DNA of 64,000 bases. Origin: Verrucomicrobiota bacterium. GTDB taxonomy: Bacteria > Verrucomicrobiota > Verrucomicrobiia > Limisphaerales > UBA1096. Every line of letters begins with the position of its first letter. The stretch's first letter is position 1. This document shows, piece by piece, positions 1 through 64,000 of the stretch. The stretch is taken from positions 1 through 64,000 of the forward strand of contig JASMKO010000073.1 of assembly GCA_030749225.1 (NCBI GenBank), given 5' to 3'. The position numbers were made by a program, and so were the translations under genes. The notes under the pieces were generated by a model. It had not been told where the DNA came from. It saw only the letters and a program-made list of their open reading frames with translations, and made no database searches.

Positions 1-1400
1 CGGATCACCCGGCCGTGGACGTCGGTGAGGCGCAGGTCACGGCCACCGTGGCGGTAAGTCAACTCCTCGTGATCCATGCCCATCAAGTGCAGCACCGTCG
101 CCCAAAGGTCATAGATGTCGCACTTGTTCTCGGTGACATGGTAGCCAAACTCATCAGTGGCACCATAAATCGTGCCGCCTTTTATGCCGCCGCCAGCCAG
201 CCAAACACTATAGCCGTATGGATTGTGGTCGCGGCCGTTGCTGCCCTGCGAGAAGGGCGTCCGGCCGAACTCACTACCCCAGATGATGAGGGTCTCGTCC
301 AACAAACCGCGCGACTTCAGGTCCTTGATGAGGCCGCCAATTGGCTGGTCGACCTGATGAGCCATGGCGGCATGGCCACGCTCCAGATCGCCGTGTTGAT
401 CCCACGGATTTGGCCCGTTGCCAGCGCCGATGCCCTCGTTTAGACAACTCAACTCGATGAACCTCACACCCCTCTCCACCAATCGCCGTGCCAACAAGCA
501 TTGCAACCCGTAGCCGGCAGCCTGTCGGTCAGAGGAATCCATCGCATAAAGCTTTCTGGTGGCCTTGCTTTCCCCACTGATATCACATAACTCCGGCACG
601 GCTGACTGCATCAAATAAGCTGTCTCGTAATTTCGCACAGCCGCCTCGACGTCATTATCTCCACCGATGCGTTGAATAAAGTTCCGGTCGAAGCCCTTCA
701 CGAAATCTAGCCGCGCCCGCTGGTCGGTGCTTGACTCCCTCGACTGGATGTTGCGCACCGACGGTTTCTTGTCACCCACAATGATGGAGGCCTGATTTTC
801 CGCCGGCAGAAAACCGTTGCTGAATAGGCCAACGCCCCCGTGAGGAATTGAGGAACCGCCGGACTGCAACACAACGAAGCCGGGGAGGTTCTCATTTTCG
901 GTGCCCAAACCGTACGATACCCACGCACCAGCGGATGGATAACCCATGAACGGAATGGCTGTATGGAAGGCGTAGTTGCCCTGCGCATGCTCATTCACCT
1001 TGCTGGTCATAGAGCGAATCACAGCCAGTTCATCCGCACTCTCCGCCACGTGCGGAAAAATACTGCTAACTGGAATGCCGCTTTGGCCGTGCCGCCTGAA
1101 ATCAAATGGCGTCGCCATCACGTTGCCGTTGTTGTTGAACTGGGTTCGCAGGATTTCCACCGGCATCGGTTTGCCGTGCAGTTCGCGCAGTTTCGGCTTG
1201 GGATCGAACGTGTCCAGATGCGATGCGCCACCGGACATGTAGCAGAGGATCACATGCTTCGCGCGTGGCCTGAAGTGGGCCTTTCGGGTGGTGTAGGCAA
1301 GTGCGCGATTCGCCAGCAACCCCTGCAACGCCAGCATGCCAAACCCAGTCGAGCACTGCATGAGCATTTGACGCCGCGTGAGGATTCGTTGTCCATTCAT
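1..1400 (-). CDS. DUF1501 domain protein, Tat-exported (C-terminus cut by window edge)
   Basis: Reading the minus strand from the ATG at 1400 gives an open frame of about 466 codons that runs off the left edge. The N-terminus [15 protein letters not shown] carries a twin-arginine pair followed by a hydrophobic stretch ending ALA, so export by Tat is likely. The body shows DUF1501 hallmarks: [16 protein letters not shown] near residue 70, then [26 protein letters not shown] and [17 protein letters not shown]. The last visible residues, RLTDVHGRV, match the end of the DUF1501 protein at 55911-57356, so only a few residues are missing. The start overlaps the stop of the upstream PSD1 cytochrome gene in an ATGA, which indicates translational coupling. 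DUF1501 proteins resemble the sulfatase/alkaline phosphatase fold, but no enzymatic activity is established. Family assignment is secure; function is unknown. Confidence 0.9.
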
Positions 1401-4400
1401 TGTAAATAGATAAACTCCTTAAAATTAAAAATTGCCAGTGCAAGGTCATGCCACGGATCCGGAGCAGTAGCGCCGGTTTTTTCCAAGGCCGCCATCTCCT
1501 CTTTCAATTTCTTCAATTCAGCGTTGAGTCCTATAAACTGCTTGCCTTGAACTCCAGTCATAGCTGCCAGCAGGTCTTTCTCGGAAATGTAGTCAGCATT
1601 GCCCTTGTAGGAGGCCAGCACCGCCTCCGGGGCGAGTGCGCGATCATATAGGCGCGCCTTGAACACCCTCCCGATGAGTATGCGATCGTTTCTCCCACCA
1701 GTGCCGTGACGTAGACCGAGCAACACTTCCGAGTCGCCTGCTGCAAATGTCTGCAACCCTGTCTTGTAAGCGCGCCCGTAGGGTGTGCCATTGCGATAAC
1801 CGAAGATCGTGCCATCGGCCTGATAAACGATCGCCACATGCACCGGCTCGGCCGCAGCCTTCTTTTCAGCCGGTCCATTAAAGCTCTTCGTGCGAGTGAA
1901 GGTGTTGCTGCCAGCCAGCCAGCGTTGTGACTTCTTCTCCCCAAAAACGATAGAATCAAACGTGACGCCATTCCGTGTCTGCACCGTCATCACACCGCCG
2001 CCACGCTGGTTGATGTTGTCCAATTGCACCCAAGCCTCGAGTGTCTTTGCGCCGAGCGACTTGGCCAAGGGTTTACTGCGTGCAAAAGACAATCCACCAT
2101 TGAAAACTAATGCTCCTCCTTCAACCCTCGCGCCACCTTTCAGAGACAGATGTAGCGGGCCAAGCTGATCCTCCAAGCCGCTGCTGAAGTCCCACGAAGC
2201 CAACGGCTTGAGGCCGGCCATCACCGTTGGATCGCCCTTGCTGCGCTTTGCCAAGAGGCGCTTGCGCACCGGCTCGTGGATGGCCGCCAGTTTGGCCGCC
2301 GTATCAACGATCTGCCTGCGCAATGCGTCCAATTGCTCCTGAGCCAGGCGATGCCTTCTATCTACGTTGTCGATAAATTCCTTGGCGCTGGCCATCTCCT
2401 CCCGCGTGGCTTTGCGATTCAACGCAAGTTGGAACATTTTGGAGACTCGCGCCCCGGGCGAATTCAGGCTGCCATCGCCGCGAACGCGGCCGGCCAAACG
2501 CTCGGCCGAATGTATGACAAAGGGGGCGTTCATCATCGCAAGTGACTGCTCAGGTACATTGGTTTCACTGCGACGCCCCTGTGTGCTGGTGGGGACAGGC
2601 GCATCAAAGATGGAAAGGAATGAATCCAGTCGATTGCGAATGATGGAAACATAAACGCCGCGATGACTGGAATCGCCATTCTCCGAGCCAAGTGCCGGCG
2701 CGCGATTGAGTGAGCCACTGGCCAGCAGCACGGCATCCCGGATTGCCTCGGCCTCAAGGCGACGCACATTCGCATGCGAAAAAAGGCGATTGCCGGGATC
2801 AACCTTGAGAGCCCAGGGTGTGGCTATGGCACTCAACTGAAAGGTACGGGTGAGGGCCAGTTCGCGAATGAGTTTCTTGAGTGACCAGCCCCCAGACATA
2901 AACCGCCTTGCCAGATAGTCAAGCAACTCGGGATGCGTCGGTTCCTTGCCCAACTTACCGAAGTTATCCGGCGTGGCGACCAGTCCACGACCAAACATAT
3001 GATGCCAAGCGCGATTCACGATCACCCGTGCCGTCAGTGGGTTGTCCGGATGCAGCATCGCCTCAGCCAAGTCAAGCCTGCCAGATTGTTTCGCTTGAAA
3101 CGGCTTGGCATTGATGGCCTCGAGGAAACGGCGCGGCACCGGCTCACCCAACTGCTTGTGATTGCCCCGGATAAACAATGGCCGGTCCTTGGGCTCTGCC
3201 TCGATCACGCCCGGCGCACGCTGCGGCACCGGCACGGCAGCCTCAAGCCGCCGATACTCCTCCACCAGCAATGCGACCGAGGGCAGGTCAGCAACCGTGT
3301 TGGGCAGCAAACTGTTTCTGACAAAATGGCCAAGGAAATTTGCCTGCTCATTGGTCATGTCGTTGCGCTGCCAGGACCGGATGCTGTCGCGAATTGCAAA
3401 CGCGTAACTCTTGACCAAGCCTTCAAGGTTGTCCGGGCTGCCCTGGCCAAACAGCGGAGTAACAAACTCAGCCGGTTCATCGCGCGGGGCCGACTGGCCC
3501 TCCTCAATCACGATGACATCGGTTACGCCAAACCATGAGTTCGGCTTGTTCACGGCAAGAGTCGCCTGATCTCCCGCCGTGGTGACCTCCAGATGCACGT
3601 CGTCGCCCTGCCAATACTTGATGCTCCACGATTGCCAACGCCACTTGCCATCATTGAGTCGCGTGACCGGATAAACAGTTCCGCTCCGCGTGTAATTTTG
3701 CACCACATAACGCGCCATAACATCCCCACCACCGATGACGCGCACAAAAAGGGACTGCCGGGGTCCTACTCGAAATGACGGCGAACCAAGCACCCCCACA
3801 TGTTTATCCGAAAGCAGATGCGAATATACGCCAGCAGGCAGGATGTCGTCCACAATTCGATCACCACCCGGCAGCACGCGGAAGGCGCCGGGCTTGGCCA
3901 CCGTGCCATCCAGTCCGTTGCCATCGAGAATCCAACGGCTCAGCGAGTCGTTGTCCTTACCAAATCGCCAGCGCTGGACATATTTGCGTTTGCGTTGACC
4001 ATCGAGCGCCTTCCTGCTGTTGGCGAAATCGCCGGCGAGTTGCTTCCATTTTTCGCCAAACTCTTCGCCCTTGGCCAGACGCAGTTTGTTCCATGCATGC
4101 AATGGATTTTTATTCTCCTTGGCATTGTCGATGGCCTTCTGCCAGCGACCGCTTGGCTTGCGCAATAGCTCAGTCAGCCTGGTTGTTTCGGCCAGCCACT
4201 GTTCGGCGAGCGCAGCTCGAATCTTAGGCTTTAGCCTGGCCAAGGCGGCCTTGTTGGTTTCCTGCCGGGCGGGGGTGTCGACATTGACCGTTGCCGGCCG
4301 GCAACTGGTCATGATGCCGTAAAGGGCGTAGTAGTCCCGCTGGCTGATGGGATCAAACTTGTGGTTGTGACAACGCGTGCACGAAACGGTGATACCCAGG

Positions 4401-5461
4401 AAAGCCTTGGTGGTGACATCGATCTGGTTCTCCGTGGTGCGCGTGAGTTCCTCAAGCGCATCGGTCGGGGCGAAGCCCTGCAGCACAAAGCGGTAATGCG
4501 CCGGGCCAATGGCCGACTCGTTGAGGCCAAGTTTCTCGTTGAGCCGCGGCTTGGCCAGCAGATCACCGGCGATGTGCTCGCGCAGCAGTTGATTATACGG
4601 AACATCTGCATTCAGCGCGCGGATGAGATAGTTACGATACTGGTTGGCGTGCGGGATGCGCGGATCACCCTCGCTCCCAAGCGACTCGGCGTAGCGCACC
4701 CAGTCCATCCAATGTCGCGCCCAGCGCTCTCCGAAATGGGGAGAGGCAATCAACCGTTCGACGGCATTTTCAATAGCGGCTCGACGATTACTCCTGAGTT
4801 CTCGCACAAATACCGCCGTCTCCTCCGGCGTGGGTGGCAGGCCTATCAACGCAAACGATAAGCGGCGAATGAGTGTCTGCGGCTCGGCGTCACCAGCCGG
4901 TGAAAGTCCCTCAGCCTCCCAGACAGCTTGGATGAATTTGTCAATATCAGTTTGCGCCCACTCTCCGTTCACCCTCGGTGGCACGGGAGAACGGATCGGC
5001 TGAAAACTCCACCACTGCTTGCGCCTCTCTCTAATCGTTTCCCACGAGGTGGCCTTGGCAATCTCCTCCTTGGTGGGCTTGTTGACACGTGGGTCCGGTG
5101 CTCCATCCACCACCCACTTTTCGAAATCCGCGATCACCTCGGGCGACAGCTTCGGACCACCCTTGGGCATCTTTACGTCCGGATCCTCGTGGCGGATCAC
5201 CTGCAAAAGCAGGCTCTTCGCCGGGTCGCCATCGCCGAGCAACGAACCGCTGTCCCCACCCTTGACCAAGCCACCCACCCAGTCGAGCGCCAGGCCACCC
5301 TTGTTCTTGCCGCTGCTGTTGTGGCACTCGTAACAATGCTCCGCCAGAACCGGGCGGATGTTCCGCTCAAAAAATTCAACCTGCCCTGTCGACGAGGCCG
5401 CACTCACGCAAACGTTGACCCAGCCAAGCAACATCAATGCTTTGTAAAAAAACCGATGCAT
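1397..5461 (-). CDS. PSD1-type di-heme cytochrome (DUF1549/DUF1553) with LamG-like C-terminal domain
   Basis: This 1354-residue exported protein has a Sec signal peptide ending near CVSAASS, then a planctomycete cytochrome domain with CYECH (C43, C46, H47) and a distal [10 protein letters not shown] Met-ligand region. DUF1549 follows with [14 protein letters not shown] and a second heme motif in [16 protein letters not shown]1553 carries [18 protein letters not shown]. Residues of about 500-650 form an extra beta-rich stretch, and a concanavalin/LamG-like domain ([13 protein letters not shown] to [12 protein letters not shown]) sits near residues 1080-1290. At 1354 residues it is well above the roughly 800 of the second family member at 57356-59620. 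It is the first gene of a two-gene unit with the DUF1501 gene (ATGA overlap). A membrane- or surface-associated redox or carbohydrate-binding role is inferred; no substrate can be named. Confidence 0.9.
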
Positions 5462-5566
5462 TGCGGCAATTAGAAACCCTCAACCGAATTACCTCAACCC
5501 AAAACGGAGTAGGATAGGGGTCAGTGGCAAATCCCCGGCAAAAGGTCGCTCAAGGCGAGAAAGTGT

Positions 5567-5623
5567 GAATGATTTGACAACGAATGTTTTGACTAATATT
5601 GCGAATGTAGAGACTAATATTGC
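5567..5623. repeat. 21-bp tandem repeats upstream of the PSD1 gene
   Basis: Two adjacent 21-bp units occupy 5582-5602 and 5603-5623. Both read GAATGTnnnGACTAATATTGC on the plus strand and differ only in the three central bases. A partial third copy (GAATGATTTGAC) starts at 5567. They lie about 105-160 bp upstream of the PSD1 start at 5461. A spacing of 21 bp is two helical turns, which would suit a repressor or activator array. The same repeat, read as codons on the plus strand, encodes heptads (see findings), so a small coding role cannot be excluded. The rest of the 5462-5715 gap shows nothing else recognisable. Confidence 0.6.
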
Positions 5624-5692
5624 CAAGCTAGAGAACAATCTTTGTGACAAACTTTTGCGCTTGCTAAAAACTTCATTCCACGACAAATCAAG

Positions 5693-5706
5693 CGCTTGGC
5701 CAAGCG
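5693..5706. repeat. Iterated palindrome CGCTTGGCCAAGCG, intergenic
   Basis: A perfect 14-bp copy lies 10 bp downstream of the TauD-like gene's stop codon. As RNA it could form a 5-bp stem with a GGCC loop. Confidence 0.9.
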
Positions 5707-5715
5707 GATTAATGG

Positions 5716-6675
5716 TCACGCCACCAGTGAGGCGAGGACTTTGCGGGTGCCCTTGAAGGTGCGACGGCCGTGCATGACGACGTAGTTGTCCATCAACGCG
5801 ATATCGCCGTTTCGCCAAAGGATGTCGAATGTCAACTCGTCGGCGATGGCGCTGGCTGCGGCAACGTCCGCCGGGCTCAGCGGACTGCCATCACCGAAAC
5901 GGATCGCCCGCGCCGGGTCATTGCGGGTGTCCTTCCAGCCGTTGAATGCCGCAATCAGTTGATTGAAGAAACTGGTTCGTCCGTTGGCCAATTGGCGCAC
6001 GGACGGGAGCAGAGGCGTGGTTACGGACAGGTCGCCGTTGGGCTTCCATTCCCACGTGTAGCCGAGCTTGGCCAAGCGCGCCTCGGCTGCCTCACGGTTG
6101 TCCACGCTGAAGGTGCTTTGCCAGCTGCGCCCCATCCCGGATGCGGTGTCGGCCACTCCCGGCATGACGTTGGTGTAGAGAAGTCCCCTGGCTTCGCAGT
6201 CGGCTGCGAACGCCCCTTGCTCCGCGCGGAGTCGCTCCCACAGAACGTCTGAGCGGCAAACCGGCGTGGCCCCGCCATCCTCCGCTGCGATTTGACAAAA
6301 GAAAATCAGTTTAGTCGGATGAAAAGGAGTCTGCGCCATCTCGTGGTGCAGGAAAATGGTGACGTCCGCCGGAGCCTCGTTGGCGGAAAACACGCGTGGC
6401 GTGTGGTTGATGCGGTAGGCGTTGGATAACGAGTCCGCATACGAGAAAGTCGGAAACCCAAGCGCGCACACGACCGCATCAAAATCCTCCGGCTTGGCCA
6501 AGGGCAGACCACGCACCAACACCACTCCATGCTCGCCCGCCTGCCGGGAGAGTTCCGCCACCGCCCCGGTCGCCCATGCACAAGCTTCGTCCAGCGACCC
6601 GGCCTCCACCTCAACCGCCAACGGAAACAATTGGCCATCGTATTCGTGCTGACCCGTAAGTGCGATTGGCTTCAT
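5716..6675 (-). CDS. TauD/TfdA-family Fe(II)/2-oxoglutarate dioxygenase
   Basis: The 319-residue protein has no signal peptide and is likely cytoplasmic. The facial-triad pattern of 2-oxoglutarate dioxygenases is visible: FLHHEMAQ gives H110-x-E112, and the distal histidine is H302 in YVVMHGRRTFKG, followed by the arginine-rich segment that normally binds 2-oxoglutarate (around R305-R311). FFNQLIAAFNGW near residue 235 is typical of the clavaminate synthase-like branch rather than of true taurine dioxygenases. The substrate therefore cannot be named and the symbol tauD is not warranted. It is the last gene of a likely unit with the sulfatase upstream; only 3 bp separate the start from that gene's stop. 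An oxidative role on a released sugar or small sulfonate would fit but is inference. Confidence 0.85.
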   Translation of the reverse strand: MKPIALTGQHEYDGQLFPLAVEVEAGSLDEACAWATGAVAELSRQAGEHGVVLVRGLPLAKPEDFDAVVCALGFPTFSYADSLSNAYRINHTPRVFSANEAPADVTIFLHHEMAQTPFHPTKLIFFCQIAAEDGGATPVCRSDVLWERLRAEQGAFAADCEARGLLYTNVMPGVADTASGMGRSWQSTFSVDNREAAEARLAKLGYTWEWKPNGDLSVTTPLLPSVRQLANGRTSFFNQLIAAFNGWKDTRNDPARAIRFGDGSPLSPADVAAASAIADELTFDILWRNGDIALMDNYVVMHGRRTFKGTRKVLASLVA

Positions 6676-6678
6676 CGA

Positions 6679-8205
6679 TCAGAACCGGTACCGCTTTGCC
6701 TCTTCGTAAGGCTTGAGTGCCTCGACCTCTTTTCCCGAGCGCTCGGTGTAGTCCTTCATGAACTTCTCCAGCGCTGCGGGTGAAGCGCGATGATCAAATG
6801 CATCCAGCGCGAAGTCGCCGTACTGCACCATCCAGTCTCGCAATTTTATTTGGAGCTTACTCATCGCTGCGGGCCGATTAGCAGCTAGGTTCTCAAGGCA
6901 GTAGGGATCACTATTGAGATCGTAAAACTCCTCGACCGTCCTGTACTCGAGATGGCGCACGCGCCTGGCCAAGCGCGGGTTATTCTCCCCTACACGCTTC
7001 ATCGCACGGTAGGTCAGGCCGGCCATCGGCTCTGCCTGATAGGTGCGTTTGCCGTTGGCCCAAGCGTTAAAAACATAGACATGATCGCGGGTAATCACCG
7101 AGCGCATCGGATACGGTTTGCGCCCGTGGATGTGGTGAAACTGCGAGTAGACCGCATCACGCCCGGTCTGTGTTTCGCCCTTGAGCAGCGGAAGGAACGA
7201 CCATCCATCCAACCGCTTCGGGCTAGGCAGCCGGACGGCATCGAGCAGCGTTGGCAGCAGGTCCACCATCGAGACCATGTGCCGTCGATCGACCTGTTCC
7301 GCATCAATGACCCCGGGCCAGCGAACGATCAACGGCGTACGCGTGCTCTCCACATAGCAGTTCGTCTTGGCAAACGGCACCGACATCCCGTGGTCGGACA
7401 GGAACACCACAATCGTATCGTCGCCCCTGCCGGTCTGGGTCAGTTCATCGAGGATCACCCCAACCATGTCGTCCAGCCTCCGGGTAGAGGTGCAGTAACC
7501 GGCCATCTCTTTCCGGATGTTCGGCAGGTCCGGCAAAAACTTCGGCACAGTCACCTCGTTCGCCTTGTAGGTTCGTGACGATGCCTCGCGCTCGAAGTGA
7601 CGGCCGACTGATGACCCGCCGCCGTAGGGCCGGTGTGGATCATGCGAGCTGGCCATCAGGAAAAACGGTTGCTGTGCCTCCTCTGCCATTTGAAAAAACG
7701 TTCGGGCAAAGCGGCGGTACTTTTTGGGGTCGCGACCCCACTTGTTTTCATCGCCGTTACCCTCCCAGCGATAGACCACCGACCAATGAAAGACGTCCTG
7801 CTGCCGAAGCGGTTTGCCGACTGTGCCACACAGGTAGCCTTCCTCACTCAAGATCGCCGGGAGCGTCGGGGTACCCGGTCGAATGCGTTGAAAGCCCTCC
7901 GCGCCATTGTTGTGCGGATACAACCCGGTGAGCATCACGCTTCGTGATGGCGTACAGACGGCGATGTTCACGTAGGCGTGCTCGAATCGCATGCCGACGG
8001 CGGCCAGACGATCGATGTTCGGCGTGATATCCGGTGCAGCGCCACCGAAGCAACCGGGCGTGTCCCAGTTCATATCGTCCGCGACAATCATCACGATGTT
8101 CGGTCGCTTGAACGGCGACCGTTGCTGGGCCTGCAATTCACACGCCAAACCAAGCGCGGCGAACGCACCCAAAACAAATCGGGACGGAAATGTCATGAGC
8201 GCCAT
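6679..8205 (-). CDS. Formylglycine-dependent sulfatase
   Basis: The ATG at 8205 (or 8196) is preferred over the upstream extension to 8412, because the extension overlaps the prepilin-like gene and lacks a signal peptide. From 8205 a Sec signal peptide (FVLGAFAALGLACELQAQ) leads into RPNIVMIVADDMNWD, which carries the metal-binding DD pair. The catalytic motif is CTPSRSVMLTG with C84 as the residue converted to formylglycine. SSHDPHRPYG and FLSDHGMSVPF are further active-site segments of family S1. The C-terminus has YDLNSDPYCLENLA, the usual sulfatase tail. The length of about 509 residues is normal. It probably removes sulfate esters from polysaccharide in the periplasm or at the surface. 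It sits between the prepilin-like and dioxygenase genes. Which sugar sulfate it cleaves cannot be told from sequence. Confidence 0.92.
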   Translation of the reverse strand: MALMTFPSRFVLGAFAALGLACELQAQQRSPFKRPNIVMIVADDMNWDTPGCFGGAAPDITPNIDRLAAVGMRFEHAYVNIAVCTPSRSVMLTGLYPHNNGAEGFQRIRPGTPTLPAILSEEGYLCGTVGKPLRQQDVFHWSVVYRWEGNGDENKWGRDPKKYRRFARTFFQMAEEAQQPFFLMASSHDPHRPYGGGSSVGRHFEREASSRTYKANEVTVPKFLPDLPNIRKEMAGYCTSTRRLDDMVGVILDELTQTGRGDDTIVVFLSDHGMSVPFAKTNCYVESTRTPLIVRWPGVIDAEQVDRRHMVSMVDLLPTLLDAVRLPSPKRLDGWSFLPLLKGETQTGRDAVYSQFHHIHGRKPYPMRSVITRDHVYVFNAWANGKRTYQAEPMAGLTYRAMKRVGENNPRLARRVRHLEYRTVEEFYDLNSDPYCLENLAANRPAAMSKLQIKLRDWMVQYGDFALDAFDHRASPAALEKFMKDYTERSGKEVEALKPYEEAKRYRF

Positions 8206-8206
8206 A

Positions 8207-8230
8207 GCTTGGCCAAGCGCCTGGCCAACG
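8207..8230. repeat. Tandem 12-bp palindrome units between two genes
   Basis: GCTTGGCCAAGC at 8207-8218 is followed directly by the degenerate unit GCCTGGCCAACG. The pair fills most of the 40-bp gap between the prepilin-like stop (8246) and the sulfatase start (8205). Confidence 0.8.
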
Positions 8231-8245
8231 ACAAGCGGATATGCC

Positions 8246-9025
8246 TCAGCGCACGTCGTGCAGCCCAAAGTAAATCCGCCAGCCACCCTGTGTGGCCGCG
8301 AGGGAAATCTGGCCCCTGCTTTTCCTGCCATCGTTGTAGCCCTTGTACCAGCGGACGTGGCCGTCCTCGAAAAGGAAGTTCCCCCCCTCAAAAATGCCGT
8401 TCGGCCCTGCATGGCTCCCGTAGGGGACGTTGGGCGATGCGAACCAGTTGTTGCCCACGCTCTGCAGGTTGTCCATGAAGATCGGACCGGTGCGGAACGG
8501 ACCGTCCATTTTCTCCCGCAACACCCACTCGGTCACGTTCGGAAAGTCCGGGTTGACGCGGTAATTGTTGCTTCCCATGGACACGGTCAGGTCATTGCTA
8601 AAGATGGTCTTGTAGCCGATCAACCCACCGTTGACGGCTGACTGGAAATTCTGGGCATGCACGTAGCGGTGAAATTTGTCAGTCGGGCAGAAAAGAAGAT
8701 TCTCCCGTCTCGTGTGCGAGTCCTTGTTCATCTTCAACAGGTAGTGGGGAAAGAAATTCTTCAACATCGAACCCGACACCCACTCAAAGTCGGCACTGTT
8801 GCGAACATGGTCCCGCCCCATGTTCGGGAAATACCCTTCGTTGTCGCCCGCGTACAACCGGATGGCTACCCCCCACTGATGCATGTTGCTGGCGCACATG
8901 CTGTTCTCTGCCTTGCGCTTGGCCTTGGCCAGTGCCGGCAGCAATAGGCTCGCAAGGATCGCGATAATGGCGATCACCAACAGCAACTCGATCAGGGTAA
9001 AAGCGTTTTTTTTTGGCAAGATCAT
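8246..9025 (-). CDS. Prepilin-type N-terminal cleavage/methylation domain protein (G-like)
   Basis: The protein is 259 residues long. [18 protein letters not shown] is a textbook class III (type IV prepilin) leader: cleavage would occur before F9, with E13 at position +5 of the mature protein. The hydrophobic helix continues as [18 protein letters not shown]. The C-terminus has [12 protein letters not shown] then [12 protein letters not shown], the H-x-DG arrangement of DUF1559-like pseudopilin relatives abundant in Planctomycetota and Verrucomicrobiota. No pilus or type II secretion machinery is in the window, so this is one of the many orphan pseudopilin-like proteins of these phyla. Its role is unknown; surface display or secretion is inferred. 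It lies upstream of a sulfatase on the same strand, 40 bp apart, so co-expression is possible. Confidence 0.9.
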
Positions 9026-9356
9026 ACCTGCCTTCCGGCACAGGATTGTTATGGCTGTCTTTGCAGAGGAACGTGACCCAAGCAGCGCGTCCTGTCAACG
9101 AGTTGAACAGGTGTGGATCGTCGCGGATTATTATGCATGGACGAAGGAAAATCGGGAGCCATCGAACGGCCCGAGGAGGGCGGCAAACCACATGGAGTCG
9201 CCGCTGCCCAGAATGTCTCCTCCTGACTCAACTTCCGCAGATTCCTGTTGGTCTCCACCGCGGGCCGCCACCCCTTCTTGCTCTCGAAGAGAAACTAGAA
9301 TTCTCTGCGGTTGATTCAAACCAGACGGAACCAACGCAGTTCCCAACGAACTTCAC
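9026..9356. other. 331-bp intergenic region, no gene recognised
   Basis: Short open frames here show no family features and differ between frames. The only candidate signal is a TTGACA on the minus strand near 9093-9098, given as a separate entry. Confidence 0.5.
9071..9098 (-). promoter_or_regulatory. Possible promoter of the prepilin-like gene
   Basis: The minus strand carries a perfect TTGACA (9098-9093) about 70 bp upstream of the ATG at 9025. At a 17-bp spacing the -10 position reads CACGTT, a weak match to TATAAT. This is suggestive only. Confidence 0.25.
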
Positions 9357-10688
9357 TCATCCCAGTGTCCAGGGTTTGCGGTGATGCATCTTGTTGAGCA
9401 AGGCGTTGGCTTCGTTATCGCCAATGACCTGCTCGGTTTTTGGATTCCATTTTAATGCCCTGCCAAGCGCTTCGGAGACGTACCCGAGATGGCCGGGGGT
9501 GATGGAGCGGTGCGCCGTTTCCGCAGGGCAAATCGCCGGTTTTCGGCTCTTGACGCAATCCATAAAATTGCGCACGTGGTGGGCCGATTTGTACGCCTTG
9601 AACGAGCCCGGGACAAAACCGGCCTTCAGCCAGTCTCGATTTGAGGCATCGAGTTTACCACGGTTAACATACACCCAGCCATCCTCTCCTATAAAGCGTG
9701 TGCCCATCGTGTTGTGTGTGCCGATGCTGCTCCGAATGCCCGCGGCGTATTCGCAATGCACCTCGTAATTTACCGGCGCCTTGTACACCGGCACCGGACT
9801 CCAGCTGAAATTCTTCGCCTCAACACGGGTTGGGCCTCCCTTGTCCTCGCCAAGCGCCCAGTGGGCTATGTCGTTGTGGTGACCAATCCAGTCCATCAAT
9901 TGCCCGCCACCATAGGCCAAATGCACCCTCCACATCTGATGGTGCCGCGCATGCACGTACGGCAACATCGGTGCCGGGCCGGTCCAGAGTTGGTAATCTT
10001 CGCGGCTGGAACGATCCTCCTCGGTGGCGATTCCCCGAATCTCGGCAGGCCCCTTGGGCAGACCGACTTTGACTTCTTTCACCTTTCCGATGAGCCCGTT
10101 GCGAACCAACTCGACGGCTCGATGAAACACGCCCGCTGAGCGCTGTTGAGAGCCGGTCTGAAATATTGCCTTCCGCTTAGCCACCTCGTGATACAGTGCC
10201 TGGCCTTCAGCGAAAAAATGGGTGACCGGTTTTTCGCAGTAGATGTCCTTTCCATTCCGGATCGCCTCAAGCGCCTGTACCGCGTGCCAATGATCTGGCG
10301 TGGCTACGATCACCGCGTCGATGTCCTCTCGGGCGCACAAATGACGGTAGTCGGCGTATGTGTCACACGGGTTCGAGTCGTACTTGTTTCCGACTGCCTC
10401 CGCGGCCGGTTGGCGACCAAGCGCACGGCCCTCCTTGCGTCCGCGGTAGTGCAACTTGTACGGATCGGAAACGGCGACTACCTGTACTGACGGCTCGTTG
10501 AGAAATGATTTCATCACACCCAAACCGCGAGCGCCGCAACCAATCAGGCCAACAGTAATGCGATTGCTTGGTGCAGGCTTCCCCGCTTGGCCAAACGCGG
10601 TTGTCGGGATGATGAACGGCGCACCAAGCGCGACTGAGGCGCTGGTTTTAAGAAATTGTCTTCGATTCGGCTGGAATGTTTTCTTCAT
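9357..10688 (-). CDS. Gfo/Idh/MocA-family oxidoreductase, Tat-exported
   Basis: The protein is 443 residues long. NRRQFLKTSASVALG is a twin-arginine signal, so the folded, cofactor-loaded enzyme is probably exported. A Rossmann fold begins at ITVGLIGCGARGLG (about residues 44-57). ATPDHWHAVQAL and the catalytic EKP triplet (CEKPVTHFF, E152-K153-P154) are characteristic of NAD(P)-dependent sugar or inositol dehydrogenases of this family. The C-terminal half has the usual substrate-domain features (WMDWIGHHNDIAHWALG). Such Tat-exported Gfo/Idh paralogues are numerous in Planctomycetota and Verrucomicrobiota and are mostly uncharacterised. It probably oxidises or reduces a sugar derivative. It is flanked by 331 bp downstream and 51 bp upstream, so it may be transcribed with the DUF1592 gene before it. 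Confidence 0.9.
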   Translation of the reverse strand: MKKTFQPNRRQFLKTSASVALGAPFIIPTTAFGQAGKPAPSNRITVGLIGCGARGLGVMKSFLNEPSVQVVAVSDPYKLHYRGRKEGRALGRQPAAEAVGNKYDSNPCDTYADYRHLCAREDIDAVIVATPDHWHAVQALEAIRNGKDIYCEKPVTHFFAEGQALYHEVAKRKAIFQTGSQQRSAGVFHRAVELVRNGLIGKVKEVKVGLPKGPAEIRGIATEEDRSSREDYQLWTGPAPMLPYVHARHHQMWRVHLAYGGGQLMDWIGHHNDIAHWALGEDKGGPTRVEAKNFSWSPVPVYKAPVNYEVHCEYAAGIRSSIGTHNTMGTRFIGEDGWVYVNRGKLDASNRDWLKAGFVPGSFKAYKSAHHVRNFMDCVKSRKPAICPAETAHRSITPGHLGYVSEALGRALKWNPKTEQVIGDNEANALLNKMHHRKPWTLG

Positions 10689-10739
10689 CAGTCACTTGTT
10701 GTTGGATTCACCCAGTGAAGGCTCAATCGTGATTTAAAC

Positions 10740-13619
10740 TTAATCAGGTTGAAGGAAAAGATCGCTTCGGATGACTTCAGCAATCAGCGACTTCAACCTG
10801 AAATGATCCGCCTCAGTTTGGCTCACAATCCGGTCGACAGCAAGTGTATCGGTGGGGGTGAGTTCGCGGGCGAGCGCGAAGCGCAACAGGTGCGCGGTGA
10901 ACGCCTTGGCAAAGCGCTTGTTCTCCCTGACAATCGATTCCTTGAACTTCACGACATCCTCAAAAGGGTATTTGCGTAACAGCGTGCCGCTGGCGTCGAC
11001 GTCGCGACCGTTGGGGTATTTGTCCCGCCAGCGGCCGGTTATGTCGAAGTTCTCAAGCGCAAAGCCAAGCGGGTCGAGCCGTGAATGGCAGCCCGCGCAG
11101 TCAGGGTTTTCGCGGTGCTTGGCAAATTTCTCGCGGATGGTGAGGTGATCCTCGGCGGCGTCCTCGTTCAGGGGTGGCACATCGTTGGGCGGCGGCGGCG
11201 GCGGGTCGTTGAAAATGACCTCGATGACCCATGCACCGCGCGCGACGGGATGGGTGCGGTGGGTGCCGTTGTTCATGCTGAGCATGGCCGCGCTGGTGAT
11301 TACGCCGCCGTACCTTGGATTTTTTGCCGCCACGCGGACAAACTCGTTGCCGCGCATCTTGCCACGCATCTCGTCGTCGAATCGCCGGTTCATCTCGTTC
11401 TGGACATCGTCGGGGTTGCGCGGCTTGGGCAGTTTGTTCAGGGCATCCTGTGTTTCATTCAACCGCTTGGCCAAGCCCTGGCGCTTGGCCTCGGTTTCCC
11501 CGCGGATCGGATTCAGTTCACCAGCCATGGTGCGGTAGTAACTGGCCAAGGTGGACTGTTGTTCCTCCGTGCGCTTGGCCTGCTCCACCTTCATTGCGGT
11601 GACAACATCCGCGGGTAGCGGGATGGCCTTGGTCTCGAAATAAAAACCATATCCTCCCCCGCCGTTGGAAACCTTGAACAGCAGTTTGTTTTCGCCCTTG
11701 GCCAAGCGCACCGTGACCTGGTCCTGGTCCGGCGCAAGCCCGCGGGAAATGTATTTGTCGATGACCAGTTTGCCATTGACCCAAATCTTGAAACTGTCGT
11801 CACTGCCGATTGACAATTCCTGCTCCTGCTCGATGCCGGAGTGGATGATTCGGAACAGGTATGTGCTGCAGTTGGCGCCGGGCAATTGATGTTGTTTGCC
11901 ATCCTTGAGATTCCCGGCGAGTTCCCATTTCAAGTTGCCGTGGTTTTTTTTCAGGTCGACCTCGGTCTCGTTGATGAACGCCCGCTCGTGCGCCTTCTTG
12001 AGATCGCCCTCGCCGAATGGCCCGATGCGATACCACGGCGACAGCGCCACGTTGTTGGCGAACGCCTTCAGTTGGGCGGCCTCCCAACGCGCCTGGCCAG
12101 GCGCAAGGTCGAGCGTGTCCGCAATTTTCTCGATGACCGACGGGATGGACTTGGCATAGTCTTCAAGCTCGGTCTTTGCCGTTTGGATTTCCGCCTCGGC
12201 GGCTCGGCGATTGGCCTCGATCGGCTTGTTTTCCTCCTTTATTTTTTTTCGATCAACCTTGGGCGACTCTAGGTCGCTGGTGTACCAGTCTTTGAGGAAA
12301 TCGCTGCGATAGCTGAAAGATGGCATGACCAACTCGGTGATCGGCCGGTTCTCGACAAACACGGCATCAAAGAGCAACAGCGGCTCAATTAGCATTTGCA
12401 GACTGGCTGGGTGCTGCTTGTCCAATGAAAAGTAGCGGTGCAAGTTGGGATCCGGTGTAGCGGCGAGGATGTTTTCCAACTGCATCCACTGCGAGGGGAA
12501 GGTGTCCAGGAAGCGCTCAATCTTGGGGTCGGTCAACATGCGGTTGGCGGTTTCCTCAAGCACCTCCGACTTGGCCAGTTCGCCGCTCTCGGCAAGGTTC
12601 AGTAGTTCAGCATCCGGGCTGCTGGCCCAGAGAAAAAACGAGAGGTTCGAGGCGAGAGCGTAAGGACGCAGCTTGGGCTCGGTCGACTGGTAGTGGTAGA
12701 GGAACAGTGGTGATGACAGTGCAGCAGAGGCAACCTTCTTCATCGCGTCGGGGTAGGGTATTTCCTGCTTCAACTTGCCAAGCGTATAGGCAGTGTAGCG
12801 GTCGAGTGTGGCCGGTTTCACCGGACCGCGGAAGGCATGCCGCAGGAAACCAGCAATCCGCTTGCGCGTCTCAGCAGGCATATCGGTGCCCTCGACGGGC
12901 GCCTTGAAGAAGGAGTTCCATATGCCGACACTGTTTTCGTTGAAGTCCGGGCTGTCGATGATCGAGAGGCTCAGGCGAAAGAAGGCATCGAGCAGCAGTG
13001 GTGAGAGCGTCAATTGATCGGCCTGATTATCGAACCCGTGCGAGGCGCGAAGATCCTGCGGGAAGGGCTTCACCTCGAGCATGCCGCCGGTTGGATGGAG
13101 AGCTAGCGAGCGAGCGTTGACGCGCTCAGGCATCTTCGGCGCGTTGAGGTAGATGGTCTCGCGTGTCATCAACTTTTCCGACAACGCAAACACATCACGG
13201 TTGAGCTGGAACAGATCGCGCACGGCGTTGTTGTACTGGAACCGGTTCAACCTGCGGGGTGGGTTGCGCCTAGACACCTGATCGATGGCGGCGGTACGGA
13301 GCATCGCCTTGAGCGTGGTGAGCAGTTCCCCACGGTCGGCAGGGTCAAGTTGCGGTTCATCCTCAGGCGGCATGTCGTCGGCATCGATGACGTCGATGAT
13401 TTCCTTGATGAGTTCCGGCTTGGCCAGGAACTGATTGGCATTGGCGATCTCCTTGAGGTTGACCTTGCCCTTCACCTTCTCACCACCGTGGCACTTGACG
13501 CAGTGCCGAGCGAATAGCGGCTGGAGTTGCTGTTGGAAATCATCCGCTGCCCAGGCCTCGGGCAGCCATGCAAAGGAGAGGAGCATAATGCCCCCAGGGA
13601 TGAACCGTTGAACAAACAT
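10740..13619 (-). CDS. DUF1592-family (PSD3/PSD4-type) di-heme cytochrome with PA14-like insertion
   Basis: The start at 13619 is chosen because it yields a Sec signal peptide ending EAWAADD and lies 5 bp after the upstream DUF1552 stop; the frame is open to 13709. The first heme motif is CVKCH (C40, C43, H44) with KGKVNL following. DUF1587 (RRLNRFQYNNAVRDLF), DUF1595, DUF1592 (ALASNLSFFLWASSPD), DUF1588 (VIFNDPPPPPP) and DUF1585 with a second heme motif CAGCHSRLDPLGFALE appear in order. Between DUF1592 and DUF1588 lies an extra segment of roughly 300 residues. It holds a lysine/glutamate-rich helix and a PA14-like beta domain (IGSDDSFKIWVNGKLV). A role in exported electron transfer or glycan binding is inferred. 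It is coupled to the DUF1552 gene. Confidence 0.9.
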   Translation of the reverse strand: MFVQRFIPGGIMLLSFAWLPEAWAADDFQQQLQPLFARHCVKCHGGEKVKGKVNLKEIANANQFLAKPELIKEIIDVIDADDMPPEDEPQLDPADRGELLTTLKAMLRTAAIDQVSRRNPPRRLNRFQYNNAVRDLFQLNRDVFALSEKLMTRETIYLNAPKMPERVNARSLALHPTGGMLEVKPFPQDLRASHGFDNQADQLTLSPLLLDAFFRLSLSIIDSPDFNENSVGIWNSFFKAPVEGTDMPAETRKRIAGFLRHAFRGPVKPATLDRYTAYTLGKLKQEIPYPDAMKKVASAALSSPLFLYHYQSTEPKLRPYALASNLSFFLWASSPDAELLNLAESGELAKSEVLEETANRMLTDPKIERFLDTFPSQWMQLENILAATPDPNLHRYFSLDKQHPASLQMLIEPLLLFDAVFVENRPITELVMPSFSYRSDFLKDWYTSDLESPKVDRKKIKEENKPIEANRRAAEAEIQTAKTELEDYAKSIPSVIEKIADTLDLAPGQARWEAAQLKAFANNVALSPWYRIGPFGEGDLKKAHERAFINETEVDLKKNHGNLKWELAGNLKDGKQHQLPGANCSTYLFRIIHSGIEQEQELSIGSDDSFKIWVNGKLVIDKYISRGLAPDQDQVTVRLAKGENKLLFKVSNGGGGYGFYFETKAIPLPADVVTAMKVEQAKRTEEQQSTLASYYRTMAGELNPIRGETEAKRQGLAKRLNETQDALNKLPKPRNPDDVQNEMNRRFDDEMRGKMRGNEFVRVAAKNPRYGGVITSAAMLSMNNGTHRTHPVARGAWVIEVIFNDPPPPPPNDVPPLNEDAAEDHLTIREKFAKHRENPDCAGCHSRLDPLGFALENFDITGRWRDKYPNGRDVDASGTLLRKYPFEDVVKFKESIVRENKRFAKAFTAHLLRFALARELTPTDTLAVDRIVSQTEADHFRLKSLIAEVIRSDLFLQPD

Positions 13620-13624
13620 GACCG

Positions 13625-14998
13625 TCAGGTCCAGAGATCGGAAAGCACACCGTGGCTGTCTGCAAAGGAATCCATCTCCACGCCCATGAGATTGGCGAGG
13701 GTGAGCCATAGATTAGAGTTGAGCGTACCGCTTTTCATCTTGATAAACCGGCCCTGCTTGATTTGGCCCTGCGCGCCGCCAGCCACGATCATCGGCAGGT
13801 CGTAGTATTGGTGAGTGGCACCGTCGCCCAGAGCCGCGCCATAGGTAACCAGTGAGTTATCCAGCATGGAGCTGCCGTCCGATTCCTTGATCTCCTTCAT
13901 GCGACGGATCATGTAGGCGTACTGCTGCATGTGGAAGGCATCGATCTTTGCCAACTCGAGGTAGCCGTTGCCCTTCTGGTTGTGAGTCATATTGTGATGC
14001 TGCACCGGCTTGTCGAACACGCCCTCGTACATCAGCGTAGCATCCCAGCGCTCGGGGCCGATCATGAAGGTGGAAACATTCGTGATGCCCATCTGAAACC
14101 CGAGCAACATCAGGTCAGCCTGCAGCCGGATGTATTCGCCGCGAGGCAGGATTTCCTCCTTGGGCACGGAGATGTCCGCGTCGGCGAGAAGTTTCTCGAG
14201 CTTTGCCATGCGTGTCTCGACGTTGCGAACCATGGTCATGTACTCGTCCATGGTTGCGCGGTCCTCGATGGAGAGTTTGCGGGAAAGAACCTTGGCATCG
14301 GCAAGCACGAGATCGGTCACATCGCTCACATGAGTGCGAAGGCTGTCCTTGGAAAACAACCGGTCGTAAAGCTTGCGCGGATCACGGATGGACGGGGCGA
14401 TCTTGCCGGGGCCGTACCATGAAATATTGTCGAACTCGATCGGCTCCTTTGGTGCGCGGAAACCGTTGCAGCCGATCTCAAGTGTGTTGAGCACGGTCTT
14501 GTAGCCGACCTTGTCACCGATCACCTGGTCCAGCGTGCGCCCGTTCGGATGACGGATGCCCTGCTCTTCGGCTTGCACCGGGGAAAGACTGGTAAGGTAG
14601 CACGAGGCGCCCTGCGCGTGAACGTCCTGGCCGTTCTTGAACGTCCGGTCCAGGCCAGTGATCATCGTGACGTCCCCGGCGTGTTCCTTGAGCGGTTGCA
14701 TGGTGGGCGTCCATTCCAGATCGTAAATACCCAGTTTATTTTGGAAACGTCGCTGTTCCTTGGTCTTGTCGGCGTTGAACCCGCCAATGAATTCGGGTAG
14801 CTCCGCCTTATTCTCCCCCGGGAAAAACTGTCGGCGCACGATCCCGTTGGGGATGTACATGATCACCAGCTTCTTGTCCGGCTTGGCTGCCGGCTTGGTC
14901 GCCATGGCTGCGGGAGACGAGTGCAATATCGGCAGCAACATGGTCGCACCGCTCCTCTTGAGAAACACCCTCCGGGACAAGCTCTTGTAACTCAACAT
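13625..14998 (-). CDS. DUF1552 domain protein, Tat-exported
   Basis: The protein is 457 residues long. The N-terminus SRRVFLKRSGATMLLPIL is a twin-arginine signal. The DUF1552 body follows: VIMYIPNGIVRRQFFPGE, ITGLDRTFKNGQDVHAQG with the conserved HA segment, SYNNI-like FDNISWYGPGK, and LVTYGAALGDGATHQYYDLP near the C-terminus. DUF1552 is related in fold to DUF1501 and to the alkaline phosphatase/sulfatase superfamily, but its activity is unknown. It is followed 5 bp later by the DUF1592 cytochrome, the partner found beside DUF1552 throughout this window. It probably starts a transcription unit; the 152 bp upstream contains one iterated palindrome. Confidence 0.92.
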   Translation of the reverse strand: MLSYKSLSRRVFLKRSGATMLLPILHSSPAAMATKPAAKPDKKLVIMYIPNGIVRRQFFPGENKAELPEFIGGFNADKTKEQRRFQNKLGIYDLEWTPTMQPLKEHAGDVTMITGLDRTFKNGQDVHAQGASCYLTSLSPVQAEEQGIRHPNGRTLDQVIGDKVGYKTVLNTLEIGCNGFRAPKEPIEFDNISWYGPGKIAPSIRDPRKLYDRLFSKDSLRTHVSDVTDLVLADAKVLSRKLSIEDRATMDEYMTMVRNVETRMAKLEKLLADADISVPKEEILPRGEYIRLQADLMLLGFQMGITNVSTFMIGPERWDATLMYEGVFDKPVQHHNMTHNQKGNGYLELAKIDAFHMQQYAYMIRRMKEIKESDGSSMLDNSLVTYGAALGDGATHQYYDLPMIVAGGAQGQIKQGRFIKMKSGTLNSNLWLTLANLMGVEMDSFADSHGVLSDLWT

Positions 14999-15109
14999 GG
15001 CTCAAAAATCCTCGGTCAAACCCATTCTGAGTTCGTAGATTCGTTTTGCAAGCGAATCATTTATGACGACATTCTCCAAGTTTTATTCGATAGAAAGGAA
15101 ATCGCAGAA

Positions 15110-15121
15110 CTTGGCCAAGCG
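15110..15121. repeat. Iterated palindrome, intergenic
   Basis: CTTGGCCAAGCG lies 29 bp past the metallopeptidase stop, in the 152-bp gap before the DUF1552 gene. Confidence 0.85.
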
Positions 15122-15150
15122 CCAAACGGGATAGATGATTCAATCCCCCG

Positions 15151-16308
15151 TCAAGGGCGCTTTATTCCGTGCTTTTCGTAGAGGCGTTGCCAGTAATCCT
15201 TCCAATAGTTGTCGTAATAGTCGTAGGCGGCCTTTTGGATGTGAGGCAACTCCGTGACTCTGGGTGAATTGAGGCTGTAATTCTTGAGATGCGCCTGGCC
15301 TTTGCGTAGGCGGGGGGAGACAAAACGCCACTCAGGCTTGCCCAGCACATCCTCACACAGTCTCGCCCCAACCGGGTCGTAATGGATGAGTTGATCGCGA
15401 GTGTGGACGTGGTTATGATCATGATCCATTGTGCGGTTGGTATCAAACCAGCACTGGTAAATCTCGGCCCAATATTCGGATCTATTCTTTCCCGCATAAC
15501 ATTGCTTCGGCCCACCAAAATGAATCAGCACCTTGTCGTCCCGGGTGACCTTCACCTTGGCGTTGGCCTTTTTTCCGTTCACCAGGATATTGCCCGAGTT
15601 CAGGCATTTTCGAAGCAGCTTGGGTGACTCGTCGGGAAACGATTCTTTTAATGCAGCAAGCAACCGAACCGGTGTCTCGCTCTTGATGCGACGATAACGC
15701 TGGGCAGCGCGACCGTCATTCCAAATGCCGGTTTTCTTCGCGTTCTCAAATGCGACCGTGAGTCGCTTCTGCAAAGCTTCATCAAAGCCAGCCCCGTGGA
15801 CAACATGGCCGAATTCGTGCACGAGAATGCTCTCCAGTTGCATCCCACCTTCGTATTCCATCACGTCCTCCTCCGCAAAAACCACAGTGGGCCGCGAACC
15901 GACGTAGGTGAGAAAACCGCGCTGCCGCCAGTTGTAGAAATCCAGTTCCTCATCGGTCTTATTCGTCGCGAATTGCGGAAGCTGCGAGGTCAACTCGTCG
16001 TGGCCGATTAATAGGCAGAGCACTTTCTTTTTTCGAATCCGCTCGGCAATCTCCGGCTTAATACCGCGCATGAGCATGTCGAATTGGTATGCCGTTTCGT
16101 GATGGGCAAAGTTGGCCACCCTGCCAGAAGTGGCGATCAGGATATCCTGCACCATCGTGACCTTTTTATAAAAGGCAGAGTCAAGCTTGTACTCCTTCGC
16201 CTGTGCCTCACTGAGTGGCTTTACAGAATACCCCCCCTCTACATGGTCAACTGCACCGAGTAACAACAAGCCTACCAGGCAGGATGAAAATAATTTGGTC
16301 AGAAGCAC
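15151..16308 (-). CDS. Exported HEXXH zinc metallopeptidase with S4-like insertion
   Basis: The frame opens with GTG at 16308 and gives a 385-residue protein with a Sec signal (LVGLLLLGAVDHVEGG). HEFGH at residues 164-168 (ILVHEFGHVVHGAG) is a zinc-binding HEXXH motif with catalytic E165. SEYWAEIYQCWF (E278, E282) is a plausible third-ligand glutamate region, as in gluzincins related to the anthrax lethal-factor/ATLF group. Between them, residues of about 212-265 resemble an S4 RNA-binding fold: LLRKCLNSGNILVNGKKA followed by VTRDDKVLIHF. The exact peptidase family cannot be named. It lies between DUF1552 and pdxA genes on the same strand with gaps of 152 and 41 bp. Extracellular proteolysis or a structural non-catalytic role are both possible. 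Confidence 0.75.
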   Translation of the reverse strand: MLLTKLFSSCLVGLLLLGAVDHVEGGYSVKPLSEAQAKEYKLDSAFYKKVTMVQDILIATSGRVANFAHHETAYQFDMLMRGIKPEIAERIRKKKVLCLLIGHDELTSQLPQFATNKTDEELDFYNWRQRGFLTYVGSRPTVVFAEEDVMEYEGGMQLESILVHEFGHVVHGAGFDEALQKRLTVAFENAKKTGIWNDGRAAQRYRRIKSETPVRLLAALKESFPDESPKLLRKCLNSGNILVNGKKANAKVKVTRDDKVLIHFGGPKQCYAGKNRSEYWAEIYQCWFDTNRTMDHDHNHVHTRDQLIHYDPVGARLCEDVLGKPEWRFVSPRLRKGQAHLKNYSLNSPRVTELPHIQKAAYDYYDNYWKDYWQRLYEKHGIKRP

Positions 16309-16349
16309 GGCGCAACGTTACCCAAGGGATCGCCCCAGGCAATCCTTGA

Positions 16350-17321
16350 TCAGAGGAACCTCACAGCCAACTTGACGGCCTCGAACAGGCTGCTGGGATT
16401 CGCTTGGCCAAGGCCGGCAATGTCGAGTGCAGTGCCGTGGTCGACAGATGTGCGAACGATCGGTAACCCAAGTGTGGTGTTCACCGCTTCGTCAAAGCAG
16501 AGCGCCTTGAGCGGGATATGACCTTGATCGTGGTACATGCAGACGAACAATTCGGTCTCGCGGCGCTTGGCCGGAAGGAACGCGGTGTCGGGCGGAACCG
16601 GTCCCTCCACGTTGAGGCCTAGTTTTCGAGCCGCTTCGATCGCCGGGATGATCACCGTCTGTTCCTCCTTGCCGAACAGCCCGTTTTCACCGGCATGCGG
16701 ATTCAGACCAAGGACAACGATCCGCGGTTCGGCGCTGCGGAGGCGCCGCATGGCCTGCGCTCCCAACTCGATGGTGTCGAGGATCGCGGCTTTTGTCAGC
16801 AATGCAGGCACCTCGGCGTGGCTCACGTGGGTGGTCACAAAAACTGCGCGCACTTCGCTCGAGTATTGCAGCATACAGGCGCGCAGCGCGTGAGTCTTGG
16901 CGGCGAAAATTTCCGTGTGCCCGGGAAACGGAAAACCAGCCGCGTGGAGCGCCTCTTTGTTAAGTGGGGCCGTGGTCACCGCTGAGATCTGCCCACTTAG
17001 CGCGGCATTGATGGCATCCTCAACGTATGTGTAGCCGGCCCGGCCGGTGGCGGAGTTAACAGTGCCGGTCACAAAGTCGCCCGGGCCGATCGCGTCGATG
17101 TCGAGCACGCACGGCCCGTCGGCCTCGCCCAAGCCGCTGACGACTTTCCCTGGCTTGACCAGGCGGCACTGGGCGGCGGCTTGTTCCAGCACCACCGCAC
17201 TGCCAAAAATGACCGGCGTACAAATCCTGGTAATCTCCTCATCCTGCAACAGTCGCAGGCAAATCTCCGGCCCGATGCCGGCGGGGTCACCCATCGTCAC
17301 GGCTATTTTTGGAAGGATCAT
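16350..17321 (-). CDS. pdxA: 4-hydroxythreonine-4-phosphate dehydrogenase (PdxA)
   Basis: PdxA oxidises 4-phosphohydroxy-L-threonine in the DXP-dependent route to pyridoxal phosphate. The start at 17321 is preferred because the protein then begins MILPKIAVTMGDPAGIGPEI, the canonical PdxA N-terminus. TAPLNKEAL, FPGHTEIFA (metal-binding His) and MYHDQGHIPLKAL (second metal His) are all present. The C-terminus has LPIVRTSVDHGTALDIAG. Length (about 323 residues) is normal for the family. The start lies 35 bp inside the 3' end of the upstream sulfatase gene, in a different frame, suggesting coupled translation. Its presence among sulfatases does not imply a role in glycan degradation; PdxA2-type paralogues acting on hydroxylated sugar acids are an alternative. 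Confidence 0.93.
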   Translation of the reverse strand: MILPKIAVTMGDPAGIGPEICLRLLQDEEITRICTPVIFGSAVVLEQAAAQCRLVKPGKVVSGLGEADGPCVLDIDAIGPGDFVTGTVNSATGRAGYTYVEDAINAALSGQISAVTTAPLNKEALHAAGFPFPGHTEIFAAKTHALRACMLQYSSEVRAVFVTTHVSHAEVPALLTKAAILDTIELGAQAMRRLRSAEPRIVVLGLNPHAGENGLFGKEEQTVIIPAIEAARKLGLNVEGPVPPDTAFLPAKRRETELFVCMYHDQGHIPLKALCFDEAVNTTLGLPIVRTSVDHGTALDIAGLGQANPSSLFEAVKLAVRFL

Positions 17322-18732
17322 TATTTTTTTCTTTAAGAGGGCTCGGTTTTCCCATGTTGACATGCAGGCGCTTGGCAAGGTTACCGGTGTGCTTGGCCTG
17401 CGCGTTGGCATCCACGATGTTATTGTTTTCGTTGGGGTCTACCTGGTGATCATAGAGCATTCGGCCAAGCGCCTGGCCGTTCTTTGAATACTCACTGTAA
17501 CGAAAGCGATCGGTTCGAATGGTGTCACCGGTCCGGTATCGGCTGATAGCAAACGGCTTCCATTCGGATTTAGGATTTTCTAATAGTGGAACGAGGCTTT
17601 GCCCCTGGAGATGCCCCGGCTTGGCCAAGCCCGCAAGCTCGCAGAGCGTCGGATAAATATCGATCGACTCCACCAGCTTGGAACTTCGTTGACCCGCTTT
17701 ATGCCCAGGAGCAGCGACAAGCAGCGGCACCTGTAGTGAAGTCTCGAAGCAACTGTGTTTGCACCACATCGTGTGCTCGCCAAGGTTCCAACCGTGGTCC
17801 CCCCAAAGAACGATGATCGTGTTGTCGGCGAGTTTGAGCCGATCGAGTTCTTCCAGTAACTTGCCAATCAGCGTGTCGGTGTAGCTGACGCAAGCGAAGT
17901 AACCACGAATGAGGTTCCGCGCCACCTCGTCGCTGACCGGGCCACGCCTAGGCACGCCGTGGTAGGCGCGCAACTCGCCTGAGTTGTGCACCGCTTCCTG
18001 CGGGGCATCCTTTGGTTTTTGTCGATAATTGTCCGGAAGCTTGATGGTATCCTTCGGATACAGATCCCAGTATTTCCCCGGTGCATTGAACGGCAGGTGC
18101 GGCTTAAAAAAACCGACCGCAAGAAAGAATGGCTGCTCGCGCTTGGCCAAGCGGCCCATCGTCTCGACTGCATGCTCGGCCAACCGTCCATCCGGGTAGG
18201 CGTTGTCCGGCACGTCGGCATTCTCGTAGGGGGCAGCGCGGGCGGGCTTGGTGCCCGAGCCGATTTTTTTGCGCTGGATTTCGCGATTTTCCGGAAGATG
18301 ATAGGTAAAGGAGCCGGCCCGCCACGGTTCCTCTGACCAGCCGTGCTCACTGTCGGATCGATGGTGAAACACCTTGCCAAGCGAGACCGTGTGGTAGCCG
18401 TTTTTTTTGAAGTGTGTGTGGAGCCCGTCCACCTGCGGCGCATCCACATCCGCCCGCGTGAGGAAACTGGTGAATCGATTGTTTGCCGGTCGAATACTGG
18501 TCATCATAGCTGATCGTGAGGCGCCACAAGTGGGCACCATACAGTAGGCACGGTCAAATTGAGTCGAGCGCTTAGCCAAGCGGTCTATGTTGGGGGACTG
18601 AATATGCTGCGCCCCGTATGTCCCAAGCTCAGGACGAAGGTCGTCAACGACGATGAACAGGACATTCGGGCGGTCCGCAGCCTGTATGGCCGGGAACAAA
18701 CCCAAGAGACAAAGCAGGGAGACCCATCGCAT
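17287..18732 (-). CDS. Sulfatase (CxASR type, iduronate-2-sulfatase-like)
   Basis: ATG 18732 is chosen over the GTG at 18783 because it directly begins a Sec signal peptide (RWVSLLCLLGLFPAIQA). RPNVLFIVVDDLRPELGTYG provides the metal-binding DD pair. The catalytic motif is CGASRSAMM with C69, the CxASR variant seen in iduronate-2-sulfatase-like S1 enzymes. VGFFKPHLPFNAPGKYWDLY and LWGDHGWNLGEHTMWCKHS complete the active site and are also typical of that branch. The C-terminus has DHQVDPNENNNI. The 3' end overlaps pdxA by 35 bp. The likely substrate is a 2-O-sulfated sugar, by family resemblance only. A full copy of the iterated palindrome lies inside the gene at 18140 and a one-mismatch copy at 18569, encoding the LAKR of RLAKRSTQF. 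Confidence 0.93.
   Translation of the reverse strand: MRWVSLLCLLGLFPAIQAADRPNVLFIVVDDLRPELGTYGAQHIQSPNIDRLAKRSTQFDRAYCMVPTCGASRSAMMTSIRPANNRFTSFLTRADVDAPQVDGLHTHFKKNGYHTVSLGKVFHHRSDSEHGWSEEPWRAGSFTYHLPENREIQRKKIGSGTKPARAAPYENADVPDNAYPDGRLAEHAVETMGRLAKREQPFFLAVGFFKPHLPFNAPGKYWDLYPKDTIKLPDNYRQKPKDAPQEAVHNSGELRAYHGVPRRGPVSDEVARNLIRGYFACVSYTDTLIGKLLEELDRLKLADNTIIVLWGDHGWNLGEHTMWCKHSCFETSLQVPLLVAAPGHKAGQRSSKLVESIDIYPTLCELAGLAKPGHLQGQSLVPLLENPKSEWKPFAISRYRTGDTIRTDRFRYSEYSKNGQALGRMLYDHQVDPNENNNIVDANAQAKHTGNLAKRLHVNMGKPSPLKEKNNDPSKNSRDDG
18140..18153. repeat. Iterated palindrome CGCTTGGCCAAGCG within a sulfatase gene
   Basis: A perfect 14-bp copy inside the coding region, read in the sulfatase frame as part of GRLAKREQ. 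Confidence 0.9.
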
Positions 18733-18848
18733 CCGCCCAGCCTGCCCACAGGCGAAAACGGCGGCAATGCGAAAAGATGCCACCTCAGCAACCTGACCAT
18801 GATTTATCAGGAGAATGAACCGGCATGCTGAGGACGGGGGATCGCCGA

Positions 18849-20246
18849 TCAGTTTTTAAACCAGGGCTTGCGGGCGTTTTTTGTGATCTCCGCGTCGAGG
18901 GCCTCCATGCGCGCCTGAAGTTTCTTCACGACCTTTGGTTTTGCCTCGGCGAGGTTGTTTTGTTCGCCAACATCCTTGCCAAGGTCGAAGAGAAATACCT
19001 GCGGCGAACGGTTGTTGTTCCGGCGAGGCTTTTTCACCAGCAGCTTCCAGTTGCCGCTGCGCAGTCCCTCCAGATCACCGCGGGAAGTGTAATGCAGGAA
19101 TTCCTCGCGAGGGGATTTTTTCTCTGTACCCTTCCAGAGGCCGGAAACATCTAGGCCATCAATTTTGCGGCCCTTGGGCAAAGCCTTGCCGGTGATGGCG
19201 GCGATAGTCGGAAGCAGGTCAATGGTGCCGGTGAGCTCATCACACACCGATCCGGCGGGAATGCTCGGACCGCGCATCACGCATGGCACACGCTGCCCAC
19301 CCTCGAAAGTGGTGCCTTTGCCTTCGCGTAATGGACCGGCAGAACCGCCATGGTGGCGGAAGGGAAGCCACGGGCCGTTGTCGGTGGTGTAAATGACGTA
19401 GGTGTTTTCGGCCAGCTTCAGCTCATCGAGCGTCTTGAGCAGGCGGCCCACCTCGGCGTCGATGTGCTCGATGGTGTTGATGTACGATCGCTTCGGATCG
19501 GGATCGCGCACCTCGTCGGGCACGTACAGCGGGATGTGCGGCATGGAGTGCGGCAGGTAAACAAAGAACGGCTTGTCCTTGTTGGCCTTGATGAAGTCGA
19601 TGGACTTCTGCGTGTACCGGCGCGTGACGGTGCGCTGATCAACCGGCAACTCGACGATTTTTTCATCCTCAAACAGCGGCGTCTTCCACTTGGTCAGCGT
19701 GGACTCAGGATCGTTCCACAAGATGTCCATCCCCTGCCAGCCGCCGCGCGGCTTGCCCTTGTTGTCGGGGTGATTCATGTCGTTGGAATACGGAATGCCG
19801 TAGTAGGTATCGAAGCCGTTGGCCGTCGGCAACACTTCCCTGTGGTGGCCGAGGTGCCACTTGCCGAAACAGGCCGTGGCGTATCCCTGCCCTTTCAGAT
19901 GATCAGCGATGGTGTGCTCCTTGGCGTTCAGCCCCTTCGTCGAGGCCGGGAACAGCACGTGCTGATGCATCCCCACGCGCTTCGGATAACAGCCGGTCAA
20001 CAACGCCGCACGCGATGGTGTGCACACCGGCGAAGCCACCATGAAACTCGTGAACTTCCGTCCCTCTTTGGCGATGCGATCGATGTTCGGCGTGCGAATG
20101 GTCTTCGAGCCGAAACAGCTCAGATCTCCGTACCCCTGGTCGTCTGTGAAGATGATGACAAAGTTGGGCCTGACGGCTTGGAGGGTTCCTGTGGCAAACA
20201 GAAACACGGAGAATACGCAGGCTTTGAAAAAGGTCGCTGGTTTCAT
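18849..20246 (-). CDS. Arylsulfatase A-like sulfatase
   Basis: The 465-residue protein starts with a Sec signal (ACVFSVFLFATGTLQA). PNFVIIFTDDQGYGDLSCFG holds the metal-binding aspartates, and CTPSRAALLTGCYPKRVG holds C75, the formylglycine precursor. FGKWHLGHHREVLPTANGFD and YTTDNGPWLPFRHHGGSAGP are typical of the arylsulfatase A branch of S1. The tail VFLFDLGKDVGEQNNLAE is standard. It is separated from neighbours by 65 and 59 bp, all on the minus strand, so it may be transcribed with the DUF1592/DUF1552 pair upstream. Substrate specificity cannot be given. Confidence 0.93.
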   Translation of the reverse strand: MKPATFFKACVFSVFLFATGTLQAVRPNFVIIFTDDQGYGDLSCFGSKTIRTPNIDRIAKEGRKFTSFMVASPVCTPSRAALLTGCYPKRVGMHQHVLFPASTKGLNAKEHTIADHLKGQGYATACFGKWHLGHHREVLPTANGFDTYYGIPYSNDMNHPDNKGKPRGGWQGMDILWNDPESTLTKWKTPLFEDEKIVELPVDQRTVTRRYTQKSIDFIKANKDKPFFVYLPHSMPHIPLYVPDEVRDPDPKRSYINTIEHIDAEVGRLLKTLDELKLAENTYVIYTTDNGPWLPFRHHGGSAGPLREGKGTTFEGGQRVPCVMRGPSIPAGSVCDELTGTIDLLPTIAAITGKALPKGRKIDGLDVSGLWKGTEKKSPREEFLHYTSRGDLEGLRSGNWKLLVKKPRRNNNRSPQVFLFDLGKDVGEQNNLAEAKPKVVKKLQARMEALDAEITKNARKPWFKN

Positions 20247-20305
20247 GCCGGGGAGTGTCCCAGCCGCTCCCCCATTTCGTCAATCCTCTTGAACAGACGT
20301 GCGAC

Positions 20306-21709
20306 CTAAACCTCGCTCAAGGTTTCTGTGCTGCCGCCGAAGCTGTCGGTTTCCACACCGAGTTTGTGAAGCATGGTGAGGTAAAGGCTGGAGAGGGGCA
20401 GCTCGGTGTAACCCATCTCAGCCTGCCAACCGGAGTCGGTGCTGATGCCGGAGGTTGCCTGGTGTTTGTCATTGCCCTCGCCGTATTTCAGATATTGGCC
20501 GTGTTTGAAGCCCATGTTGCGACCACCGAACAGCAGCAGCGGGTAATTGCGCGAGAGGTGGAAGGCACTGGAGGCCGAGCCGAAAAAGAGCGCGGTGTTG
20601 TCGAGCATGCTGCCCTCCCCACCCGGCTCAGGCGTTGCCTTGAGCCTGCTGGCCAAGCGGCCCAGTTCGTCGTTGATGAACCGGCAGTAGGTGCCGAAAT
20701 TCTTGAAGCCATCCGGTTCGCGCGTGGCGTGCGAGAGTTGGTGGGTGAGTTTAAATCCCACAGCACGACCAAGGTAGTCACTGATGCCGACGCCGTTCTC
20801 GCGGCCCAACTGGTAGGTGGCCACGCGGGTGGTGTCGGTCTTGAACGCGAGGTAGATCAACTCGTACATCGTGCGCAGATAGTTGCGCGGATCCTCCGGC
20901 GTGATATCGAGCTTGAGATGATCGACGTCCACCTGCGGGAGCGGGATGTTCAGCCAGCGCTTGGCCTTCTCCACCTTCACCTCGGTGTCACGCACGGATT
21001 GCAGGTACTCCGTGAGCGTCTCCTGGTCGCGTTTCGACAGGGAACGCTTCAGCGAACGGGCGTCCTCCATCAGGTCATCCAGCGCGCTTTTGCTAAGGGC
21101 CAGACGCCGTGCGGCATCGGGACCGCTCTTCACGAACAGCATGTCGAAGATGCGCTTGGGCTTGTGCTCTGCGGGAATGGGTCGGCCGCTGTTGTTGTAC
21201 GACATCGTTTGCGCACCACGCGGCGAGCCGGTGCCACCATCAGTAGACATGACAAGCGAGGAAAGGCGGGTGTGCTTGCCGGCTTCCATGGCAAAAAACT
21301 GATCGAGGGAAACGCTGTTTTGATAGTTGCCATCCGCGCCGGTGTCCGCGCCGGTGAGAAATTGATCCGCGTTGGAGTGGCCATGGACACGACGCACGGC
21401 CGGATGCGACAGGCCGGAGAACACTGTCAGGTCATCGCGTAGCGGCTCGAGCGTCTCCATGCACTTGGTGAACTTGAACTCCCTCCCGCCACCGTGAGGA
21501 AACCAGCTCCAGTCCTCGAAGCCCGGATCCTTGACCAACGGCATGGGAACACCGTCCGGCATGTAAAAACAGGCCAAGCGTTTGCGCTTGATGGGCTGCT
21601 GTGCCGCACGAACCACACCGGTAAAGGACTCAAGCCAAGGCAACGCAAGCGCCACGCCTGTGCCCCGCAAAAACTTCCGACGATCCAAGGCAGATAAGTT
21701 CTTGTTCAT
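20306..21709 (-). CDS. DUF1552 domain protein, Tat-exported
   Basis: The protein is 467 residues long. The signal DRRKFLRGTGVALALPWLES is a clear Tat leader. DUF1552 features follow: LACFYMPDGVPMPLVKDPG, FSGLSHPAVRRVHGHSNAD, SFNSS-like TMSYNNSGRPIPAEHKP and DNTALFFGSASSAFHLSRNYP. An AGGAAGG ribosome-binding site sits just before ATG 21709, which supports this start. It follows the DUF1592 gene by 19 bp, so the two form an operon in the order DUF1592 then DUF1552, the reverse of the pair at 10740-14998. Function unknown. A long plus-strand open frame opposite this gene is a shadow. Confidence 0.92.
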   Translation of the reverse strand: MNKNLSALDRRKFLRGTGVALALPWLESFTGVVRAAQQPIKRKRLACFYMPDGVPMPLVKDPGFEDWSWFPHGGGREFKFTKCMETLEPLRDDLTVFSGLSHPAVRRVHGHSNADQFLTGADTGADGNYQNSVSLDQFFAMEAGKHTRLSSLVMSTDGGTGSPRGAQTMSYNNSGRPIPAEHKPKRIFDMLFVKSGPDAARRLALSKSALDDLMEDARSLKRSLSKRDQETLTEYLQSVRDTEVKVEKAKRWLNIPLPQVDVDHLKLDITPEDPRNYLRTMYELIYLAFKTDTTRVATYQLGRENGVGISDYLGRAVGFKLTHQLSHATREPDGFKNFGTYCRFINDELGRLASRLKATPEPGGEGSMLDNTALFFGSASSAFHLSRNYPLLLFGGRNMGFKHGQYLKYGEGNDKHQATSGISTDSGWQAEMGYTELPLSSLYLTMLHKLGVETDSFGGSTETLSEV

Positions 21710-21728
21710 GGCCTTCCTGCTGCTGGGA

Positions 21729-24338
21729 TTAATTTAACTGAAACAGATCACTTTTGACAATCAGAATTACTAGGGCCTTCAACCCGTCATCTTGCTCCCG
21801 GAGGTCGGCGGTGATTCCGTCGATCTGAGCACGGTCGCCGAATGTCAGCGGTCGGCCAAGCGCGTAGGCTGCCAGCTTGTGGGTCATGGCGCGGGCGAAC
21901 TGGTCCTGCCGGGTGGCCAGCAGGTATTGCTTGAGGCCTGCCATACCGCGCAGCTCATGCTTGTTGAACAACTTGCTTGTGGCATCGACAGGCTCCTTGC
22001 CGATCTTGTCGCGCCACCTACCGACCGCGTCGAAGTTTTCGAACGCAATCCCCCAAGGATCGATCTTGGTATGGCACGAGTAGCAGGCCGGGTCGTCACG
22101 ATGTTGCTCCATGCGCTGCTTGAGCGTGAGCTTGAGAATCTCCGGGTCAGCCAGGTCGATCTCCGGCACAGCGGGCGGTGGCGGCGGTGGCGGATCATTT
22201 AGGATGTTTTCCAGCAGCCAGATGCCGCGCTTGAGCGGATGAGAATCCTTGCCGTCCGAGTTCATCGCCAACAAACCGGCCTGCGTGAGCAGGCCGCCGC
22301 GCCGGTCGCCCAACTGCAATTTCACCGGGCGCAGATCGCTGCCAACCAACTCCGGCAGCTCGTAATGCCGAGCAAGCCGATCATTCACCATCGCGTAATC
22401 CGACTGGAGAAAATCCGTCACCGGCCGGTCGCGCTGCAGCACCTCGGCGAAGAACGCCACCGGCTCCTCCTTCATAGACTCCATGAGCAACGGGTCAAAC
22501 CGTCCGTGTTCCTTGGTATCGACCTTCAAAAAATCCAGCAGCTCAAGCCCCAGCCACTGGCGTGTGAAGTGTCTGGTCAAGCGCTTGGCCTTCGGGTCCG
22601 CCAGCATGCGCTTGGCCTGTCGCTCCAGCACCTTGGGTTTCCGCAGTCGGCCCTGCTTGGCCAAACGCAGCAGCTTCGCATCCGGCAGACTGCTCCAGAG
22701 AAAAAACGAAAGTCGGCTGGCCAACTCTTGATCGGAAACCCCCTGGCTATCCGCCTCGCCGGCCCGGGCGAGATACAGGAACTTGGGCGAGGCCAGGACC
22801 GTGGCCAGCACCTCGACCATTGCCTCCTGCAGATCCTCGCACTGCGACCGGAATTTTTCCAGAAGCGCCATCTTTTGGTCGATCTCCGCGTCGGTCGCCG
22901 GCCGGCGCCACGCTCGACGCATGAATTGAGCCAGCACCTTGCGGGCGTATTTGACCTCGTTCTTTTGATTGGGGCTGTCAAAGAAAATTTGCGTGTGCGA
23001 TTCCGGCGGCCATTGGTCAAAGGTCGGCGCAATGATCTCCACGTAATCGATCTGCACGGCCACCTTCCGGCTGGAGGTGTTTTGAATTTGAAGAAACTCC
23101 GCAGGGTTGGGCAAGTCGCCCAGTTTCTTGATGTGACGATAGGCGTTGCGAGCGATCTCGCTGAGGCGGACGTCCCAGTGATAAAACTCCGGCCTGTCCG
23201 GCTGCGAGGTGACAGTGATGTCGCGGTCGCCAGCCCGGACCGCGACGCGTGAATCGTTGCTGGCTTGGTTACCAAAAAACAACCGCAGTGTCGGCAGATG
23301 TTTTTCCATGGCCGAATATCGCGCCGCCCGGATGCGCACTCGCATGTTGCCTGTGTCCGGCAGGCCGTCGCCTACGTCGATGATGTATTTCGCATTCGGC
23401 GGAATAACCACTACGTCGGATGAAACCGACGGCACCTTTGGCTTGGTATGGGAGGGTGTCCATGCGTACTTGGCACCGTTGTAACTCCATCGCGGCCCGA
23501 TACCCTGGCCGGTCACCAAATCCCGGTAGTGCATTCCATTGTGGTTACGTTCAAATTTTTCACCCTGCTGCTCGAAGGCCTCCGCAACCGTCAATCCCTC
23601 CTCCCCTATCCGTCTGCGTGTCCCCTCGATGTTCGCCGTGTACTTGGCGTTGATCCGTTTGGCGGCATCCCTCATCGAGATGCCGTAGTAAACTGGCTGA
23701 GGTCGCGGGCCGCGCACGGTTGCCTGTTCCAGTGCCTTGCGTGCCAGATCCCGGTACTGCTCAAACTGCACCCCCGTCATTTGCAACATTTCGGAGCTGT
23801 TCTTGAAGCCGTCCTCAGAAACTGTCTCCGGCGGCAGGTCACGCGAAAAGTCGTGGGAAATTCCAAGCAAATCCTGAAGGACGTACCGATACTCGTACCG
23901 CGTCAGCCGACGGAATGACGTGTGCCCCTGCTCGCTACGGCGCACCTCGGATGCGACCTGAATTTCCCCTGACAACCAGTCGACTATTCGCACCTTCTCA
24001 GCATCGGCAAGTTGCGCATCGGCATCCTCGGGTGGCATTTCGCCGTTGCCGATCACATCGAAAACCTCCAGCCACCATTTGACATCCTTTCCCGACAACA
24101 AATTCGGGTTCAACGTGTCGACGCGAAATTTCCCCTTTTGCTTCTCCGGCCCGTGACAGCCAACGCACACCCGCTCCAACACAGGCTCCACCTCGGCCCG
24201 GAACTTGGCCAAGCGCGGCTGGGGCAGCTCCCCCGGCTTGGCCAAACCCGAAGCCAAGCCACCGCCAAGGAGCGCAAACGAGGTTGCCAAAAAAAAGAAC
24301 CTCATAAACTCCCGCACTAGTACCATCATTCTCCCCAT
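21729..24338 (-). CDS. DUF1592-family (PSD3/PSD4-type) di-heme cytochrome
   Basis: The protein is 869 residues if started at 24338; ATGs at 24326 and 24305 would also leave a good signal peptide (FFFLATSFALLGGGLASG). The first heme motif is CVGCH (C58, C61, H62) followed by EKQKGKFRVD. DUF1587 (FRRLTRYEYRYVLQDLLG), an inserted beta-sandwich domain of about residues 300-440 (PPNAKYIIDVGDGLPDTG), DUF1592 (ELASRLSFFLWSSLPDAKLL), DUF1588 (NILNDPPPPPPP) and DUF1585 with CYSCHTKIDPWGIAFENFD appear in order. Exported electron transfer and carbohydrate binding are inferred. It is the first gene of a pair with the DUF1552 gene 19 bp downstream. Confidence 0.9.
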   Translation of the reverse strand: MGRMMVLVREFMRFFFLATSFALLGGGLASGLAKPGELPQPRLAKFRAEVEPVLERVCVGCHGPEKQKGKFRVDTLNPNLLSGKDVKWWLEVFDVIGNGEMPPEDADAQLADAEKVRIVDWLSGEIQVASEVRRSEQGHTSFRRLTRYEYRYVLQDLLGISHDFSRDLPPETVSEDGFKNSSEMLQMTGVQFEQYRDLARKALEQATVRGPRPQPVYYGISMRDAAKRINAKYTANIEGTRRRIGEEGLTVAEAFEQQGEKFERNHNGMHYRDLVTGQGIGPRWSYNGAKYAWTPSHTKPKVPSVSSDVVVIPPNAKYIIDVGDGLPDTGNMRVRIRAARYSAMEKHLPTLRLFFGNQASNDSRVAVRAGDRDITVTSQPDRPEFYHWDVRLSEIARNAYRHIKKLGDLPNPAEFLQIQNTSSRKVAVQIDYVEIIAPTFDQWPPESHTQIFFDSPNQKNEVKYARKVLAQFMRRAWRRPATDAEIDQKMALLEKFRSQCEDLQEAMVEVLATVLASPKFLYLARAGEADSQGVSDQELASRLSFFLWSSLPDAKLLRLAKQGRLRKPKVLERQAKRMLADPKAKRLTRHFTRQWLGLELLDFLKVDTKEHGRFDPLLMESMKEEPVAFFAEVLQRDRPVTDFLQSDYAMVNDRLARHYELPELVGSDLRPVKLQLGDRRGGLLTQAGLLAMNSDGKDSHPLKRGIWLLENILNDPPPPPPPAVPEIDLADPEILKLTLKQRMEQHRDDPACYSCHTKIDPWGIAFENFDAVGRWRDKIGKEPVDATSKLFNKHELRGMAGLKQYLLATRQDQFARAMTHKLAAYALGRPLTFGDRAQIDGITADLREQDDGLKALVILIVKSDLFQLN

Positions 24339-24403
24339 TTCGCGAGCGGATTTGATGGCCTAAAGTGCATCTTTCCTGTCCAAACTTATCGCAGCGGCCC
24401 ACC

Positions 24404-24414
24404 GCTTGGCCAAG
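24404..24414. repeat. Iterated palindrome, intergenic
   Basis: GCTTGGCCAAG in the 133-bp gap between the FG-GAP gene's stop (24472) and the DUF1592 start. No other feature is seen in that gap. Confidence 0.8.
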
Positions 24415-24471
24415 GACTCATAGTTCAAAGAGTTGAAGTCACACCCCTTGTCAATCTTCAGCCAGAACCAA

Positions 24472-25617
24472 CTACTTCAGAGGGTTTTCATACCAAACCA
24501 CGTTTTTGCTTTGCTGCCCGGCGATAAGGGTATCGAAATCGCCATCGGCATCCATATCCACAAGGCGGATGTCGTAGGCGGCCTGGTCGTCGTGGATGAT
24601 GTGGGTGGTAAACCTACCTTTTCCGTCATTCTCAAACCAGGCGGCCTTACGACTCACATAGGCGCAGGTGACGGCGTCGATGTCGCCATCGCCGTCGATG
24701 TCGCCCACCTGCAAGCAGTGTGAAGACAGGAGTTCAGTGTTGATGTCGTGAATTTTCCACCCGGGATTCTCGTACCAAATAAGGCCGGTTCCATGGCCGC
24801 GGCTGGCAACGATGTCCGGTTTACCGTCGCCGTTCACGTCCGCGGGAAGAATATTGGTCGCTCCAGGATGCTTACCCGGCAGCCGATGTTTCTTGAACGG
24901 CTTGGTCGGATCCTCTCCTGCCTCCCACCATGCAAACCATTCGCCCTTACCGGATTTGTCCGAAGATCCGCCCTTGGCGGCGAGGGTGATATCAAGTCGG
25001 CCGTCACCGTTGAGGTCGCCTGCCCCCAGATAGTGGCTCAGGCCGGGCGCGTCGTTCTTAGCAAAAACATGGCGTGTCCAGCGGTCGGCTTCATGTGGAT
25101 TTCTGGGCACCTCCAGCCACACGGCAGAATCGGGGAATCTCCCCCTCGGCTGGGCACTGTTGGCGAGAAGGTCAAGTTTGCCGTCACCGTTCACATCTGC
25201 CTTTAGCACGCCGTGGATGCCAATGATTTCGTCCTCGGCAATACGCACCTTCCATGGGCCGGCGGCTGCATTCTTGTTTGGTTGCTCGAACCATACAATG
25301 AGGCCGGGTTGATAGCGTGCTCCGATGAAATCCGCATCTCCGTCACCGTCCACGTCAAAGGTTTCACCGTGAATGAATGTATGATCCTTGTGATCTCCGA
25401 TAATAATCTCCTTCCAGTCCGGCGCGACAAACAGTCGAGTTTTGCCACCGGCATTGCTAATGACATCCACCTTGCCATCTCGGGTGAAGTCGGCCGCCAC
25501 CGCCACGTTGTTACGCAGTCCCTCCCAGACGACATGGCGTTTCCAATTGCCCTTCTCCGCGGCTTGTACGCTGCACAGGATGAGAGCTTGAATAAACAGA
25601 ATTCTTTGAATGTGCAT
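24472..25617 (-). CDS. FG-GAP/VCBS repeat protein, exported
   Basis: The protein is 381 residues long with a short Sec signal (ILFIQALILCSVQA). It consists almost wholly of FG-GAP/VCBS-type beta-propeller blades, each with a calcium-binding loop: DVDGDGDADFIG, DVNGDGKLDLLA, DLNGDGRLDITLA, DVNGDGKPDIVAS, DIDGDGDIDAVT and DMDADGDFDTLIA, plus a weaker DFTRDGKVDVIS. Seven loops fit a seven-bladed propeller. VWFEQPNKNA- and IWYENPGWKI-like strands between loops are the usual partner sequence. Such proteins bind ligands or other proteins at the surface and have no known catalysis. It lies 133 bp before the DUF1592 gene on the same strand. The upstream 344 bp separates it from a divergent hydrolase gene. 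Confidence 0.92.
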   Translation of the reverse strand: MHIQRILFIQALILCSVQAAEKGNWKRHVVWEGLRNNVAVAADFTRDGKVDVISNAGGKTRLFVAPDWKEIIIGDHKDHTFIHGETFDVDGDGDADFIGARYQPGLIVWFEQPNKNAAAGPWKVRIAEDEIIGIHGVLKADVNGDGKLDLLANSAQPRGRFPDSAVWLEVPRNPHEADRWTRHVFAKNDAPGLSHYLGAGDLNGDGRLDITLAAKGGSSDKSGKGEWFAWWEAGEDPTKPFKKHRLPGKHPGATNILPADVNGDGKPDIVASRGHGTGLIWYENPGWKIHDINTELLSSHCLQVGDIDGDGDIDAVTCAYVSRKAAWFENDGKGRFTTHIIHDDQAAYDIRLVDMDADGDFDTLIAGQQSKNVVWYENPLK

Positions 25618-25961
25618 GATGATATTGACTGTGTTACTGGGCTATGATCGCATTGGGATGGTTTTCACCCAATGGAACCGGCTGAGCACCCAGCTTATCG
25701 ATCCAGTTCGGTTTGAAAATGTTTTTTGTTCCTGAAATGAACGACCCACTTGACCAAAGGTGAAGTGCTTTTTCTTCTCGTTCAAGCGCGTGACCGTGGC
25801 CCAGCGCCATTGGCCCTCTGCATCGGTACAAACAGTACGGTTTAACAAGGCATTCAAAATGGCTGTGAAAGATGCCATCACTTCGATGGAAACAGCAGCA
25901 GGTGAATCGAGTTTTGCGTTCGCCTTGCCAGCAGAATCAGCGTAATTAAACGGGCGCTAAC
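25618..25961. other. 344-bp divergent intergenic region with possible gene remnant
   Basis: The region separates the minus-strand FG-GAP gene from the plus-strand hydrolase. On the minus strand, 25634-25831 ends in a protein-like stretch (NIFKPNWIDKLGAQPVPLG), but it has no family match I recognise and no convincing start. It could be a decayed gene. Promoters for both neighbours should lie here, but I see no convincing -35/-10 pair. Confidence 0.3.
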
Positions 25962-27143
25962 ATGAACAATTTCCTCAACACTTTCTCTGTCCGCACATTT
26001 GCGAGGACTTTTAGCATCTCTTCACTTTTGTTTGTGGTATTTTCCTTTCTGTTATTTCACCAAGTAACCCATGCGAAGGATGCAGCCCAGCCGTTTGTAA
26101 CCTATCCGAATCCAATTGGGGATTACCTTAAGCGCATTCAACAGGGCAAGCAAACACATGTCTTTGATCCATCTTTACGATTTGAGGAGTGGCAGAAAAA
26201 AGCACGCAGGGCTCTCATTAAGCTCACCGGACTCAAAAAGATGGAAATGGAACTGGCCGGCTTCACGCCAAAAGTGCAGCTTGGCGAATCGAAAAAAAAT
26301 GAAGATTCATTTACCCGGTCTCTTTGCTCCATTGAAACAGAGCCTGGTGTGTTTGTTCCCTTTTATTTGCTCGTACCCAAGGATACAGAACCGGCAAAAC
26401 CTCGCCCCCTTTTGCTTTGCCCGCACGGCCACGACAAACTCGGGCTGCATTCCTATGCCGGTGCTTTCAAGGATGAAAAACACAAACGGAAGGTTCTCGA
26501 AAAAAAAGGAGATATCGGGGCACAAGCAGCGCGGCGCGGTTTTGTGGTGATTGCCCCGGCCACACGCGGGCTTGCTGATGAGGTGCTGGTCCCCGATCCC
26601 AAAGGCCGCCACGGAAACCGCCCCTGCCGGGCTCAACTCATGCACTGTCTGATCGCCGGGCGCACTCCCATTGCGGAGAGGGTTTGGGACATGCAACGAT
26701 TGCTTGACTGGGCGGAGAAAAATCCTCTGATCGATCGCACCCGTATCGCGATGACCGGCAACTCCGGAGGTGGCGTCCTTACCGCCTACACCGCGGCGAT
26801 CGACACGCGAATCAGGGTCGCGATTCCAAGCTGCTCATTCACCTCAGTCATGAGTGCTGAAGGCTTTATCTTTCACTGCGATTGTTGCCTCATTCCCAAA
26901 CTCCGGGACTGGGGAGACTGGAAAGAACTGGGCGGCCTCGTTGCCCCGCGGCACCTCTTGATCGTGCACGGCGTGGACGACAGTTTGCACCATCCACCGA
27001 CTGTGGAAAAGCTGGCCATCAACATCGGGAAAATTTTTCAAGCCGTAGATGTCCCCAACCACACCGACCTGAAATGGGGAAGCAGCGGGCACCGCTTCTA
27101 CCCTCAAAAGATGTGGCCCTTTTTGAGTAAGGGATTGAAATAA
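25962..27143 (+). CDS. Exported alpha/beta hydrolase (acetylxylan esterase/dienelactone hydrolase-like)
   Basis: One of the few plus-strand genes, encoding 393 residues. A hydrophobic N-terminal segment (SSLLFVVFSFLLFHQVTHA) acts as Sec signal. The core shows PFYLLVPKDTEPAKPRPLLLC, then CPHGHDKLG as oxyanion-hole region, MTGNSGGGVLTAY with the nucleophile elbow GNSGG, VHGVDDSLHHPP with the acidic residue, and SSGHRFYPQ supplying the histidine. This order is typical of large exported esterases (Abhydrolase_7 or AXE1 types). A deacetylase or esterase role on decorated polysaccharide is inferred. It ends 8 bp from the convergent bacterioferritin gene. AT-richer 5' sequence than the neighbours may mark a different history. 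Confidence 0.8.
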   Translation: MNNFLNTFSVRTFARTFSISSLLFVVFSFLLFHQVTHAKDAAQPFVTYPNPIGDYLKRIQQGKQTHVFDPSLRFEEWQKKARRALIKLTGLKKMEMELAGFTPKVQLGESKKNEDSFTRSLCSIETEPGVFVPFYLLVPKDTEPAKPRPLLLCPHGHDKLGLHSYAGAFKDEKHKRKVLEKKGDIGAQAARRGFVVIAPATRGLADEVLVPDPKGRHGNRPCRAQLMHCLIAGRTPIAERVWDMQRLLDWAEKNPLIDRTRIAMTGNSGGGVLTAYTAAIDTRIRVAIPSCSFTSVMSAEGFIFHCDCCLIPKLRDWGDWKELGGLVAPRHLLIVHGVDDSLHHPPTVEKLAINIGKIFQAVDVPNHTDLKWGSSGHRFYPQKMWPFLSKGLK

Positions 27144-27151
27144 CCGGTTGG

Positions 27152-27631
27152 CTATTTACCACCGCCCTCCATTTGCTGGGCGAGGTAGTTCTCGATGCCG
27201 ACCATCTTGATGAGGTCCAGCTGCGCCTCGGCCCAGTCGATGCTCTGCTCTGACTCGATCACCATGCGCTCCATAAACTCGCGGCTGGCGTTGTCTTTCA
27301 CCTCCGAGCACAGCTTGATACCCTCGTTGTAGGTGGCCGTCGCCTTGATCTCCAGCGCCACGCCGTTCTCGATCTGCTCCTTCGGGCTGTCGCCCACGTT
27401 GATCACATCGTAGCGGGAGATGGCCGGTATCCCATCAAGAAACAAGATGCGGTCGATGACCTCGTCCGCGTGTTTCATTTCCTCCATTGATTCCGCGTAA
27501 TAGTAGTCAGCCAACTTGTTCAGACCCCAGTTGCGAAGCATCTTGGAGTGGATGAAGTAAGTGTTGATCGCCGTCAGTTCGATAGTTAGACCAGCGTTCA
27601 ACGCCTCTATGACTTGTTCGTTTCCTTTCAT
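27152..27631 (-). CDS. bfr: Bacterioferritin, heme-binding but with altered ferroxidase site
   Basis: The 159-residue protein aligns without gaps to E. coli bacterioferritin by eye. E18, E51, H54 and the bridging E94 of the di-iron site are kept, and M52, the axial heme ligand, is kept in EEMKHADEVIDRI. At the positions of E127 and H130 it has S127 and S130 (ESEQSIDW in place of DEEGHIDW). The second iron would therefore lack two ligands. Several bacteria have two Bfr subunits, one heme-binding and ferroxidase-poor, the other ferroxidase-active; this one resembles the former, which would predict a second bfr elsewhere. Cytoplasmic iron storage is the expected role. The bfd gene lies 153 bp upstream on the same strand. 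Confidence 0.93.
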   Translation of the reverse strand: MKGNEQVIEALNAGLTIELTAINTYFIHSKMLRNWGLNKLADYYYAESMEEMKHADEVIDRILFLDGIPAISRYDVINVGDSPKEQIENGVALEIKATATYNEGIKLCSEVKDNASREFMERMVIESEQSIDWAEAQLDLIKMVGIENYLAQQMEGGGK

Positions 27632-27784
27632 GATTTGTTTTTGGATGCGATTCCGCCGCCCAGATTTGGATCATGACGAAAACCGGCTCCACACGCGCCG
27701 ATTATAAACCAAGTTGAAGCGGAAAATGAAAGAAGTTTTTTTGTGACAATGAGACCTAATCCCACACACAGCCCAATGGGCAAC

Positions 27785-28051
27785 CTAGGCGACGTGACAC
27801 TCGCAAAGGGTGCGGATAGTGCCGCAGCCTGGACAAAGTGCGCACGGGCCGCACTCGGCCGGCAACCCGGCCAGCAAGCGCTGGATGCGGCATTGGCAAC
27901 TGCCACAACCGGAACCGGCGGCGGTCAACCGCGACACCTCTTCAACCCGTTCCGCACCGCCGTCGTCAATCGCCCCGCGAACAGCCGATGCTGTCACTTG
28001 AAAACAGTGACAAATCAGCGGGTCAGTCGAGCGCGCTTGGCCAAGCGCCAT
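27785..28051 (-). CDS. bfd: Bacterioferritin-associated ferredoxin-like [2Fe-2S] protein with Cys-rich tail
   Basis: The frame is open to 28144; the start at 28051 (MALGQARSTDPLICHCF) is preferred because Bfd proteins begin close to the first cysteine pair, with 28069 as an alternative. CHC at the start and CGSC later (LTAAGSGCGSCQCRIQRLL) are the four [2Fe-2S] ligands of the BFD fold; VTASAVRGAIDDGG lies between. The protein continues beyond the usual end into ECGPCALCPGCG, a CxxCxxCxxC run, and CEC before the stop. Bfd supplies electrons to release iron from bacterioferritin, and the bfr gene lies directly downstream. A perfect copy of the iterated palindrome overlaps the N-terminal codons. 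Confidence 0.82.
   Translation of the reverse strand: MALGQARSTDPLICHCFQVTASAVRGAIDDGGAERVEEVSRLTAAGSGCGSCQCRIQRLLAGLPAECGPCALCPGCGTIRTLCECHVA
28033..28048. repeat. Iterated palindrome GCGCTTGGCCAAGCGC
   Basis: The longest perfect copy seen (16 bp), at the start of bfd, encoding LGQA in MALGQARS. Confidence 0.9.
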
Positions 28052-28078
28052 TTCAAAAACCGTCGCCATTTCAAAAAC
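28046..28078. repeat. 15-bp direct repeat at the 5' end of bfd
   Basis: CGCCATTTCAAAAAC occurs at 28046-28060 and 28064-28078, offset 18 bp. It duplicates six codons (VFEMA in the minus-strand frame) and with them a candidate start codon, giving two nearly equivalent ATGs at 28069 and 28051. Confidence 0.8.
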
Positions 28079-28259
28079 GATGCAATTCATTGGCAAAAAA
28101 CAAGCGAAGCGCAAGCTATTTTTGAGACTGAGTCCAGATTGCAAGCCTTGTAAATGCTACTGGTTCGTTCGTTAATCCGGCCAATTACCTCATATTTCAC
28201 TGGATTAATCTCAATTCAAAGCTTTGGCGAGACACCCTGCCCGGCCCGGTTGCGCAGAA

Positions 28260-29321
28260 CTACCGAGGTTGGTCCGGTGCGTTGGGCATGTGGATGATCG
28301 CCTTGACAACCCCATCCGAATAGTCCGCCACAAGATCGAATGCGGCCTTTATTTCCTTCAATTCGAAGTGATGCGTCGCCAGCGGATTTACATCAACCGT
28401 ACCGCTGGCCACGAGATCAATGGCAGCCTTCGTGCAGTTATTTTGCCGGCGGACATTCTGCAGCCGAAGTTCCTTCCGACGCAACGAGTCGATCCTGAAA
28501 TCCACCCGTTCGCTCTCCGGAATGCCAACCAACACCAGCACCCCGCCCGGCTTTAACAACTCGACCGCCTGGTCAAGGGTCTCCTGTCGCCCAGCACATT
28601 CGAAAACACAATCAAGCCCGCCAGGTTCCTCCTTCAGAATCTCGGTAACGATATTATTGATCTTCGGCGAGCCGGTCCAGTCGGCACCGCACCGCGTGGC
28701 CAAAGAAAGACGGTTGTTAAACAAATCGGTGACGAATGTCCGGCCCGGACAAAGTGCGCGCACCGCGAGTAGAACAGACAAACCGATCGGTCCCGCTCCC
28801 AAAATACCCACGGCACCGCCGGCGCTTGTCTCCGCAAGGCGCACCGCATAGACAGCCACCGACAACGGTTCCACCAAGGCCGCCTGCACCATCGTCATTG
28901 AGTCGGGGATGGGATAACACGACTCAGCGGCGACAGTGATGAACTCCGCCGCCGCACCCGGAGCCTGACCGGGGCAACCGAGGAATGAAAGTTGGCGGCA
29001 GGTATGTGCACGGCCCGCCAGGCATTGGTCGCAATCGCCACACGAGATGGCGGGGTCAATCGCCACGCGCTGGCCGCTTTTCAACCCGTCCACGTCAGAG
29101 CCCACATCCAACACGGTGCCAGCACATTCGTGGCCCAACGTAGCCGGGTGCTCGATGAACTGATTCCCAATCCGTCCCTCCGCATAATAATGGATGTCTG
29201 ACCCGCACACACCCAAGGTATCGATGCGAAGCAGCACATCGCCCGGCCGCTCCAACGCCGGCTTCGGCATCTCAAGTACATCCAACGCACGCAGACCGGT
29301 AAAGAACGCCGCTTTCATCAT
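28260..29321 (-). CDS. Zinc-dependent medium-chain dehydrogenase (sorbitol/threonine dehydrogenase-like)
   Basis: The ATG at 29321 (or 29318) is preferred over 29432, since MKAAFFTGLRALDVLEMPKP is the normal N-terminus of this family. Catalytic zinc ligands are visible as GVCGSDIH (C38), GHECAG (H63, E64), and the structural zinc site as CGDCDQCLAGRAHTC (four cysteines). GILGAGPIGLSVLLA is the NAD(P)-binding glycine motif. Length of about 353 residues is normal. Polyol or sugar-alcohol oxidation is the most likely reaction; L-threonine 3-dehydrogenase is an alternative. It is cytoplasmic. It lies 115 bp downstream of a sulfatase on the same strand, so it may act on a sugar released by that operon. 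Confidence 0.9.
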   Translation of the reverse strand: MMKAAFFTGLRALDVLEMPKPALERPGDVLLRIDTLGVCGSDIHYYAEGRIGNQFIEHPATLGHECAGTVLDVGSDVDGLKSGQRVAIDPAISCGDCDQCLAGRAHTCRQLSFLGCPGQAPGAAAEFITVAAESCYPIPDSMTMVQAALVEPLSVAVYAVRLAETSAGGAVGILGAGPIGLSVLLAVRALCPGRTFVTDLFNNRLSLATRCGADWTGSPKINNIVTEILKEEPGGLDCVFECAGRQETLDQAVELLKPGGVLVLVGIPESERVDFRIDSLRRKELRLQNVRRQNNCTKAAIDLVASGTVDVNPLATHHFELKEIKAAFDLVADYSDGVVKAIIHMPNAPDQPR

Positions 29322-29419
29322 ATGCAAATCCGATCCCGCCGGACACACCCGGCTTGCTGAAGCGACCTGCTGTGGAACCGGATCTTCTGGATGATTGATC
29401 CAGGCGACAAGCAAAAGCT

Positions 29420-29429
29420 CTTGGCCAAG
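29420..29429. repeat. Iterated palindrome after sulfatase stop
   Basis: CTTGGCCAAG 7 bp downstream of the sulfatase stop, in the gap before the zinc dehydrogenase gene. Confidence 0.85.
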
Positions 29430-29436
29430 CAACTCA

Positions 29437-30882
29437 TCAAAGGCGCTTGGGATTGAATGGTGTGGTGGGGACCTTGCCGCTGGCTTTTTGCTCGAGGAGC
29501 TTGCGGAGGCGAAGCATCACGGACTTGGACTCCGCGTCAGGTTTGAGAGCAAGGTTGTTGAATTCCAACGGATCCGAAGCGTGGTCGTACAGTTCCACGC
29601 CGGCTAGGCCCTCAGCCCAGTCACTGTAGCGCCAGCGGTCGGTGCGGATGCTGCGACCCATCACCGGCTTGGCCAGGCGCTTGTCGGCGGGACGCAGCAC
29701 CTGCGTGATGGCGGTGCCGTTCCATTCGGCAAGGGGATTTTGCAAAAGCGGTTTGAGGCTGCGGCCCTCGAGACCGCTTGGGTTTTTCAAGCCAGCGAGA
29801 TCGGTGAGTGTGGGATAAATGTCCACAAACTCCACGATGCGCCTACAGGCAGTGCCATTGCCCTTAGCTCCTGCCGCACGGATGATGAGCGGTGATCGCG
29901 CAGACTGCTCAAAGAGGGTGCGCTTTTGCCAGATGCCGTTGTGCTCGCCGAGGTGATAGCCGTGGTCGCTCCAAAGAACGACAATGGTGTTGTCGACCAG
30001 TTTCAGTTCATCGAGAGCGGTCATCAACCTGCCGACCTGAGCATCGACAAATGAGATGGTCGCGTAGTACGCCTGCAACGCCTTGCGCAAGGTCAGTTCG
30101 CCCAAGCCATAATGTGGCACAGGGCAGTTGTGGGCGAACGCGGCGGTGGGAATATCGTCGCGATCTCCTTTTGGAGTGTATGGCAGACGCATCTCATTGA
30201 GCGGATACATAGCAAAATATTTTTTCGGCGCCACAAACGGCGTGTGCGGCCGAAAGAAACCAACACCAAGGAAGAACGGATGATTGCGCTTGGCCTCCAT
30301 CAGCTTGATGGCCTCTGTTGTGATCATGCCGTCGGTCTGCTCCTCATCCTCTCCATCGGCCGCCAGCCAGCTTAAGGCCGCACTGATCTTGCGGTGTGGC
30401 TCGGCATTGAAAACAAGCGCCTCCTCGGCCTTGTCGCGCCCCTTCGGGTTCACCGTTTTCCGCCAAGAAGGAGGATCGTCAAAGCCGTTTGTTCCAATCG
30501 ATGCGGGCACATTGTAATGATAAATCTTGCCCACACGCCCGGCCCACCAGCCATTTCTCATGAAGGTTTGAGAAAGTGTCACGGCTTTGGGCACCTCATC
30601 GCGGAAATAGCGGTCGAGGTCGTACACCTTTATGGTGTCCGGCCGAAGCCCAGTCATCACGCTGGCGCGCGTCGGGTTGCAAAGCGGCAATTGGTTGTAG
30701 GCCCGGTCAAACCGCACGCCACTTGAAGCAAGTCGATCAATGTGTGGCGTCTTGGCGATCAGGTTACCGTAGCACTTTAACGCAGGAGCCAGATCGTCGA
30801 TAGCAATGAACAAGACATTGGGCTTGGCAGCATGACTCGTGGAACATATGAAACCAATCAACAGGTAGCAGATAATTCGCAT
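29437..30882 (-). CDS. Sulfatase (CxPTR type, iduronate-2-sulfatase-like)
   Basis: The 481-residue protein begins with a short Sec signal ([17 protein letters not shown]). [20 protein letters not shown] carries the metal aspartates. The catalytic motif is [16 protein letters not shown] with C68; threonine replaces the usual serine, an accepted CxPxR variant. [21 protein letters not shown] and [18 protein letters not shown] place it with iduronate-2-sulfatase-like enzymes. The C-terminus has [16 protein letters not shown]. It is divergent from the PQQ-like propeller gene starting at 31012, so both may share the 129-bp region between them. A copy of the iterated palindrome lies 7 bp after its stop (29420-29429). 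Confidence 0.93.
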
Positions 30883-30982
30883 GGCGAGACTCTAGCCACG
30901 GAGACACAAAGAGCACAGCGGATTGATTAATGCGCGCAAGGTTTGTTGACAGCAACGGCTGCTGCCTGAAGTTGGCCTTGTG

Positions 30983-30996
30983 CGCTTGGCCAAGCG
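30983..30996. repeat. Iterated palindrome CGCTTGGCCAAGCG in a divergent promoter region
   Basis: A perfect 14-bp copy ends 15 bp before the GTG start of the propeller gene at 31012, where a ribosome-binding site would be expected. Confidence 0.9.
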
Positions 30997-31011
30997 GACT
31001 ACACTTCCCGC

Positions 31012-32274
31012 GTGCGAACCCTCATCTCAATACTCTTTTTCACTGCGACTTTATCGGCAGGGAATTGGCCGGGCTGGCGTGGGCCAAGCGGGGACGGCAT
31101 CAGTCCCGAAAAAAACATACCCACGAAATGGAGTGCGACGGCAAATGTCGCATGGAGAAAAGTCATTCCTGGTGAAGGCCACTCATCGCCCGTCATTTGG
31201 GACAACCAAGTTTTCTTGACCACCAGCCTGACCGACCAGAATAAACGTCATCTTTTGTGTCTCGACCGGCACACCGGCAAAACTGTCTGGGACAAGGTTG
31301 TGGTACAGTCTCCTCCTGAGACGATTCATCGCCTGAACAGCCGCGCCTCAGGAACCCCGGCCACGGATGGCAAACAGGTTTATGCCACCTTCATGCGGGC
31401 CGAGGGCGACAAGGTTATCGCTCCCAACGTCAGCTCTGAACGCTTGATTACGCCGGGCAAGATCATTGTCGCAGCCTACGATCTTGACGGGAATAAAAAG
31501 TGGAAAACCAACGTCGGTGACTTTGTAAGCGCGCATGGGTTCAACATCTGCCCGGTTTTGTTTGAGGATCTCGTGATTATCAACGGCGACCATGATGGGG
31601 ATGCCTACATCGTGGCGCTCGACCGTGATTCCGGCAAGGAGCGTTGGCGGACCATGCGAGAGAACAGGACACGCAGCTACGTCACGCCCATTATCCGCGA
31701 GATCGGCGGTCGCACGCAGATGATCCTCTCAGGAAGCCTATCGGTGGCAAGCTACGACCCACGCAACGGCAAACGTCACTGGAGCATGGACGGACCAACG
31801 GAGCAGTTCGTCGCATCAATGGTGTATAACGGTGAATATGTATTCGTGACCGGCGGTTATCCCGAGCGACACATACTGGCGATCAAGCCGAACGGCACCG
31901 GTAACGTCACCGAAACGCACATAGCGTGGCGTACTACGCGTGGAGCGGCATACGTACCTTCACCGATCATCGCAGGCCCCTATTTGTTGGTTGTTGCGGA
32001 CAGTGGAATCGCGAGTTGTTTCGATGCTAAAAGCGGCGAGCGACACTGGCAGGAGCGGTTGCCGAGCGGGCACAGTCCTTCACCCGTTTCTGCAAACGGA
32101 CTGGTTTACTTCACTTCAGACCGTGGCGTGACCTCGATTGTGCGTCCCGGGAAAACCTTTGTAGTGATCGCCCGGAACGAACTTGGCGAACCGGTATCTG
32201 CCAGCCCCGCCATCAGTCGAGGGCAACTCTTCATCCGCACCCACAATCACCTTTATTGCATCGGTAAGAGTTAG
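31012..32274 (+). CDS. PQQ-like beta-propeller (BamB-like) exported protein
   Basis: The frame starts with GTG and gives 420 residues with a short Sec signal (ISILFFTATLSAGN). The mature protein opens with WPGWRGPSGDGISPE, a signature of planctomycete PQQ-like repeat proteins. Blades follow with the LDRHTGKTVWDK, YDLDGNKKWKT, LDRDSGKERWRT and FDAKSGERHWQE pattern of the quinoprotein propeller. There are no residues that would mark it as a true PQQ-dependent dehydrogenase, so a ligand- or protein-binding scaffold is more likely. Its stop overlaps the stop region of the convergent hydrolase by 4 bp. Two paralogues are at 51234 and 59959. Confidence 0.88.
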   Translation: MRTLISILFFTATLSAGNWPGWRGPSGDGISPEKNIPTKWSATANVAWRKVIPGEGHSSPVIWDNQVFLTTSLTDQNKRHLLCLDRHTGKTVWDKVVVQSPPETIHRLNSRASGTPATDGKQVYATFMRAEGDKVIAPNVSSERLITPGKIIVAAYDLDGNKKWKTNVGDFVSAHGFNICPVLFEDLVIINGDHDGDAYIVALDRDSGKERWRTMRENRTRSYVTPIIREIGGRTQMILSGSLSVASYDPRNGKRHWSMDGPTEQFVASMVYNGEYVFVTGGYPERHILAIKPNGTGNVTETHIAWRTTRGAAYVPSPIIAGPYLLVVADSGIASCFDAKSGERHWQERLPSGHSPSPVSANGLVYFTSDRGVTSIVRPGKTFVVIARNELGEPVSASPAISRGQLFIRTHNHLYCIGKS

Positions 32275-33119
32275 CGGGATGACTCCGCGTTGAGAATCCG
32301 CCGGATGAAACGTAGCAAAAGGGGATGGGCGGGATCGGCCATTTGGCCGTGATTGTAGCCGTCGAGTTCCATGAGAGTCGTGTCAGTGTGACCTACAACC
32401 TGCATCATGCGCCAGAGGTAGGCGTTTTCCTCGTAACGGCCGAGCAACTCCAACTTGCGATCGCCGGTGATCAGTAGCAGCGGAGGGCAATCCTTGCGGA
32501 CGTGAAACAGCGGCGCCATGTCGTCGATAACAGGTTGTTTCCCGTCGATGCCGCGCTCAGCGCGAACGGTGAAATGTGTGATCGTGTGACCGCTGAATGG
32601 AATGAGCCCGGCGAGTTGATCGGGGTCGGCTCCGTGCTTTTTCAGCCAGCGTTTGTCCAGCCCGATCATGCTCGTGAGATACCCCCCGGCAGAGTGGCCG
32701 CTGACGAAAACCCGCTTGGGCGAACCGCCGTAGCTCGAAATGTTCTTGAGAGTCCACGCAACGGCTGCAGCGGCGTCCTCAACGTAGGCGGGCGACTTGA
32801 CCTTCGGGTGCAGCCGGTAGTTAACCGGCACAATGGCGATACCTTTTCCCTTCAACGCAGCTGGCGCAAAACGGTTCCCGTTCTTCAGTCCACCGCCATG
32901 AAACCAAACGACGGTTGCAAAATCCTTTTTGCCAACGGGATGGTAAACGTCAAGCCGGCAGCGCAATTTCATGTAGTCGGTGAGAGTGGATCCGGTGCGG
33001 TAGGCAACATCGACATCGGTCTTGTACTTGACGACTTCATCCGCACCCTTGGCCAAGCCGCTGCCAAAGGTGAATACCATCGCCGACAGCGTCGCTGCCA
33101 TTTTTTGAAACGTCTTCAC
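32271..33119 (-). CDS. Exported alpha/beta hydrolase, esterase-like
   Basis: The frame starts with GTG and gives 282 residues with a Sec signal (AATLSAMVFTFGSGLAKG). VVWFHGGGLKNGNRF is the HGGG oxyanion motif of hormone-sensitive-lipase-like esterases, FVSGHSAGGYLTSM the nucleophile elbow (GHSAG), and DGYNHGQMADPAHPLL the histidine region. It resembles exported carbohydrate or feruloyl esterases of the BD-FAE type. Removal of acyl groups from polysaccharide is inferred. The start lies 39 bp downstream of the frameshifted sulfatase, so it is probably the last gene of the unit DUF1501, sulfatase, hydrolase. It converges on the propeller gene with a 4-bp overlap. Confidence 0.85.
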   Translation of the reverse strand: MKTFQKMAATLSAMVFTFGSGLAKGADEVVKYKTDVDVAYRTGSTLTDYMKLRCRLDVYHPVGKKDFATVVWFHGGGLKNGNRFAPAALKGKGIAIVPVNYRLHPKVKSPAYVEDAAAAVAWTLKNISSYGGSPKRVFVSGHSAGGYLTSMIGLDKRWLKKHGADPDQLAGLIPFSGHTITHFTVRAERGIDGKQPVIDDMAPLFHVRKDCPPLLLITGDRKLELLGRYEENAYLWRMMQVVGHTDTTLMELDGYNHGQMADPAHPLLLRFIRRILNAESSR

Positions 33120-33137
33120 GCGGCAATACTTCCCGAG

Positions 33138-33151
33138 CGCTTGTCCAAGCG
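33138..33151. repeat. One-mismatch copy of the iterated palindrome
   Basis: CGCTTGTCCAAGCG lies 7 bp after the sulfatase stop at 33159, in a 39-bp gap. Confidence 0.7.
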
Positions 33152-33158
33152 CAATTGA

Positions 33159-34612
33159 TTAACGTTTGGGCGGATCATTCGTGGCACCGATCGTTTTTCG
33201 CCATGCGATGAGTTGGCTCAGCATCGCCTTGCCCTTGGCCAGTCGCTGCCCGGCGAGGTTCACTTTTTCGCTTGGGTCGTTGGCAAGGTTGTACAACTCG
33301 ATGGAATTGTCAGTGAAGTTTTCGATCAATTTCCAGTCGCCGTCACGAATCGCGCCACTTGAACGACCGCCTAGAAAGTGCGGTTTTTTGAGCGGGTAGT
33401 GCCAGTATAGTGGTCTGCGTTGAAGCCGGGTATCGGGCACTTTCCAGACGCTGAAGAGAGATGTTCCGTCTAATACCTGACGCTTGTCAGGCAGGGTGTC
33501 AGTCGCCGTGAGCAGGGTTGGATAATGGTCAATGTTTGCGGTGGGTTGGTGTGACACCTTGCCAACCGGGATTTCCTCTGGCCAACTGACGATGAGCGGG
33601 ATGCGGATGCCGCCCTCATAAAGCTGGCTCTTGCCTCCGCGCAACGGCGCGTTGGATGTCACGTTGGTTTCACCGCCGTTGTCCGAAGTGAAAATGACGA
33701 CCGTATTTTGGTCAAGGCCAAGCGCCTTCAGCTTGGCTGTGATTCGGCCAACGCCGTCGTCGATACTCTCGAGCATGCAGCCAGATGTGGGTTGTGGTCG
33801 CCGGCCCAGTGGTTTTGCGGATCGCCTGCGAGTGCGGCGTCCTGGCAGAGATAGCAGCGTTCGCGCGTATTTTTGCCGGGGCGATGCTTGGCGCGGTACT
33901 TGGCGACAAGCGCTGGCTTACCGTTGAGGATGGTATGCGGCGCGTAATGACTGAGGAACAGGAAGAACGGCTTGTCCCTGTTGCGCTCGATAAACTGCAC
34001 CGCCTCATGATTGAGGCGGTCGGTGAGGTACTCCCTGCGGCCCAGTTTTTGTTCCGGCAAATCCAGCCATCGAATCGGCTGCGAACGGAAGATATAAGGC
34101 CAAAAGTTTGCGCCGTTGCCCACTCCCTTGACCTCGCTACCGGTATTCCATTCGAATCCGTGATCAGTGGGGCGCACGACTTTTGTTGCACCATGGTAGC
34201 GGTAACCGGAGAGGTGCCACTTGCCGATCATGCCGGTGACGTAGCCGACTTCACGCAGTCGCTCGGGCAGGGTGACGTGGTCGGTCGATAGGCCGTTTTC
34301 CGAGTTGGGCCGAAGGTAGTCTAGAATACCGACCCTCACCGGGTATTGCCCGGTGAGCAACGCCGCGCGGTACGGTGAACAAACCGGGGCTGAAGCGTAG
34401 GCGTTGGTGAAACGGACGCCGCGTTTGGCCAAGCGATCGAGATGCGGCGTTTCGTTGAAGCGATTGCCGTAGCAACCCAGTTCTGCCCAGCCAAGGTCAT
34501 CAGCAAGGATGAAAATGATGTTGGGGCGCTTGGCCTGAAGGGCATTGAGAAAAGCCAAGGCGAACAGGGCACAAAGCCATCGCCATCGAACTGGGGTCAA
34601 GCGAAAACACAC
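33159..34612 (-). pseudogene. Sulfatase interrupted by a -1 frameshift
   Basis: Two overlapping frames make one sulfatase. The first (34612-33728, GTG start) has a Sec signal, RPNIIFILADDLGWAELGCY, catalytic CSPYRAALLTG (C78) and FLFLSHYAPHTILNGKP. The second (33776-33159) continues with MLESIDDGVGRITAKLKALG, VIFTSDNGGETNV and the tail YNLANDPSEKVNLAG. In intact relatives HNPHLAA is followed directly by MLESID, so one base is missing near 33775. There is no slippery heptamer at the site, so programmed frameshifting is unlikely; a recent mutation or a sequencing error are the choices. All active-site residues would be intact if the frame were restored. The GTG overlaps the upstream DUF1501 stop by one base (TAGTG). 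Confidence 0.85.
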
Positions 34613-35970
34613 TAGACGATCGGCAGTGGTTGGCCATCGCAGATGACATACGGCCGGTTGAGTTGATCGTGCAACTCGGCGTTGTGGTCAATGCCCATCG
34701 CCTTGTAGACCGTGGCATGGATGTCCGCCGGGCTGCAGGCGCCCGAGGCAGGCTCAATCCCCTTCGTATCGCTCGCTCCGTATACCTGGCCACCTTGGAT
34801 GCCGCCGCCGGCAAACGCCATCGAGTACACGCCGGGATGATGGTCCCGACCCCCGTTGCCGTTGACTTTCGGCGTGCGACCGAAATCGGTGAGGAACACC
34901 ACCAGCGTCTCGTCAAGCATGCCACGCATCTTGAGATCCGTAAGCAGTGCGGAAACGGCGCGGTCGAATACCGGCAGCAGCCGGTTTTTCATTTTGAAAA
35001 AATGATTGCGGTGCGTGTCCCAGTTGTCGCCACCGCCGCCCGCGAGATCGCCCGCGGAACAGACAGCCTGCACCACCGGCACACCGGCCTCAACCAGACG
35101 CCGTGCCAGCAGCAACGACTGGCCACCGATGTGGTCACCGTACATGTCGCGGATACGCTGATCCTCTGTCTCGAGGTCGTATGCCTCTCGAACCGGCGAG
35201 CCGAGCAGCATGTCGGCTGCCATCTGGCGATAGTAGTCGAGCTTCTCGTACGCGGTGGAGTCACCCAAACGCTGGCCAAGCGACTGGTCGAGTTGCTCAA
35301 GCAGGGTCAGGCGGTCGGAGATGCGCTCCTTCTCGAGGTTCAACTTGAGGTTGAGCGCGGGGTCATCGAAACGGCTCACGCCGCCATACGGTTCGCCGGC
35401 GGGTGTCCGCATAAGAATGGGATCGTACTTTCCGCCGAGCCAGCCGGCTCCTTCGCCGGCCATTTGGCGACCGTTGTCATACATCGAGTACGGCATCCGA
35501 ACAGCTCCAGGCACACCAGCAATCGGACGATGAAAATGGGAGATCACCGAGGTGATCGAAGGCCAGTTTTTTCGGCCCTTGGCATTGATCTGCCCCTCCG
35601 GTCGATGTCCGGTGAGGTTAAGGTAGACGGCACCTGAGTGGGCTCCGTCGTTGTGATGCACCGAGCGCACGATGGCGAGCTTGTTTGAGTGCTTGGCGAT
35701 CAAGGGAATGTGCTCACAAAATTGAACGCCCGGCGTCGCGGTCTTAATCGGCTTGAACTCGCCGCGGATATCGACTGGAGCCTCCGGCTTGGGGTCGAAC
35801 GACTCGTAGTGACTCATGCCACCCCAAGTATAGATGACGATGCAGGCCTTGGCTTTGCGCCGCCTAGGTATCGAAGCAGCCTGTGCCTTGAGAAATGTCG
35901 GTAGGGTCAACCCGGCCAACCCCACGCTGGAGCGGAGAAAATCTCTCCGTGTATGTCGCAGACACAGCAT
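34612..35970 (-). CDS. DUF1501 domain protein, Tat-exported (no cytochrome partner)
   Basis: The protein is 452 residues long. HTRRDFLRSSVGLAGLTLP is a Tat signal. DUF1501 motifs are ACIVIYTWGGMSHYESFDPK, GVQFCEHIPLIAKHSNKLA, IVRSVHHNDGAHSGAVYL and VVFLTDFGRTPKVN with GGRDHHPGVYSMAFAGGG. Unlike the DUF1501 genes at 1-1400 and 55911-57356, it has no PSD1 cytochrome next to it; instead it is coupled to a sulfatase. Function is unknown. Upstream, 66 bp separate it from the LRR-VHL gene on the same strand, so co-transcription is possible. Confidence 0.92.
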   Translation of the reverse strand: MLCLRHTRRDFLRSSVGLAGLTLPTFLKAQAASIPRRRKAKACIVIYTWGGMSHYESFDPKPEAPVDIRGEFKPIKTATPGVQFCEHIPLIAKHSNKLAIVRSVHHNDGAHSGAVYLNLTGHRPEGQINAKGRKNWPSITSVISHFHRPIAGVPGAVRMPYSMYDNGRQMAGEGAGWLGGKYDPILMRTPAGEPYGGVSRFDDPALNLKLNLEKERISDRLTLLEQLDQSLGQRLGDSTAYEKLDYYRQMAADMLLGSPVREAYDLETEDQRIRDMYGDHIGGQSLLLARRLVEAGVPVVQAVCSAGDLAGGGGDNWDTHRNHFFKMKNRLLPVFDRAVSALLTDLKMRGMLDETLVVFLTDFGRTPKVNGNGGRDHHPGVYSMAFAGGGIQGGQVYGASDTKGIEPASGACSPADIHATVYKAMGIDHNAELHDQLNRPYVICDGQPLPIV

Positions 35971-36036
35971 CGCAAAAGCTCTAAACCCGGCAAAAAACTA
36001 CCGTTTTTTTGTCAAAACGACAAGTTCAGCCAAACG

Positions 36037-36906
36037 TTATCTTGGAATGATAGCCCGGGCGAATTCGCGGCCAGTCACGAAGTAACCCAGCGGCATGTCG
36101 CGCTGGTCCGCAACCATCCACACAGCGTCCTCGTAGGTATTCTGGCGACGCTCGTCGCCGGGCTCAATGATGCCGTAAAACATCGGTTTTCCTCCGTAGT
36201 CGATCCAGAACAACTTAACCGCCTTGTCGCGCTTGTTGATGAAGCGGATGATGGTGAACTCGCCGGTGATCGATTTGGCCGGCGGTTTCTCGTCGCCTCC
36301 ATCCTGCAGCCACTTGAGGTCGTGCTCCGGCTTGGGTTCCTCCTTCTTGACCGGTATGACCGTGGTGAGTTCGATACCCTTCTCGATTGAGATGGCGGGC
36401 AGTGCTTTTTTCAACTCGGCAATTCCATCATCGGTCACATCAGTCTGCCAAATGTAAAGCTGCCGGAGTTTTTTCAGCCCCGCCAGATGGTCGAGCGACT
36501 TGTCGGTGATCTTTGTGCCGTACAGGTTCAGGTACTCCAGCGCGTTCAGCCTGGCGAGGTTTGCGATGCCTTCATCGCCCACGTTTGTTCTCTCGAGGTG
36601 GAGTCGCGTGAGCTTTGCAAGGCCCTTGAGATGCACCAACCCGTCGCTGGTGATCTTCGTGTCGCGCAGGTTGAGCTCAACTACATTCCCGAGCTTGGCC
36701 ACATCCGCCAAGCCGGCATCAGTGAGGTCGCGTCCACGCAACTGGAATTGGATGTCCCACTGATTCTCACCCTCCGACGATGGCAAAACCAGGCCGCCGT
36801 TTTTCTTGATGGAATCGATGGCGGCCTGATCGTCCGCTTGGCCAAATGCTTGGCCAAATGCTTGGCCGCCGAGCATACCCGCAATGATGAGTAGGAGTCG
36901 GATCAT
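36037..36906 (-). CDS. Exported leucine-rich-repeat protein with C-terminal VHL-like beta domain
   Basis: ATG 36906 is preferred to the GTG at 36912. The protein has about 289 residues. The signal peptide MIRLLLIIAGMLGGQAFGQA runs into a GQAFGQA repeat encoded by tandem palindrome units. Residues of about 55-170 are leucine-rich repeats with the pattern LxxLxLxxTxITDxGLxxL (NVVELNLRDTKITSDGL, ALEYLNLYGTKITDKSL). After a charged linker (PVKKEEPKPEHDLKW), residues of about 215-280 match the beta domain of the von Hippel-Lindau protein: IRFINKRDKAVKLFWIDYGG, then EPGDERRQNTYEDAVWMV. Binding rather than catalysis is expected. It follows the sialidase-like lipoprotein gene by 11 bp, so the two may act together. 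Confidence 0.85.
   Translation of the reverse strand: MIRLLLIIAGMLGGQAFGQAFGQADDQAAIDSIKKNGGLVLPSSEGENQWDIQFQLRGRDLTDAGLADVAKLGNVVELNLRDTKITSDGLVHLKGLAKLTRLHLERTNVGDEGIANLARLNALEYLNLYGTKITDKSLDHLAGLKKLRQLYIWQTDVTDDGIAELKKALPAISIEKGIELTTVIPVKKEEPKPEHDLKWLQDGGDEKPPAKSITGEFTIIRFINKRDKAVKLFWIDYGGKPMFYGIIEPGDERRQNTYEDAVWMVADQRDMPLGYFVTGREFARAIIPR
36836..36867. repeat. Tandem 12-bp repeat of the palindrome core in a signal-peptide region
   Basis: Two and two-thirds copies of GCTTGGCCAAAT. They encode the GQAFGQA repeat at the signal-peptide end of the LRR-VHL protein. Confidence 0.9.
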
Positions 36907-36917
36907 CCCCACTTGGA

Positions 36918-38075
36918 CTAATTCAGGTAAGAGGGCAACTCGCCGTCACCGGTCTTGGTGCCGCCTTCCAAAATCCAAGCAAGGTTAAACTGGGCCACGG
37001 CGGAGCCGCCCTTAGGGCCTCCCTCAAAGTGGTGGATGATCACGCCCTCAGTGGCCGTGCCCGGCCGGCCGGAGGTCAGCGACGAGTAGGCGTGGGGGCC
37101 CTTGAAAACCAAGCGCTTGATCGGCCAGGTTTTGCCGCCGTCAAAGCTAGCCCATACGGTCCCCTTAACGCGACCGCTTGGGCTGTCGCAGTTGCTGTAA
37201 ATCAAAATATCCCGACCCTTCACGGCAAGTCGCGTCAGCCCACCCATGCAGCCGTAGTTGGTATTTTGCGGGCCGTCCGGCAAGGCATCGCAGTAGGTCA
37301 GGTTTTTCCAGATGTGACCGCCGTCTGTACTGGTCGCAGTCCAGCGTCGGCGCGGGTTGGCCCCTTCCTCCGCCCAGTGGCGGCGAGAGTTGTAGTAGAT
37401 TGTGCCGTCGCTCAGCTCCGCGATGGTAGCTTCGCCTGTGCCGTTAGCCGGAAACGGCTCGCTGGCCTGCCAGGATTTGCCACCGTCATCACTGTAGATG
37501 GCATTGGTGTAATGTTGCGGCCATTTGCTGCGGTCGTTCTTACCGGCGTACCAACGAGAAGGGCGAATCAACCGGCCCTTGTGTTCGCCGTGGCGCAGGG
37601 TAATGCCGTGCTCGTTCATATGCATCGACGGGTCGTTGCCCTTGGAGTCCGGCTTAATGTTGGTTTCGATCTTGTTCCACGTTTTGCCGTCGTCGCTGCT
37701 GACGTATACATGTATCGGGGCCGGCGGATGGCGATCCTCGACGAATGCAATGATGTCGCCATTGTCTTCGTTTACCGTCAGGCCGCCGGTCTGAAAACCT
37801 GGCTTGGCGATTACAATTTCCGGCCCCCAGGTTTGACCCCCATCCTCACTGCGCCGCGCGCGGACGTGGCCCGTGCCCCATGTGGCGATGATTGTTCCTT
37901 CCATCGACACTACGACGTTCCCGAAACGTTCGCCGGAAAACAGCGGCTGGAGATCGAATTTCGCTTCGCCGAGATGGGGTTTCAACGAACCCTCAACCTT
38001 TGAAGACAGCTGAAGGTGCCTGCATCCCGTCAGAAGGGTGCAGGCGACAGTGAACAGTAGTACAGTTTTTTTCAT
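36918..38075 (-). CDS. Sialidase-like (BNR/Asp-box) lipoprotein
   Basis: ATG 38075 is chosen because it begins the lipoprotein signal KKTVLLFTVACTLLTGC, with the lipobox LTGC. The remaining 360 or so residues form a six-bladed propeller with five Asp boxes: SEDGGQTWG, SDDGKTWNK, SDDGGKSWQ, STDGGHIWK and SFDGGKTWP. The conserved arginine region LIRPSRWYAGKND and the tyrosine-rich C-terminal part are compatible with GH33-like sialidases, but sulfatase-associated BNR proteins often act on other sugars or only bind. It is probably anchored in the outer membrane. The stop lies 11 bp before the LRR-VHL start, so the two are likely co-transcribed. Confidence 0.85.
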   Translation of the reverse strand: MKKTVLLFTVACTLLTGCRHLQLSSKVEGSLKPHLGEAKFDLQPLFSGERFGNVVVSMEGTIIATWGTGHVRARRSEDGGQTWGPEIVIAKPGFQTGGLTVNEDNGDIIAFVEDRHPPAPIHVYVSSDDGKTWNKIETNIKPDSKGNDPSMHMNEHGITLRHGEHKGRLIRPSRWYAGKNDRSKWPQHYTNAIYSDDGGKSWQASEPFPANGTGEATIAELSDGTIYYNSRRHWAEEGANPRRRWTATSTDGGHIWKNLTYCDALPDGPQNTNYGCMGGLTRLAVKGRDILIYSNCDSPSGRVKGTVWASFDGGKTWPIKRLVFKGPHAYSSLTSGRPGTATEGVIIHHFEGGPKGGSAVAQFNLAWILEGGTKTGDGELPSYLN

Positions 38076-38158
38076 GTGATAATAAATGCGTTCGCAAATG
38101 ATGCCCAAGCGGCATCGGATGGCAATTGGAAAATACGATTGAGACTTTGGAGTTAAGG

Positions 38159-39487
38159 TTAATCCGCCTCCGTTTTGCCAAGCGGGATGGACATCGACCG
38201 GATGCTGGCCAGGCGTTGCTCGGCCAATGCCTGCATGGACTTCAAACGCCTGGGGTATTGTTGGCTCAGGTCGTTTTTCTCCTCAATATCGTTGGCCAAA
38301 TGGAACAGCGCCGGGCCGGTGCCTTTCAACTTGGCATGGCGGCAGTCGGGAAACAGCTTCCAGTCGCCCACACGAATAGCCTCAAATCCGTTCGAACCGT
38401 GCCAGTAAAGCAGGTCGTTGCGGGGATGTTTTGTCGCTTGGCCAAGCAGCGTGCCCCATACGTTCACGCCGTCAATGGGTACGGAATGAGGGTTGCGCTT
38501 GGCCAGGTCAATACGACAAACGTGTGTCAGCGTGGGCAGTAGATCCATCGCTGAAATCATCGCATCAATCTCGCGGCCAGCGGGAAGGACACCCGGCCAA
38601 TTGAGAATGCACGGCACGCGGGTGCCGCCCTCGAGCGAACTCCATTTTTTGCCACGGAACGGCTTGGCCAACGACTCCTTGGTCAGCGGTTCCGGCCCGT
38701 TGTCGGAGCAGAAGATAACAAGCGTTTTCTTCTCCAGTCCCTCGGCTTTGAGAGTATCCAGAATCTCGCCAATGCGGGCGTCCATCTCCTCGACGACATC
38801 GCCGTAGACGCCAAAGTCGGATTTGCCCTCCCAGTCCGGGTGCGGCTCAACCGGGAAGTGCGGTGCCGAATAGGGCAGGTACAGGAAGAACGGCTTGGCC
38901 TTGTTCGCCCGAATGAAGTCGATCGCCTCGCGGGTGAATTTTTCCGTCAGCAACCGATTCTCATACGGCTTCTCGAGCAACTTGTCGCCACGCCATAGTT
39001 CATCGGTTTGGTTGTTGCTTTTGTTAATGTAAAACGTGCGGCCAAAACCCTGCCGATGCGGCCGGAAAGGCCGCCGATCGCCAAGGTGCCACTTGCCAGA
39101 CATGGCTGTTTGATAACCGGCAGACCTGAAGCGCTCGGCCATTGTCACCGCCCTTGGACTCAGGCCGTGGGCGGTGGAGAGGATGTGCCCAACGACCCCC
39201 TTGCTCCAGCCAAGCCGGGTGGGATACGAGCCGGTCATCAGCGCCATCCGCGATGGTGTACAGACAGTTGCACCGGCATAAAACGCGGTCAGCTTCACGC
39301 CACGCTTGGCCAGGCGGTCGAGAACTGGTGTTTTGATTTTCGGATGCCCATAGCTGCCAAGGTCGTGGTAGCCAAGATCATCCGCCATGATCAAAACCAC
39401 ATTCGGTCGCTCGGCAACGGTCTGGCCTGCAGCCTGGCCAAGCATAGCCCAAGCAAATAGCAAAACAGTTGGGAGAATTCTTTTCAT
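38159..39487 (-). CDS. Sulfatase
   Basis: ATG 39487 starts a Sec signal (RILPTVLLFAWAMLGQAAGQ) that includes LGQA from a degenerate tandem palindrome. PNVVLIMADDLGYHDLGSYG gives the metal-binding aspartates, CTPSRMALMTGSYPTRLG the formylglycine cysteine C76, and MSGKWHLGDRRPFRPHRQGF and FCSDNGPEPLTKES the rest of the S1 active site. The C-terminus ends normally (LANDIEEKNDLSQQ). Length is about 442 residues. It is followed by the sialidase/LRR-VHL genes after 83 bp and preceded by a DUF1080 gene at 49 bp, all minus strand. The substrate is unknown. Confidence 0.93.
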   Translation of the reverse strand: MKRILPTVLLFAWAMLGQAAGQTVAERPNVVLIMADDLGYHDLGSYGHPKIKTPVLDRLAKRGVKLTAFYAGATVCTPSRMALMTGSYPTRLGWSKGVVGHILSTAHGLSPRAVTMAERFRSAGYQTAMSGKWHLGDRRPFRPHRQGFGRTFYINKSNNQTDELWRGDKLLEKPYENRLLTEKFTREAIDFIRANKAKPFFLYLPYSAPHFPVEPHPDWEGKSDFGVYGDVVEEMDARIGEILDTLKAEGLEKKTLVIFCSDNGPEPLTKESLAKPFRGKKWSSLEGGTRVPCILNWPGVLPAGREIDAMISAMDLLPTLTHVCRIDLAKRNPHSVPIDGVNVWGTLLGQATKHPRNDLLYWHGSNGFEAIRVGDWKLFPDCRHAKLKGTGPALFHLANDIEEKNDLSQQYPRRLKSMQALAEQRLASIRSMSIPLGKTEAD

Positions 39488-39536
39488 CCGGTCACCTCGC
39501 CGAGATACGACAAACCCTTCAACAGCCAACGCCATT

Positions 39537-40166
39537 TTACTTTTTAAGCGCTTTCAGGGTGACATTGCGATACTCAACATAGTGGCCAGTCGGCGAATGT
39601 GAATCCTGCAGCCCAACGTATCCGACAAGCGGCTTGAACTTGGCTTTTTCATGTTTCGCTTGGTCTGCGTTCACACAGGTCACTCCATCAGCAATAATCT
39701 TAATTTTGGTTCCTTTGCAATGAATCTCAAACGTATGCCATTTATCCGCTGACTCATCGGGTCGAGGCTTTACAGGGAAGAAACCATATAGAGAACCGGT
39801 ACAGTGCAGATCATCCCTGGGCTCATTTGAAATCTGGATTTCATACCCTGTCTCCCAGGGTTGCCCCTTATCCGCTGAACGGATGTAGACACCACTGTTG
39901 CCGCCCTTGGAGACGCGCCATTCCACCTTAAAGAGAAAATCCTGGTATTTATTTTTACTCCTTAGCCAATGACCTCCGTTGCCTCCTTCGGAACGAATCA
40001 CTCCATCCTTGACTTCCCATCCCTCCTGCTTGCCCATAACCACCCAATTGGAAAGATCGTTGCCGTTGAAAAGCTTAATGGTTGCACCGTTCTCATCGGC
40101 ATGGGTAATGAAACTGGCTGTAAGAAGAACAACAATGAACCTAGGGAGCATGACAATCTGTTTCAT
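39537..40166 (-). CDS. DUF1080 (3-keto-disaccharide hydrolase-type) exported protein
   Basis: ATG 40166 is chosen over 40211, as it begins a Sec signal (KQIVMLPRFIVVLLTASFITHA). The mature protein of about 190 residues has the DUF1080 concanavalin-like fold: IKLFNGNDLSNWVVMGK, GGHWLRSKNKYQDFLFKVEW, GNSGVYIRSADKGQPWETGYE and the tail YVEYRNVTLKAL. Members of this family include 3-keto-glycoside hydrolases that work after C3-oxidation of sugars by Gfo/Idh enzymes; a Tat-exported Gfo/Idh oxidoreductase lies at 9357-10688. That link is inference. It lies between a lone DUF1501 gene and a sulfatase on the same strand. Confidence 0.9.
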   Translation of the reverse strand: MKQIVMLPRFIVVLLTASFITHADENGATIKLFNGNDLSNWVVMGKQEGWEVKDGVIRSEGGNGGHWLRSKNKYQDFLFKVEWRVSKGGNSGVYIRSADKGQPWETGYEIQISNEPRDDLHCTGSLYGFFPVKPRPDESADKWHTFEIHCKGTKIKIIADGVTCVNADQAKHEKAKFKPLVGYVGLQDSHSPTGHYVEYRNVTLKALKK

Positions 40167-40222
40167 TGATACTTTCCCAGTTGGTTGCTGATTCCTAAAA
40201 GAGTAAGACATTGCAGCGCCAA

Positions 40223-41629
40223 TCAGCCAATCCCTAGCCCGGCAATGGGCGGGTGATCGAGCAGTTCGGTTACTTCTTTGGGAGCGGTGGGGATGAGGCG
40301 CAGTTGGCCGGGGTTGATGACCTTTCGGAGGATGGATGAAATGAGGTGTCTGGGGTTGTATGCATCAGTGATCGGTTCGCCACCAAGGCGATCGGATTTG
40401 CCAATGACCCGGCCGCCATCGATGCCGCCACCGTAAATCATGAGCGGCGCCAGACGTGCCCAGTGGTCGCGTCCACCGCGTTCGTTAAGCTTAGGGGTAC
40501 GACCCATTTCTCCACAACAAACAAGCATGATCTTGTCGGACAAACCACGAGCCTCGCAGTCCTCGATAAATGCCGCGACAGCATGGTCAAAGCTGTGCCC
40601 GACAGCCTCCATGCCATCGTGCATGTTCAGGTTGTTCTGATCGGCATGCATGTCCCAAACTCCAGCATAGCTCGCGTGGATGGTCACATAGCCGCAACCG
40701 GCCTCGCACAACCTGCGAGCCTGCAGTAGCAGCTTACCAATCGTACCGGCCTGGGCATTGTAGTAGCCCTTCGTGCCACGGGTGACCGAGTTCCATTTTT
40801 TTCCCCCCATGTAGCGGCTCGTGTCGTAGCGGGCCAGTACACGAGAGTTTTCCCGCGACAAATCCAGCGCCGCGGACACGCCGCCGCCCAGTAACACCTC
40901 GGCGGCCTGCTGCTGAATCTCATCCAGCGCACCGACCTGCCCAGTCAGATCCACTGAACGGTTCAGGCTGTCCAGTCCGGCAAGCAGTTTGCGTCGTTCA
41001 AAAAATCGATCCCGTGGCAGAGCCAAGTTCATGTCGTCCTGCAACTGCCCACCCTTGCCGGGGATGAACGGAGCGTAGCCCTTGCTGTATGGACCGGTGG
41101 CAGAAATGTTTCCGCGCGCCTCCGGGCCAGGCACATCCGCTGCGACCGAGCGGGGGAATAGCACCACGTTGGTCGGCACGCCTGAGTCCTGGCGGGTTAC
41201 TCCGGCCACGCGTGAAAAATGCACACCGATGTTGGCCTCTTTCGACGACTTACTTACGATTGGCTGGATGTTATGACCGGAGTTTTCCGTGCTAAACGAT
41301 CGTACCACGATGAACTTGTGCGCCAACTTGGCCAAGCGCGGCATCCAGCCGCTGAAATGGGTTCCGGGAACCGAAGTCGAAATCACTTCCCCAACCGATC
41401 GCACACCTGACGGCGCATCCGGCTTGGGATCGAACGTCTCATGCTGACTTGGCCCGCCCTGTTGAAAAAGAAAAATTACCGACTTGCCCGTGAGCGGATT
41501 CGGCTGGCCCTTGGCCAAGGCCTTGACGCCAAACAGCGATGATAGTGACAGCCCTCCCAAACCGAGCGTGCCCACACGGAGCAACTCACGGCGGTTCATC
41601 GGCTGTTGGCCGTCAAAAAACGTCAGCAT
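40223..41629 (-). CDS. DUF1501 domain protein, Tat-exported (no cytochrome partner)
   Basis: The protein is 468 residues from 41629; an internal ATG at 41599 would start right at the Tat motif MNRRELLRVGTLGLGGLSLS. DUF1501 features: VIFLFQQGGPSQHETFDPK, FSGWMPRLAKLAHKFIVVRS, MLVCCGEMGRTPKLNERG and GRDHWARLAPLMIYGGGIDG. There is no PSD1 cytochrome beside it; the neighbours are a DUF1080 gene (56 bp) and a sulfatase (74 bp). Two copies of the iterated palindrome lie inside the gene (41327 and 41510) and one directly upstream (41658). Confidence 0.92.
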   Translation of the reverse strand: MLTFFDGQQPMNRRELLRVGTLGLGGLSLSSLFGVKALAKGQPNPLTGKSVIFLFQQGGPSQHETFDPKPDAPSGVRSVGEVISTSVPGTHFSGWMPRLAKLAHKFIVVRSFSTENSGHNIQPIVSKSSKEANIGVHFSRVAGVTRQDSGVPTNVVLFPRSVAADVPGPEARGNISATGPYSKGYAPFIPGKGGQLQDDMNLALPRDRFFERRKLLAGLDSLNRSVDLTGQVGALDEIQQQAAEVLLGGGVSAALDLSRENSRVLARYDTSRYMGGKKWNSVTRGTKGYYNAQAGTIGKLLLQARRLCEAGCGYVTIHASYAGVWDMHADQNNLNMHDGMEAVGHSFDHAVAAFIEDCEARGLSDKIMLVCCGEMGRTPKLNERGGRDHWARLAPLMIYGGGIDGGRVIGKSDRLGGEPITDAYNPRHLISSILRKVINPGQLRLIPTAPKEVTELLDHPPIAGLGIG

Positions 41630-41657
41630 CGTCCTGTCGGAGCTAGGAGATTATGCC

Positions 41658-41667
41658 CTTGGCCAAG
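41658..41667. repeat. Iterated palindrome, intergenic
   Basis: CTTGGCCAAG in the 74-bp gap between the sulfatase stop (41704) and the DUF1501 start. Confidence 0.85.
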
Positions 41668-41703
41668 TTTTGCCAGAAAAAAGAGGCCAAAAAAAACGGA
41701 CGA

Positions 41704-43182
41704 TTATTTGGGAGATTTCCGGGCCGCCTCTGCTTGGACCTGACGCTTGACCAAGCGGGTTTTCATTCGCCTGACAGTATCGCGATGCTTGGGGGACTTT
41801 GCCAGGTTGGTGTACTCCCTCGGGTCACTCTTCAGATCGTACAACTCGGCGGCCTTGGTTTCGCCCCATTCGGCATAGCGCCAGCGCTGGGTTCGGATCG
41901 ATCGGCCGAGTTGGGTCCCGCGGGACACGACAGTGTACGCGCTGGGCTTGCCCGGGCCGTCCGGTTTACGAATGAGGCTCACATAGCTTTGACCCTGAAG
42001 ATGTGCCGGGGTGGTGAGGCCACACAACTCGGCCAGAGTAGGGAACAGATCAATAGTCTCAACCAGACCGTCGCTGGTCGTGCCTGCCTGGGATGCACCT
42101 GGAACGCGCACGACGAGAGGCACCCGGGCGCATTCCTCGAACAGCGTGACCTTGCCCCACATGAAATGTTCGCCGAGATGATAACCGTGGTCGGAGGTGA
42201 AAATCACAATCGTATCGTTCCAAAGTTTTTGTGACTTCAACTTGTCGAGGATCAGACCGATCTGTGCGTCCACAAACGACACACAGGCGTGATAAGCCTG
42301 CGTGTACTCGCGGCGCAGCGCATCGTTTTCCTTGCCAAGTTCGAACCCAAATCCGCCAAATCGCTTGACCATCGCCATCCGTGGAATGTCATCCCAATCG
42401 TTCGCCGGGCTTAACTCGAACTGCAGTTTTTGCCGGGGGTAAAGGTCGAAATATTTTTGCGGCGCAATAAACGGGACGTGCGGCTTGTGGATGCCGACCG
42501 TGATGAAAAACGGCTTGTCACCGTAGCTTTTTTTCTCAAGCCACTCGACGACCTTGCGCGCGTTGCGTCCATCCCGATGCTGTAAATCGTCCAGACCGCT
42601 TGGACCGTACCCGGGTTGCTGTTGACCGCGGGTCTGGGTGAATAATCCCTGCAGTTTCTCCTTCCATCTTCGCCGGTTTTTACCACGCTCGACGGAGCCG
42701 TGTTCTGCCTCGAACTGTTTGCGAGCCTCAGTGACGAACGGGAATTCGTCATTCTCAAACCGGTGATACTCATTCCATCCAAGATCGCCCGGTTCGTGGC
42801 GCACAGTGTGAAAAATCTTTCCCACGCCGCCAGTCCAGTAGCCGCTCTCTTTCATGAACTGCGGCAGCGACAGCGTGCCGGGGCGCGTGTCGCGGATGTC
42901 GATCTTGTTGTTGAATACCCCGGTCGACTCGGGATACAGGCCGCTTAGAAACGATGCCCGCGACGGTCCACATACAGGGTACTGGCAATAGGCACGCTTA
43001 AAGATGACGCCTTCCTTGGCCAAGCGGTCGAGATGCGGTGTCTGGATGTGCGGATAACCGGATGTGCTGACGTGGGTGTTCAGGTCGTCGCAAACAATCA
43101 GCATCACATTCGGCTTGGCGTTGGCCAGGTTGGCTGCGATGAAGACACAAAGAGTCGCCGAGAAAGTGCGGAGATAGATCAT
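41704..43182 (-). CDS. Sulfatase (iduronate-2-sulfatase-like)
   Basis: The 492-residue protein has a Sec signal (TFSATLCVFIAANLANA). PNVMLIVCDDLNTHVSTSGY holds the DD metal site, CGPSRASFLSGLYPESTG the formylglycine cysteine C71, and VGIHKPHVPFIAPQKYFDLY and [17 protein letters not shown] the iduronate-2-sulfatase-like features. The C-terminus has YDLKSDPREYTNLAKSP. It is the last gene of the long operon 41704-54379 and its ATG overlaps the upstream sulfatase stop (ATGA). A copy of the iterated palindrome at 43015 encodes part of DRLAKEG. Confidence 0.93.
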   Translation of the reverse strand: MIYLRTFSATLCVFIAANLANAKPNVMLIVCDDLNTHVSTSGYPHIQTPHLDRLAKEGVIFKRAYCQYPVCGPSRASFLSGLYPESTGVFNNKIDIRDTRPGTLSLPQFMKESGYWTGGVGKIFHTVRHEPGDLGWNEYHRFENDEFPFVTEARKQFEAEHGSVERGKNRRRWKEKLQGLFTQTRGQQQPGYGPSGLDDLQHRDGRNARKVVEWLEKKSYGDKPFFITVGIHKPHVPFIAPQKYFDLYPRQKLQFELSPANDWDDIPRMAMVKRFGGFGFELGKENDALRREYTQAYHACVSFVDAQIGLILDKLKSQKLWNDTIVIFTSDHGYHLGEHFMWGKVTLFEECARVPLVVRVPGASQAGTTSDGLVETIDLFPTLAELCGLTTPAHLQGQSYVSLIRKPDGPGKPSAYTVVSRGTQLGRSIRTQRWRYAEWGETKAAELYDLKSDPREYTNLAKSPKHRDTVRRMKTRLVKRQVQAEAARKSPK

Positions 43183-44615
43183 TTGGGTTGAATCGTTTTC
43201 TGACGGGCTTTTTTTCGCTCGGCACGTTTTTGTTCACGCTTTAACTCCCGGGCACTTGGTTTGGCCAGGGCTGCTTTTTGTTTGGGCTTGGCTATTCCGC
43301 GTTCTGCTGTCGAGCGGCGCATCTCTGCCTGCCAGTCAGCGTGTCGCTTAGCCAAGCGCTTGACCAAACCGGGCCGCTTGGCAGCGAGGTTCGTTTTCTC
43401 CGAGGGATCATTTTTCAGGTCGAACAACTCGAGTTTACCCCTCAGGCTGTGTGCTTTCCAGTTGCCTTCACGTACTGCCCACTCGGCCTTTTCCTCGCCG
43501 CTGTTCCAGAACAACACCGGATGGTGAGTCGACGTTTTGCCGGTGAGCAGCGGCAGCAAACTTTTGCCGTCAAACCGGCGCTTGGCCAAGTGGCCCGTGC
43601 CGGTGGCTTCGACTACGGTGGGAAGGATGTCGAGCGAGATCATCGGCTGATCGAGGGTGCGGCCGCCCTTGAATTTTGACGGCCAACTCACGATCCACGG
43701 TGTGCGGATGCCGCCCTCGTACAGGCTGCCTTTGAAGGCGCGCAACCGGCCGTTGTTAGCCTGCATGGCTTTGGAACCGCCGTTGTCGGTGAGGAAAAAC
43801 AGGAGGGTGTTCTCCCACAAACCTTCTGCCTTGAGTTTGTTCATCACCGCGCCCACGCCTTGATCGAGGTGCCCCAGCATGGCCAACAAGATGGCCCGTT
43901 TTTTGTCGAGGTGCGGGTATCGTTTTTGCACTCGCTCGATATCCGACTTGGGAGCCTGCGCCGGGGCATGGACAGCGTTGTAGGCGATGTAGAGAAAAAA
44001 CGGATTTTTTTTCTGGCGATCAATAAACGCCACCGCCTCCTCCGTCAGCCGGGTCGTCAGATAACCGCTGTAATCTGCTTCCTTGAGGCGCTGTTTGTTC
44101 CGGTAAATCGGCGCATAGTCTGTACCCTTCGCACCGAGCAACTTGAAGTAATCGTGACCACCGCGCCCCATGAACTTGTAGCACTCGTCAAAGCCGCGGT
44201 TCAGCGCATGCATGCTCAGCTTGGGGTAGTCGGTATCCAAACCCATGTGCCACTTGCCCACAGCCATGCTGGTATATCCATCCGGCAGAAATGACGGGAA
44301 GATTTTTGTCTTCGGATCAAAACCGCGGCCCCCGTCCCCGGCGGTGTAGATGCCTACTCGTTGTTGATACTGCCCAAGCATCAGGCCGGCGCGCGTCGGC
44401 GAACACACCGCGCCGCTCGTGTAGGCCTGGGTGAAAAACACACCCTCACGCGCCAGCGTGTCCATGTGCGGTGTGGCAATTTCCTTCGGGTGGTCGGGGT
44501 TGAAACTGATATCCGCATAACCCTGATCGTCAGTCAAAATGACTACAACATTCGGCGGCTTCGCCTCAGCGGCAACCATTCCAAGCATGAGGGACAGAGT
44601 CGCAAGCCGCTTCAT
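43179..44615 (-). CDS. Arylsulfatase A-like sulfatase
   Basis: ATG 44615 starts a Sec signal (RLATLSLMLGMVAAEA) and lies one base after the preceding sulfatase's stop, so translation is probably coupled. PNVVVILTDDQGYADISFNP holds the metal aspartates and CSPTRAGLMLGQYQQRVG the cysteine C71. YIAYNAVHAPAQAPKSDIER and FLTDNGGSKAMQANNG complete the active site. The C-terminal tail is unusually basic, KREQKRAERKKARQK, which could bind an acidic, sulfated polysaccharide or the cell surface. Length is about 478 residues. The stop overlaps the next sulfatase's start by ATGA. Confidence 0.93.
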   Translation of the reverse strand: MKRLATLSLMLGMVAAEAKPPNVVVILTDDQGYADISFNPDHPKEIATPHMDTLAREGVFFTQAYTSGAVCSPTRAGLMLGQYQQRVGIYTAGDGGRGFDPKTKIFPSFLPDGYTSMAVGKWHMGLDTDYPKLSMHALNRGFDECYKFMGRGGHDYFKLLGAKGTDYAPIYRNKQRLKEADYSGYLTTRLTEEAVAFIDRQKKNPFFLYIAYNAVHAPAQAPKSDIERVQKRYPHLDKKRAILLAMLGHLDQGVGAVMNKLKAEGLWENTLLFFLTDNGGSKAMQANNGRLRAFKGSLYEGGIRTPWIVSWPSKFKGGRTLDQPMISLDILPTVVEATGTGHLAKRRFDGKSLLPLLTGKTSTHHPVLFWNSGEEKAEWAVREGNWKAHSLRGKLELFDLKNDPSEKTNLAAKRPGLVKRLAKRHADWQAEMRRSTAERGIAKPKQKAALAKPSARELKREQKRAERKKARQKTIQPK

Positions 44616-44616
44616 G

Positions 44617-46095
44617 TCAGTCTTCCACGCCCGGTATGAGGTCGTTCGGGCCAATATTTTGCCCCTGCCAATTCACCTTGCCGTCGTTGTAAAGAAGGAT
44701 GCGATGCTTGCTGCCGGGGGCAGGTTTGAGGTTGATCTTGGGGAGGAATTGTTTGTGGCGGGCGATGACTTTTGCAAACTTCGGATCGTCGGCGAGGTTG
44801 CTCCATTCGTTGGAATCCTTACGCATGTCGTACAACTCCTGGCTACCATCGGCGTACTGGATGTAGCGCCAATTCTCGCTGCGAACGCCGTGGTTGTCGT
44901 GGTTGTGAGTGGTGATTGCAGGATGACGCCGCTTGTTTTTTGCGTTGGTTAGTTGAGCGGTGAGGCTGCGTCCATCGAGCCCCTTCTTGTCGGGCAGATC
45001 AAGCAGCTCAGTCAGCGTCGGATAGATATCCAGCAACTCCGCCGGTTGAGTGCAGACCTGTCCCGGCTTCACACCCGGGCCGGCGAAGATGAGCGGCACG
45101 CGGGTGCCGTCGTCCCAGAGGGTGTTTTTGCCGGAGATCGCCTTTTCGCCGAGGTGCCAGCCGTGATCCGACCAGAGGACGATCACTGTGTTTTCGTCGA
45201 AGTTGTTTCGCTTAAGCGCCTTCATCAACCGACCGACCTGACTGTCGACGAAGCTGGTGCAGGCCAAGTAGCTACGAACGAGGTTGCGCCACTGGTTGTT
45301 TTCCTCAAGCCACTTGTGCCGAACCTCCGGTAGATACCAGTGCATGTACCACGAGAAACGTGGCGTATCGGCCCGGTCATTGGGCACGATTTTGGGCAGC
45401 ACAGAGTCGTCGTCCGGGTAGAGGTCGAACCATTTTTGCGTGGCGAAGCATGGCACGTGTGGGAGGAAAAAACCGACCGACATGAAGAACGGCTCCTTGG
45501 GCTTGGCGTCGAGCTGATCGACCGCCCATGAGGCGACCTTCCAGTCGCCCTTGTCCTCGTCCTTGTGGTCGAACACGCCCCAGTCCATCAGCTTGTGGTT
45601 TCCGAATTGAGTCGGGCCGATCAATTTCTTCGGTGGGAATGGCATCGCACTGGCCCCGGGGCCAAGGTGGTCAAACTCCAAGTCATTTTTCTGGCGGCCG
45701 TAACGGCCGTGATAAATCTTGCCAGTCGAGTAGGTGGTATAGCCGCCGTGTTGCCTTAAGTACTGTGGCAGGGTGACGAGATCCTTTAACTCCGGCACGG
45801 TGCGAAACCAAGGTGCCAAGCCATAAATACCGGTGGTGCTGGGGCGCAGCCCGGTCATCAAGCTTGTGCGTGAGGGGTTGCACAAAGGCGCCTGACAGTG
45901 GGCGTTGGCGAAGGCGGTTCCGCGCTTGGCCAAGCGATCGATGTGTGGCGTCTTGACCATCGGATGCCCGCCTAGGTAGCCAATCCAATCGTTCTGGTCA
46001 TCGATCGCGATGAACAACACATTCGGTTTTTTTTCGACCGCTAAACACGCCGCTGAAAAGACCAACGCCGCCAACAAACCCAATGAGAACCGCAT
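44617..46095 (-). CDS. Sulfatase (iduronate-2-sulfatase-like)
   Basis: ATG 46095 is chosen because it begins a Sec signal (RFSLGLLAALVFSAACLA); the frame is open to 46218, but that part overlaps the DUF1552 gene and has no signal. [20 protein letters not shown] carries the DD metal pair, CNPSRTSLMTGLRPSTTG the cysteine C72, and VGFFLPHVPCFATQKWFDLY and LWSDHGWHLGEKAISGK the remaining active site. The C-terminus has YDMRKDSNEWSNLAD. A perfect 14-bp palindrome at 45923 encodes the LAKR of DRLAKRG, and two more lie just upstream of the start. Confidence 0.93.
   Translation of the reverse strand: MRFSLGLLAALVFSAACLAVEKKPNVLFIAIDDQNDWIGYLGGHPMVKTPHIDRLAKRGTAFANAHCQAPLCNPSRTSLMTGLRPSTTGIYGLAPWFRTVPELKDLVTLPQYLRQHGGYTTYSTGKIYHGRYGRQKNDLEFDHLGPGASAMPFPPKKLIGPTQFGNHKLMDWGVFDHKDEDKGDWKVASWAVDQLDAKPKEPFFMSVGFFLPHVPCFATQKWFDLYPDDDSVLPKIVPNDRADTPRFSWYMHWYLPEVRHKWLEENNQWRNLVRSYLACTSFVDSQVGRLMKALKRNNFDENTVIVLWSDHGWHLGEKAISGKNTLWDDGTRVPLIFAGPGVKPGQVCTQPAELLDIYPTLTELLDLPDKKGLDGRSLTAQLTNAKNKRRHPAITTHNHDNHGVRSENWRYIQYADGSQELYDMRKDSNEWSNLADDPKFAKVIARHKQFLPKINLKPAPGSKHRILLYNDGKVNWQGQNIGPNDLIPGVED
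45923..45936. repeat. Iterated palindrome CGCTTGGCCAAGCG within a sulfatase gene
   Basis: A perfect copy encoding LAKR in the conserved DRLAKRG segment before the active-site cysteine. Confidence 0.9.
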
Positions 46096-46109
46096 GGCTA
46101 GAGCTTGCC

Positions 46110-46153
46110 CTTGGCCAAGAGCCAAGGCAAGCCAACGCACGCTTGGCCAAGCG
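46110..46153. repeat. Two iterated palindromes in the sulfatase leader
   Basis: CTTGGCCAAG at 46110-46119 and the full CGCTTGGCCAAGCG at 46140-46153 fill the 65-bp gap between the DUF1552 stop (46161) and the sulfatase ATG (46095). Confidence 0.9.
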
Positions 46154-46160
46154 CTGGACC

Positions 46161-47456
46161 TCAGACCAAGAAACCTTTTAATGGACCGGTGCTGTCGCCG
46201 AGTTGTTTGACGGGGCAACCCATTGCTTGAGCCATGGAAACCCAGAGGTTGGCGATGGGGGTGCCCTTGGGGTGCTCGTCATGCCGGTTATTTTTCAACT
46301 GGCCAACCGCGCCGCCCACAATAATGGTGGGAAGGTTGGTGCATTCGTGCAGCATACCACTGCTGAGGCCGGAACCGTAGGTGAACATCAGGTTGTCCAG
46401 CAGCGTGTCGTCGCCTTCCTGAATGACGTCCATCTTTTGGCAGAGACGCGAAAACTGCCGCATGTGAAAGAGATCGAGCTTCTCGAGGTCACTAAGCACC
46501 TGCTTGTTGTTTTGATTGTGCGTCCAACCGTGGTGACGGATGGGTTTCTCAAAAATATCCTCGAACATTAGCGGCGTGTCCCAGCGCTCCGGCGCAACCA
46601 TCATGGTACTGACTCGCGTAAGGTCGGTCTGCAACGCAAGGATCATCAAGTCACCCATCACCTGGATGTACTCATCGCGGCGCATCATGGTCCAGAGTTT
46701 CTCGGGATGCTCAATGCCAAGGTCGCGCGCGTCGACCTGATGCTTGGTGATGCGCTCGATCTGCTGCTCGACAGTACGCACGGAATCCATGTACTCGTCT
46801 AGTTTATGGCGGTCGAGTCGGCCGAGGCGATCCTGCAAATCCTTTGCATCGGCACGGACGAGATCGAGCACGCTGGCATTGGCCTGATGTTCCTTCACGT
46901 TGAAGAGGCGCTGGAACACCTTGCGCGGATCCTTGATTGACCGCGCGACATGACCGTGGCCGTACCACGAGATGTTGTCGAAATACACCGATTCGCGATT
47001 GTCGGTGAAGCTGTTACACGAAAGCTCAAGCGACCGGAACGGTGTCACCTTGCCGGCAGTGTCGGCAATCACCTGGTCAATAGTGCGCTTGAGCGGATAA
47101 CCCGCGGGCGAGAGTTCGTCAGGCGCTGCGGTACTCAGGTAACAGGCGCCGGCCTGCGCGTGACCGTCGGTGCCGGGCACCTTCACACGGTCGAGATTGG
47201 TGAAGAGCGAAATCTTTTCGCGGACTGGCTGGAGCGGCTGGAGTGTGCGGCTCAGGGTGAAGTTATGCCCCGTCTCCTTCGGGTGCCACGCCTCCTGGGC
47301 AACACCGTTGGGCGTGTAGAAAAACGCCACGCGCTTGGGCGCCGCAGTTTTCGCGCCACGCACCTGCATCACGTCAAGAAACGGCAGCGCCAGCGCTGCA
47401 CCACAACCGCGGAGGAAAGTGCGCCTCGGGATGTTTGTGTTCTTTAAAACGTTCAT
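46161..47456 (-). CDS. DUF1552 domain protein, Tat-exported
   Basis: The protein is 431 residues long. IPRRTFLRGCGAALALPFLD is a Tat signal. DUF1552 features are VAFFYTPNGVAQEAWHPKE, FTNLDRVKVPGTDGHAQAG, VYFDNISWYGHGHVARSIKD and DNLMFTYGSGLSSGMLHECT. The ATG overlaps the DUF1592 stop by ATGA, the tightest of the three DUF1592/DUF1552 pairs here. It sits in the middle of the 41704-54379 operon. Activity unknown. Confidence 0.93.
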   Translation of the reverse strand: MNVLKNTNIPRRTFLRGCGAALALPFLDVMQVRGAKTAAPKRVAFFYTPNGVAQEAWHPKETGHNFTLSRTLQPLQPVREKISLFTNLDRVKVPGTDGHAQAGACYLSTAAPDELSPAGYPLKRTIDQVIADTAGKVTPFRSLELSCNSFTDNRESVYFDNISWYGHGHVARSIKDPRKVFQRLFNVKEHQANASVLDLVRADAKDLQDRLGRLDRHKLDEYMDSVRTVEQQIERITKHQVDARDLGIEHPEKLWTMMRRDEYIQVMGDLMILALQTDLTRVSTMMVAPERWDTPLMFEDIFEKPIRHHGWTHNQNNKQVLSDLEKLDLFHMRQFSRLCQKMDVIQEGDDTLLDNLMFTYGSGLSSGMLHECTNLPTIIVGGAVGQLKNNRHDEHPKGTPIANLWVSMAQAMGCPVKQLGDSTGPLKGFLV

Positions 47457-50014
47457 TTTCTTTCGTTCTGACCGGTTTTATGCCGGAACGGCATACTCTT
47501 GGCAACCTCTACCACCACGGTGGAAAAGCGGCCGTGATCCGCTAAAACTCGCCACATGATACGGTCGATCGCTGGCTTGTCGGTGACCTTCAACTCGCGG
47601 CCCAACGCGTAGCTGAGCAGATGCTCGCTGAAGGCGCGCATGAATTTCTCCGGCCGCTCGAGGATGGCGTCCTTAAACTGCTCGATGTTCTTGAACTCCG
47701 CCTCGCCGAAAAGTTTGCCGCTCGCGTCGATGTTGCCCCCGCCACGATACTGGTCGCGCCAGCGCCCGATGGGATCAAAGCTCTCCAGTACAAATCCCAA
47801 CGGATCGATCCGTGCATGGCAACTGGCGCAGGTCTGTTCGGTCGCGTGTTGCTTGAGCCGCTCGCGAATAGTCAGGCCCTTCGCCTCGATGGCCGCGTCG
47901 TCGGCCTCGATTTCCGGCACCACGTCCGGGGGCGGCGGTGGTGGGTCGTTGAACATCACCGTCGCCACCCACGCGCCACGCTTGATAGGACTGGTGCGCA
48001 ACGGCGTGGATGTCATCGTGAGCACCGCCGCGGTGGTCATCACGCCACCCTCTCGCCGGTTGGTGAGCTGGCGTTTGCGGAACGCCTGCGTGAAGGTGTT
48101 GAAGCGACTACGATTACCGCGAGTGCCGAAGGGCGCCTCGGGCCTGCTGTACCACGCCTGCAATTCGTCTGAGCGATACGCGTAGTTGCTGTCGACGAAC
48201 AGCATGATCGAGCGATCCTCCACCTGCACACTCTCGAACAGCAGCAGCGGCTCGACCATCGTTTGCAGGCCGAACTTCCACTGCTCACAACCGATCCGCG
48301 CGTAGTACACCTGAAAACGGTCGAAGTCCGGCACAGCAGTGATCAGCTGATCCAACCGCAGCCATTGACGCGCGAAATTCTCGGCCAACGCGCGGCTGCG
48401 CCGGTCATTGAGCATCCGCCGCACCTGCGCCTCCAGCACCGCCGGCTGGCGCAACCTCCTTTCCCGCGCGGCGGCCAGCAGCGGTTCATCCGGGATGCTA
48501 CTCCATAGAAACAGCGCCAATCGCTGCGCCAACTCGTAATCATTGGCCGGCGTCTTGGCGCCAGCGCCCTGCTTGGTTTCTACCACATAGATAAACTTCG
48601 GTGAGGCCAAAACCGCGGCCACAACCGATTTCATCGCCGCGGTGTACGAGCCGGTGCGCTGTTGCTCGGCGGCATGAAAAGCGGCATACCGCATAAGCGT
48701 CGCCTCATCCATCGGCGACCGAAATGCCCGCTCGAGAAACGGCCCAAGCCGCTTATCCACCGGCTGGCCGTCGTCCTTGAAGAACGTGTCGCGTAACGCC
48801 GTGTAGTCGTCAAACTCCTTCGCGCTTACGATCGCGCGGCCGAGCTTTAGCAGACTCTCCAGCAGAATCGGCGATATGCTGAGTTGCTCGCCCTGGTTGT
48901 TGAAGCCGTGCTCGGCCTGCAGGTCAATGGCGAAAGGATCCACTCCGGAAAGAATCTGCCGCTCCACCTGAAACTTGCCAAGCGTGCGATTGCCCACCGT
49001 AATGCCCGTGGGCATTCGGCCGGAGGTGGGATCAAAATATTGGCTCGAGCGGATCACCTTTTCCGGCAGCGGATAAATATCGCCACGCAACTGTAGCAGA
49101 TCGCGCACGGCATTGTTATACTCGTACCGGTTCAGCCGCCGCATCACCACTGGCTCAAGCGTGGTATTGGCCGACACATACTCATCCACCACGCCTTCAA
49201 AAAACGCCGCCAGCTTCGCGCGCTCGCTCTTGGCAGGTTGCGACTCATCCTCCGGCGGCATCTCCGCTTTGGCCAGCACCTCCGCCGCGTGCCGCGCCAG
49301 CTCGATTTTTTTCAAAACATCCGCGCGCTTGGACAAAGCCTCAAGGTTCACCTTGCCCTTCACCTTCTTCGCTCCATGACAGCGGAAACAATGCGCCTTC
49401 ATCAACGAACGCGCCTCGGCGAAATCCACCTTCAAAACCAAGCGCTGTTCCGGTTCTTTCTCCTTTACCGGCTTGGACGCCAAGTCTGTAAGCCTCAGAA
49501 AATCCAGCCCGTACAGGTAACCCTTGTCACGGTACTTCTTCGCCTTGGTATTTCCGCCAATCAGCTTGATCTCAATCCGCTGCGTGCCTGATTTCAATTC
49601 CACTTCACCCAGTTCATGCAACTCGGCCAATTTCACATCAGGAGAAAACAAATCCAGTTTGGGCTCAACCACCTTCCCATTCAACTTCACCTCAAATTGT
49701 CCGTAATCCGGCGCCAGAGTCCACTGCATCGCCAATGCGTATTTACCTTCCTTTTCGACTGAAAACTCCACCGCGTTCGCCTCGCCCACCACTCCGTCCC
49801 AGAGCAGGTGCGCGTCCCCGCTCCAACCGGCTCCAAACCCTTTCATATTCTGCGTCCGGGCCTTGCCGTCGGCCTGCAGAAATTCCCCCTCTAGAACGCC
49901 TTCTACCACGGTGGCAGTCGGCTTGCGGATGGAATGATAATCAAACAACTCCGTCGCTTGGCCAAGCACTTGGCCAAGCATCGAAATCAATGCGACGGAG
50001 AAAAACTTTTTCAT
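47453..50014 (-). CDS. DUF1592-family (PSD3/PSD4-type) di-heme cytochrome with N-terminal CBM-like domain
   Basis: The protein is 853 residues long. The signal peptide ends in a palindrome-derived LGQVLGQA. Unlike its two paralogues, a beta-sandwich domain (about residues 60-175, with GQFEVKLNGKVVEPKL) precedes the first heme motif CFRCH (C209, C212, H213). Then come DUF1587 (RRLNRYEYNNAVRDLLQLRG), DUF1592 (ELAQRLALFLWSSIPDEPLL), DUF1588 (VMFNDPPPPPP) and DUF1585 with CASCHARIDPLGFVLE. The N-terminal domain suggests sugar binding, by fold guess only. The start overlaps the upstream hydrolase stop by ATGA. Function is inferred as exported electron transfer. Confidence 0.9.
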   Translation of the reverse strand: MKKFFSVALISMLGQVLGQATELFDYHSIRKPTATVVEGVLEGEFLQADGKARTQNMKGFGAGWSGDAHLLWDGVVGEANAVEFSVEKEGKYALAMQWTLAPDYGQFEVKLNGKVVEPKLDLFSPDVKLAELHELGEVELKSGTQRIEIKLIGGNTKAKKYRDKGYLYGLDFLRLTDLASKPVKEKEPEQRLVLKVDFAEARSLMKAHCFRCHGAKKVKGKVNLEALSKRADVLKKIELARHAAEVLAKAEMPPEDESQPAKSERAKLAAFFEGVVDEYVSANTTLEPVVMRRLNRYEYNNAVRDLLQLRGDIYPLPEKVIRSSQYFDPTSGRMPTGITVGNRTLGKFQVERQILSGVDPFAIDLQAEHGFNNQGEQLSISPILLESLLKLGRAIVSAKEFDDYTALRDTFFKDDGQPVDKRLGPFLERAFRSPMDEATLMRYAAFHAAEQQRTGSYTAAMKSVVAAVLASPKFIYVVETKQGAGAKTPANDYELAQRLALFLWSSIPDEPLLAAARERRLRQPAVLEAQVRRMLNDRRSRALAENFARQWLRLDQLITAVPDFDRFQVYYARIGCEQWKFGLQTMVEPLLLFESVQVEDRSIMLFVDSNYAYRSDELQAWYSRPEAPFGTRGNRSRFNTFTQAFRKRQLTNRREGGVMTTAAVLTMTSTPLRTSPIKRGAWVATVMFNDPPPPPPDVVPEIEADDAAIEAKGLTIRERLKQHATEQTCASCHARIDPLGFVLESFDPIGRWRDQYRGGGNIDASGKLFGEAEFKNIEQFKDAILERPEKFMRAFSEHLLSYALGRELKVTDKPAIDRIMWRVLADHGRFSTVVVEVAKSMPFRHKTGQNERK
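49955..49979. repeat. Tandem 12-bp palindrome units at a signal-peptide end
   Basis: Two adjacent CTTGGCCAAG cores, 12 bp apart. They encode LGQVLGQA at the predicted signal-peptidase region of the DUF1592 protein. Confidence 0.9.
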
Positions 50015-51228
50015 CGGACGATGAGTTCGCTGGTGGCGATGGCTTTGCGTTCATCGCGAATCGCGACGTACCAGACAGTGGCCTCCTTAGGCGGGGCAGC
50101 GCCGTGAACACGATATCCATCCACCGTGAGATTGACGGTCTCCCAAGCGCGTTCGCGGTTTTGTTCATGCGGAGCCGTAGTGTAGTGCAGCTTGGCCTCA
50201 GTTAACTTCGTCTGCGATTGAACCGTAGTACTGACAATGCCTCCATTAATGAGCGGCCTCGCAACCACCGGCATCGGTTTGCCCCCGCGGATATGCTCGT
50301 CAGCGAAAAGGAAAAACTCCGGAAAATCAAAGATGTGCCCGTGCTTCATGTTCAACTGGATGCTGTAGTTTTTTTCGCTCCGGACCAAGGCACAGGTCTT
50401 GGCATAGCTGTCCATCGGGTAGGCAAAATCGTTCGTGCCGTTCAGAAACATCACTGGCATTTTCGCCGAGCCGATGTAGCGCGACGGATCCCAAAGACGA
50501 TGCCACTTGTCTGACTGTTCTTGCGTCATTTTGCCAAATTCGCCCACTTTCCAGACACTGTTCTCCCGCAGGAAACCGCACCCGTAAACCGGCATGGCCA
50601 CCTTGAAACGGTCGTCCACCCCGGCAACAATGCAGGTCAGGTAGCCCCCCCAACTAATCCCGGTAAGCACGATCCGGTCGGCATCCACTCCGGCAAAACT
50701 GCGAAGCAGGGAATGCCCGCGAATCACGTTGGCCACAGCATGGTACGACCACTGGTTCTCAAGCGGCTCATCGATGGTACTGAACTTGTCAGTGTGACTT
50801 TGCCCCGGTCCACCGTCCGGCAGACGCTTACGTTCCTCGCCGCAGCCGGCCAAGTCCATCGCGATCGCGGCGTAGCCGCGCTTGGCCCACAACTGCGCCC
50901 AGTTTGCAAACGCCGAGCCGCCGCCGCCATGAACCAGCACGATCCCTGGCATCTTGCCGTCCACCGCTTGGCCAAGCTTCCTGGGCGAGGCATAGTAGGC
51001 AAAGACACGGGTGGGTTTGCCGTGGTATTTTTCCCCCTCGTATAGCAGTGCATGCACGTTCCCCTCCTGCCGCACCCACTCAAACTTGGGGGCCTTTTTC
51101 AGTTTGGCCACGTTCCACGGCGTGCTCTCTGGCAAAGGCAACGGCTCCGCCGCCTGGCCAAACGCCTGGCCAAGCGCGATGAGTGCCAGTAACTGAATGC
51201 TGCGGATATTATTCACTCGAAAATCCAT
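50011..51228 (-). CDS. Exported alpha/beta hydrolase (acetylxylan esterase-like)
   Basis: The protein is 405 residues long with a Sec signal whose end is LGQAFGQAAEP, encoded by degenerate palindrome units. IVLVHGGGGSAFANW is the oxyanion region, VLTGISWGGYLTCIVAGVDD holds the nucleophile elbow (GISWG), MFLNGTNDFAYPMDSY the acidic residue, and NMKHGHIFDFPEFF the histidine. A C-terminal beta domain follows (TVNLTVDGYRVHGAAPP). Polysaccharide deacetylation is inferred. It is translationally coupled on both sides: 5 bp after the propeller gene and ATGA with the DUF1592 gene. Confidence 0.87.
   Translation of the reverse strand: MDFRVNNIRSIQLLALIALGQAFGQAAEPLPLPESTPWNVAKLKKAPKFEWVRQEGNVHALLYEGEKYHGKPTRVFAYYASPRKLGQAVDGKMPGIVLVHGGGGSAFANWAQLWAKRGYAAIAMDLAGCGEERKRLPDGGPGQSHTDKFSTIDEPLENQWSYHAVANVIRGHSLLRSFAGVDADRIVLTGISWGGYLTCIVAGVDDRFKVAMPVYGCGFLRENSVWKVGEFGKMTQEQSDKWHRLWDPSRYIGSAKMPVMFLNGTNDFAYPMDSYAKTCALVRSEKNYSIQLNMKHGHIFDFPEFFLFADEHIRGGKPMPVVARPLINGGIVSTTVQSQTKLTEAKLHYTTAPHEQNRERAWETVNLTVDGYRVHGAAPPKEATVWYVAIRDERKAIATSELIVR
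51151..51176. repeat. Tandem degenerate palindrome units at a signal-peptide end
   Basis: CGCCTGGCCAAA followed by CGCCTGGCCAAG, encoding LGQAFGQA in the hydrolase signal region. Confidence 0.8.
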
Positions 51229-51233
51229 GCGGA

Positions 51234-52505
51234 TTACTTCGCGATGCAGAAGAGGTGTTTTTCGCCTCGGATCAGCAGTTGGTCGCGCACCGGGACGGTG
51301 GTGGCGATGATGCGCTCGCCCATGTTGTTCTCGGAGAGAAAATTGAACCCGTCCGAGATGGAGGCAACCATGATCACGCCATCTTCACGCGGCGCATAAA
51401 TCTTGCCATCGGCCACGGTCGGTGAGGCGTAATAGCTGGCGCGGTGCTTGGGGAACTGACCAACCCAAAGTTTCTTGCCGGTCTTGGCGTCAAGGCAGGC
51501 AACCTGTCCGCGGTCGCCGAGCACGTAGACCTTGCCGTCCTGCACGGCAGGCGTCGGCACGAACGACCCGGTGCCGGTGAGCGTCCATTTGCGGTTGGAC
51601 TGTGTGACGTTGCCGTCGCCGCTCAACTCGATGCCGGCAATGTGTTTGCCCCGGCCGTACGGCACGATCGCCATGTTGCCATCGAGCACCGACGAGGCCA
51701 CCTGCACCCAGTTCGCGCGCTTGTCCGGGTTGAAGCCTTCGCAGGTCCAGAACAGTTCACCGTTGGAGGCATCGTGGATGGTCAACCGTTCCGCTCCCCA
51801 GACAACAATCGCCTCGCGACCCCGGTACCGCACAACGTGGGGCGTGGCATAGCTGTGGTCGCACTCGACCGGCGTCTCGTAGTTGCGGGATTCCTTCCAT
51901 GCCAGTTCACCGGTGCGTTTGTCGAACGCCGCGAGGTATGATTCGCCGGTGTGCATCACCGCGAGCACGACATGTTGTGCGGTCAATACCGGGGAAGTAC
52001 CAATGTCCCAGTACAAGGTGTCACGCGCAAACCGTTCCTGAAGGTTCGTTTTCCAGAGCAGCTTGCCTTCCAGCGTGAAGCCAGCGAGGTTGCCGCTCTT
52101 GAAATAGGCGAACAACAGCTTGCCGTCGCTGATTGCAGACGAGTTGCTGCCGGAGCCGTTACGGTGCTTGCCGGCACGCTCGCTGCCAACCGTGGTCTGC
52201 CATCGCTTTTTGCCATCCCAATCAAACGACATCAACGTGTCGTTGCCGCCGCTTGGACTGGTGATGATGATTTGATCCTTCCAGACAATCGGTGTCGAGC
52301 AGCCCTTGGCCGGCAGCGAGGTTTTCCACTTCACATTTTTCTCGTTGTCAAACGCGGCAACGTAACTGCCGGTCGAGGTGGATCCGTTTTCATCCATCCC
52401 GCGCCAGTTCGGCCAGTTCGCCTCCGCGCCTCCCACCCAAGCTGGTGACAAAAACGCCAAGCCAGCCACAAGGACGGCTATCTTTATTTTCAGTCTGTTT
52501 TTCAT
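51234..52505 (-). CDS. PQQ-like beta-propeller (BamB-like) exported protein
   Basis: ATG 52505 is preferred to the TTG at 52517. The N-terminus KNRLKIKIAVLVAGLAFLSP is a Sec signal. The mature protein begins WPNWRGMDENGS, then propeller blades with FDWDGKKRWQT, FTLEGKLLWKT, FDKRTGELAWKE and LDAKTGKKLWVG. It lies between the large sulfatase (8 bp upstream) and the hydrolase (5 bp downstream) in the 41704-54379 operon. Like the paralogues at 31012 and 59959 it is probably a binding scaffold, not a dehydrogenase. The exact ligand is unknown. Confidence 0.88.
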   Translation of the reverse strand: MKNRLKIKIAVLVAGLAFLSPAWVGGAEANWPNWRGMDENGSTSTGSYVAAFDNEKNVKWKTSLPAKGCSTPIVWKDQIIITSPSGGNDTLMSFDWDGKKRWQTTVGSERAGKHRNGSGSNSSAISDGKLLFAYFKSGNLAGFTLEGKLLWKTNLQERFARDTLYWDIGTSPVLTAQHVVLAVMHTGESYLAAFDKRTGELAWKESRNYETPVECDHSYATPHVVRYRGREAIVVWGAERLTIHDASNGELFWTCEGFNPDKRANWVQVASSVLDGNMAIVPYGRGKHIAGIELSGDGNVTQSNRKWTLTGTGSFVPTPAVQDGKVYVLGDRGQVACLDAKTGKKLWVGQFPKHRASYYASPTVADGKIYAPREDGVIMVASISDGFNFLSENNMGERIIATTVPVRDQLLIRGEKHLFCIAK

Positions 52506-52513
52506 GATCAAAA

Positions 52514-54379
52514 TCAATAGTTCGTGTTTGGTTCGGTTCCGGCGAGATATTGCATGCGGCGATAAACTTCGCCCTTGTTGAATTTCAGGTTCACCTTTGA
52601 GGGGTCGTACTTGTGGCCGACCTGATCCCGCAGGTAGACGATGGTGTTGAAGGCGATCATCACTGCCTGCTCAGTCTCCGCAGTGTTCACAACGCGATAC
52701 AGCGTTGGCATGGGATCGACTGCCTCAATGCTACCGAGGAACTCGGCGGCACGCACACGCACCATCAGGTTATTTTCCTTCAACAATGGCTCGGCAGCCT
52801 TGGCCAAGGGCTTGGCTTGATCGCCGAAGTTAGTGCAGACCTTGAGCGCCCAGTAACGGCGTAGAACGCCCTTGGATTGCAGCGCTTGGGTAAGCGCTTG
52901 TTGCGCTTCACCGAAAGGGAGCAGGGCCAAGTCCGCCAAATCGGAGAGGCGACTTATTTGTTTTGCATGTTCCCGACCGAACGCCACGCCGTCTTCCAAG
53001 GCAGCGCTGACCATCCGGTTTTCATGGTAAAAACTCAGGTCGTTGATTGACTTCATTTTGTTGCGCAGCAGACGGCGCATGTTATCCAAGCGCTTGGCCT
53101 GAGTCGGGTCGGCGGCGAGGTTTTTTACCTCATGAGGGTCGCTCTTGAGGTTGAAAAGCTGCTCGACCGGCCGCCGTTCAAAGAACTGACGCTGCACCGG
53201 GTTGAGCCGGTTCGCCCGATAAAGATCGCGCCAGTTGTCGTAAGCGAGCTGCCGATAACGGTAGTTGTTTTGAAGACCGTCAGCGTAGTAGGCCTGATAG
53301 TTGCGGATGTACTTCCAGTTGCCCTTGCGATAGGTGCGCACCATGTCGAATTTTTCGTCGAACCGATCGGCGTGGCCAAAGACTTCATCTCGCTTGGACA
53401 AATCCACAGCTGAAACGCCTTTGCCGAGGAACGCCCGGCCGTCGAGTTCCTTATGCGGCGTTATTCCGGCAAGATTGAGCACCGTCGGACCAAAGTCGAT
53501 GAAGCTGACAAAGCCATCAGTACGGTCACCGCGTTTGTGGTCGACGAGGTGCCTGAAGTTCTTCGGAATGCGCACGACGAGTGGCACATGCAGGCCGCTT
53601 TCATAGGCATAGCCCTTGCTGCGCGGCATCACGCCGCCGTGGTCGCCAAAGTAAAACACGAACGTGTCCTCCAGCAGACCGTCTTCCTTCAGTTGGCTGA
53701 CAATGCGTCCGACGTGGCCGTCGATGATGCTCATCCGGTCGTAGTACCGTGCCTTGGTGTAACGCATGATCGGCGTATCCGGAAAGTACGGCTGCAACAC
53801 AACGTCATCGGGCGAAGTCTTGGTCGGCGTCTCCATTTGTTTCAGTGGAAAGTGCAGCCGACTCTCGTGCGAGTCGGCGAATGACTGCATATGGAAAAAC
53901 GGCGTGGACTTGTTGGTTCGCTTGCGCCAGGTCGCCTTGTTAGAGGACATGTCCCACGCCTGTTTCACGCTGACTTTGAAATTATAGTCCGTCTTCGCGT
54001 TGTTGGTTGCGTAGTAGCCTTGTTCTCGCAACACCTGCGACCACGGCTTAACGCCCGGCGGCAGGGTGGCGGGGGCGGATTTGCGATGGTACTGGAAGCC
54101 GACGCGCGGCGCATGCATCCCCGTGGCCAGCGTGCTACGCGCGACCGAGCAAACCGGTGCAGCGGAGAAGGCATGATTGAACATCAGCCCCTCGGCGGCT
54201 AGTCGCTCGATGTTGGGCGTGATCCCCAGTTTGTTGCCGTAAAGGCGGAGGTAATGCACCGAGTTGTCCTCGGACACAATGAAGACGAAATTGGGCCGCT
54301 TGGCGGGTTCCGCTGCCTTGACCAAGCCAGGCAGCAGCCAGGCAGCAAACAGGCCAAGCCACAGTCGTGAAAAGCGCAT
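52514..54379 (-). CDS. Large sulfatase with CxVAR active site and C-terminal HEAT-like region
   Basis: ATG 54379 begins a Sec signal (RFSRLWLGLFAAWLLPGLVKA). PNFVFIVSEDNSVHYLRLYG carries the metal-site aspartate with E in place of the first D (SED). The catalytic motif is CSVARSTLATGMHAPRVG (C77), in which valine replaces the usual proline or alanine. VFYFGDHGGVMPRSKGYAYE and FNLKSDPHEVKNLA complete the sulfatase. Residues of about 455-610 form alpha-helical HEAT-like repeats (LPLAKAAEPLLKENNLMVRV pattern). The length of about 621 residues is longer than the other sulfatases here. It is the first gene of the 13-kb operon and diverges from xylA across 128 bp. Confidence 0.9.
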   Translation of the reverse strand: MRFSRLWLGLFAAWLLPGLVKAAEPAKRPNFVFIVSEDNSVHYLRLYGNKLGITPNIERLAAEGLMFNHAFSAAPVCSVARSTLATGMHAPRVGFQYHRKSAPATLPPGVKPWSQVLREQGYYATNNAKTDYNFKVSVKQAWDMSSNKATWRKRTNKSTPFFHMQSFADSHESRLHFPLKQMETPTKTSPDDVVLQPYFPDTPIMRYTKARYYDRMSIIDGHVGRIVSQLKEDGLLEDTFVFYFGDHGGVMPRSKGYAYESGLHVPLVVRIPKNFRHLVDHKRGDRTDGFVSFIDFGPTVLNLAGITPHKELDGRAFLGKGVSAVDLSKRDEVFGHADRFDEKFDMVRTYRKGNWKYIRNYQAYYADGLQNNYRYRQLAYDNWRDLYRANRLNPVQRQFFERRPVEQLFNLKSDPHEVKNLAADPTQAKRLDNMRRLLRNKMKSINDLSFYHENRMVSAALEDGVAFGREHAKQISRLSDLADLALLPFGEAQQALTQALQSKGVLRRYWALKVCTNFGDQAKPLAKAAEPLLKENNLMVRVRAAEFLGSIEAVDPMPTLYRVVNTAETEQAVMIAFNTIVYLRDQVGHKYDPSKVNLKFNKGEVYRRMQYLAGTEPNTNY

Positions 54380-54507
54380 CCACACAGTCAACGCCAAGCA
54401 CTTGTCCAATGACAACGCCAAAACACCGGATTTGGATTGTCTTTTTCCGTTTTTCCCTTTAGCAATCCCGCCGCATCACGCGACCCAGATTTACACAGGT
54501 TCACAAA

Positions 54508-55818
<1,311 letters not shown>

Positions 55819-55842
55819 GGCACAACCCGTTTCATCCAAATA

Positions 55843-55867
55843 GGCGGCTTAAAGCGCCGCCTTTTTT
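55843..55867 (+). terminator. Rho-independent terminator of xylA
   Basis: GGCGGC and GCCGCC form a 6-bp stem with a 7-base loop (TTAAAGC), followed by six T. It starts 24 bp after the xylA stop. It is the clearest terminator in the window. Confidence 0.9.
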
Positions 55868-55877
55868 GTTGTCTAAG

Positions 55878-55891
55878 CGCTTGGCCAAGCG
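55878..55891. repeat. Iterated palindrome CGCTTGGCCAAGCG, intergenic
   Basis: A perfect copy between the xylA terminator and the DUF1501 stop at 55911. Confidence 0.9.
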
Positions 55892-55910
55892 GCCCACATC
55901 GGACCAGATA

Positions 55911-57356
55911 TCAGGCCAAGATATCTTTGGCCACGCGACCGTGGACATCAGTTAGCCGGTATTGACGTCCCTGAAACTTGAACACAAGCCGTTCGTGGTC
56001 GATACCCATCTGGTAAAGGATGGTAGCGTTCAGATCGTGAACATGAACCGGGTCACGGACGATGTTGTAAGAGTAGTCATCCGTCTCCCCAAACGCGAAG
56101 CCCGGCTTCACCCCTCCCCCTGCAAAAATGTAGCTGAAGCATCGCGGATGGTGGTCGCGTCCGCCATTTTTCTCCGGCGACTGCGCGTAGATCGTCCTGC
56201 CAAATTCACCGCCCCAAACAATGAGCGTCTCATCGAGCAACCCGCGTTGCTTGAGGTCGGTGATCAATCCCGCAGTCGGATGATCCGTATCACGGCATTG
56301 CCTCGGCATGTCGCGCGCAAGGTTTGAGTGATGATCCCAGCCCATGTGAAACAACTGGATGAAGCGCACGTCACGCTCGGCCAGTCGCCGCGCAAGCAAA
56401 CAGTTGGCTGCAAATGAACCGGGTTTTTTCACGTCTTGCCCGTACAGGTTCAGGATGTGTTCCGGCTCACCGGAGACATTGGTCAACTCCGGAACACTCG
56501 CCTGCATTCGGAATGCCATCTCGTACTGGGCAATGCGCGACTGGATTTCCGGATCACCCAGCGCATCGAACCGCTGACGATTCAACGTAGCCAGGTCATT
56601 GAGCATATCCCGCCGCATGTCGCGGTCGATGCCATCCGGATTGGAAAGATAATAGACCGGGTCGCCGCTGTTGCGAAACTTCACCCCGGAATGTTGGGTC
56701 GGCAGAAAACCGGATGACCACAGCCGACTGTACAACGGCTGGGCATCCCCGGAGCCACCGCGGGAGGTCATAACGATGTAGGTTGGCAAATCGCGGTTTA
56801 TCGCGCCCAGACCGTACGAAACCCACGATCCGATGCTCGGCCGGCCGGAGAGTTGAAATCCGGTCTGTAAAAACGTAATCGCGGGATCGTGATTGATCGC
56901 CTCGGAATGAATCGAGCGCACGACACACAACTCATCGGCAACCCGACTGAGATTGGGCAACATCTCGCTCAACTCGAGTCCGCTCTGGCCATGCGCTGCA
57001 AAGCGATACTTCGTCGGCTCAACCGGAAGCGTCTTTTGGTTTGCCGTCATGCCTGTCAATCGCTGATTGCCTCGAATTGAATCCGGCAGTTCCTGGCCAC
57101 GATGTTTCTCCAGTTGCGGCTTGGGATCGAAGAGATCCATCTGCGCCGGGCCACCGGATTGGAACAGGTAAATCACGCGCTTGGCCCGAGGCGCAAAGTG
57201 CGTTTGGCCAAGCGAAGAGACACTTGCACGGACCCTGCCAAGCAGGCACCCAAGCGCCATTGCGCCCAAACCATTGGCTGAAATCTGCAAGAACATCCGT
57301 CGGTTGAAGGCGACCTGTTGCTGCCAGGCGGTGTCGGGATGGTTTGGTTTGGGCAT
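55911..57356 (-). CDS. DUF1501 domain protein, Tat-exported
   Basis: The protein is 481 residues long. FNRRMFLQISANGLGAMALG is a Tat signal. DUF1501 features are VIYLFQSGGPAQMDLFDPK, RFAAHGQSGLELSEMLPNL, LIVWGGEFGRTIYAQSPEKN and GRDHHPRCFSYIFAGGG, ending in [14 protein letters not shown]. It is coupled to the PSD1 gene by a TAATG overlap, repeating the arrangement at 1-5461. A stretch near the signal end (SSLGQTHF) again uses the palindrome sequence in a one-mismatch form. Function unknown. Confidence 0.93.
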   Translation of the reverse strand: MPKPNHPDTAWQQQVAFNRRMFLQISANGLGAMALGCLLGRVRASVSSLGQTHFAPRAKRVIYLFQSGGPAQMDLFDPKPQLEKHRGQELPDSIRGNQRLTGMTANQKTLPVEPTKYRFAAHGQSGLELSEMLPNLSRVADELCVVRSIHSEAINHDPAITFLQTGFQLSGRPSIGSWVSYGLGAINRDLPTYIVMTSRGGSGDAQPLYSRLWSSGFLPTQHSGVKFRNSGDPVYYLSNPDGIDRDMRRDMLNDLATLNRQRFDALGDPEIQSRIAQYEMAFRMQASVPELTNVSGEPEHILNLYGQDVKKPGSFAANCLLARRLAERDVRFIQLFHMGWDHHSNLARDMPRQCRDTDHPTAGLITDLKQRGLLDETLIVWGGEFGRTIYAQSPEKNGGRDHHPRCFSYIFAGGGVKPGFAFGETDDYSYNIVRDPVHVHDLNATILYQMGIDHERLVFKFQGRQYRLTDVHGRVAKDILA

Positions 57357-59620
57357 TACTTATTGATCAATTCGTCCAGGTTCAGGATGACGTTGGCCAC
57401 GGTGGTCAGCGCGGCAACCTCCGTCTGGCCAAGCGATCCATCCAAGGGACTTTCCCCTTGACCAAGCAGTTGTTCCGCCGCCTTGGGCTGGTCGCGGAAC
57501 CTGGCCAGGCGGCGTTCATATCCGTCCTTTAACAACTTAAGTTCCCCGCGCTTCGGTTGTCGCGCGGTCGCCGCCTGAAACGCCCAGGCGATGCGTTCCT
57601 CCGGGGTGGTCCCGTTCGCCATCATGCGTTCCGCAAATTTTCTCGAAGCCTCGATATAAGTCACCTCGTTCATCAACGCGAGCGCCTGCAGCGGCGTGTT
57701 GGTATGGGCACGTTTCACCGTGCAGACTTCGCGGCTCGGCGCATCAAACAGCAGCATGCTCGGATGCGCCACGGTCCGCCGTATGCGCGAGTAGAGGCTG
57801 CGACGGTAAAGTTTTTCGCCGTGGTCCTGCTTGAAAGTCCCGCGTTTTTCGACCTCCCGCCACAGGCCGGCCGGCTGATAAACCCACATGCTTGGTCCGC
57901 CGTGCTTCTCGACCATCAAGCCGGAGAGGAACAATGCCTGGTCGCGCACCATCTCGGCGGCCAGGCGTGTGCGGGGCCCGCGGCTCAGCAACCGGTTCTC
58001 CGGGTCCAGCCGTAGGCGTTTCGCATTCGTGGCCGCGGCCTGCCGGTAGGTGGCACTCATCACCAACTGCCTAAGCAACCGCTTGATATTCCATCCGTTT
58101 TCAACAAGGTCCGCCGCCAACCAATCAAGCAGCTGCGGATGGCTCGGCCAATCGGTTTGCACACCGAAATTCTCCGAGCTTTTGACAATGCCCGTGCCAA
58201 ACAACTGTTCCCATAGGCGGTTCACAAGCACGCGCGCTGTCAACGGATGCCTGCCGTCCGTGAGCCAGCGCGCCAGTGTCAGCCGGTTCATCGGTATGTT
58301 CTTGGGTACAGCCGAGAATGCCGAGATCAGTCCCGGCCCGACCTCCTCGCCCGGTGCGTCGTACTGACCGCGCTGGAGGATGAACGCCTTGCGCGGCTTG
58401 TCTTCCCTCATCACCATCACGAACGGAAACTCCGCCTCAAGCCGTTCGATGTCAGCCTTGCGCCTGTCGGCGTTCTCGACGGTTGCCTCGATCTGTTTTT
58501 TTCTCCGCTCGTACTCGCTGTTCCTGTAACGGATACGCGGCTCGGCGCTGCCCCGCAGGTTGTTGATGAAGCCCTTTTCGTCGAGGTTGTTGAACAGGGC
58601 AAACAACTGGTAAAACTCGCGCTGGCTGATTGGATCGTATTTGTGTTCGTGGCAACGGGCACAACTCAGTGTGAGCCCCATCCAGACCGACCCCATCGTC
58701 TGCACACGGTCGATGACGTACTCGGTTCGCCACTCCTCGTCTAGTGCGCCGCCCTCGGTGTTGATCCGGTGGTTGCGGTTAAAACCTGTCGCAAGCACCT
58801 GACTCTCGGTGGCATTCGGCAGCAAATCGCCGGCAAGTTGCTCCACGGTAAACCGGTCGTAAGGCATGTTTTTGTTGAACGCCTCGATCACCCAGTTACG
58901 CCAAGGCCACTGGCTGTTCTCCAAGTCGTTGTCATAGCCGTGGCTGTCGCCATAACGCGCGCCGTCGAGCCACCAGACGGCCATGCGTTCCCCGAAACGG
59001 GGTGACTTCAACAAACGATCCACCACCCGATCATAGGCGCCTGGTGTTGTATCCCGCAAAAAACGATCGACCTCACCCGGAGTGGGAGGTAGGCCGGTCA
59101 GGTCGAGAGTCGACCGCCGGATCAAGGTTTCACGGGAGGCGGGCCGCTGCGGCTTCAACCCCGCCTCGCTCATCCGCTTGAGAACAAAGCGATCAATCTC
59201 CGCATGCCCCCAGTCGCCGGGCCTTGGCAGTGTTGGCTTCGCGGGGGTTTGAAATGCCCAGTGCTTCTCATAGTTCGCTCCATCGCTGATCCACTGCCTG
59301 AGTGTGGCCTTTTCAGCATCGGTCAAGGCAACCTCGTCACTGGGAGGCATCACCTCTCGGGGATCGACTGAAAAAATTCGTGTCACCAGTTCGCTGGCTT
59401 CCGGTCGCCCCGGCACAACTGCATGAACCCCGTCACGCTCCGCATAAGCGGAAGTCTTCTCGTCAAGGCGCAGGCCGGCCTTGCGCCTGGCCTGGTCCGT
59501 ACCGTGACAGGCAAAACATTTATCGGCCAGAATGGGTAACACATCCCGGTTATAATTTACCGCCGCAAGGCCAAGCGAAACCCAACCAAGAGACAAAACG
59601 ATGAAGAATGAGCGCATCAT
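57356..59620 (-). CDS. PSD1-type di-heme cytochrome (DUF1549/DUF1553)
   Basis: ATG 59620 or 59617 begins a Sec signal (RSFFIVLSLGWVSLGLAAVN); the frame is open to 59758. About 754 residues. The cytochrome domain has CFACH (C35, C38, H39) and REVMPPSDEVAL as the Met-ligand region. DUF1549 includes RMAVWWLDGARYGDSHGYD and the second heme motif CARCHEHKYDPIS. DUF1553 has HPLTARVLVNRLWEQLFG and ends normally near NVILNLDELINK. Compared with the 1354-residue relative at 1397 it lacks the LamG-like domain. It diverges from a PQQ-like propeller gene across a 338-bp region. Exported electron transfer is inferred. Confidence 0.93.
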   Translation of the reverse strand: MMRSFFIVLSLGWVSLGLAAVNYNRDVLPILADKCFACHGTDQARRKAGLRLDEKTSAYAERDGVHAVVPGRPEASELVTRIFSVDPREVMPPSDEVALTDAEKATLRQWISDGANYEKHWAFQTPAKPTLPRPGDWGHAEIDRFVLKRMSEAGLKPQRPASRETLIRRSTLDLTGLPPTPGEVDRFLRDTTPGAYDRVVDRLLKSPRFGERMAVWWLDGARYGDSHGYDNDLENSQWPWRNWVIEAFNKNMPYDRFTVEQLAGDLLPNATESQVLATGFNRNHRINTEGGALDEEWRTEYVIDRVQTMGSVWMGLTLSCARCHEHKYDPISQREFYQLFALFNNLDEKGFINNLRGSAEPRIRYRNSEYERRKKQIEATVENADRRKADIERLEAEFPFVMVMREDKPRKAFILQRGQYDAPGEEVGPGLISAFSAVPKNIPMNRLTLARWLTDGRHPLTARVLVNRLWEQLFGTGIVKSSENFGVQTDWPSHPQLLDWLAADLVENGWNIKRLLRQLVMSATYRQAAATNAKRLRLDPENRLLSRGPRTRLAAEMVRDQALFLSGLMVEKHGGPSMWVYQPAGLWREVEKRGTFKQDHGEKLYRRSLYSRIRRTVAHPSMLLFDAPSREVCTVKRAHTNTPLQALALMNEVTYIEASRKFAERMMANGTTPEERIAWAFQAATARQPKRGELKLLKDGYERRLARFRDQPKAAEQLLGQGESPLDGSLGQTEVAALTTVANVILNLDELINK

Positions 59621-59958
59621 TCCCAATGTCCACACACATACCAAAACCGCGGGAAAAGTGCCGAACCGAAAAACGCCCTCGGCAAAAAATTGCAAACCAA
59701 GCCAACGGGATGCCTCATGATGTCGGCGCATCATCCAGACCGCGCTTCCAACCGGCAAGGAAAACCAACGCGACTAGCTAGGCGAGGCCAAATTGGTAGT
59801 TTGCCGGACCGGGGGTTCGACGATAGGTTCGGTGCGTGAAACAACCTGTACGCCACTATGTAAACTGTTCACGCATATGCTGAACCAACCCGGCTTCGAG
59901 ACTGAATCTGAATCCTTCGTCGGTGGTATGGGTAAACTCGCACTTTCCTAAAATTAAA
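59621..59958. other. 338-bp divergent intergenic region
   Basis: Separates the PSD1 gene from the plus-strand propeller gene. Short frames extend in from both sides but have no signal peptides or family features. Promoters for both directions are expected, but none is convincing by eye. Confidence 0.4.
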
Positions 59959-61335
59959 ATGAAAAAAATAACCCTGAACAAAACCAATTGCCCGGCAATC
60001 GCAACGCTTGGCCTCATTGCCGCGACACTTCCGCTTGGCCAAGGGCTTGCGGATCAATTTGAGGAAGCCAAGCCAAACAACTGGCATCACTGGCGCGGAC
60101 CGGATGCCAACGGTGCCTCAACCACGGCCAAGCCTCCCGTCCAATGGAGCCCAACCAACAACATCCAGTGGAAGATCCCGATCGATGGAAAGGGTAGTTC
60201 CACACCGATCGTCTGGGAGAACAAGCTGTTCCTCCTTACGGCAATCAACACCGGTGAAGTTGATCCCATCCTACCCCGGCCGGAGGATCAACCCAAGCGG
60301 ATCTTCGGCATCACGCATCCGAACACCTTCTACGAGTTTGCCGTACTGTGCCTGAACCGAAACACCGGCAATGTGCTTTGGAGCCGGTTGGCGACCCGGC
60401 GCATCCCGCATGAGGGCACGCATGGTGACAACGATTTTGCCTCGGCCTCTCCGACAACCGACGGGGAACGTTTGTACTGCTGGTTCGGTTCCGCCGGTTT
60501 GTTTTGCTTCGACCTAGACGGCAACAAGCTTTGGGACAGCGACCTCGGCAAGGCGCACGTGAGTGCGAGCCTCGGCGAGGGTTCCTCGCCGGTGGTGCAT
60601 GACGGTAAACTCGTCATTGTACGCGATCACAAGCGGCAATCCACCATCCAGGCCCTGAATGCCAAGACCGGTAAACTGCTCTGGAAAGTTAACCGCAACG
60701 AGGGCAATACCTGGGCCACCCCGGCGGTAATCAAGGCCGCCGGGCGGACTCAGGTCATCACCACCGCCTCAGGCAAGGTCCGTAGCTACGACCTGGACAC
60801 CGGGAAGGTGATCTGGAAAAGCGCCGGCCTAACCGGCAATGCCATACCGTGCCCAGTCGTCGAGCGCGACGTGGTCTACTGCATGAGCGGATACAAGGGC
60901 TATTCCCTGATGGCCATCCCGCTGGATGCCCGTGGTGACATCTCCGGTTCCGACAAAATCCTGTGGACCAAGAAGCGCGGCACGCCCTACGTACCCTCGC
61001 CGTTGTTGTACGACGGGTTGCTCGTTTACACGCAGTCGAATCAGGCACTCTATTCCGCAGTAAACGCCGGGAGCGGCAAAACGTACATCGACCGCGAACG
61101 GCTCAAGGGGCTGTCGAGCATCTACGGTTCGCCCGTGGGAGCCGCCGGCCGGATATACCTAACCGACCGCAGCGGCACGACGCTCGTCCTGAAGCGCTCA
61201 CGCGAACTGAGTATCGTCGCGCGCAATGAACTCGGGGAACAGGTCGTTTCCTCGCCCGCGCTCGTTGGGGGGCAGCTTTTCCTGCGAGGCCGCAAACATC
61301 TCCACGCCATCGCCCAGGAAAAGGACCTGAACTGA
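59959..61335 (+). CDS. PQQ-like beta-propeller (BamB-like) exported protein
   Basis: ATG 59959 is chosen because MKKITLNKTNCPAIATLGLI begins a Sec signal whose end (LPLGQGLADQ) uses the palindrome. The mature protein begins WHHWRGPDANGAST. Propeller blades follow: LNRNTGNVLWSR, FDLDGNKLWDS, LNAKTGKLLWKV and YDLDTGKVIWKS, ending SRELSIVARNELGEQVVSS. It shares the same N-terminal WRGPDANG pattern with its two paralogues. It is 3 bp upstream of the deacetylase-like gene, so both are one operon. Function is probably binding. Confidence 0.88.
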   Translation: MKKITLNKTNCPAIATLGLIAATLPLGQGLADQFEEAKPNNWHHWRGPDANGASTTAKPPVQWSPTNNIQWKIPIDGKGSSTPIVWENKLFLLTAINTGEVDPILPRPEDQPKRIFGITHPNTFYEFAVLCLNRNTGNVLWSRLATRRIPHEGTHGDNDFASASPTTDGERLYCWFGSAGLFCFDLDGNKLWDSDLGKAHVSASLGEGSSPVVHDGKLVIVRDHKRQSTIQALNAKTGKLLWKVNRNEGNTWATPAVIKAAGRTQVITTASGKVRSYDLDTGKVIWKSAGLTGNAIPCPVVERDVVYCMSGYKGYSLMAIPLDARGDISGSDKILWTKKRGTPYVPSPLLYDGLLVYTQSNQALYSAVNAGSGKTYIDRERLKGLSSIYGSPVGAAGRIYLTDRSGTTLVLKRSRELSIVARNELGEQVVSSPALVGGQLFLRGRKHLHAIAQEKDLN

Positions 61336-61338
61336 GTA

Positions 61339-62382
61339 ATGCACCCCTCTCATACAATTCTGCTCAGCCTTGTTTCGTTACTCGCTTCTGAAACGGGGCT
61401 GCTTGGAGAGGAATCAAAAAACAAAAAGCGGCCGGTTGTTTATGTCACGATGGTTTCACACTTTGACCGGCCATGGACGATGGAGGCCAACGACCTGATT
61501 GCGCTCGGCAACCTCACAAAAAACCATCCGCAGATGCGCTGGACGCACCTTTACAACCCGGTTGCTTACACCACACCGACTCCGCTACGTGAGGAGATGG
61601 AGGCCTATGTTAAGGAGTCGCGGGACAAACACAGGGCCGAGATCGGGGTTCATCTGCACATGTACCGCACCTTTGTCGAGAGTGCTGGTGTGAAGTATCG
61701 CACCCGCCCCAGTGTCTCGGCCAAGCAGGCCAGGGGCAGCTCCGACCCATCAGGCTATAGCGTGCCAATGTCGGCCTACAACAGTGACGAAATTTCAGAG
61801 ATGCTCGGTTTCACACTGACGAAATTCAAGGACCAGGGACTGGGTGTGCCTAGAACGTTTTGTGCCGGTTTTTACACGACCAGCCTTGAATTGCAGAAAC
61901 GCATCGTGGCCGGAGGGTACACGGCCAGCGCAGCAGCGTTTCCGCCCGGACGCGAGATAGGGGCACAGTACGCGCCATCATGGCATGAGTTGTCCGGTTG
62001 GGACAACAGCGTCACCATTCGCTCCGCGCCGTATCGCATCTCACAAAAATCCATCCTCCCGACCAGTACAGAGCCCTTCCTCGAAGCATATGATGGAAAG
62101 CCGCTGGTAGAGATTCCACAGAACAGCAAGATTGACTGGATGGTGTCGGCCAAGGACATGAAGCGAATCATCGGCCTGCATGTCCAGAAGGCCAAGGGAG
62201 GTGAACCGACTGCCGTGTGTCTGGCGATCCACGAAGGCAGTGCCCATGAACATTTTAGCAAGTACGACGAGGTACTCGGCCATGTGGATCGCCTGGCCAG
62301 TGAAAAGGATGAGGTGGTGGTTCTTTACGCCACGGTATCCGAAGTTCGGACGCGTTTCCTACAACACTGGAACGGCAATTAA
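61339..62382 (+). CDS. Exported polysaccharide-deacetylase-like protein
   Basis: The protein is 347 residues long with a hydrophobic N-terminus (ILLSLVSLLASETGLLGEE). VVYVTMVSHFDRPWTMEAND near residues 34-53 and EIGVHLHMYRTFVE near residue 95 (His-x-His) resemble the metal site of NodB-like or WbmS-like polysaccharide deacetylases and related TIM-barrel enzymes. GVPRTFCAGFYTTSLELQ and LAIHEGSAHEHFSKYDEV lie in the expected later part of the barrel. The activity is uncertain. It follows the propeller gene by 3 bp and converges on the aminotransferase gene. Confidence 0.65.
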   Translation: MHPSHTILLSLVSLLASETGLLGEESKNKKRPVVYVTMVSHFDRPWTMEANDLIALGNLTKNHPQMRWTHLYNPVAYTTPTPLREEMEAYVKESRDKHRAEIGVHLHMYRTFVESAGVKYRTRPSVSAKQARGSSDPSGYSVPMSAYNSDEISEMLGFTLTKFKDQGLGVPRTFCAGFYTTSLELQKRIVAGGYTASAAAFPPGREIGAQYAPSWHELSGWDNSVTIRSAPYRISQKSILPTSTEPFLEAYDGKPLVEIPQNSKIDWMVSAKDMKRIIGLHVQKAKGGEPTAVCLAIHEGSAHEHFSKYDEVLGHVDRLASEKDEVVVLYATVSEVRTRFLQHWNGN

Positions 62383-62493
62383 ACGGAGATCTTTTTCTTT
62401 TATTGTATTCCAGTTGGCAAAGAGCAAAATATCACTCTGAATTGGCCTTTTCGATTATCTCCAATCATCAGCCCTTTTTTTCGTCTCCCAACG

Positions 62494-63780
62494 TCAGGCC
62501 TGGTGCGTGATCGGCAGGGCGGCGGCAAAGTGGGTAGCGAGTTCGTCGATGTCGCTTTCGCCATGCGCGAGGGAAAGGTAGAGCTTGGTGCCCATCGGGT
62601 TCAGGAACACGCCTCGTCGCAGCAGTTCCAGCATCACGACGCGGCCGCGCTTCCGGTCGGCAGCAAGCCAATCGCGGTGGCTATGAACCGGTCGATCAAG
62701 GAACGCCGCCTGAGCCAAAGGGCCATCGCCCAGCACCTGCGTCGCCTCACCCGCCTGGTCAAGCGCTTGGCCAAGCACCGTCCGGAGCTGACTACCAAGC
62801 GAGTGAAGTCGATCGTACACACCCGGCTCACTGAAGACATCGATTGCCGCCAGTGCCGCTGCCGAGGAGACCGGGTTGCCGCCGGTGGTCGAGGCAGACC
62901 AGGCGTAGTTCGGCCCAGGCAGCCGTTGCTCGTTCACGACTTCCATGATTCCCGATTGCCCACCGTAGGCACCGATTGGGAATCCGCCACCCAGACCCTT
63001 CCCGTAGGCAACGAGATCGGGCGATACACCGTAATATTCCTGCGCCCCGCCCAGGGCCAGGCGGAAGCCGGTGACCACTTCGTCGAACACCAGCACGATG
63101 CCCAGCCTGGTCGTGGCCTCGCGTAGTCCCTGCAAAAAACCGTCCACCGGCGCGATGCAGCGGTGCAGCGGCTCGACAATCACTGCGGCCAAGTCGGCGG
63201 CGTGGTCAGTGAGAATCTGCTGCGTCGCCGCAAGATCGTTATAAGGCGCGACCAACACATCACGCTCGACCGACGGCGCACCGGTGCCGGCTGGATCTGG
63301 CTGCGGCAATTCGGGTAGATCGCTGCCAACCAAACTCGTCACGCCTTCCGGATGCTGCCCGTGATACGCACCCTCGAATTTCAAAATCTTTGGCCTGCCG
63401 GTTGCCGCTCGTGCCATTCGCAAACAGAGCATGGTCGACTCGGTGCCACTGGCTACAAACCGGATGCGCTCCACGCACGGACTGAGGTCGGCTATGCGCT
63501 CAGCCAACTCCACCATCGGCCGGTTGACAGCGGCGAAGTTGGCGCCCTTGGACGCTGCAGCTGCAGCTGCCTCAAGCACTTTCGGATGCGCGTGGCCCAC
63601 GAGCGCTGCGCCCCATGCCATCGTCATATCGAGATACTCGCGTCCGTCGGTGTCCCACACGCGACAGCCATGCCCACGTTCAATCACCGGCGCATCACCC
63701 TCCGGGATACCGTATTCACCATTCGAGCCGCCGGGGAAAAACTGGAGCGCACGGTCACGAAAGTTTTCGGGTGAGTTCAT
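62494..63780 (-). CDS. Class III aminotransferase (glutamate-1-semialdehyde aminomutase-like)
   Basis: This 428-residue PLP enzyme has FPGGSNGEYG at the N-terminus, FVASGTESTMLCLRMARAAT (the GTEA-like phosphate site), FEGAYHGQHPEG, LVFDEVVTGFRLALGG with D233, and VAYGKGLGGGFPIGAYGG with the PLP lysine K261. These are glutamate-1-semialdehyde 2,1-aminomutase-like. Deviation from HemL at GSNG and EGVTSL suggests a paralogue acting on another amino acid or amino sugar. No other heme gene is adjacent, so hemL is not assigned. It lies 12 bp after the Fe-S oxidoreductase gene on the same strand. The iterated palindrome at 62765 encodes LGQA in TVLGQALDQA. Confidence 0.85.
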   Translation of the reverse strand: MNSPENFRDRALQFFPGGSNGEYGIPEGDAPVIERGHGCRVWDTDGREYLDMTMAWGAALVGHAHPKVLEAAAAAASKGANFAAVNRPMVELAERIADLSPCVERIRFVASGTESTMLCLRMARAATGRPKILKFEGAYHGQHPEGVTSLVGSDLPELPQPDPAGTGAPSVERDVLVAPYNDLAATQQILTDHAADLAAVIVEPLHRCIAPVDGFLQGLREATTRLGIVLVFDEVVTGFRLALGGAQEYYGVSPDLVAYGKGLGGGFPIGAYGGQSGIMEVVNEQRLPGPNYAWSASTTGGNPVSSAAALAAIDVFSEPGVYDRLHSLGSQLRTVLGQALDQAGEATQVLGDGPLAQAAFLDRPVHSHRDWLAADRKRGRVVMLELLRRGVFLNPMGTKLYLSLAHGESDIDELATHFAAALPITHQA

Positions 63781-63792
63781 AGGTGAAGCGTG

Positions 63793-64000
63793 TCAGAGGC
63801 CAAGCCGCCTAGCCAAGTTTTCGGCGACGTCCTCGACCTCGGCGTCGGAGCCGCACGACTTGACACCGTCAGTCATCATTGTAAGGCAGAACGGGCAGCC
63901 GACAGCGACCGTTCCCGCACCGGTCTCAACCGCCTCGCGCGCTCGCAGCACGGATACCCGTTGGCCGGCCTCCTCCTCCATCCACATGCGCCCGCCACCG
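63793..64000 (-). CDS. CCG-domain Fe-S oxidoreductase (HdrD/GlpC-like), C-terminal part
   Basis: The frame continues past the right edge; the visible 69 residues begin GGGRMWMEEEAGQRVS. This is the end of a CCG (cysteine-rich) domain of heterodisulfide reductase D/GlpC/LutA-like proteins, in which a CC-G motif is followed by GGRMW. VGCPFCLTMMTDGVKSCG supplies the second cysteine group. Such proteins pass electrons from a [4Fe-4S] cluster to a quinone or disulfide. The electron donor and acceptor are unknown because the rest of the gene is outside the window. Twelve bp separate its stop from the aminotransferase start. Confidence 0.85.
   Translation of the reverse strand, partial: GGGRMWMEEEAGQRVSVLRAREAVETGAGTVAVGCPFCLTMMTDGVKSCGSDAEVEDVAENLARRLGL

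Follow-up and report, generated by a model that had tools for sequence, protein, structure and literature searches.

A bacterial leucine-rich-repeat protein ending in a VHL-type beta domain, and the putative hydroxyproline-binding family to which that domain belongs

The LRR-VHL gene and its conserved neighbours

The window considered here is a stretch of 64,000 nucleotides (contig JASMKO010000073.1 of assembly GCA_030749225.1) from a Verrucomicrobiota bacterium. The gene that we call LRR-VHL lies on its minus strand (36037..36912, 291 codons counted from a GTG, the ATG at 36906 being the likely start) and encodes, in this order, a hydrophobic N-terminus, leucine-rich repeats, a charged proline-rich linker and a VHL beta domain. 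Inspection of the N-terminus (36841..36906, minus strand; MIRLLLIIAGMLGGQAFGQA) points to a signal peptide that has no lipobox cysteine, and the protein is thus probably exported. The repeats (36430..36702, minus strand) match the Pfam families LRR_8 (2.3e-9), LRR_4 (3.6e-8), LRR_6 and LRR_14, and the VHL domain (36040..36258, minus strand) is of the type in which histidine 115 of human pVHL is replaced by alanine (W..Y..T..A.W). An earlier note on this DNA had drawn attention to the segment 36067-36264, which is the C-terminal third of the gene (36912-36037, minus strand); its coordinates and the peptides that it quoted are correct. Orthologues with 59-82% identity were found in 11 related genomes.

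The gene directly upstream (36918..38108, minus strand) encodes a BNR sialidase-like protein by Pfam, as the earlier note had proposed for this neighbour, and the gene directly downstream (34612..35970, minus strand) a DUF1501 protein. In 10 of the 11 orthologous loci LRR-VHL is preceded by the BNR gene, and again in 10 of the 11 the DUF1501 gene comes after it; loci from two other genera of the order are among these. Also encoded around LRR-VHL are a 3-keto-disaccharide hydrolase-type protein, a BD-FAE esterase and sulfatases, one of which (38159..39535, minus strand) belongs to the conserved operon. One sulfatase gene (33159..34612, minus strand) is present here as two overlapping frames and is intact in orthologous loci, with a single ORF in L117, L119, L121, L124 and L125; the split is a frameshift or an assembly error. 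Elsewhere in the window, an FG-GAP repeat protein (24472-25617, minus strand) has a dockerin-type match. No hydroxyproline catabolic genes were recognised among the part of the window's ORFs that was scanned.

The earlier note had also remarked on a 2-oxoglutarate dioxygenase encoded in the same window. A link between it and the VHL domain was not borne out, as the enzyme is a TauD/TfdA-family protein (5716-6675) located 30 kb from LRR-VHL, and the window's genome (about 80% complete) has no match to 2OG-FeII_Oxy_3 (PF13640). An endogenous prolyl hydroxylase was rejected as an explanation of the VHL family as a whole, PF13640 being matched in only 18 of 146 relatives and not in the 80% or so of the window's own genome that is present.

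The VHL fold and its pocket

The Pfam VHL profile (PF01847) matches residues 223-270 of the LRR-VHL protein (36246-36103) with an E-value of 3e-8 and 34 bits, above the gathering cut-off of 21 bits, and the protein scored 36.3 bits in the genome-wide profile search. When the sequence was compared with PDB chains by phmmer, 24 pVHL sequences ranked first (E-values from 4e-5 to 6e-4). The AlphaFold model of the domain (residues 219-291 approximately, 36258-36040) has a mean pLDDT of about 95 and seven strands; its top 50 Foldseek matches are pVHL throughout (E-value about 1e-6), with no other beta-sandwich ahead, and VIA-align superposes it on pVHL 62-153 with a Z-score of 12.4 and an rmsd of 1.5 Å over 82 residues. 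Profile and model together confirm that this probably exported protein ends in a genuine VHL-type beta domain, as the earlier note had suspected from the sequence.

The window domain shares with the human pVHL beta domain (PF01847; PDB 1lm8, 1lqb, 4awj) its fold and seven strands, the equivalents of W88, Y98 and W117, and Y112, but differs from it in having Thr for Ser111 and Ala for His115 and in forming part of an exported bacterial LRR fusion that lacks the alpha domain and elongin-binding segment of the human protein. In both sequence and model, the LRR-VHL protein stops at the last beta strand; a role as E3 substrate receptor was ruled out by the missing alpha domain.

The hydroxyproline site of pVHL is lined by Trp88, Tyr98, His110, Ser111, His115 and Trp117, and the 4-hydroxyl is held by Ser111 and His115 (PMC9528729, PMC6650433). 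In the alignment, the residues of the window protein at these six positions are Trp, Tyr, Asn, Thr, Ala and Trp. Of the pocket residues that the earlier note had wished to see checked (Trp, Tyr, Ser, His), those of the aromatic cage (W88, Y98, W117) are retained both here and in every LRR-VHL orthologue. The pair that binds the hydroxyl is not: Ser111 is replaced by Thr, and His115 by an Ala common to all orthologues, so that on the alignment this pair is half lost. The window's genus is also nearly devoid of hydroxyproline epimerase, PF05544 being found in only one of its 21 genomes, and that one without VHL. Given the loss of His115 and this genomic context, together with the TauD-type nature of the 2-oxoglutarate enzyme, hydroxyproline recognition by the window copy, which the earlier note had offered as speculation, is not supported.

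For the wider family, we measured conservation in 102 distinct bacterial VHL domains gathered without any motif filter. Among the ten best-conserved columns are W88 (101/102), W117 (99/101), S/T111 (101/102), Y98 (94/102) and position 115, where 78 of the 102 domains have His, the 24 others Ala, and none any other residue. Columns 88, 98, 111 and 117 have a mean entropy of 0.29 bits, compared with 2.08 over all columns (P 1e-4 against random columns). The Ala115 domains form one clade (support 99/85, recovered in 99% of bootstrap trees) that includes the LRR-VHL proteins, C-terminal domains of sulfatases, a SASA fusion and one C-terminal DPP-IV fusion. A single loss of His115 would be the simplest reading of this tree, the root of which is not fixed. 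Human VHL sits on a long branch with no settled place among the bacterial domains, and we therefore claim no direction of transfer.

Hosts and genomic neighbours of the bacterial domains

The window's genome encodes two further VHL domains, one ending a sulfatase and one inside a DPP-IV-like peptidase. Pfam VHL was found in 67 of 146 close relatives and in 19 of 289 genomes across the phylum. The mixed VHL alignment contains no stretch conserved enough for a scan of the whole collection, and a motif of the DPP-IV subset was used instead; it matched 269 stretches in 84,980 species, a set biased to that subset and from which nothing is concluded on His115. Among the 80 matches listed, most belong to MAGs of Verrucomicrobiota, Planctomycetota, Armatimonadota and Lentisphaerae. 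Two MAG records with a DPP-IV-VHL gene (L142 and L175) are titled Klebsiella pneumoniae and Akkermansia muciniphila, titles that look wrong.

The majority hosts of the domain are DPP-IV-like S9 peptidases; others are sulfatases, SASA esterases, DUF885 proteins and a metallopeptidase-like family with a HEFAH motif, and the domain is also met in kinase, ankyrin and LRR proteins and in small stand-alone secreted proteins. Members of the HEFAHxxH family (L129:5199-6422, L134:2995-4149, L109, L065, L076, L107) are about 400 residues long and carry the VHL domain at their C-terminus, and the enzyme part has no Pfam match in the members scanned. One protein (L069:1678-3948) combines a Ser/Thr kinase, a VHL domain and Sel1 repeats, and an exported protein of 1526 residues (L116, G235:C2:114500-123500) has four or five VHL-like repeats and, after them, a region that looks MACPF-like by eye. 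A secreted protein of Litorilituus sediminis, EMK97_00595, has likewise been annotated with a VHL beta domain (PMC9002001); as described in the relevant part of that paper, it is a single hypothetical protein read in terms of the tumour suppressor, and, unlike the family described here, it is presented there with no mention of an LRR, a peptidase fusion or a hydroxyproline cluster. Our literature search, which reached few of the subscription journals, returned no paper tying bacterial VHL to hydroxyproline.

The inserted VHL domains of the DPP-IV-like peptidases (e.g. L140 and L132, and G000:C57 in the window's own genome) are homologous to the window domain, but they keep His115 and are placed inside the propeller part of an active-looking S9 peptidase instead of at the C-terminus. 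In the model of L140 (mean pLDDT 88), the domain (residues 175-247 approximately) is inserted between propeller strands with low-confidence linkers on its flanks, and the rest of the protein resembles prolyl tripeptidyl aminopeptidase and DPP8/9 (Z-score about 32). These relatives match DPPIV_N and Peptidase_S9 in Pfam; since GxSAGG is present in 70 of the 80 matches listed and the Asp and His motifs are kept, they are likely to be active exported prolyl peptidases.

We looked for members of the proline racemase/hydroxyproline epimerase family (PF05544) in the 146 relatives and in 50 further genomes taken from the motif scan. In nine genomes of the two sets together, a VHL gene and a 4-hydroxyproline epimerase gene are within 10 kb of each other, often in a trans-4-hydroxyproline catabolic cluster. 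Among the relatives, 6 of 37 genomes have the two genes this close, at distances of 3-7 kb (expected 0.17, Poisson P 3e-8), and among the 50 further genomes, 27 have an epimerase, within 10 kb of VHL in three of the 27 (expected 0.11, P 2e-4), counts that are not fully independent as G310 and G368 are of one genus. One more epimerase of the motif-scan genomes is 18 kb from VHL. The single-copy gene PGK, used as a negative control, came as close to VHL (within 10 kb) once in 37 genomes. With NCBIfam models, the epimerases score 411-431 bits as 4-hydroxyproline epimerase against 212-214 as proline racemase, slightly below the strict equivalog cut-offs.

Recurrent members of these clusters are a DAO-type D-amino acid dehydrogenase, a DHDPS-family protein and an aldehyde dehydrogenase (Aldedh). 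Together with the epimerase, these are the genes for the four steps described for trans-4-hydroxyproline catabolism (4HypE, DAO, DHDPS-like protein and aldehyde dehydrogenase; eLife 2014;3:e03275), so that the same four genes adjoin VHL genes in the relatives; no such cluster stands beside the window gene, and the pathway description drawn on here from that study does not mention VHL domains. In G394, a co-directional run comprises, in this order, a VHL-metallopeptidase-like gene, two VHL-sulfatases and genes for the DHDPS-like protein, the epimerase, a DUF885 protein and DAO. Other cluster neighbours are POT oligopeptide symporters, Xaa-Pro aminopeptidase and GH127 beta-L-arabinofuranosidase. 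Volvocine green algae possess sulfated, arabinosylated hydroxyproline-rich glycoproteins (HRGPs; PMC9818292), and algal HRGPs of this kind as cluster substrate would fit the gene set.

Genome-level co-occurrence of VHL and epimerase is modest (odds 2.3, P 0.019 outside the window's own genus; overall not significant), and the case therefore rests on physical clustering. DPP-IV genes without VHL also adjoin the epimerase in G430 (G430:C27:160168-164902) and G439. This suggests that prolyl peptidases join hydroxyproline clusters with or without VHL, and the linkage may thus follow the peptidase as much as, or rather than, the VHL domain.

Candidate ligands and roles

When moved from the window copy to its relatives, the hydroxyproline idea of the earlier note gains strong support from a full pocket, fusions to prolyl peptidases and repeated hydroxyproline-cluster neighbours, and for the bacterial family at large putative hydroxyproline binding is the reading that fits best. 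Tentatively, and aware that it could well be wrong, we propose that the VHL beta domains of bacteria genuinely recognise hydroxyproline and would steer exported prolyl peptidases, sulfatases and esterases to proteins rich in hydroxyproline, for example collagen or the sulfated HRGPs of algae or plants, the Ala115 clade having been retuned to another form of proline. The His115 version in DPP-IV-like peptidases would most likely bind extracellular proteins at their hydroxyproline (or proline) residues and bring substrate to the prolyl peptidase, thereby feeding trans-4-hydroxyproline catabolism. On this view, the window gene would encode an exported binding protein of two domains, an LRR joined to a VHL-type beta domain from this family of secreted modules. 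With the cage and Thr111 kept and the histidine that holds the 4-hydroxyl lost, its domain may bind proline, either plain or carrying a substituent (for example O-glycosylated), on sulfated or sialylated glycoproteins, which it could tether to the sulfatase/BNR machinery of its own operon. We accordingly read the window LRR-VHL as a derived Ala115 binding module, with a putative ligand, of an operon for the use of sulfated or sialylated glycans or glycoproteins. The combined proposal, of peptidase-serving His115 domains and a glycoprotein-tethering Ala115 copy, is held with somewhat less than even confidence.

In animals, pVHL acts as the central receptor for oxygen sensing, and it also serves as a leading scaffold in targeted protein degradation. 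If the proposal is true, its hydroxyproline pocket would be an older nutritional module, later used by animals for oxygen sensing. Because the same pocket recurs in a large bacterial family, the origin of hydroxyproline recognition can be tested directly on small, soluble domains, and the His115 and Ala115 versions provide a natural series for dissecting specificity; it is this family-level result, rather than the window copy, that merits follow-up.

The aromatic pocket residues may, against the main proposal, be conserved partly for folding, and the domain could even be a generic structural or protein-protein module that has no ligand. We regard such a module as rather unlikely. It would agree with the way in which the domain is joined promiscuously to numerous unrelated secreted proteins, as well as to a kinase and ankyrin repeats, and with N78, F76 and G93, which are as conserved as the pocket columns and of which only F76, at the pocket rim, is listed as a hydroxyproline contact in the sources; however, His115, itself part of the pocket, is invariant within the His group while adjacent surface positions vary, and hydroxyproline gene clusters would not be expected around a purely structural domain.

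It is unlikely, again, that Thr111 and the aromatic cage still allow the Ala115 domain to bind hydroxyproline, the LRR protein then capturing hydroxyproline-rich glycoproteins. Four of five pocket positions are kept, the change from Ser to Thr is conservative, Ala115 sulfatase-VHL genes lie inside the hydroxyproline catabolic clusters of G394 and G324, and the green-algal HRGPs (PMC9818292) match the sulfatase and GH127 neighbours. Yet the whole clade is without His115, 20 of the 21 genomes of the window's genus are without the epimerase, and both clusters also hold a VHL-type domain with His (a strong match in G394, a weak one in G324). It is quite improbable that the domain is an accessory module by which sulfatases and esterases bind carbohydrate or mucin, with no functional relation to hydroxyproline: such a module would suit the sulfatase and SASA esterase hosts and an operon rich in sulfatase and BNR genes, but not a family whose majority architecture is a prolyl peptidase and which has hydroxyproline catabolic neighbours in several genomes.
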